Source: an uncultured Cryomorphaceae bacterium (GTDB taxonomy: Bacteria; Bacteroidota; Bacteroidia; Flavobacteriales_D; Parvicellaceae). From it: a DNA stretch of 33,608 nucleotides. The stretch is from positions 1 through 33,608 of the forward strand of contig CAMZLL010000181.1 of assembly GCA_947311505.1 (NCBI GenBank), read 5' to 3'. Positions 1-33,608 of the stretch are shown in pieces (the stretch's first letter is position 1; each line of letters begins with the position of its first letter). The notes beneath the pieces were generated by a model. It had not been told where the DNA came from, did no database searches, and worked only from the letters and a program-made list of their open reading frames with translations. The position numbers and the translations under genes were made by a program.

Positions 1-12
1 AGATAATAAATT

Positions 13-98
13 GGGCGTGCCCCTTTGGGTCGGGCTATCCACTATATCTCCTAAAGCTCCAAAAAGCTTTAGGAGGATGCCGTTCCTATCCCTCACGC
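13..98. repeat. Structured intergenic repeat-like element with a strong hairpin
   Basis: Perfect 11-bp inverted repeat ctcctaaagct (48-58) / agctttaggag (65-75) with a 6-nt loop, inside an outer complementary pair gcgtg (15-19) / cacgc (94-98). Locally GC-rich in an AT-rich intergenic context. Confidence 0.5.
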
Positions 99-118
99 AA
101 AAGTGGTTGTTGTATAAC

Positions 119-694
119 CTACCATTTACCCCCAAATATACGATCATATATATCTTGTGAAAGCTGTCTTACCAATTCTGTAAGTAATTCATCCTCAATA
201 GCCGAGAAAGATTTTGTAGCATCAAAATCTACATAAGCATTAAAAGTACCGTCTCTAGTAGTTGGGTCTATCACTAAACTATCTCTTTTTTGAAGATTCC
301 CATCTTTCATAAGTTCATCATTTAACAGACAAGTTACTTTTACGGTCATAGACAATCTGTTTTGCTGCGCATTATCTGTTCCTGATTGTATGCTTATTGG
401 ATTTACTATGTATTGGGTAATTACCCCATTTATCAACCAATCTCCTTGTTCAGACACCAATTCTTTTTTAGATTGTGCCAAAACGATGTCTTTTATTTCT
501 TCGGTTAGTGTAATACTAGCTGATGAACTAGCCAAACTGGATTGGTTTTCAAAGTAATCTACTTGAACTGAGTTTCCTGGAATCTCTGCATTATTTTTCC
601 CCCCAGGTTTTAAACTAAAACTGGGTAGTTTGCAGTAAGAAAGGCTAGTAATCCCAATTAAAATTATGAATATATATTTACTTCTGAATTTCAT
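119..694 (-). CDS. LptE-like LPS-assembly family protein
   Basis: 191 aa; N-terminal signal-like segment ending in a Cys (SLSYCKLPSFSLKPGG); overall layout of Bacteroidota LptE-family proteins; position next to the sigma-54 activator and miaB is a familiar Bacteroidota arrangement. Confidence 0.7.
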   Translation of the reverse strand: MKFRSKYIFIILIGITSLSYCKLPSFSLKPGGKNNAEIPGNSVQVDYFENQSSLASSSASITLTEEIKDIVLAQSKKELVSEQGDWLINGVITQYIVNPISIQSGTDNAQQNRLSMTVKVTCLLNDELMKDGNLQKRDSLVIDPTTRDGTFNAYVDFDATKSFSAIEDELLTELVRQLSQDIYDRIFGGKW

Positions 695-1901
695 ATTCTT
701 TTATTTTTCGATACAGAGTACGTTCCGAAATTCCCAATTCTTTAGCAGCATATTTGCGTTTACCATTGTGCTTTGCCAACGCTTTTATTATTAATTCTTT
801 TTCTCGTTCTTCTAATGAAAGCGATTCTTCTTCTTCAATAGTTTCTTCTATTGGATCTTGATAAATAAAGTCATTATTAGCGTACGTTGGTCGATGAAAT
901 CCGCTAGTATTAGTATTCATAGGAGTAATAGAGCTTGTATTCACATCAGTAGAAGAAGGCATTGTAGCAGATCTACCATTTACTAAATCTACAATGATAA
1001 GTTTCATTTCATCCATATCTTTTTTGAGGTCAAAGATGATTTTATAGAGCATTTCTTTTTCAGAACTATCCATACCACCAGAAGCAGTAGCTCCTATAAC
1101 AGCAGGTAGGTTATCAAACTGACTATTTGGAAGATATTTCAATAGTAAATCTTTTGTTATCTTACGTTCTTTTTCAATAACAGATATTTGTTCCGTAATG
1201 TTTTTTAGTTGCCTAATATTTCCCGGCCATTGATACGCCATTAATGTATGCACAGCTTGTTCATCAAGCCGTATGGTGGGCATTCTATATTTGTCTGCAA
1301 ACGTAGAAGCAAATTTTCTAAAAATTAAATGTATATCATCTCTCCTATCTCTCAATGGAGGTAGGGAAATTGGAACAGTACTTAATCTATAGTATAAATC
1401 TTCTCTAAATTTTCCTTTATGAATAGCTTCATCCATTTTTTCGTTGGTAGCTGCTATCATTCGTACATCTGTTTTTAGAACTTTTGATGAACCTACTTTT
1501 ATAAATTCTCCTGTTTCTAAAACTCTTAATAGACGAACTTGAGTTTTTAAAGGTAATTCAGCTACTTCATCTAGAAAAATAGTACCACCATCTGCTACTT
1601 CAAAATACCCTTTTCTACTACCTTGCGCACCCGTAAAAGCTCCTTTTTCATGTCCAAAAAGTTCACTGTCAATTGTTCCCTCAGGTATTGCACCACAGTT
1701 AACAGCTATATATTCTTTATGTTTTCTAGTACTGTTATTATGTATCACTTGTGGTATGGTTTCTTTTCCTACTCCACTTTCTCCAGTTACCATAACAGAT
1801 ATATCTGTTGGAGCAACTTTTAATGCTACTTCTAACGCTCTATTTAATCCTGGAGCATTACCTATAATTCCAAACCTTTGCTTTACTTGTTGTATGTCCA
1901 T
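678..1901 (-). CDS. Sigma-54-dependent AAA+ transcriptional activator, no N-terminal sensory domain
   Basis: Walker A GESGVGKE, GAFTGA sigma-54 contact loop, FLDEVAELPL Walker B region, FREDLYYRL, and a C-terminal Fis-type HTH (KYAAKELGISERTLYRKIKEY). AAA+ domain starts within about 20 residues of the N terminus. Confidence 0.92.
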   Translation of the reverse strand: MDIQQVKQRFGIIGNAPGLNRALEVALKVAPTDISVMVTGESGVGKETIPQVIHNNSTRKHKEYIAVNCGAIPEGTIDSELFGHEKGAFTGAQGSRKGYFEVADGGTIFLDEVAELPLKTQVRLLRVLETGEFIKVGSSKVLKTDVRMIAATNEKMDEAIHKGKFREDLYYRLSTVPISLPPLRDRRDDIHLIFRKFASTFADKYRMPTIRLDEQAVHTLMAYQWPGNIRQLKNITEQISVIEKERKITKDLLLKYLPNSQFDNLPAVIGATASGGMDSSEKEMLYKIIFDLKKDMDEMKLIIVDLVNGRSATMPSSTDVNTSSITPMNTNTSGFHRPTYANNDFIYQDPIEETIEEEESLSLEEREKELIIKALAKHNGKRKYAAKELGISERTLYRKIKEYEIQK

Positions 1902-1931
1902 TATTGTTTTATTTATGTTAGTGAATATTTA

Positions 1932-3347
1932 CTATACTACCTCTCCAAACAATGTGGCTTTGGTACAGTCGTTTATTTTTACATTTACATATTCACCTTT
2001 TTTATGGTCTCCTTTTTCAAAAATTACGACAGAATTTTGAGAGTTTCTGCCATAAAGTTCTGCATCAGATTTTTTACTTATACCTTCTATCAATACACGG
2101 TATGTTTTGCCAATACATTTTTTGTAAGCATCTAATGAAAGCTTGTTTTGAATTTCTATAATTTCACTTAAACGTTGTTTTTTAATATCTTCAGGGATGT
2201 CATCCTCATATTTTCTTTCAGCTAATGTCTTTGGTCGCTCAGAGTAGAAGAACATATAAGAATATTCATATTTAACTTCTTTTATCAATGAAACGGTATC
2301 TTGATGTTGTTGTTCTGTTTCTCCACAAAACCCAGTAATGATATCCGTAGAGATAAAACAATCAGGTAAAATCCGCTTAATAGCTGCTATTCTATTCAGA
2401 TACCATTCTCTTGTATAACCTCTGTTCATTTTTTTTAGAATATCCGAATTCCCCGATTGAACCGGTAAATGAATATAATCGCATATATTTTCATATTTTG
2501 ACATAGAAATCAAAACATCATCTCCCATATCTTTTGGGTGCGAAGTAGAATATCGTACTCGCATGTCTGGGTTTACTTGTGCTACAAGTTCAAGTAATTG
2601 AGCAAAATTTGTGGTGGGTATGTTTGCATCCAGTATTTCTCCTTTTTTTGAAATGTTCCAACGATAGCTGTTTACATTTTGACCAAGCAAAGTTACCTCT
2701 CTATATCCATTTTCAAATAATTCTCTAACTTCCGCTACAATACTCAAAGGATTCCTGCTTCGTTCTCTTCCTCTGGTAAATGGTACAACACAAAAAGAAC
2801 ACATATTATCGCATCCTCTCATAATTGATACAAAAGCGGTTACGCCATTACCCCCTAATTTTATAGGACTTATATCAGCATAGGTTTCTTCTCTTGATAG
2901 GAGCACGTTTACTGCTTTTTGTCCACCATTAACCTTAGTGATGAGGTTTGGTAAATCTCTATAAGCATCAGGACCAACTACCACATCAACGAGTTTTTGT
3001 TGCTCCAGAAGTGTTTCTTTCATTCTTTCGGCCATACACCCTAGCACACCTACTACAAGGCTCGGATTTTGTTTCTTTTGTTTCTTGAACGACTTCAACC
3101 GATTAAGTACTGTTGTTTCTGCCTTATCTCTTATTGAGCACGTGTTGATCAATATCACATCTGCTTCTTCTTGATTTCTAGTAGTTATAAATCCATCTTT
3201 CTCCAAAATAGACGCAACAATTTCACTATCCGAAAAATTCATTGCACAACCATAACTTTCTAAAAATAGTTTTTTACCTGTATGTGATGATGATTTCCTT
3301 TCTAGAACTTCGCCTTGTCTTGTTTCATCTATTTCTTTGTTATCCAT
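1932..3347 (-). CDS. miaB: tRNA-2-methylthio-N6-dimethylallyladenosine synthase (MiaB)
   Basis: N-terminal UPF0004 motif [13 protein letters not shown], radical-SAM [21 protein letters not shown]-terminal TRAM region. Confidence 0.95.
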
Positions 3348-3370
3348 CTAATTTTAATTTGCTTGATTTG

Positions 3371-3400
3371 CAAAGATAATTATAAAAACACTATGACAAA
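3371..3400 (-). promoter_or_regulatory. Candidate Bacteroidota-type promoter for miaB
   Basis: Read on the minus strand: TTTG (3397-3400) - 18 nt - TATCTTTG (3371-3378), matching the -33 TTTG / -7 TAnnTTTG pattern, 23 bp upstream of the miaB start. Confidence 0.6.
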
Positions 3401-3407
3401 TTGTCAT
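3393..3407. promoter_or_regulatory. Palindromic operator-like element overlapping the miaB -33 box
   Basis: ATGACAA-A-TTGTCAT, perfect 7-bp half sites. Confidence 0.35.
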
Positions 3408-3628
3408 TTTTATTTTTTAAATAATTTTTAGATTTATTGAAGTTTTGAATAACAATAAAAATATATTAAAATTAGTTATCAAAAAACCTTCTTTTATGTA
3501 ATATATTTATAATATATTGAAAAACAGATGATTAAGTTGTTTTTTATTAACTTCGCCTAATGGAGTATCTCAAAAATTTCATACTTCTACTCATTAGCAT
3601 TAATTAAAAGCCTTTAAAACGCATTAAA

Positions 3629-4525
3629 TTAAGTTTTTTGTAATTTGATTATGTATATTTGGCTAGAAAAGGTGTTTTTCTTGTTTTTTGCCTTTAAGTT
3701 AGAGATAAATCCTCTCCAGAATCCTGAGATTATATTGCCACCTTTATATTTTTCACTAATCATACTTATATAATAGCTGTCAAATTTCATGGGAATTATT
3801 TTTATTAATTCCATTCCATGTTTTGTAAATAATGATTTAATATCATTAGGTCTAAAATGGTATAAGTGTATTGGAAGATCTAAAGCCGCCCAATGATGTT
3901 TGTAATATTCAGCGTCATGCGAGCTACAATTGGGAACTGCTACTATAATATGACCACCTGGTTTTAATATTCTTTTGTACTCTTCTATGTCTTCATTGAG
4001 GTTGTAAACATGTTCTAGAACATGCCACATTGTGATTACATCTCTACTGTTTTCCTTTAAGTTTTTTAGTTCAGAAATATCTTTTGAGGATACATTATTA
4101 TTTTTTAAAGCTAGAATTCGTGCATCTTCATCGGGTTCTAAACCGAGAACATCCCAATTGTTAGATTTACAATATCCTAAAAAATCACCTGTTCCACAAC
4201 CAATATCTAGAATCGATTTACCATCAGAATATTGTTTTGCATAACCTTCTTTTTGTTTGATTGCATGCTTTCTTATGATGTGATATATTTTATTTATCAC
4301 TCCTTTTTTTGTACTAGAATGCGACACATAATTATCGGATTTATAGTACTCACCTATTGTGTTTTCACTTGGAATAGGATTGGTGTATCTAAAAGAACAT
4401 TCGTTACATTCAACTATTTTGAAAGTATCTCCACTTACATTGTGATCAATTGCTGACCTCCAGTCTGAGTAATTTTCCGAATGGCAAATCGGGCATTTTT
4501 TTACGTTTTCTAATATATGTTTCAC
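3629..4525 (-). CDS. Class I SAM-dependent methyltransferase with N-terminal zinc-finger-like CPxC motif
   Basis: KCPICHSE...ECNECSFRYTNP followed by SAM motif ILDIGCGTGDFLGYCK and MWHVLEHVYN...RILKPGGHIIVAVPN. GTG start; an in-frame TAG lies two codons upstream of it. Confidence 0.85.
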   Translation of the reverse strand: MKHILENVKKCPICHSENYSDWRSAIDHNVSGDTFKIVECNECSFRYTNPIPSENTIGEYYKSDNYVSHSSTKKGVINKIYHIIRKHAIKQKEGYAKQYSDGKSILDIGCGTGDFLGYCKSNNWDVLGLEPDEDARILALKNNNVSSKDISELKNLKENSRDVITMWHVLEHVYNLNEDIEEYKRILKPGGHIIVAVPNCSSHDAEYYKHHWAALDLPIHLYHFRPNDIKSLFTKHGMELIKIIPMKFDSYYISMISEKYKGGNIISGFWRGFISNLKAKNKKNTFSSQIYIIKLQKT

Positions 4526-4533
4526 GTGAAACT
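4518..4533. promoter_or_regulatory. parS-like ParB-binding palindrome (site 1)
   Basis: TGTTTCACGTGAAACT: 15/16 match to the parS consensus TGTTTCACGTGAAACA as recalled; 14-bp perfect palindrome GTTTCACGTGAAAC at 4519-4532. Confidence 0.8.
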
Positions 4534-4559
4534 ATTTTTAAAATGATTTATATTTAATT

Positions 4560-4581
4560 AATTGTTCCACGTGGAACAATT
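4560..4581. promoter_or_regulatory. parS-like ParB-binding palindrome (site 2)
   Basis: 22-bp perfect palindrome AATTGTTCCACGTGGAACAATT containing TGTTCCACGTGGAACA, a known parS variant. Confidence 0.8.
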
Positions 4582-4585
4582 TGTT

Positions 4586-6460
4586 CTATCTCCCTAATCC
4601 AATCAAGATAATAGAAATATCAGAAGGTTTTATACCGCTAATTCTTGAAGCTTGACCTATTGTTTTAGGTTTTATATTGTTTAATTTTTCTTTACTTTCG
4701 GTTGATAATGTGCTAAATTTATTATAGTCAAAGTCAAAAGGAATATTCACATAATCCAATCTTTCTATTTTTTCGGCAACTCCTTTTTCTCTGGAAATAT
4801 AGCCATCATACTTGATGAGTATTTGTGTTTGTTCTTTGATTTCTTCCATAGCATAATCAAAAGAATTTATTTTTTCTTTTAACTTTTCTGATCCTTCTAT
4901 AAGGTGTTCAATTGTTACATTTGGTCTACAAAGAATAGAATCCATTCTCACTTTTTGCTTGATGGGAGAGGAGTTTAATTTATTAAGAATAGGGTTTATA
5001 TTTTCTGGTTTAGCTGATGTGTTTTTAATGAAATCTATTAATTCTATAGTTGTGTTTTTCTTTATTTCTACTTGTTTCATTCTTTCTTCCGAAGCTAAAC
5101 CTAAGTTATAACCTTTATGAGTTAAGCGTAGGTCGGCATTGTCATTTCTTAGTAGAATTCTATATTCGGCTCTTGAGGTAAACATCCTATAGGGCTCTTC
5201 TGTACCTTTTGTAATAAGGTCATCTATTAGTACTCCGATGTAGGCTTCGCTTCTGTTTAGTATAAAAGGGTCTTTGTTTTTTACCTTTAAGTGAGCATTT
5301 ATACCGGCCATTAAACCTTGACTTGCCGCTTCTTCGTAACCTGTTGTTCCGTTTATCTGACCACTAAAATATAAATTTTTAATTAGTTTAGTCTCTAAGG
5401 TGTGTTGCAATTGAGTAGGGGGAAAGTAATCGTGTTCTATGGCATAACCAGGTCTAAACATTTTTGCGTTTTCAAATCCAGGAATTAGTTTCATTGCTCT
5501 CATTTGTACATCCTCTGGTAATGATGTGCTGAAACCATTAATGTAATATTCAATTGTATTCCAACCTTCTGGTTCGGCAAAAATCTGATGCCGTTCTCTA
5601 TGTGCAAATCTGTTTATTTTATCCTCTATCGATGGGCAATATCTTGGTCCTATACTTTTTATTGCTCCATTAAACATTGGACTTTTATCAAATCCTGTTT
5701 TAAGCATTTCATGTACTTCAGAATTGGTATAGGTTATCCAACAAGATCTCTGTTTTGTAAGGTGTTTTGTTTCATTAGAAAATGAAAACTTTTTGGGATT
5801 CATATCTCCTGGTTGTTCTTCCATTTTTGAAAAATCCAAAGATCTACCATCTACTCTAGGGGGCGTTCCCGTTTTCATTCTACCTGAAACAAATCCTAAA
5901 TTCTCCAATTCTTTGGTTAAACCAAACGCAGCTTTTTCTCCCATTCTTCCTCCTCCAAATTGTTTTTCTCCTAAATGTATTGTTCCATTTAAAAATGTGC
6001 CGCTGTTTAGTATTACTGATTTAGCTTTTATGGATAACCCCATAGAGGTTTTGACACCAACAACAGTTTCATTTTCTATGATTAAACCTATAACCATATC
6101 CTGCCAAAAGTCTAGGTTAGGGATACGCTCCAATGATAACCTCCATGTCCTTGAAAATTCCATACGATCACATTGAGCTCTAGGACTCCACATAGCTGGT
6201 CCCTTACTCAAGTTAAGTAATTTGAATTGAATTGCACTCTTATCTGTTATGATACCAGTAAGCCCTCCTAAAGCATCTATCTCTCTAACTATCTGACCTT
6301 TAGCTATACCTCCGATAGCTGGATTGCAACTCATTTGTCCTAATGTTTCTAAATTCATAGAGATCAAAAGAGTTTTTGAACCTAACTTTGCTGCAGCAGC
6401 TGCAGCTTCATTTCCTGAATGTCCTCCTCCTACTACTATTACATCATAATCTTGTAACAT
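4586..6460 (-). CDS. mnmG: tRNA uridine-5-carboxymethylaminomethyl modification enzyme MnmG (GidA)
   Basis: VIVVGGGHSGNEAAAAAAKLG FAD motif, MSCNPAIGGIAKGQIVREIDALGG, GTFLNGTIHLGE, INGTTGYEEAASQGLMAGINA, MFTSRAEYRILLRNDNADLRL. Confidence 0.97.
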   Translation of the reverse strand: MLQDYDVIVVGGGHSGNEAAAAAAKLGSKTLLISMNLETLGQMSCNPAIGGIAKGQIVREIDALGGLTGIITDKSAIQFKLLNLSKGPAMWSPRAQCDRMEFSRTWRLSLERIPNLDFWQDMVIGLIIENETVVGVKTSMGLSIKAKSVILNSGTFLNGTIHLGEKQFGGGRMGEKAAFGLTKELENLGFVSGRMKTGTPPRVDGRSLDFSKMEEQPGDMNPKKFSFSNETKHLTKQRSCWITYTNSEVHEMLKTGFDKSPMFNGAIKSIGPRYCPSIEDKINRFAHRERHQIFAEPEGWNTIEYYINGFSTSLPEDVQMRAMKLIPGFENAKMFRPGYAIEHDYFPPTQLQHTLETKLIKNLYFSGQINGTTGYEEAASQGLMAGINAHLKVKNKDPFILNRSEAYIGVLIDDLITKGTEEPYRMFTSRAEYRILLRNDNADLRLTHKGYNLGLASEERMKQVEIKKNTTIELIDFIKNTSAKPENINPILNKLNSSPIKQKVRMDSILCRPNVTIEHLIEGSEKLKEKINSFDYAMEEIKEQTQILIKYDGYISREKGVAEKIERLDYVNIPFDFDYNKFSTLSTESKEKLNNIKPKTIGQASRISGIKPSDISIILIGLGR

Positions 6461-6464
6461 ATTG

Positions 6465-6890
6465 TTATTTAGTTATTTGATTTAATTTTTCTAAGTAGAA
6501 ATCTTCCTTAGAACGCATTTTTTTTATTTCTTTTTCTGTTTTATCGCCATAACCACACAAATGAAGCACTCCATGGAGCATTACTCTATGAATTTCATCA
6601 AAAAAATCTATGTTCATTTTTTGAGCATTATCACGTACTCTTTCTACAGAAATAAATAAGTCGCCACAAATGGTAGTTTCTGTACAATAGTCAAATGTTA
6701 TAATATCGGTATAATAATCATGGTTTAATGCGCTTTTATTCAATTCTAAAAGATCTTCATCAGAACAAAAAATGTAATTTAGATTTTCTAAATCCTTTTT
6801 TTCATTAATCATCATTTGTTTTATGATTGATCTAAATTTTAATCTATTTTTCTTTCGAAAAACTATATCTTCGTTGTGGTAATATATCAT
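6465..6890 (-). CDS. ybeY: Endoribonuclease YbeY
   Basis: Zinc-binding HGVLHLCGYGD (H-G-x-L-H-L-x-G-Y-D-like) and TDIITFDY; 141 aa. Confidence 0.93.
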   Translation of the reverse strand: MIYYHNEDIVFRKKNRLKFRSIIKQMMINEKKDLENLNYIFCSDEDLLELNKSALNHDYYTDIITFDYCTETTICGDLFISVERVRDNAQKMNIDFFDEIHRVMLHGVLHLCGYGDKTEKEIKKMRSKEDFYLEKLNQITK

Positions 6891-6909
6891 TTACTATATT
6901 ATATAGTAT

Positions 6910-6917
6910 CAAAAGTA
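6910..6917 (-). promoter_or_regulatory. Candidate -7 element upstream of the ybeY-mnmG run
   Basis: Minus-strand TACTTTTG (TAnnTTTG) about 20 bp upstream of the ybeY start, beside the dyad actatat-t-atatagt (6893-6907). No convincing -33 box. Confidence 0.35.
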
Positions 6918-7068
6918 ACTTTGTTTTTTTAATTTAGATACTTTTTTAATCATAGAATCATTAATTTTTTAAATTACACATTTCAATATAAGTCAAAAGT
7001 TTATTCATAATGTAAAAAGGCAACCTTTTTAATTTGATACCGTTAAGCTTATACCTCAAAACAAAAAA

Positions 7069-10000
7069 ATGAGATTTATACTTTTTATTTTTATGTTATT
7101 TTTAATAATAACATTCAATTTTGCTCAAACTATTGTATCCATTTCTGATGGCACAGTAAATACTTGCAATGGTTCTTTGTTTGATTCAGGAGGTCAAGGA
7201 GGATCTGGTTATTCAAATAATGAAAATTATACACTCACCATTTGTCCAGATAATCCCAATGATATAATTACATTGGATTTTTTAAATTTTGCTTTAAGCA
7301 ACGTAAGTACGGCAAATCCAAATAACGCTGATAATCTGACGATATACGATGGAGATAATATCTTAGCAACAACATTGGGTTCTTATGGTTCGAATCAATT
7401 ACAAGGTTTAATAGTTACCTGTACTTCATTAAATACATCAGGGTGTTTAACTTTAGTTTTCGAATCAAATGATCAAGGAACTGGCGTTTTTGCTGCTACT
7501 ATCACATGTTCTACTCCTTGTCAAAGACCAACAGCAAGTATGACCATGCCTACAGTTGTCAATAATCCTCACAGAATATGTGAAGGAGATAATGTTAGTT
7601 TTGATGCTAGTGGCTCTTCTGCTATTGGTACTTTTAATATCGTATCATATATATGGAATTGGGGCGATGGTGATGCAGATACGACAACAACCGCTACTAT
7701 GAATCATACGTATGCTAATAATGGTGAATATCCTATGCATTTATATGTAATAGATGACAATGGTTGTATCAATTCAAATTCTGAAACCATAAAAGTACAG
7801 GTAGGAACAGAACCAGATATGCAGTTTATTACAGGTGATACCACATTATGTATTGGTGAAACATCTTGTTTATTTGCACAGCCACAATTGATGCCTGTTA
7901 CTTGGACAGGGCTCCCTGAAAGTGGTTTAGGCGGGGCAACTTATCTTCCTGACAACGTAGGTCAATGTTTTACTGCTGATCTTGAGTTTTTATCGTTTAC
8001 ACCAGGACAAACTTTAAACAATGCAAACGATTTAATTGACATTTGTGTCAGTATGGAGCATTCTTTTATGGGAGATTTAGTTGCTTCTATTATATGTCCC
8101 AATGGACAAACTGTAATCTTACACCAACAAGGTGGTGGTGGAACGCAAATAGGAGATCCTGAGCCTGCAGACGATCCTTTGCTAGCAGGTAATTGCTGGC
8201 AATACTGTTGGAGTCCTACTGCAACTAATGGTACCTGGGTAGATAATTCCTCGAGTGGTAGTTCACCTAACACGGTATTAGCTCCAATATCAGGGAGTCA
8301 AGCCCTAGCTCCGGGAACATACGAAAGTTTAAATCCTTTAAGCGGTTTGGTTGGTTGTGAATTAAATGGAACATGGACTATTGAATTTTGTGATCTGTGG
8401 GGAGCTGATGATGGCTTTGTTTGCGATTGGTCTTTACAATTTGATCCAAGTTTATATCCTGCTTTATCTGTTTTTACTCCAATTATTGGTAATAATAGTG
8501 ATTCCTCGTATTGGACGGGAAGTGACCCTACGGCAAGTTCTTTTATTACTTCTAATACAGCAGATATGAATTCTATCTGTGTTACACCTACGCAAGCGGG
8601 AGTTTTTGGTTATGATTATACGGTTATCGATAATCATGGCTGTACTTATGATACTACATTATTTGTTACAGTAGGAAATGGACCAACTATTGACGCTGGA
8701 TTAGACACTACAATTTGCCCAGGTTCAGTACAGCTAGATGCTACAGCTCAAGGCGGAATAGATCCTAGCCCAACTTGTGATTATACCATCAATATGTTTG
8801 ATACTTTTGGTGATGGTTGGAACGGGTTTTCTATAGAAGTATTTTTAGATGGAATATCCCAAGGAACTCATACTATGCCCACAGGGGGAAATGGCAGTTC
8901 TGTTTTTCCTGTTTCAGATGGACAAGTAATTTCTTTTAATACTAGTAACGGCTCTTTCGATAACGAAGTGTCGTATCAAGTTTTAGACTGCAATGGAACG
9001 GTTGTTTTTCAAGATGGAACTAATTATAGTAGTGTAGCACCTATGATAGGTGTAAATGTTTGGAGCATTACAGGGGTTAGTAATGTACCTCCTTTGTATT
9101 CTTATTCGTGGACACCTACTACAGGGGTAGTAAGTGCTACGGATGAAGATCCGGTTATAACAACTGCTATTACCACTACCTACACAGTATCAGTTTGGGA
9201 AACCGCTCATCCTGATTGCGCTTCTACCGATGATATTATCATAACTATTGTTAATAATGGTTATGCTGGAGAAGATACCACGTTGAATTTTTGTCTAACA
9301 GATCCTGTTGTAGATTTGTTTACGCTCATCCCAAATAATCCAGATCCTGCTGGCACATGGTATGATGTTACCAATACCGTTACAACCAGTATGTTTGATC
9401 CAGCAACGCAAACTTCAGATTCTTTGTATTATGTTATAGGTATAGGTGCTTGTTCAGATACGGCATTGATTGTAGTTAATGTTGCAACTCCTTTTGTATT
9501 GACGATGAATCCTGATACTATTATTTGTCAAAATGGTACAGGAAACTTAAATTTTAGTTATACCGGAGGTTTAGGAGCTCCTTATACAGAAACTTGGGAT
9601 AATTTGCTTGTTGGAAATGGACCGCATACCGTCAATCCTTTGGTTTCTACTTGTTACAATGTATTTGTTACTGATGCTAACGGTTGTATTTCTCCAACGG
9701 TTCAAACTTGTGTCAATCTTAATCCTCCTATTTTGATTACGGTAACCAATACCGATTCTGTATGTACGGGATTAGATGCGGTGCTTAACGTTAATGCTTT
9801 AGGAGGTAACAGTCAATATAATTATTCATGGGAAGTAAGTGGGGTAAACTTTGCAAATACTGCACAAACTACAGTTAATCCACTACTAACGACTCAATAC
9901 TGTGTTACCGTAGGTGATGCCTGTGAAACTACTCCAGTTACTGAGTGTGTAGAAGTAGGGGTATATAATATGCCTAATTTATCATTTACTAGTGATGTAA

Positions 10001-10773
10001 ACGCTGGTTGTTATCCAATAAATGTAACATTCACTAATACTTCTAACTCAACGTTGATACAAGATATTGATTGGGATTTTGGAAACGGGAGTACAACATC
10101 TGGTTTAGGTCCGGTATCAAGTGTCTATACGCAACCAATTTGCTATACCGTAGAGATGACTTCGACTACTATAAATGGGTGTATTAGCAATCTTGTCAAT
10201 ACAGATATGATATGCCCCGATGATTATCCCGTTGCTAACTTTACCTTTAATCCCAATCCCACAGATTTGAATCAAACCACGATAAGTTTTGATGAGGATG
10301 CTTCTTCTGATGCTTTAGGTTTTGTTTGGGAGTTTGGCGACAGCAGTGATATTCCAAACGCAACAGTTTTAAACCCGGTAGTTAGTTATCCTATAGTAGC
10401 ACCAGGTAATTATGATATTACATTAACGGTAACCAATGCAGCAGGATGCCAACACGATACAACCTATACTTTGATTATCAATGGTGTTTTTTCTTTATAT
10501 ATTCCCAATTCGTTTTCTCCAAATGGTGATGGAGTTAATGAAACTTTTTTTCCAAAAGGAGATGCGGTAGATCCCAATGAATATGAATTTTATGTATTTG
10601 ATAGAGATGGACACATTCTTTTTCAAACTACAGAATTTGGCGACTCTTGGGACGGAAGAGATAAAAGCAATCAAATGGTACCACCAGATGTATATGTTTG
10701 GAAAATTAAAGCAAAGGATTATTATTTAGGAGAAAAACACGTTTTTACTGGACATGTAACAATGTTGAAATAA
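7069..10773 (+). CDS. Large secreted multidomain protein: CUB-like, PKD, proprotein-convertase P-domain-like, C-terminal gliding-motility/T9SS type B sorting domain
   Basis: Signal peptide (MRFILFIFMLFLIITFNFAQ); CUB-like Cys-containing segment with DNLTIYDGDN; PKD repeats (WNWGDGDADTTT...HTYANNGEYPMHLYVID; WEFGDSSDIPN); P-domain-like segment (LEFLSFTPGQTLNNANDLIDICVSMEHSFMGDLVASIICPNG...LNGTWTIEFCDLWGADDG...WSLQF); C terminus YIPNSFSPNGDGVNETFFPKG...YVFDRDGHILFQT...WDGRDKSNQMVPPDVYVWKIKAKDY. Confidence 0.9.
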   Translation: MRFILFIFMLFLIITFNFAQTIVSISDGTVNTCNGSLFDSGGQGGSGYSNNENYTLTICPDNPNDIITLDFLNFALSNVSTANPNNADNLTIYDGDNILATTLGSYGSNQLQGLIVTCTSLNTSGCLTLVFESNDQGTGVFAATITCSTPCQRPTASMTMPTVVNNPHRICEGDNVSFDASGSSAIGTFNIVSYIWNWGDGDADTTTTATMNHTYANNGEYPMHLYVIDDNGCINSNSETIKVQVGTEPDMQFITGDTTLCIGETSCLFAQPQLMPVTWTGLPESGLGGATYLPDNVGQCFTADLEFLSFTPGQTLNNANDLIDICVSMEHSFMGDLVASIICPNGQTVILHQQGGGGTQIGDPEPADDPLLAGNCWQYCWSPTATNGTWVDNSSSGSSPNTVLAPISGSQALAPGTYESLNPLSGLVGCELNGTWTIEFCDLWGADDGFVCDWSLQFDPSLYPALSVFTPIIGNNSDSSYWTGSDPTASSFITSNTADMNSICVTPTQAGVFGYDYTVIDNHGCTYDTTLFVTVGNGPTIDAGLDTTICPGSVQLDATAQGGIDPSPTCDYTINMFDTFGDGWNGFSIEVFLDGISQGTHTMPTGGNGSSVFPVSDGQVISFNTSNGSFDNEVSYQVLDCNGTVVFQDGTNYSSVAPMIGVNVWSITGVSNVPPLYSYSWTPTTGVVSATDEDPVITTAITTTYTVSVWETAHPDCASTDDIIITIVNNGYAGEDTTLNFCLTDPVVDLFTLIPNNPDPAGTWYDVTNTVTTSMFDPATQTSDSLYYVIGIGACSDTALIVVNVATPFVLTMNPDTIICQNGTGNLNFSYTGGLGAPYTETWDNLLVGNGPHTVNPLVSTCYNVFVTDANGCISPTVQTCVNLNPPILITVTNTDSVCTGLDAVLNVNALGGNSQYNYSWEVSGVNFANTAQTTVNPLLTTQYCVTVGDACETTPVTECVEVGVYNMPNLSFTSDVNAGCYPINVTFTNTSNSTLIQDIDWDFGNGSTTSGLGPVSSVYTQPICYTVEMTSTTINGCISNLVNTDMICPDDYPVANFTFNPNPTDLNQTTISFDEDASSDALGFVWEFGDSSDIPNATVLNPVVSYPIVAPGNYDITLTVTNAAGCQHDTTYTLIINGVFSLYIPNSFSPNGDGVNETFFPKGDAVDPNEYEFYVFDRDGHILFQTTEFGDSWDGRDKSNQMVPPDVYVWKIKAKDYYLGEKHVFTGHVTMLK

Positions 10774-10918
10774 TGTAATTTTATATTGGTATAAATGTAT
10801 CATTTTAATACTATCTATTTTGTTTATAAAACACATTTAAAATAACGAGAAAAATTAGTAATTTACGCATAGCTAAATTAACGCAAAATCATTTAAATAG
10901 TTTCAGCAAGTGTATTTC

Positions 10919-11317
10919 CTACAGCCTCTTCTTATCTATAGAAACATCAAATATTTCGTTTATTTCTAGCTCCAAAAAACCTTTTACGATTCTGTTGTGA
11001 TGCAAGGTAGCTACCCATTTCAATCCTTTTTCATAATTATCTCCTTCTGAATGATACCTGACTGTTCCTTTTATCTGATAACCGACAAAGCCAGTCCAAA
11101 AAGTTAATGCGACTTTATTATTTTCTAATATATTGGCTCTTGTTTTGTTAAAAAAGTAATCTACCAACCATATTTTTCCATTTTCAACTTTCACTGTAGA
11201 TACAGGGACAACATTTATATCAATGGAATTTGATGTGGCAAGCACTTTTGATTCGGCATTTAATAAGGATTCGGCAATTTCTTTGGTAAGTTTTTTCATT
11301 ATTCTAATTTTAATCAA
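10919..11317 (-). CDS. Pyridoxamine 5'-phosphate oxidase-family (split-barrel flavin-binding) protein
   Basis: MKKLTKEIAESLLNAESKVLATSNSIDINVVPVSTVKVENGKIWLVDYFFNKTRANILENNKVALTFW; split-barrel pattern. True start probably the internal Met at about 11299. Confidence 0.75.
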   Translation of the reverse strand: MIKIRIMKKLTKEIAESLLNAESKVLATSNSIDINVVPVSTVKVENGKIWLVDYFFNKTRANILENNKVALTFWTGFVGYQIKGTVRYHSEGDNYEKGLKWVATLHHNRIVKGFLELEINEIFDVSIDKKRL

Positions 11318-11369
11318 AATAATGAATTCTATTTTTTTTAAAAGCTAATCTAAAACAGCTTATTAATAA

Positions 11370-11948
11370 CTATTTCAACATTAAGCCGAAGACATCAAGC
11401 AAACCTGACAAATCTGTTTTATCAAAAATAGCTTTAGTCATTTTGTTTTTTGTTGGGTCTATTGAGAAATTAGTAGCTGTTGAAAAATCTGTTTTGGTGA
11501 GGTTAGAACGTTCAAAAATAACATTCCTTAAATTACATTGAGAAAACACCGTTTTCTCCAAATCAGCTTCCGTAAAGTCAACGCCTTCTAGATTACAATT
11601 TTCAAAAAATGAATTTTTAACTTTCATTTTGTAAAAGGAAGCATAATCGAGGAGACAAAAATGAAAAGATACCTTAAATAAAAAAGGATTGCACTCATCA
11701 AATTTCACACCTAATAATTTACATTCACAAAACTTAATATTTTGCATCGAAGAGTCGCAAAGGTTGGTGTTACTCAGATTGCAATTCGTAAATTCACAAT
11801 CCTCAAAATGAATATTTACAATATCTAAACTTGAAAAATTACAATCGATAAAACGGCAACCTTCATAAGTTCCAAATTCAAATAATTGCTCAGTAAAATC
11901 TATATTCTTGATTTCTTGATCTTCGATGTATTTTCTAGCCATTATCAA
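11370..11948 (-). CDS. Pentapeptide-repeat protein (Qnr/MfpA-like fold)
   Basis: Repeats of the A(D/N)LxF type: FIDCNFSSLDIVNIHFEDCEFTNCNLSNTNL...FFENCNLEGVDFTEADLEKTVFSQCNLRNVIFERSNLTKTDFS. Start may be MARKYIEDQ at about 11942. Confidence 0.88.
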   Translation of the reverse strand: MIMARKYIEDQEIKNIDFTEQLFEFGTYEGCRFIDCNFSSLDIVNIHFEDCEFTNCNLSNTNLCDSSMQNIKFCECKLLGVKFDECNPFLFKVSFHFCLLDYASFYKMKVKNSFFENCNLEGVDFTEADLEKTVFSQCNLRNVIFERSNLTKTDFSTATNFSIDPTKNKMTKAIFDKTDLSGLLDVFGLMLK

Positions 11949-11964
11949 TGTTTAAATAGGTGTG

Positions 11965-13245
11965 TTAAATTTCATTTTTCTTTTTATCATAACGAATTGC
12001 AATAGCAGTAAGAATGATAAAAAACAGGGTTAAATACGATAGTTCAGGTAAAATATCTAGTAGTGAACCATTTCTTAAAATAACATCATAAAAACCACTC
12101 AAACCCCAATTCATAGGTGTAAGTTTTGCAAATACTTGCATAGTTTCTGGCATCAAAAAGGTGGGTACCCATACGCCACCAATAGCAGCTAATATCACCA
12201 CAGATGTAGCTCCAAAAGGTGCTGCTTGTTCCGTAGTAGAAGCTACAGTACCGATAAGAATTCCAAAACCAATAGCCGCAAGCCCTATAAATAATGCCAT
12301 TAAATATAAAAGTAAATAACTTCCACTAACATTAAAAGCAGGTAAGCCAATATATGGGAATAAGAATAACCCAACTAAAAGAATGGCCGTAAATTGCAAT
12401 AAACTTATTGCTAAATAGACTATTATTTTACCTCCAAGAAGCGTTGATGGTCTTGTAGGAAATGATTTTAGACGAACAAATGTTCCTTGATTTTTTTCTT
12501 TTACAATGGTAATAGATAAAGGCAAAATGATAAAGAAAATAGCAAATAAAGTCCAAGCCGGAACATTATGCTGAACAGCATCTGGCTTTACTTCTTTGAG
12601 TTCTCCCATGGGGTTTACTTCTGATATAACGATCATTTCTTCGACATTAAAAAAATCGTCTTCTGCTCCTATTGCTTCTTGAAAAGCCGTATAAATAGCT
12701 GCTGTTTCTATTTTAGAAATCATTTTATCTATTGAGCTACGCACCCCATTCTTATAAGCCAATTGTGTAGCTGGATCAAAAATTATTTTTATTTTTTGTT
12801 TTTCAAAAAGTAGAGTTGTATCTTGTTTTTCCTCTTGCTCATCTAAACCAAATTCGGTCATTATTTTAGAAACATTTTGATTTACTTTTTGAGCTAAATT
12901 AAACGACAAATCTTTCGGTAGGACTAGCGCCATTTGATATAAACCTTCCAACACTAATTCTTTAGCCTTTTTTTCATTTAGCAGTTGACCATCTATTTTA
13001 GTGAGTAATTCCAAAGCTCCATTTTTTTCTAAATTAGTTGCTATAGATTTTGACAATTCTCCCCCGTCATTATCTACCAACAATACAGGAATCTTTGTTT
13101 CGTTTATTTGTTGAAAGGTACTGTTTTGAATCAATGTAACCGCTACTACTAAAATTAAGGGCATAACAAACAAAATAATCAATCCCCCAAAATCTCTTTT
13201 GAGTAATAAAAACTCTTTGTATGTGGCTTGTAATAATTTATACAT
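11965..13245 (-). CDS. ABC-2 type transporter permease
   Basis: N-terminal TM followed by a large extracytoplasmic loop and C-terminal TM bundle (LLVGLFLFPYIGLP..., GFGILIGTVASTTEQAAPFGATSVVILAAIGGVWVPTFLMPETMQVFAKLTPMNWGLSGFYDVI). Confidence 0.88.
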   Translation of the reverse strand: MYKLLQATYKEFLLLKRDFGGLIILFVMPLILVVAVTLIQNSTFQQINETKIPVLLVDNDGGELSKSIATNLEKNGALELLTKIDGQLLNEKKAKELVLEGLYQMALVLPKDLSFNLAQKVNQNVSKIMTEFGLDEQEEKQDTTLLFEKQKIKIIFDPATQLAYKNGVRSSIDKMISKIETAAIYTAFQEAIGAEDDFFNVEEMIVISEVNPMGELKEVKPDAVQHNVPAWTLFAIFFIILPLSITIVKEKNQGTFVRLKSFPTRPSTLLGGKIIVYLAISLLQFTAILLVGLFLFPYIGLPAFNVSGSYLLLYLMALFIGLAAIGFGILIGTVASTTEQAAPFGATSVVILAAIGGVWVPTFLMPETMQVFAKLTPMNWGLSGFYDVILRNGSLLDILPELSYLTLFFIILTAIAIRYDKKKNEI

Positions 13246-13993
13246 GATCCCTCAATTTTAGCCCGGTATGTTTTAGATATACTTCTTCTAATGTGTTCGC
13301 ACTTGGAATTGAACTTATCAAATCTGAAGGTGTACCTTTTGCAATGATGGTTCCGGTATCTATGATTATTACTTTGGTACAAAATTCTTGAGCCTCAACC
13401 ATGTGATGAGACGTGTATATTATCGTTGTACCTAACGCATTTAGTTTATGAAGTTGATCTAGTATTACTTGTTTGGATTGGACATCTACACCTACTGTGG
13501 GTTCATCTAAATACAATAATTGTGGATTATGTAGTATTCCAGCAATTAGATTTACACGCCTTTTCATACCTCCAGAAAACGTTTTTATTTTTTTATTTCT
13601 AAAATCAATAAGTCCCATTTCTGTTAAAAAATACTCGATTTTTGTTTTTAAATCTTTTGTTTTCAAGCCATACATTGCTCCAAAATAGTTCAAATTTTCA
13701 AGTGCTGTTAGGCTTGGATATAATGCATATTCTTGTGGTACTATTCCTAGTTTTTTTTGAATCTCTTGCTTGTTGTTTTTAAATTCCAAACCTTGAATTA
13801 GAACTTTACCATCGGTAGGTTTCAAAACCCCACTTAACATTGAAATTAAGGTTGTCTTTCCCGCCCCATTAGGACCTAAAAATCCCACAATCTCTTTTTT
13901 TTCAACACGAAGGTCAAGAGGTTTTACAGCATAATAATCTGTGTTTTTATACTTTTTGGATATACAAACGGTTTCTAAAATAGGTGTTTCCAT
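13238..13993 (-). CDS. ABC transporter ATP-binding protein
   Basis: Walker A GPNGAGKTT, signature FSGGMKRRVNL, Walker B LLYLDEPTVGVD. Overlaps the permease gene by 8 bp. Confidence 0.96.
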   Translation of the reverse strand: METPILETVCISKKYKNTDYYAVKPLDLRVEKKEIVGFLGPNGAGKTTLISMLSGVLKPTDGKVLIQGLEFKNNKQEIQKKLGIVPQEYALYPSLTALENLNYFGAMYGLKTKDLKTKIEYFLTEMGLIDFRNKKIKTFSGGMKRRVNLIAGILHNPQLLYLDEPTVGVDVQSKQVILDQLHKLNALGTTIIYTSHHMVEAQEFCTKVIIIDTGTIIAKGTPSDLISSIPSANTLEEVYLKHTGLKLRDHV

Positions 13994-13994
13994 A

Positions 13995-14990
13995 TTATAT
14001 GGATTTTTTTAATTTCTTAAAAAACAACTCTTCTTTATTTGCTATAACTAATAATTTGTCGGCTATTTTATTATAACCATCAAATTCTACACTCCTGTTT
14101 TTATAAAGCCTAGATGCATCTATTGCAAAATCTCTCCATAGATCTCCAATGGTTGTTATTTCTTTTGATAAATCTTTTAAAACAGGGTTATTTAAAATCT
14201 CAGCTGCTTCTTCTAGAAATGCACCATAAATAAATCGAAATCCACCGCCACCAGTTCCTATTTCTTCTTGCATACGGACTATCTGTCCTAAATAATGATT
14301 GGTTTTCTTAATTCCCACTTTTTTTGGCCATTTTCGTATTGATTTAGAGACTGTTCTCATTCCTTTTACGCCAACTAAAGGAACGGGCGCAAGCATATAT
14401 CTACAAGTAGCTTTAATGGCTGTTTTGATAGCTTTTTCTAAAGGTAAATCAGTAGGAACATTGGTAGGGTAATACATTTGTCCTTTTGGGGCAAATGCTC
14501 CTTTTGCAAAACGTACTAAATCCAATTGTTCTGAGGGTAAACTCGTTACATTTTCCATGACTGGATCGCTAATCAAGTACTCATTTTTTTCTTTTCCATA
14601 TACTACCATATTGTGAGCGTTGAAATGAAAACGATAATCGTCAGGAAAATAAGTTAGGTTATATACCCCTACTTGTAATCCTACTGGAATGCCTTTTTTG
14701 AGTAATGAATCTAAAGCTTTCTGTGCGTTTTCTGGAGATTTGAACTTTTCTCTTTTTATGGTTATTCCCAATCTTTTACACATCCGTTTAAAAATCAGTC
14801 CGGGCATAGGTCGGTAACTTACTGCTGGTGCAAAATTCACTTTTAAAAAAGGCAAATAGACAAAGAATATTCCTGACCCCAATCCAAACGCCATTGGTTC
14901 ACTTATTTGATAGCCTTTATGCTTTAATAAGTTGGAAATTACTCCGTTTTCGCAATGCGCAGCCTGGTGATGTGTAAAATCTACATTCAT
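13995..14990 (-). CDS. BtrH N-terminal-domain protein (BtrH/DUF4872-like, cysteine-peptidase-fold acyltransferase candidate)
   Basis: N-terminal HHQAAHCENGVISNLLKHKGYQISEPMAFGLGSGIFFVYLPF, with central GIPVGLQVGVYNLTY...FHFNAHNMVVYGKEKNEYLISDPV, typical of BtrH-like/C39-like proteins. Confidence 0.8.
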   Translation of the reverse strand: MNVDFTHHQAAHCENGVISNLLKHKGYQISEPMAFGLGSGIFFVYLPFLKVNFAPAVSYRPMPGLIFKRMCKRLGITIKREKFKSPENAQKALDSLLKKGIPVGLQVGVYNLTYFPDDYRFHFNAHNMVVYGKEKNEYLISDPVMENVTSLPSEQLDLVRFAKGAFAPKGQMYYPTNVPTDLPLEKAIKTAIKATCRYMLAPVPLVGVKGMRTVSKSIRKWPKKVGIKKTNHYLGQIVRMQEEIGTGGGGFRFIYGAFLEEAAEILNNPVLKDLSKEITTIGDLWRDFAIDASRLYKNRSVEFDGYNKIADKLLVIANKEELFFKKLKKSI

Positions 14991-15388
14991 TTATCAATTT
15001 CTTTTAACTGTGCTACACTTACGTTGAAAACAGCAGCATATTTTTTCAGCATTTTAGAAGAAAGGCTATTAAATACGTTTATTTTAAAATGTCTTTTTAC
15101 TTGCCATTGCCATTTGCCAACATAATCTGAAAGCACGATTAAATCCATTCTATTTAATTCCATATAATACTGAATAGGGCTAATTTCTTTGGCTTGGGCT
15201 CGTTGTTTAAAACCAGCTATGCGTTCATTTATATATTCTAAAGATTGATCTAAGGCAATCTTTTTTGGATTCCATCCAGAGCTTGTTTTTGTGCCATAAT
15301 TTCCCTCTTCATCTACACCGTAGCAAAGTTCCTTAAACCCAGCGGACTCAAGATTACTTTTATCTTGGGGCACATCATTTAACTTCAT
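14987..15388 (-). CDS. Uncharacterised 133-aa protein within the pigment operon
   Basis: Intact ORF overlapping both neighbours (4 bp and 14 bp); no motif I recognise. Confidence 0.75.
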   Translation of the reverse strand: MKLNDVPQDKSNLESAGFKELCYGVDEEGNYGTKTSSGWNPKKIALDQSLEYINERIAGFKQRAQAKEISPIQYYMELNRMDLIVLSDYVGKWQWQVKRHFKINVFNSLSSKMLKKYAAVFNVSVAQLKEIDK

Positions 15389-15857
15389 TACTAATCTTTT
15401 TGATAAACAAATTTAATTGGCAATCTAAGAGTAGCTTTTCTCCCGAATAGATAAGACCATTCATAGTACATATCGAATATCCATCGCCATCAAATCTAGA
15501 AACTAACACTCCTTTTGATTTTATGGTTGTATTAATTTTGGGTAGGTGATGAATGTTTATTTTCTTAATAGTGCTGATAAAACCGATAACATCCGAATTG
15601 TTTTCTTCATCGAGCTGATCGCCTTCCTCTTGATGAAAATAGGAACTCCCTACGATTATGGAACAAGTTTGTGCTATATTTTCAATCAAACCCGACTCTT
15701 GAAAAAGAGAATTATCCACAAAAATATTATTTTTTGATAGGGTCAGTTCGGTTTCAACTATATCATCAGTTAGTGCTAATAACTTATCAACCATGAGCAT
15801 ATTACCTCTATGCGGAAGGTATTTGGTAACATCAATATTTTCAATAGCTATTTTCAA
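15375..15857 (-). CDS. 3-hydroxyacyl-ACP dehydratase-like hotdog protein (DH1, catalytic His retained)
   Basis: KYLPHRGNMLMVDKLL resembles the FabZ active-site motif (L/F)PHRxPxLLVD; SGLIENIAQT carries the Glu motif. Confidence 0.82.
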   Translation of the reverse strand: MKIAIENIDVTKYLPHRGNMLMVDKLLALTDDIVETELTLSKNNIFVDNSLFQESGLIENIAQTCSIIVGSSYFHQEEGDQLDEENNSDVIGFISTIKKINIHHLPKINTTIKSKGVLVSRFDGDGYSICTMNGLIYSGEKLLLDCQLNLFIKKISNEVK

Positions 15858-15858
15858 A

Positions 15859-16278
15859 TTATGGAGCTAAAACGGTTTTCATTTTTCCAGTAGCGATTAT
15901 TTCATCACCGATATTGACCACTATCTGTACCAATGTAACACCCATAAACTCCTGAATGATGGATACTTTGGTGGCTATAACTTCGTTTAATTTAGGTAAC
16001 CTCTCAATAACGACATTACTTATAGACCCGATATAACCTACTGGTGCGGTTTTTTTTAATAAAAAATACTGATAACCTGTATATAACGCCACCGTTTGTG
16101 CCATGTTTTCAATTAATCCGGGTTCTAAAAAGGTTTGATTTTTCACAAAAATATTATCAGAAGCTGGCGTAAAATTAGATAGGATATGCTCATCAGTATA
16201 TTCCATTAGTTTCCCAACCATTACAAATGGTGCTTTCTGAGGAATGAGATCTTTTACTTGGTTTTCGTTTGCTAACAT
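15859..16278 (-). CDS. Hotdog dehydratase-like paralogue (DH2, catalytic His replaced by Gln)
   Basis: LIPQKAPFVMVGKLM aligns with LPHRGNMLMVDKLL of DH1; PGLIENMAQTVALYTGYQYF aligns with SGLIENIAQTCSIIVGSSYF. Confidence 0.82.
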   Translation of the reverse strand: MLANENQVKDLIPQKAPFVMVGKLMEYTDEHILSNFTPASDNIFVKNQTFLEPGLIENMAQTVALYTGYQYFLLKKTAPVGYIGSISNVVIERLPKLNEVIATKVSIIQEFMGVTLVQIVVNIGDEIIATGKMKTVLAP

Positions 16279-16293
16279 AAGCTATTTTTAATT

Positions 16294-17427
16294 TTAACAG
16301 ACTGTAAGATAAGCGTAGGCATAAGAAAAACGACCGCTTTCAGGAACACTTAACAATATGGTATCTCCTTTCTGTAGTTTGTTGGAGTTGAATAATTCTT
16401 CTAACATCAGATATACCGATGCAGATCCTACATTGCCTACATCTGCAAGATTGGTAAACCATTTAGAATCTGCTATTCCTACATTATTTTCGTGCATCAA
16501 AGCTTTTAGCTTATCTGCAAAATAAAAAGAGGAGATGTGTGGTAAAAAGTAGGTAACGTCTTCTCCAATTAAATTATGTTTCTGCATTGCTATTTTGCAA
16601 CTCTCAACACCTTTAATTAATATATTTTTATCTAATATTTTTGTATCTTGGTTGAATGAAAACAGCGAATTTTTTAACCATTCATCGGGATGAAAATCAT
16701 TCCATGGTTTGATAGTTCCATCTTTTTGTTTTTCGCCACCAGCCCACATACATGTTTCTATTTCATGAGCATAGGAATAGGCTTCCATCCATTCTATTTT
16801 TAGAGACAAGTCTCCTTTTGGTTGGTTTTCTAGCAACATGGCTCCAGCACCATCAGAAAGCATCCACCGAAGAAATTCTCGTTGAAAAGCGACTATTGGT
16901 CTTTGTTCTAGTTCTTTTAAGTTCTCTACTTCGTTTTTGAATTTTTCGGCAAGCATCCAAGTAGATAACCTTTCCGACCCTGTACAAATAGCATTGTTTG
17001 AGTTACCTGATTTTACAGACATATAGCCAAATTTCAAAGCATTCATACCTGAGGTACAAATACCTGAAGAAGAGTTTAGTTCGAAGCTTTTATGGTCAAA
17101 CAATCCATGCACCATTACTGCGTGAGATGGCAATAATAAATCGGGAGTTGTAGTTCCACAAGATAATACTTCCACATCATTTTCTGTAAAGTTTTCATCA
17201 AAAAGACCGTCTATCGCCTCTTTTGTTAATTCAGCATTATTATGCGTAGATTGTCCATTATCATCTATAGCGTAATATCTACTTTTAATACCGTTATTTT
17301 TCAGTACTACTCTTCGTGCTTTGGAAGGAGTGTTGTTTATTAAACCCAAAAGAGACTCCATATCATCGTTAGAAACAGGACGATTTGGTAGTGCTTTCGA
17401 GATTTTATTTATATAAACATCAGACAT
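16294..17427 (-). CDS. DarB-like beta-ketoacyl-ACP synthase III-type enzyme (dialkylresorcinol biosynthesis)
   Basis: SSGICTSGMNALKFGYMSVKSG active-site Cys, FLPHISSFYFADKL His, GNVGSASVYLMLEEL Asn; located beside the DarA-like gene. Confidence 0.88.
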   Translation of the reverse strand: MSDVYINKISKALPNRPVSNDDMESLLGLINNTPSKARRVVLKNNGIKSRYYAIDDNGQSTHNNAELTKEAIDGLFDENFTENDVEVLSCGTTTPDLLLPSHAVMVHGLFDHKSFELNSSSGICTSGMNALKFGYMSVKSGNSNNAICTGSERLSTWMLAEKFKNEVENLKELEQRPIVAFQREFLRWMLSDGAGAMLLENQPKGDLSLKIEWMEAYSYAHEIETCMWAGGEKQKDGTIKPWNDFHPDEWLKNSLFSFNQDTKILDKNILIKGVESCKIAMQKHNLIGEDVTYFLPHISSFYFADKLKALMHENNVGIADSKWFTNLADVGNVGSASVYLMLEELFNSNKLQKGDTILLSVPESGRFSYAYAYLTVC

Positions 17428-17436
17428 CTATTCTTA

Positions 17437-18363
17437 TTATTTTAGTGCAGTTCGTTGATAATAATTAATATCCAATTGGCGTTTTTTTGCTGTAAATGGA
17501 TAAGCCAACAAATATACAATAAAAACAATAGGAGATACAACCCAGATGGCGAACAAAAGGTAATAACTAAACAGTTTTACATATTTTTCTCTTTTTTGAA
17601 TGCTAATTTTTTCTTTTCTAAGGACTAATTTTGACCAAAAACTAAAAATCAGGTTTGCTTTTCGATCTACTAAAATCAAGAAGGGTTTTATTCTAGTTGC
17701 ATCTTGTTTTATTAATTCTTCTTGTGTAGCGTCATAGTTTCCTGATTTTAGATGTTTTAAGATAGTTGGACTAAATTTAATGGCTGTATCAATATCTTTT
17801 TGAGAAATACCGGGTAACGGAAATAGTCCTAAATAGCGTTTAGTTTTATCTCCGTTCATCATCCAATGCACAATCGTTACCACACTTACATGATTGATAT
17901 GTCTATCGGTTAAAACAATGTTACCTACTAGATTTGCATCAAGATTCAAAAGTAGTTGTTTCATTTTATCTTGCGCCATATACCACATATTTCTACAGCC
18001 GATTATGGTAATTACGGGTGTGTTTTTAAAAAGGGTTGTTGCTATATCAGATTTCAAAAAGGAATTAGCAGGAATGGATGGAGTAAGATACCATACTTGA
18101 TAAGAGAATATTATCAAATCATACTTCTCTTTAAGTAATGGATTATCCAAATCATTTAATGCTGTTGGGGTTTGACTAAAAGATTCTGGAAACGTATTGT
18201 AAAACACATCTTTTGACCATGGAAATGGATAGTCTTCTTTTAATTTAATATTGTAAAACGATAAATTAACTTCGCTATCAGCTAGCAGATCTTTTGTGAT
18301 GTTATTGGTGATTTCTAAAAGCTGACCAGATTGGGAATAATATATGACAAGTACTTTCTTCAT
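17437..18363 (-). CDS. DarA-like dialkylresorcinol condensing enzyme
   Basis: N-terminal flavodoxin-like VLVIYYSQSGQLLEITNNI, QVWYLTPSIPANSFLKS, C-terminal TM segments (YYLLFAIWVVSPIVFIVYLLAYPF); adjacent to DarB-like. Confidence 0.83.
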   Translation of the reverse strand: MKKVLVIYYSQSGQLLEITNNITKDLLADSEVNLSFYNIKLKEDYPFPWSKDVFYNTFPESFSQTPTALNDLDNPLLKEKYDLIIFSYQVWYLTPSIPANSFLKSDIATTLFKNTPVITIIGCRNMWYMAQDKMKQLLLNLDANLVGNIVLTDRHINHVSVVTIVHWMMNGDKTKRYLGLFPLPGISQKDIDTAIKFSPTILKHLKSGNYDATQEELIKQDATRIKPFLILVDRKANLIFSFWSKLVLRKEKISIQKREKYVKLFSYYLLFAIWVVSPIVFIVYLLAYPFTAKKRQLDINYYQRTALK

Positions 18364-19247
18364 TACTCACCCTCTTCTTTTTTCCAAAAATCAAAGAAGT
18401 TAAACCATTGATAGGGGAATTTTTTAAGTATCCATTCTATATTCTCAGTATATTCTTTTAGTAGTTCTTGTTGGTTTCTGTTCTGAAAATTGGCTCTTCT
18501 AGCAAACATATGATAGTGCGAACTGGTCTCTTTCATGTTGTAAACAAAAATAACAGGTACTCTAAGTCGGGAGGCTAGGATATAAGGACCGGCAGGAAAT
18601 AATGCATCTTTACCAAGAAGCTTTTGCGTCATCACTTTGTTTCCTTCAAAATATCTATCTCCCGTAAAAACAATCAACTCATTTCTTGACAATGCGTTAT
18701 TGATCTCAAAAACATGTGACATGTCATCTCCAATAATGATGAATTTTAAGTTGGATTTCGTAAATATACTGTCGAGGTATTTTTTTAGTTGTTGATGTTC
18801 TCTATCTGTGGTTATTAAATTTATGGTAGCATTTACATCTAATTGACTCAGAAAGTGTTCTGCAATTTCAAAATTTCCGACATGTGCACTTATTAAGATC
18901 CCTCCTTGTTTTTCTTTTAGAATATCTTTTAAGATTTCTTCCCCATCAAAGTTAAAGGTATATTTTTTTTCTAACCCTGATTTTATAGCTATTTTATCGA
19001 GTATTGTTTGTGCAAAAACATAGTAGTTTTTATAAACTCCTATTACACTTTTAAACTTAGATTTACCTTGTCTTTTATGAAAATAATAATAGCTAGCTTT
19101 TGATCCTGAACGAGCAAAAATGAGGTAGTAAAAGGCTAAAAACCTTAGAACGATGTAAACAAATCGAATTCCCAAATTGCGCATAAGAAAAACGATAATC
19201 TTATAACCAAAAACGGTTCCTTTTGACTTACCATCCCATTGCGCCAT
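18363..19247 (-). CDS. LpxL/HtrB-type (lipid A biosynthesis-like) acyltransferase
   Basis: HX4E motif SAHVGNFEIAE, downstream GDRYFEGNKVMTQKLLGKDALFPAGPYILASRLRVPVIFVY, N-terminal TM segment. Confidence 0.9.
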   Translation of the reverse strand: MAQWDGKSKGTVFGYKIIVFLMRNLGIRFVYIVLRFLAFYYLIFARSGSKASYYYFHKRQGKSKFKSVIGVYKNYYVFAQTILDKIAIKSGLEKKYTFNFDGEEILKDILKEKQGGILISAHVGNFEIAEHFLSQLDVNATINLITTDREHQQLKKYLDSIFTKSNLKFIIIGDDMSHVFEINNALSRNELIVFTGDRYFEGNKVMTQKLLGKDALFPAGPYILASRLRVPVIFVYNMKETSSHYHMFARRANFQNRNQQELLKEYTENIEWILKKFPYQWFNFFDFWKKEEGE

Positions 19248-19294
19248 CGCTAAATAATAATATAATGTAGTTTGCTAATTGTTTTTGAAAACAA

Positions 19295-19540
19295 TTACGC
19301 ATTAATTTTTCGTTCTAATAAATCATAGAAATTTTGAAGTGTTTCAATTCCTGTAAAATCTTCTGCTACTAATTTTACTCCAAAATTGGATTCTACCGCA
19401 ACTACAAGATCAACGAAATCTAAACTATCTAACTCTAGTGTTTCTGTTAGGTTTGCTTCAGGTTTAATTTCTTCTTCTTCTACCTCAAATTCATCAATTA
19501 GAAATTCATTAATCTTTTCTATTATAGTATTCTTATCCAT
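19295..19540 (-). CDS. Acyl carrier protein
   Basis: 81 aa acidic protein with phosphopantetheine site LELDSLDFVDLVV (Ser at 19424-19426). Confidence 0.95.
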   Translation of the reverse strand: MDKNTIIEKINEFLIDEFEVEEEEIKPEANLTETLELDSLDFVDLVVAVESNFGVKLVAEDFTGIETLQNFYDLLERKINA

Positions 19541-19543
19541 AAG

Positions 19544-20764
19544 TTATTTTATCTTTTTTATTACTAGGGCTGAATTTGTACCTCCAAATCCAAACGAATT
19601 GGACAAAAATACATCAATATTTTTATTTATAGTTTTTCTTACAAGATTTAATTTTGCAGAATCTTCATCTGGTTCGTCTAAATTGATATTTGGTGCTATA
19701 AAAGAGTGCTCCATCATGAGCATAGAATAGATTACTTCACTAGCCCCTGCCATCCAGCATTCGTGTCCTGTCATAGACTTGGTAGAACTAACATAAGGTT
19801 TGCTTTTTCCAAAAACAGCATCTATTGCTTTTGCTTCATTTTGATCTCCAACAGGTGTAGATGTGGCATGCGCATTTACATAGTCAATATCTGCATGTGT
19901 TACATTGGCTTGTTCCAATGCTTTGAGCATTGCTCTAGAAGGTCCGTCAACATTTGGGGTAGAAATATGCTCTCCATTTGATGAAAAACCATAGCCGATA
20001 ACCTCTCCTAAAATAGTTGCACCTCTTGCTATAGCAGATTCATAGGTCTCTAAAACTAAAGAAGCTCCACCACCACTTGGCACTAAGCCATCTCTTCCTT
20101 TATCAAATGGTCTGCATGCTTTAGCTGGTTCATCTTCTCTAGTAGAAAAAACGCCCAAGCCATCAAAACTACCCAATGCTAAATGGTTTATTTCTTGTGC
20201 TCCTCCGCATATAATCATATCTTGAAGTCCGCTTTTTATCAATTGATATCCTAATCCTATTGAGTGCGAGCCACTTGCACAGGCGGCAGAAATAGTAAGG
20301 TTAATACCCTTTAATTTGAATAGCGTAGATAGGTTCATTGTGATAGTAGAGTTCATTCCTTTGAAAATAGCTCCTGATCCTACCAATGTAGTGTCCTTTT
20401 TTTCTCTTACAACATCTACTGACTCAATGATGGACTTTGCTGTACTGTCGTTTCCAAAGATTATCCCAATTTCGTTTTTAATAAGAAAATCTTCGTCAAT
20501 TCCTGCGTTTTCTAAAGCTTCTATAGTTGCGAGGTAGGCATATTGAGATTCTTGCCCCATGCTTATTCGTTGCCTTCTTTTCAACAAACCTTTGAGAGCA
20601 GGTTCTGGTACTTGCCCGGTCAATGATGATCTATATCCAAATTCTTTTCTTACTGGATCATAGACAATGCCTGATTTACCTTCGTACAATGATTTTTTTA
20701 CTTCATCTAGGTTGGTTCCTAAACAAGAATAAATGCCCATTCCTGTAATTACAACTCTTTTCAT
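19544..20764 (-). CDS. Beta-ketoacyl-ACP synthase (FabF/FabB-like KS)
   Basis: ISAACASGSHSIGLG Cys, VNAHATSTPVGDQNE His, KSMTGHECWMAGASE His, NSFGFGGTNSALV glycine-rich motif. Confidence 0.95.
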   Translation of the reverse strand: MKRVVITGMGIYSCLGTNLDEVKKSLYEGKSGIVYDPVRKEFGYRSSLTGQVPEPALKGLLKRRQRISMGQESQYAYLATIEALENAGIDEDFLIKNEIGIIFGNDSTAKSIIESVDVVREKKDTTLVGSGAIFKGMNSTITMNLSTLFKLKGINLTISAACASGSHSIGLGYQLIKSGLQDMIICGGAQEINHLALGSFDGLGVFSTREDEPAKACRPFDKGRDGLVPSGGGASLVLETYESAIARGATILGEVIGYGFSSNGEHISTPNVDGPSRAMLKALEQANVTHADIDYVNAHATSTPVGDQNEAKAIDAVFGKSKPYVSSTKSMTGHECWMAGASEVIYSMLMMEHSFIAPNINLDEPDEDSAKLNLVRKTINKNIDVFLSNSFGFGGTNSALVIKKIK

Positions 20765-20787
20765 TTTAATGTTTTTTTAGCAATACT

Positions 20788-21519
20788 TTAAGAATAAATA
20801 CCTCCGTTAATATTTATAATCTCTCCTGTAATATATGCAGATTTAGAGGACGCTAAGAATGTTACTAACTCAGCAACCTCTTCTGCTTCACCAAATCTAT
20901 TAGCAGGAATTAATTTTTTAAGGTCTTTTTCATTCAAATCTGCTGTCATATCTGATTTAATAAACCCTGGAGCAACGGCATTTACAGTAATTTTTCGTTT
21001 TGCTATTTCCTGCGCCAACGCTTTTGTAACTGCTACGATAGCACCTTTTGCTGCAGAGTAATTCGTTTGTCCAGGTGTGCCTTTTACTCCGGATACAGAT
21101 ACCATGTTGATTACCCTTCCATATCTGTTGCTCAACATTTTTTGCATCAAATGGTTGGTAACATTGAAGAAGCCATTAAGACTGGTGTTGATTACCGAAT
21201 CCCAATCTTTCTTAGGCATCCACATAAACAATCCGTCTTTTGTTATACCTGCATTGTTGACCACTACTTCAATAATTCCTTCTGGGTTGGCACTCCACCA
21301 AGCATCTATACCCTTTGAAACCTCTTCCGAGTTGGCAACATCAAACTTCATAATTTCACCATTTCCACCTGCTTCTTTTACTAAACGAAGTGTTTCATTG
21401 GCTGCTTCTTCATTTGATCTATAGTTGATAATAATATGATAGTCTAATTCCTGCGCAAACTTCACGCAAATAGCTCTTCCTATTCCTCTTGATCCTCCGG
21501 TAACTAATGCTGTTTTCAT
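20788..21519 (-). CDS. 3-oxoacyl-ACP reductase (FabG-like SDR)
   Basis: TGGSRGIGRAI, NNAGITKDGL, SVSGVKGTPGQTNYSAAKGAIVAVTKALAQEIAKR (YxxxK), TVNAVAPGFIKSDM. Confidence 0.95.
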   Translation of the reverse strand: MKTALVTGGSRGIGRAICVKFAQELDYHIIINYRSNEEAANETLRLVKEAGGNGEIMKFDVANSEEVSKGIDAWWSANPEGIIEVVVNNAGITKDGLFMWMPKKDWDSVINTSLNGFFNVTNHLMQKMLSNRYGRVINMVSVSGVKGTPGQTNYSAAKGAIVAVTKALAQEIAKRKITVNAVAPGFIKSDMTADLNEKDLKKLIPANRFGEAEEVAELVTFLASSKSAYITGEIININGGIYS

Positions 21520-22730
21520 TATTCTTGTATGTTTTGAAATTTATCTACAAATTCGTATGTTTTTCCTTGTAGAAACACTCCTTTTGTATTTATATATCCC
21601 ATTCTGCCTTCAAATTTAACTCTAGCTAAACCATCGTGAAATCCTTTGGGTTTTGCTAGTCCATATTGATCTTTTAGAACCAATTCGCCATTTAAGTTGA
21701 CAAATCCCCAACTCGTTTTATATTTTATAGGAGCTAACTCTCCTTCTTCAAAAGGAATAGCGTCTCTAAATTTACCTTTGATTTTGAATGCTCCTTTGGT
21801 GTCAATATAACTCCAAGCTTCTCCCTTCATAAACACAGGAGCAAGTCCTTGTGCAAAATTTCTTGCTATAGTATAGATTGGTTTGAGTACCCATTCTCCT
21901 TTTCGGTTAATATAACCATACTTATCGTTCTTACTTCTAGCCAGTGCTAACTCTTCGCCATCTATAAAGTTATTAATTTTTATAGCGTCCTCTACTACTA
22001 CAAATTCTCCATTAATATCTAACCCAAATTGTTTTTTTAATTTACAATTTAAAACGCCATTTGATAGTTTACCAATCCAATGATATTTTGGAGTTAGTAT
22101 TTCATTTCCTTTGTTGTCTATAAACCCCCAAAGTTTATCCAATTTAACTTTAGCAATTCCGTTTTCAAACTTATCTATCCTATGATATTTTGGTTCTAAA
22201 ACTACCTTTCCGTTGGTGTCTATAATACCTATTAAACCATTTCTTTTAATAAAAGCCAACCCACCGATAAAGTCATACGGTTTTTCTGATTCAGGCATTA
22301 TTACATCTTTACCTTTTTTATCAATGTATTTCCATTTTTCTCCGTCAAGAACGATAGCAAACCCAGAATGAAAGGCTTTTACTTTAGGATATTTAAATGG
22401 TATTATGGTTTGTCCTTTGGCATCAATAAAACCCCAAGCCTCTCCGTTAAAAACGGCTACTAATCCCTCACTAAAATCACCTACCTTTAAATATTGATAA
22501 TCAACAATAATTTCACCTTTGCTATCTGCAAATCCCCAAAATTCTTCATTTCTGATGGCAACAAATCCGTTTCTAAATTTCCTCACTTTAGTGAAAGTTG
22601 GTTCTATCGCATAGTTACCTTCTTTTGTGATGAAACCAAATTTTTCATTCTCTCTAACTTTTGCGTACTCTTGTGCAAATGAAGATACACTTGATAAAAT
22701 CAATAATAATATAGAAATTAAATTTTTCAC
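21519..22730 (-). CDS. Secreted WG-repeat (KWG) protein
   Basis: Signal peptide MKNLISILLLILSSVSSFAQ followed by about 11 units of the form (x)WGFIDxKGxxxxxPKYxxxxxFxxGxAxVxxxx. Confidence 0.93.
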   Translation of the reverse strand: MKNLISILLLILSSVSSFAQEYAKVRENEKFGFITKEGNYAIEPTFTKVRKFRNGFVAIRNEEFWGFADSKGEIIVDYQYLKVGDFSEGLVAVFNGEAWGFIDAKGQTIIPFKYPKVKAFHSGFAIVLDGEKWKYIDKKGKDVIMPESEKPYDFIGGLAFIKRNGLIGIIDTNGKVVLEPKYHRIDKFENGIAKVKLDKLWGFIDNKGNEILTPKYHWIGKLSNGVLNCKLKKQFGLDINGEFVVVEDAIKINNFIDGEELALARSKNDKYGYINRKGEWVLKPIYTIARNFAQGLAPVFMKGEAWSYIDTKGAFKIKGKFRDAIPFEEGELAPIKYKTSWGFVNLNGELVLKDQYGLAKPKGFHDGLARVKFEGRMGYINTKGVFLQGKTYEFVDKFQNIQE

Positions 22731-24271
22731 ACCTTTGTTTTTGTAATATATTCTTTTACGTTGTTTACGAATGGATACATTGCCATATCTTCTGAGAAAA
22801 CAGGTACAATAGCTCTGATTTCTTTATACATTTTTGCAGTCGCAGAAGAAACTTTATCTTGATACTTTAAATAATCTAAGGCTTGTACTATTGTTATGAG
22901 TTCTATTGCAATAACCTCAAAAGTATTCTCAATAACTTTTTTTGTCATCAACGCAGCGTTAGTTCCCATACTTACGATGTCTTGATTGTCATTGTTGTTT
23001 GGAATACTATGTACGTACATAGGATTAGATAATGTCTGGTTCTCCGCTGTAGTAGAGGTAGCGGTAAACTGAACACCTTGCATTCCAAAATTAAGACCTA
23101 GTTTTCCAAGGTTTACAAAAGGAGGAAGAATATCATTCAGTTTATGATTCATCAGATAGTTTAATTGCCGTTCTGCCAACATGCTCATCTTAGTGATGAC
23201 AATTTTTAGCTTATCCATTTCTAAAGAGATATAGTCCCCGTGGAAGTTTCCTCCATGATATACGTGTTCTTTTTCTATGTCTATTATAGGGTTGTCATTT
23301 GCAGAGTTTACTTCTTCTATCAATACACTTTCTACATTTTTCATGGTGTCCAAAACAGGACCTAGAATCTGCGGTACACATCTCAGTGAATAATATTCTT
23401 GAACCTTTTCTTTAAAAATAGGATCGTTTGCCTGTGCGTTATAAAGATGTTCCCCTCTGTTTCGTGTTAATTTACTATCAGCTAGATCTTCTCGCATCAT
23501 TCTTGCGATTTCTTGCTGACCGTGATGTCTTTTTGAATTGTTTAATTCAACCGAAAGATGATCGTCATAAGCACAAACGACTTCGTTGATTGCCACAGAA
23601 CATTTAAGCATCCAATTCAACGCTCGCTTTGAATAAATAGCATTAACGATACCGATACCGGTCATTACAGAAGTGCCATTCATCAACGCTAAACCTTCTC
23701 TAAGTTTAACTTCTATTGGTTCTAAACCTTCTTTTTCAAAAACTTCGCTAGTTTCAGTCAGTTTTCCTTTATAAAAACATTGTCCTTCTCCAATAAGAAC
23801 CAGTGCTAAATGTGCCAACTGAACCAAATCACCACTTGCACCAACTCCGCCATGCGAATAAATCAAAGGTGTAATATCTCTATTTATTAGCTCTGTCATC
23901 AGATGGATTACAGTAAGATTTACGCCTGACCGCCCCAAACATAGTGTGTTTAATCGTGCCAACATAGCAGACTTAACATAAATAGGCGCTAATGGTTCTC
24001 CCGAACCAGAAGCATGGCTTCTGATTAGATTGTATTGCAGTTGAATACGGTCTTCATCGGCAATTTTGTACTGTGCCATTGGACCAAAACCAGTATTGAC
24101 TCCATAAATAACCTTTTCTTCAGAAAAATCTTTTAAAAAGTGAAAACTACGGTCCACCTTGTTTAAAAGGTTACTTCCAATTTTTATATGCTTTTTGTTG
24201 AATAAAACCTGATAGAAATCATCTAAACTAAGTTCTGTTTCAACTTCTAGAATTTTTTTGCCCATTTTCAA
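22727..24271 (-). CDS. Aromatic amino acid ammonia-lyase, probably tyrosine ammonia-lyase (HAL/PAL/TAL family)
   Basis: MIO motif ASG in HGGVGASGDLVQLAHLALVLIGEG (23831-23839), KVIYGVNTGFGPMAQY, NGTSVMTGIG, SANDNPIID, YHGGNFHGDYISLEMDKLKIVITK. Closely resembles, from memory, the F. johnsoniae TAL. Confidence 0.93.
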   Translation of the reverse strand: MKMGKKILEVETELSLDDFYQVLFNKKHIKIGSNLLNKVDRSFHFLKDFSEEKVIYGVNTGFGPMAQYKIADEDRIQLQYNLIRSHASGSGEPLAPIYVKSAMLARLNTLCLGRSGVNLTVIHLMTELINRDITPLIYSHGGVGASGDLVQLAHLALVLIGEGQCFYKGKLTETSEVFEKEGLEPIEVKLREGLALMNGTSVMTGIGIVNAIYSKRALNWMLKCSVAINEVVCAYDDHLSVELNNSKRHHGQQEIARMMREDLADSKLTRNRGEHLYNAQANDPIFKEKVQEYYSLRCVPQILGPVLDTMKNVESVLIEEVNSANDNPIIDIEKEHVYHGGNFHGDYISLEMDKLKIVITKMSMLAERQLNYLMNHKLNDILPPFVNLGKLGLNFGMQGVQFTATSTTAENQTLSNPMYVHSIPNNNDNQDIVSMGTNAALMTKKVIENTFEVIAIELITIVQALDYLKYQDKVSSATAKMYKEIRAIVPVFSEDMAMYPFVNNVKEYITKTKV

Positions 24272-24312
24272 TATTAAATATTCGGATAACTAAAAAAAAG
24301 AGTTATTTTCGA

Positions 24313-24320
24313 CAAAAATA
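24313..24320 (-). promoter_or_regulatory. Candidate -7 element of the pigment operon promoter
   Basis: Minus-strand TATTTTTG (TAnnTTTG) 42 bp upstream of the ammonia-lyase start in the 77-bp divergent intergenic region; -33 box not clear. Confidence 0.4.
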
Positions 24321-24348
24321 TAATTATTCTTTTAATTAAAACATATTT

Positions 24349-25593
24349 ATGTCACATGAATTAGTTGATGTATTAATCATTGGAGCTGGACCAGCGGGTT
24401 GCGTATCAGCTGCTCATCTAATAAACAAAGGGGTTAACGTTAAAATAATAGAAAAATCAAAGTTTCCTAGATATGTAATTGGTGAAAGTTTATTACCAAG
24501 ATGTATGGATCATTTTGAAGAAGTGGGCTTGCTAGAGTGCTTAAAAGCAAAAGGGTTTGAAAAAAAACACGGTGCTCGATTTCTAAGAAAGAAAGAAATT
24601 TGCACGTTTGATTTTAGCGTTAAACATTCGGAAGGGTGGGATTGGACATGGCAAGTACCACGAGATGAATTTGATAACACCCTAGCTATTGAAGTTCAAA
24701 AAAAGGGAGTTGAAATAGCGTTTGAAAGCGAAGTAACTGCTGTATGGTTTGAAGGAAGCATTTCTACGGTTACTATCATAGATACAAACGGAAATAAAAA
24801 AACAATAACTGCTAAGTACATAATTGACTCTAGTGGATACGGACGTGTTTTGCCGAGGTTATTGGATTTAGACAAGCCATCAGCATTGCCTAAGCACTCG
24901 TCTATCTTTGCACAAGTAAAAGACATTAACAAACCAGAGGGATACGAAGGAACGATGATTACGTTTGATATTATCGACACCCAAGTGTGGTTCTGGATGA
25001 TTCCTTTTTCAAATGGGAATACGAGTATCGGTTTCGTAGGTCCTACAGAATTTATCAATTCGTTTGAAGGCTCAACGACAGAAGCCCTTACTGAGATGAT
25101 AAAACTATCTGAATACTACAAGGATCGTTTTGAAGGCGTGGATTTCTTATTTGAACCAAAGAAAATCCAAAATTTTTCAAAATCAGTTAAACAACTTCAT
25201 GGACAAGGATATGTACTTACAGGCAATAGCACCGAATTTTTGGATCCTGTATTTTCATCAGGAGTAACTTTTGCTACTGAGTCAGGGTTGCTGGCTGCAA
25301 AACTGGTAGAGAAAGAACTCAAAGGCGAAACAGTAAATTGGGATAAAGAATATACAGAGTACATTGCTCAAGGTGTAGCGGTGTTTTCTACCTATGTAGC
25401 AGAATGGTACACAGGAAATTTGCAAAAGTTGTTTTTTCACCAACCCGAAAATAAAGAAATTAAAAAACAGATTTGCTCCGTACTTGCAGGTTATGTTTGG
25501 GATAAGACCAACCCATTTGTTTCTAAGCACAATAGAATAGTTAAATCCGTAGCGCATTTGATAGACATGGAAGTGGCAGCAGCAAAAAAATAG
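24349..25593 (+). CDS. FAD-dependent oxidoreductase, flavin-dependent halogenase-like
   Basis: GAGPAGCVSAAHL FAD motif, FPRYVIGESLLPR, WFWMIP (WxWxIP halogenase signature, 24988-25005), DPVFSSGVTFA. Confidence 0.88.
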   Translation: MSHELVDVLIIGAGPAGCVSAAHLINKGVNVKIIEKSKFPRYVIGESLLPRCMDHFEEVGLLECLKAKGFEKKHGARFLRKKEICTFDFSVKHSEGWDWTWQVPRDEFDNTLAIEVQKKGVEIAFESEVTAVWFEGSISTVTIIDTNGNKKTITAKYIIDSSGYGRVLPRLLDLDKPSALPKHSSIFAQVKDINKPEGYEGTMITFDIIDTQVWFWMIPFSNGNTSIGFVGPTEFINSFEGSTTEALTEMIKLSEYYKDRFEGVDFLFEPKKIQNFSKSVKQLHGQGYVLTGNSTEFLDPVFSSGVTFATESGLLAAKLVEKELKGETVNWDKEYTEYIAQGVAVFSTYVAEWYTGNLQKLFFHQPENKEIKKQICSVLAGYVWDKTNPFVSKHNRIVKSVAHLIDMEVAAAKK

Positions 25594-25655
25594 AATAAAC
25601 ACTTAAAAAATAAATTTTTAATCTGTTTTTGTGTAAATATCCAAACTTATTCATG

Positions 25656-25687
25656 TTTGTTATAGTAATTGATGAACAATAATTTTA
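25656..25687 (+). promoter_or_regulatory. Candidate promoter for the downstream 221-aa secreted protein
   Basis: TTTG (25656-25659) - 20 nt - TAATTTTA (25680-25687), one mismatch from TAnnTTTG. Confidence 0.3.
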
Positions 25688-25710
25688 TAAATAATCAAAA
25701 ATAAATAACA

Positions 25711-26376
25711 ATGAAAAAAACAATTTTAAGAGCATTAACTCTAGTTACACTATTAGCTGTAACAACCGTAGCATCTGCACAAAAACCAAAAGTATTGAGT
25801 GGAAGCCCAGAAAATCTTTCTAGTATTAGATCTTGGGAAGTAGAAATCGAATTTAACGAACCTATGATTCATAAAAAAGGAGAATACTCTAAATTTTTAG
25901 AAGAAAGAATCAAGGAAATGAATGAAGTAGAGGAAGAGGCTGGAGATAATTGGAAAGCAGATTGGGATAAAAATATCTCTAAAAAATACGAAACTAAATT
26001 TGTATTCTTAATGAATAAATATTTAGCCAAAACAAAATCGGGAAAAATTGATGTTAAGAAAAGTAACGATGAAGCTGATGGAAAAATAATAGTAAAAACA
26101 TACTGGATTTATTTAGGTTATGTTAATCCTATGATGGCGCAACCGTCTAAAGTATCATCAAAAATATATTTTTTAGATAGTGATGGAAAAGAATTGTTGG
26201 TAGTAGATATGGTAGAGAGCCCAGGACAACCAAATGGATTCTCTAACCCAGGTTATGCAACAACAGCAGGGTTTGGATTTAATCCGGAAGGAGAATTTTT
26301 AAGAATGACTGAATCTTTTGCTAAATGTGGAAAAGACTTAGCTGGATACTTAGCGAAGAAAGCTTACAAAAAATAA
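25711..26376 (+). CDS. Secreted protein of unknown function
   Basis: 221 aa, signal peptide MKKTILRALTLVTLLAVTTVASAQ; no motif recognised. Confidence 0.8.
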   Translation: MKKTILRALTLVTLLAVTTVASAQKPKVLSGSPENLSSIRSWEVEIEFNEPMIHKKGEYSKFLEERIKEMNEVEEEAGDNWKADWDKNISKKYETKFVFLMNKYLAKTKSGKIDVKKSNDEADGKIIVKTYWIYLGYVNPMMAQPSKVSSKIYFLDSDGKELLVVDMVESPGQPNGFSNPGYATTAGFGFNPEGEFLRMTESFAKCGKDLAGYLAKKAYKK

Positions 26377-26401
26377 GATAGAATAACTTTACATATAAAA
26401 A

Positions 26402-26427
26402 AGCAGGACAATGTCCTGCTTTTTTTT
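26402..26427. terminator. Bidirectional intrinsic terminator between convergent genes
   Basis: agcaggaca-a-tgtcctgct (perfect 9-bp inverted repeat) followed by T8 on +; preceded by an A-run giving a U-tract on the minus strand. Lies between the 221-aa gene (+) and aroA (-). Confidence 0.88.
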
Positions 26428-26487
26428 GCTCTAATATTTTAGTGAATCATCCTTCTTTTTACCACTTAACAGTTATTCACATAGGTA

Positions 26488-27705
26488 TCAACAAATCCCT
26501 GCTTCTGATAAGTCTTTCCAAAAATTAGGATAAGATTTTGAAACGACCTTCTCATCTTCGATAGTTATAGGAAACAGCATAGCTAAAGGGGCAAATGACA
26601 TAGCCATTCGATGATCATCATAAGTAGCAATAGGTTCTATCGTTTTTTGTATAAGTTGATTTGGGGCTAAATACACCTCTTGATCAGTTATAATATCAAG
26701 GTTGATGTGCAATTTGTTAAGTTCTGTTTTCATTGCAGCTACACGGTCGGTTTCTTTAATTTTTAATGTTTTTAGTCCCTTCATCTTTACTTCTATACCG
26801 AGCCCTGCACAAGAAACCAATATGGTTTGCGCTATGTCTGGACAAGATTCTAAATCTAATTCAATACTTTTTTTAATCTCATTATTTTTCGTTAATAAAA
26901 TACCTCCATCGATAAATGTAGTCTGTACACCTAGCTGAGTATAAATAGCAACTAATTCAGAATCTCCTTGTAGGCTTTTTGCTTTAAGCCCCATAAGAGT
27001 AATGCTACAACTATCGGATAACGCTGCTATTCCATACCAATAGGAAGCGGCACTCCAGTCGGCTTCAATTTTTATTGTTTTAGCTTGATAGTGATTACTT
27101 ACAACTATTATTGTATTACCTTCCCAATAAACATTTGCACCAAAGTATTTCATCATAGAAATAGTCATATCTATATAAGGTTTTGAAATAACCTCACCTT
27201 CAAAAGAGAGATGGAGCCCTTCATCTAATAATGGAGCTATAAGTAGTAAACTAGAGATAAACTGACTACTAACACCTCCGTTTATAATAAGTTTACCACC
27301 TTTAATAGATTTTCCGGTTAATAGCAAAGGAGGATATCCATCATTGTGTTTGTAATTAATTTCTGCACCTAATGATCGGAGGGCATCTACTAGAATACGT
27401 ATAGGTCGCTTTTGCATGCGATCTGACCCCGTCAACTCCCAATTACCTGTTGGTCTTGTAGCTAAAAATGAAGTTAAAAATCGCATAGCTGTTCCAGCTG
27501 GACCTATATCTAAAATGGAACTTGTTTTATATGATTTTAGAATAACATCCAAAACCTGTGTATCATCTGCAATAGCTAAATTATCGATAACGAAATCATC
27601 TTTACATAAAGCTCTTATTATTAGAGCCCTGTTACTCTCGCTTTTAGAAGACGTAAGGTTAATTAATGCATTTATTGAATGAGAATTTGACACAATGCTC
27701 TTCAT
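26488..27705 (-). CDS. aroA: 3-phosphoshikimate 1-carboxyvinyltransferase (EPSP synthase)
   Basis: SSKSESNRALIIRAL, GPAGTAMRFLTSFLA, GGVSSQFISSLLLIAPLL, LKIKETDRVAAM, TYDDHRMAMSFAPLA. Confidence 0.95.
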   Translation of the reverse strand: MKSIVSNSHSINALINLTSSKSESNRALIIRALCKDDFVIDNLAIADDTQVLDVILKSYKTSSILDIGPAGTAMRFLTSFLATRPTGNWELTGSDRMQKRPIRILVDALRSLGAEINYKHNDGYPPLLLTGKSIKGGKLIINGGVSSQFISSLLLIAPLLDEGLHLSFEGEVISKPYIDMTISMMKYFGANVYWEGNTIIVVSNHYQAKTIKIEADWSAASYWYGIAALSDSCSITLMGLKAKSLQGDSELVAIYTQLGVQTTFIDGGILLTKNNEIKKSIELDLESCPDIAQTILVSCAGLGIEVKMKGLKTLKIKETDRVAAMKTELNKLHINLDIITDQEVYLAPNQLIQKTIEPIATYDDHRMAMSFAPLAMLFPITIEDEKVVSKSYPNFWKDLSEAGIC

Positions 27706-27711
27706 GAAATA

Positions 27712-28443
27712 TTATTTAGTTGCTTTTTTCTGAACAGGAAAGAAATAACGAAAATCTAAAGTAATGTAATTTCCTTTTAATTTTGTTGTATAACGTTGTT
27801 GCAGATTGGCATCGTAATTATAGTCAATTCGAACCTCAATTATCTCTTTAAAAGGATTGACTAATGACGCTCCAATATAGAAATTACCTTTTGCAGCAGT
27901 TCTGTATTCAAAACCTAGATTTGCCAACATAGAGAAATGCATCCAATACCGTTTCAAGCCTACAGATTGTATCAGCCTATTTTCACCTAGACTTTGCACA
28001 CTGGAAGGATAAAAATCCAGACTCATACCCGCTGATGTATTCATAAATAGCTTTTCAGATAAACGAATATAAATCAAACCTTGAAAGGGAATAGCGTACG
28101 AAATAAATCCAAAATCTGCTAAATCTGAAGTGTCACGACTACTTTCTTGCGCTTTTATATTATAGTTTCTCCTTATATAACTGATGCCCGTTTCTAGGGA
28201 AATCAAAGAAGTGAAATTTCTTCGCATTACCATTCCCATACTGTATCCATATTTTGGAAAAACACCAATTTCCGTTACGGTATCATTAAGAATACTAGGC
28301 TCTATACCAAAATAATTAACAGGAATAATAGGTTTAAATTGCATTCCAAACGTGTAGTCGTCAAGCTTTGCTTTTCTAGAGTTTTGTGCCTTTATGACAT
28401 TGTTAAATGCAAATAGTACTATTATAAATATTAATTTTTTCAA
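27712..28443 (-). CDS. Outer-membrane beta-barrel-like protein
   Basis: Signal peptide MKKLIFIIVLFAFNNVIKAQ; alternating amphipathic segments and aromatic C-terminal strand (YITLDFRYFFPVQKK). Confidence 0.7.
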   Translation of the reverse strand: MKKLIFIIVLFAFNNVIKAQNSRKAKLDDYTFGMQFKPIIPVNYFGIEPSILNDTVTEIGVFPKYGYSMGMVMRRNFTSLISLETGISYIRRNYNIKAQESSRDTSDLADFGFISYAIPFQGLIYIRLSEKLFMNTSAGMSLDFYPSSVQSLGENRLIQSVGLKRYWMHFSMLANLGFEYRTAAKGNFYIGASLVNPFKEIIEVRIDYNYDANLQQRYTTKLKGNYITLDFRYFFPVQKKATK

Positions 28444-28460
28444 TCCGTTATTCTTTTATG

Positions 28461-28468
28461 CAAAGATA
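28461..28468 (-). promoter_or_regulatory. Candidate -7 element for the outer-membrane protein gene
   Basis: Minus-strand TATCTTTGCA (TAnnTTTG) 18 bp upstream of the start codon; no clear -33 box. Confidence 0.45.
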
Positions 28469-28587
28469 GAACGATTTTTTGAGTAAAAAATTGTGAACTA
28501 TTTATACGTACTATATCAGTTATTTAAAGGAGCCTATATTTAGCTTCTGGTCGGAAAATATTAAAATCAGTTAATTTTATGTGTAAG

Positions 28588-28944
28588 TTAAGCTATAGAT
28601 CTTACATGTACTTGAATATCCATAGCATTCAGAGGCAAATACTTTTCTTTATTAACAGATTTTACACTTGCCGAAATTGCATAACCTTGCGCCATTTTCT
28701 TTTTAATAATAGCACTCGTTTTTGAGGATACATATCCCAGTTTGAATCCTTTAAAGGACACCATCAAGGAATTTTCATCCCATGCTCGATTATCGTCTTT
28801 TTCTATATCTAGTATTGCACCGTTTTTGAGATGGTGGTAGATATAAATCATATCGTAACGTGTCAATTCCTCTACATGTGTTAGTATCCCTAGATTTGGT
28901 AGGTTAGAATTAAGTGAATTGTTTTGTATTTTTAACTGTCTCAT
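28588..28944 (-). CDS. Stand-alone HIRAN-domain-like protein
   Basis: AILDIEKDDNRAWDENSLMVSFKGFKLGYVSSKTSAIIKKKMAQGYAISASVKSV resembles HIRAN (x-R-x-x-x-x-x-N-A/S-L-x-V...G-Y-V/I). ORF track runs to 28989, but MRQLKIQ (28944) is the likelier start, removing the overlap with the upstream gene. Confidence 0.75.
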   Translation of the reverse strand: MRQLKIQNNSLNSNLPNLGILTHVEELTRYDMIYIYHHLKNGAILDIEKDDNRAWDENSLMVSFKGFKLGYVSSKTSAIIKKKMAQGYAISASVKSVNKEKYLPLNAMDIQVHVRSIA

Positions 28945-28963
28945 AATCTTGTTTTTATAGTGA

Positions 28964-29281
28964 TTAAGCAACCAATGAAAACTCTTCATTTGCTGTATTT
29001 AATAATGTTATATCTTCAAACTGATATTCTCTTATTCTTTGTGTAGAGTCAAACAAACTTGAGCAGATTTGATCGTAAACATCTACTCCAAAAGCAGTTA
29101 GTTTTCCAATTATTATATTTAACCCTGTAAAATCTATCGGAAATTTTGAATGGTATGTTTTTCCATTTTTAACAGCCGAGCATGAGAATAATAGTGCCTC
29201 ATCATTGGCTTCGTACACTAAGTGTTCAAAAGTTACGGATTCGAATCTTGCGAAAAACTGCTCTAATTGTAAAGTTGCCAT
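28964..29281 (-). CDS. Hypothetical protein, 105 aa
   Basis: Intact ORF directly upstream of the HIRAN-domain gene; no recognised motif. Confidence 0.65.
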   Translation of the reverse strand: MATLQLEQFFARFESVTFEHLVYEANDEALLFSCSAVKNGKTYHSKFPIDFTGLNIIIGKLTAFGVDVYDQICSSLFDSTQRIREYQFEDITLLNTANEEFSLVA

Positions 29282-29323
29282 AATATTTTTGTTTTAATTA
29301 CACCACAAAGAAACGACCTCACT

Positions 29324-29340
29324 CCGTAAACTATTTACGG
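29324..29340. promoter_or_regulatory. Operator-like dyad upstream of the 105-aa gene
   Basis: CCGTAAA-cta-TTTACGG, perfect 7-bp half sites, 43 bp upstream of the start. Confidence 0.35.
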
Positions 29341-29534
29341 TCTTCTTTTTATTTATTTTTTTAATATAAGTTAGACCCTATTCAATCGTTTATTCTATTA
29401 ATACCTTTAACGAATGTAAAAAGGATTTCCTTTACAATCTATAGTTCGAGAATCCCTTTTTTATGCACATCATAGCAAAGCTTACGTATTTATTCTTAAT
29501 ATTGCCATACTTTAGTATTACTAAAACCAAAACT

Positions 29535-30473
29535 ATGAGAATAGGATTAGATGTATCAGGGGGAGATTTTGCTCCTGATGCTACCATTAAAGGAGCTATT
29601 GATGCTCAAAAAGAAATCGGAGACGAACATGTTATCGTTCTCTTAGGGGATGAAAACATTTCAAAAGCGAAAATAGAGGAGTATGGAGCAGATGTATCCA
29701 AGTTTGATTTCATTCACGCACCAGATGTAATTGGTATGGAAGAGCATCCAGTAAAAGCTTTCAAAAGAAAAAAATATTCAAGTATCTCTGTAGGATTTCA
29801 TTTATTAGCAGAAGGAAAATTAGACGCACTATCAAGTGCTGGTAACTCAGGAGCTATGCTAGTGGGAGCTATGTATTCTATTAAACCCATAACAGGAGTG
29901 TACAGACCTTGCATTACCTCAATTCTTCCGAAAGAAGATGGCGGGAGTGGAATTGTATTAGATGTAGGAGTAAATGCAGATTGCAAGCCAGATGTTTTGT
30001 ATCAATATGCCATATTAGGTAGCTTGTATGCAGAGCATGTATATGGCATCAAAAATCCAAAAGTAGGATTACTCAATATTGGAGAGGAAGAAGAAAAAGG
30101 CAATTTACTTACACAGGCTACCCATAAGCTCATGAAAGAAACCAGTGACTTTAACTTCATTGGCAATATAGAGGGACGAGATTTATTTGGAAATTTGTCA
30201 GATGTTGTTGTCTGTGACGGCTTTACCGGAAATGTTGTTTTAAAGGAAGCAGAAGCGTTTTATACCATGATAGCTAAAAGAGGCTTATTAGATGATTATT
30301 TTTCTCGATTCAATTATGAATTGTACGGAGGCACACCTATTTTGGGTGTTAACGGTACAGTGTTGATTGGTCATGGAATTTCTTCACCATTGGCAATAAA
30401 AAACATGTTACTTTTGAGCCGTGATATCGCAAAGGCAGATTTGCCCAACCGAATTAAAACCGCATTTAAATGA
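29535..30473 (+). CDS. plsX: Phosphate acyltransferase PlsX
   Basis: MRIGLDVSGGDFAPDATIKGA, SSAGNSGAMLVGAMY, VVCDGFTGNVVLKEAE. The annotated ORF start (29463) adds 24 non-conserved residues; ATG at 29535 fits the family. Confidence 0.95.
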   Translation: MRIGLDVSGGDFAPDATIKGAIDAQKEIGDEHVIVLLGDENISKAKIEEYGADVSKFDFIHAPDVIGMEEHPVKAFKRKKYSSISVGFHLLAEGKLDALSSAGNSGAMLVGAMYSIKPITGVYRPCITSILPKEDGGSGIVLDVGVNADCKPDVLYQYAILGSLYAEHVYGIKNPKVGLLNIGEEEEKGNLLTQATHKLMKETSDFNFIGNIEGRDLFGNLSDVVVCDGFTGNVVLKEAEAFYTMIAKRGLLDDYFSRFNYELYGGTPILGVNGTVLIGHGISSPLAIKNMLLLSRDIAKADLPNRIKTAFK

Positions 30474-31456
30474 ATAAAACAACAGCCGCAATAACAGCCG
30501 TACATGGTGTCGTTCCTGAAAAGAAACTTACCAACGCAGATTTAGAAAAAATGGTAGATACCAATGACGAGTGGATCAAATCTCGTACTGGTATTTCCGA
30601 AAGAAGAATTGTGTCAGGAGGAGAAGTATTCTCTGATTTTGGAGCAGAAATAGTAAAAAACATTTGCGAAAAAAGAGGAATTGATCCTTTGGAAATAGAC
30701 ATGATAATTGTAGGCACCATCACTGGTGATTATAAATTTCCAAGCACCTCCAATGTAATATGCGATAAATCTGGAGCAAAAAACGCTTGGGGATATGACG
30801 TAAGTGCAGCTTGTTCAGGGTTTTTGTTTTCTCTCACCACAGGTCAACAGTTTATAGAAACTGGATTTGCAAAAAAAGTGATAGTTATTGGTGGAGATAT
30901 AATGTCTAGCATTATTAACTATAAAGATAGAGCAACTTGTATTATTTTTGGAGATGGCTTTGGTGGTGTACTACTAGAACCTAACACAGATGGTTTTGGT
31001 ATCCAAGATGCCATTATGAAAGTAGATGGTGCGGGTAGAGAATTCTTAATTCAAAAAGTAGGAGGGTCTGCTAATATCTTAAATGAAGATAATGTCAACT
31101 CTGATGACAGATATGTATATCAAGAAGGAAAGACCGTGTTTAAACATGCAGTAAAAAACATGGCAGGCGTATCAGCAGACATTATGGAGCGAAACAATCT
31201 CACAGGAGATGATGTAGATTGGTTAGTTCCCCACCAAGCAAACCTAAGAATAATAGATGCTACAGCAAAAAGAATGGAGCTGAGTAAAGAAAAAGTAATG
31301 ATTAATATTGAAAAATATGGAAACACTACTTCTGGCACAATACCATTATGCTTATGGGAATGGGAAGACAAATTGAAGAAAGGTGACAATGTGATATTAT
31401 CAGCATTTGGAGGAGGATTTACTTGGGGAGCAATATATATCAAGTGGGGATATTAA
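30470..31456 (+). CDS. fabH: 3-oxoacyl-ACP synthase III (FabH)
   Basis: TNDEWIKSRTGISERRI, DVSAACSGFLFSL (active-site Cys), WLVPHQANLRIIDATAKR (His), YGNTTSGTIPLCL (Asn). Confidence 0.96.
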   Translation: MNKTTAAITAVHGVVPEKKLTNADLEKMVDTNDEWIKSRTGISERRIVSGGEVFSDFGAEIVKNICEKRGIDPLEIDMIIVGTITGDYKFPSTSNVICDKSGAKNAWGYDVSAACSGFLFSLTTGQQFIETGFAKKVIVIGGDIMSSIINYKDRATCIIFGDGFGGVLLEPNTDGFGIQDAIMKVDGAGREFLIQKVGGSANILNEDNVNSDDRYVYQEGKTVFKHAVKNMAGVSADIMERNNLTGDDVDWLVPHQANLRIIDATAKRMELSKEKVMINIEKYGNTTSGTIPLCLWEWEDKLKKGDNVILSAFGGGFTWGAIYIKWGY

Positions 31457-31556
31457 AATTAAAAAACTAATTTAGAATAAATGTAAGCGTGAAAAAATAG
31501 AGTTGAATCACTTTATTTTTTACTTTCGTTATATAATTCAAACAAATACACACGTT

Positions 31557-32042
31557 ATGAAATTAACAGAAATACAAAAATTAATAAAATTCGTTTCCAA
31601 ATCAGGAGTTAGCGAAGTAGAGATAGAACAAAAAGATTTTAAAATATCAATAAAATCTAATGGAGGAAGCAGAGAAAATGTAGAAACTGTTTATATACAG
31701 CAACCACAAGCACCACAATATCAAACACCTGCACCAGTAGCACCACCAGCTGCTGCTGTAGAAGCAGCTCCAGTAGTAGAAACTCCGGTAGAAGTGGATA
31801 ACACATTTACCATAAACGCACAAATGATTGGGACATTCTACCGAAAACCAAATCCAGATTCACCTTCTTTTGTAGAAGTAGGAGACTCTATCAAAGAAGG
31901 AGATGAAATTTGCATCATAGAAGCCATGAAATTGTACAATAAAATAGAATCAGAAGTTTCTGGTAAGATTGTAAAAGTACTCGTTGATGACGGTACACCA
32001 GTAGAATTTGATCAGCCATTATTTTTGGTTGAGCCAGCATAA
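31557..32042 (+). CDS. accB: Acetyl-CoA carboxylase biotin carboxyl carrier protein
   Basis: Pro/Ala-rich linker then IGTFYRKPNPDSPSFVEVGDSIKEGDEICIIEAMKLYNKIESEVSGKI (biotinylation EAMKL). Likely start at 31557 rather than 31503. Confidence 0.95.
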   Translation: MKLTEIQKLIKFVSKSGVSEVEIEQKDFKISIKSNGGSRENVETVYIQQPQAPQYQTPAPVAPPAAAVEAAPVVETPVEVDNTFTINAQMIGTFYRKPNPDSPSFVEVGDSIKEGDEICIIEAMKLYNKIESEVSGKIVKVLVDDGTPVEFDQPLFLVEPA

Positions 32043-32102
32043 TTTATTAACTAAATAAAGCACATATAAATAATGGCTAAACGAAAGTATAAAAAGGATT
32101 TT

Positions 32103-33446
32103 ATGTTCGAGAAAATCTTAATTGCGAATAGAGGCGAAATCGCTTTAAGAATTATTCGTACTTGTAAAGAAATGGGCATAAAAACGGTAGCTGTTTACAG
32201 TACCGCAGACAAAGAAAGTTTACACGTAAGGTTTGCAGACGAAGCCGTTTGTATAGGACCACCTCCAAGTTCAGATTCTTATTTAAAAATAGCAAATATC
32301 ATAGCTGCAGCGGAGATTACCAACGCTGATGCAATTCACCCTGGATATGGTTTTTTAAGTGAAAATGCTGGTTTTTCAAGAATTTGCCAAGAAAATGACA
32401 TCAAATTTATTGGTGCATTACCTGAGCAAATAGACGGAATGGGAGACAAGGCCTCCGCTAAAGAAACCATGAAGAAAGCAAAAGTTCCTACCGTACCTGG
32501 TTCTGATGGTCTTCTAAAAGATTATACTGATTGTCATAAAACCGCTCAAAAAATAGGATATCCGGTAATGCTAAAAGCCACTGCTGGAGGTGGAGGTAGA
32601 GGTATGCGTTTATGTTGGAACGATGAACAACTTGAAGAAGGGTGGCACAGCGCAAGACAAGAATCTGCTGCTGCATTTGGTAATGACGGCATGTACATGG
32701 AAAAATACATAGAAGAACCTAGACACATTGAGATTCAGATTGCAGCAGATCAATATGGGAATGTTTGTCACCTTTCAGAAAGAGATTGTTCTATTCAAAG
32801 AAGACATCAAAAATTGGTAGAAGAAGTTCCTTCTCCATTTATGACAGACAAACTTCGTGAAAAAATGGGAATAGCAGCTAAAAAAGCTGCAACTGCTGTA
32901 AACTATGAGGGTGTTGGCACTGTAGAGTTTTTAGTAGATAAGAACAGAAATTTCTACTTTATGGAGATGAATACCCGTATTCAAGTAGAACATACCATTA
33001 CCGAAGAGGTAATCAATAGAGATTTGATAAAAGAACAAATTCGCATAGCAGCTGGTAAAAGAATATCAGGAGACGATTATTTGCCAAAGCGACACAGTAT
33101 GCAATGTAGAATAAATGCAGAAGATCCTTTCAAGGATTTCAGACCTTCACCAGGTACAATTACCAATTATCATAAACCAGGTGGTCATGGTGTTAGAATA
33201 GATACCCATGCGTATGCAGGATATAAAATTCCTCCACACTACGACTCTATGATCTCTAAATTGATAACTGTAGCTGAAACAAGAGAAGAATGTATTACCA
33301 AGATGAAAAGAGCATTAGATGAATACATCATTGAAGGAGTGAAAACGACCATACCATTTCACAAACAATTGATGTGTGATCCTGATTTTGTTTCGGGTAA
33401 CTTTACTACCAAGTTTATGGAGACTTTCGAAATAAAAGAAGAGTAG
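32103..33446 (+). CDS. accC: Acetyl-CoA carboxylase biotin carboxylase subunit
   Basis: [90 protein letters not shown]. Likely start at 32103 rather than 32073. Confidence 0.96.
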
Positions 33447-33608
33447 TAACTCCTTTATTTTGGTTAAAAACCATAGAATCACTCCTATCAACAAACATAT
33501 AGTGTTAAAATTTCGTTACTACTCAGCAGCGAAATTAACAAATTTATTAGATAAAAAACCAAATAACTTGTTAGCCTTCCCCAAATATGCTTTTTCTTTG
33601 TATTATCG

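Follow-up and report, generated by a model that had tools for sequence, protein, structure and literature searches.

Flexirubins, a long-standing taxonomic marker of Bacteroidota, join an aryl polyene to a dialkylresorcinol through an ester. Which enzyme forms this ester? In the open-licence literature we found no paper showing which enzyme joins the two halves, and no experiment on the ester step. The question is raised by a 33,608-nucleotide stretch of DNA from an uncultured Cryomorphaceae bacterium (hereafter the window), in which a first-pass annotation had proposed that a BtrH-like protein of a pigment operon could pass the polyene chain from its carrier protein to the resorcinol. Our analysis points to this protein, a member of the DarH family, as the likeliest catalyst of ester formation, with a probability of roughly three in four.

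The gene, darH (13995-14990, minus strand), starts with ATG and encodes 331 amino acids. Its kinship with BtrH was confirmed by profile searches. The Pfam domain BtrH_N (PF14399) is matched end to end (1-134 of 134, E 2.1e-53) and DUF4872 (PF16169) over its full length (2-173 of 173, E 1.4e-59), while residues 4-328 align with the whole NCBIfam model for DarH (NF053550; 1-325 of 325) at 511.4 bits, against a curated cut-off of 300. This family is the closest known system, with a full-length match, the same operon context of DarA, DarB and DarG, and no structural difference. Its model names an acyltransferase, and since the family name 'BtrH-related acyltransferase' predates our reading of the protein, the idea of an ester-forming enzyme is not wholly new. 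No mutant or assay of darH was found in the open-licence literature. In Azoarcus, the name 'darH' refers to a different gene with a PilT domain, and the counterpart of DarH is darE, which likewise sits in the dialkylresorcinol (DAR) cluster, between darD and the ABC genes, and is listed there under the label 'BtrH-like peptidase' (PMC3949708). The Azoarcus strain makes arcuflavin, a polyene-DAR hybrid with a predicted ester (PMC3949708).

The placement in a pigment operon also held up, with flxA, darA, darB and darG all on the strand of darH. Closely spaced genes run on this strand from 24271 down to 11965. They begin with flxA (22727-24271), the tyrosine ammonia-lyase of flexirubin biosynthesis (NCBIfam NF053541, 885 bits, cut-off 700), and continue with a WG-repeat protein (21519-22730), a ketoreductase (20788-21519), a ketosynthase of the polyene pathway (19544-20764), an acyl carrier protein (19295-19540) and an LpxL-like member of the acyltransferase family (18363-19247). 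The resorcinol genes follow. The darA-like gene (17437-18363, 308 amino acids) lies directly upstream of darB, can be aligned with the darB-adjacent gene of other DAR operons and has the RNMW motif in common with them; darB itself (16294-17427) encodes a dialkylresorcinol ketosynthase above its cut-off (NCBIfam NF053539, 640 bits, cut-off 550). Next come two hotdog, FabZ-like dehydratases, DHa (15859-16278) and DHb (15375-15857), both with weak NCBIfam FabZ matches, and darG (14987-15388, 133 amino acids; flexirubin biosynthesis protein DarG, NF053545, 186 bits, cut-off 170), whose stop codon overlaps the ATG of darH by 4 nt. An ABC transporter ATPase (13238-13993) adjoins darH and is itself adjoined by an ABC-2 type permease (11965-13245).

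The first-pass annotation had called the N-terminal motif HHQAAHCENG conserved and its cysteine possibly catalytic. The motif is present at residues 7-16 of DarH, but only its H12, C13 and E14 are invariant across an alignment of 102 homologues. The suggestion about the cysteine fared better: in the alignment, Cys13 is invariant together with His126 and Asp142 in 95/95 DarH proteins, and all three make up the predicted triad. C13 and H126 are also found in 7/7 DarH paralogues. Paralogues below the cut-off (L007, L032, L033, L034 and L035) carry the motif HCE[ST]TATG and have no Asp at position 142.

We utilised AlphaFold2 to predict the structure of DarH from 25 sequences, leaving out two alignment rows from plasmid records, and obtained a model with a mean pLDDT of 89. 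Searching the PDB with this model in Foldseek returned AziU2-U3, CtaG and CcbD as the best matches (E about 1e-9 to 1e-6), with TM-scores of about 0.63-0.70 to AziU3, CtaG and CcbD. DarH is predicted to combine a papain-like BtrH_N domain with a helical C-terminal domain, as in the BtrH fold, and the Cys-His-acid set of BtrH-fold acyltransferases is represented by conserved residues of the DarH sequence. The spacing of the C/H/D residues is 113 and 16 in DarH and 117 and 16 in CtaG, whose PDB entries include C11A, H128A and D144N variants, and a weak profile match places the His and Ser-Asp of AziU3 on H126 and S141-D142 of DarH. At the sequence level, a PDB search with DarH gave one chance match, and a PDB profile search gave mostly designed coiled coils besides the weak AziU3 match. 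On the strength of its predicted fold and active site, DarH thus looks like a carrier-protein acyltransferase.

The characterised proteins of this kind help to frame what DarH could do. BtrH, the ACP:aminoglycoside acyltransferase of butirosin biosynthesis, uses a carrier protein as acyl donor (PMC10318531) and shares with DarH the BtrH_N domain, a likeness by domain rather than by direct alignment; its acceptor is an aminoglycoside, whereas that of DarH would be a phenol. CtaG of closthioamide biosynthesis, about 12-14% identical to DarH, is among the best fold matches and has the nearly equal C/H/D spacing given above. Its proposed reaction takes a hydroxybenzoyl group from a carrier protein (PMC6772006) and places it on an amine that a second such protein bears. 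In the lincosamide condensation enzymes CcbD and LmbD, a Cys receives the acyl group of a carrier protein and hands it on to an amine (PMC12945683). CcbD has the fold predicted for DarH at about 12% identity; the two enzymes use a Cys-His-Glu triad and an amino-sugar acceptor to form an amide, unlike the Cys-His-Asp residues of DarH.

How closely does DarH follow the resorcinol genes? In a sample of 297 Bacteroidota genomes, DarB exceeded its cut-off in 22 and DarH in 23, including all 22 of the DarB genomes; in the additional genome, G076, a 519-bit DarB is encoded next to DarA on a different contig. As many of the genomes compared here and below are related, the counts do not represent independent events, and Fisher values calculated for the linkage of these genes overstate it. 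FlxA is found in 23/23 DarH genomes and in three further ones (G175, G295 and G299), whose polyene clusters include the LpxL-like gene but not DarA, DarG or DarH. In G156, G267, G311, G327 and G076, the genes A-B-G-H, usually accompanied by ABC genes, form a DAR module that can be separated from the polyene module. Used without a cut-off, DarB is too broad a marker for resorcinol synthesis, since distant KAS III matches turn up in nearly all genomes. DarB-like ketosynthases without DarA were seen at L036 11992-13134, L037 14989-16125 and L041 9113-10252. They are encoded on plasmids of Bacteroides and Prevotella, where HTH or TetR regulators adjoin them, and in G295, where the gene stands alone (499 bits, no adjacent DarA). 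We set these genes aside; they are possibly signal-making genes.

Beyond this phylum, a GC-biased search for the RNMW motif of DarA in one-genome-per-species contigs yielded 111 stretches, mostly from Proteobacteria, of which 80 are named. For 75 of these 80, DarH is encoded either at the locus itself or at another place in the same genome; the five without it come from Pseudomonas (one), Nocardia (two) and Hydrocarboniphaga (two). Among 300 Pseudomonas genomes, 24 have DarA; DarH above the cut-off occurs in 21 of these 24 and in 0/276 of those without DarA. The three DarH-less Pseudomonas clusters are of the darAB or darABC type, with darAB followed in two of them by an ACP match and in one by a gene that, as read from the sequence, is methyltransferase-like. 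DarG is missing from all three as well. The cluster of P. chlororaphis, consisting of darABC and two regulators, has 2-hexyl-5-propylresorcinol as its product (PMC6403133), and darABC-type clusters for free resorcinols are without DarG and DarH. One of the DarH-less genomes, G354, also has a polyene-type ketosynthase (262 bits), so the presence of both pathways in one genome does not by itself bring DarH. In the Pseudomonas genome G511, DarA is split over two ORFs (L191 10178-11120), and the resorcinol cluster may therefore be decaying or contain a sequence error.

Gene content agrees with a role in joining resorcinol and polyene in the Bacteroidota and Pseudomonas samples and is ambiguous in Hydrocarboniphaga and Opitutaceae, most of the products being uncharacterised. 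Hydrocarboniphaga G361 counts against an ester role, since it combines DarA with a polyene-type ketosynthase but has no DarH. Two Opitutaceae have DarH without the polyene marker PF13723, a marker that is itself weak in flexirubin-type clusters. We found PF13723 only partly useful, as it is strong in Proteobacteria and weak or absent in clusters of the flexirubin type.

From the ring, the gene content and the fold, we infer the step that DarH would catalyse. Heterologous expression of no more than DarA and DarB from C. pinensis yielded the resorcinol (PMC3992019), which means that the ring can be made without DarH. DarH is found chiefly where genes for both halves, resorcinol and polyene, are present, and the studied products of such genomes, flexirubin and arcuflavin, are esters or predicted esters. 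The remaining task is an acyl transfer, and DarH has a predicted fold for acyl transfer; its step is thus probably the ester. The proposal of the first-pass annotation is in this way supported as the leading explanation by the modelled fold, the conservation of Cys, His and Asp in sequence, and the association with resorcinol genes. Two further points weigh on the other side: the characterised relatives form amides, not phenyl esters, and the adjacent ABC genes allow for a role linked to transport.

The computed features of DarH, namely its gene, family, conserved triad residues, predicted fold and resorcinol-gene association, can be put together with the following scheme. DarH would be a cysteine-dependent carrier-protein acyltransferase with the BtrH/CcbD/CtaG fold, and would probably work in ping-pong order. 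The finished aryl-polyene acyl chain would move from an acyl carrier protein to Cys13; the ACP gene of the operon is circumstantial evidence for such a donor, and its product may be the carrier in question. The dialkylresorcinol from DarA and DarB would then offer one of its phenolic hydroxyls as the likely acceptor; activated by His126, which is held by Asp142, this oxygen would attack the Cys13 thioester and release the flexirubin ester, perhaps with some help from DarG.

The most obvious competitor within the operon is the LpxL-like enzyme, which could form the polyene-resorcinol ester and leave DarH to do something else. It belongs to an acyltransferase family, and a homologue occurs in all searched Bacteroidota genomes with DarH except G156. 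That exception is telling, since G156 has FlxA, DarA, DarB, DarG and DarH, whereas G175, G295 and G299 retain the LpxL-like gene in polyene clusters devoid of darA, darG and darH; each candidate therefore occurs without the other. DarH goes with the resorcinol genes, the LpxL-like enzyme with those for the polyene. For ApeD and ApeJ, acyltransferases of E. coli, the proposed role is to fix the polyene to a lipid anchor (PMC8253772). With gene content in both directions placing DarH ahead, we do not favour the LpxL-like enzyme, which the first-pass annotation had named as a rival, and consider it extremely unlikely to be the ester-forming enzyme. The G156 cluster (L055-L056) is compact and possibly a pigment variant. 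It holds FlxA, several ketosynthases, an AMP-binding enzyme, DarA/B/G/H and ABC genes, and the other products annotated in the stretch read are dehydratases, reductases, a carrier protein and a phosphopantetheinyl transferase. Its AMP-binding enzyme is in keeping with a different route, in which the ligase-like FlxW, proposed for Chitinophaga pinensis (PMC3992019), would activate the free polyene acid and join it to the resorcinol. FlxW is itself a proposal and would leave DarH, a resorcinol-linked protein with an acyltransferase fold, without a role; we regard this route as highly unlikely.

A role for DarH as a hydrolase or C39-like peptidase that serves the ABC transporter encoded next to it, for instance in export or proofreading, would accord with the relation of BtrH_N proteins to C39 peptidases (PMC10318531), with the peptidase annotation of Azoarcus darE and with the ABC genes that usually adjoin darH. 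The fold comparison argues otherwise, as the best matches are acyl-transfer-type enzymes and the peptidase-containing exporter PCAT1 ranks below every AziU3, CtaG and CcbD match, with E 5e-4 against 1e-9. No leader-peptide substrate was noticed among the operon genes, and in G327 and G076 DarH has no adjacent ABC gene, so that a peptidase function seems just as improbable as the ligase route. Lastly, DarG could carry a necessary part of the ester reaction, with DarH working alongside it or mainly helping it. DarG is encoded directly upstream of DarH and has the same distribution: outside the phylum samples, 67/69 DarH loci among the 111 stretches have A-B-G-H on one strand, always in that order, and the two proteins are absent together from free-resorcinol clusters. 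The linkage between DarG and DarH is as tight as that between DarH and DarA. DarG has no recognisable acyltransferase fold, however; its model, predicted to be helical in the C-terminal part and of low confidence at the N-terminus, gives only weak HTH-like matches, and the Cys-His-Asp set is found in DarH alone. We therefore judge it very unlikely that DarG holds an essential share of the chemistry, and DarH, which may need DarG or have it as a partner, remains our preferred catalyst.

With a little less confidence than for the ester step as such, we think it probable that DarH acts as a phenol O-acyltransferase, perhaps in complex with DarG. An amide-making fold would here have been turned to an aryl ester that joins two separately encoded pathways, and the presence or absence of DarH would decide between a membrane pigment and a free dialkylresorcinol. 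If so, a fold known for N-acylation also performs phenol O-acylation, and ester chemistry is added to a small family of carrier-protein acyltransferases. The gene-content pattern points to one gene, darH, with DarG as a possible partner, supplies exact residues as targets for mutation, and predicts which resorcinol clusters lead to free compounds and which to pigments.

The surroundings of the operon offer some further observations. DarH is absent from genomes of the same genus. We considered a misassigned contig as the reason and disfavour it; patchy inheritance is more likely, because the window contains ordinary housekeeping genes and the remaining flexirubin cluster lies on contig C137 of the same genome. 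After the ABC genes, other clusters go on with ketosynthase genes, which in this genome are located on C137 together with genes for an ACP, a thioesterase, a polysaccharide deacetylase, LolA2 and LolB2. In the window, the ABC permease is instead followed by pentapeptide-repeat and PNPOx-like genes (11370-11948 and 10919-11317). The WG-repeat protein between FlxA and the ketoreductase is also found in G114 (L050) and G283 (L052). At the other end of the operon, a FAD-dependent halogenase-like gene (24349-25593) is divergent from flxA, and the same neighbour occurs in L050, L054, L198 and L200.
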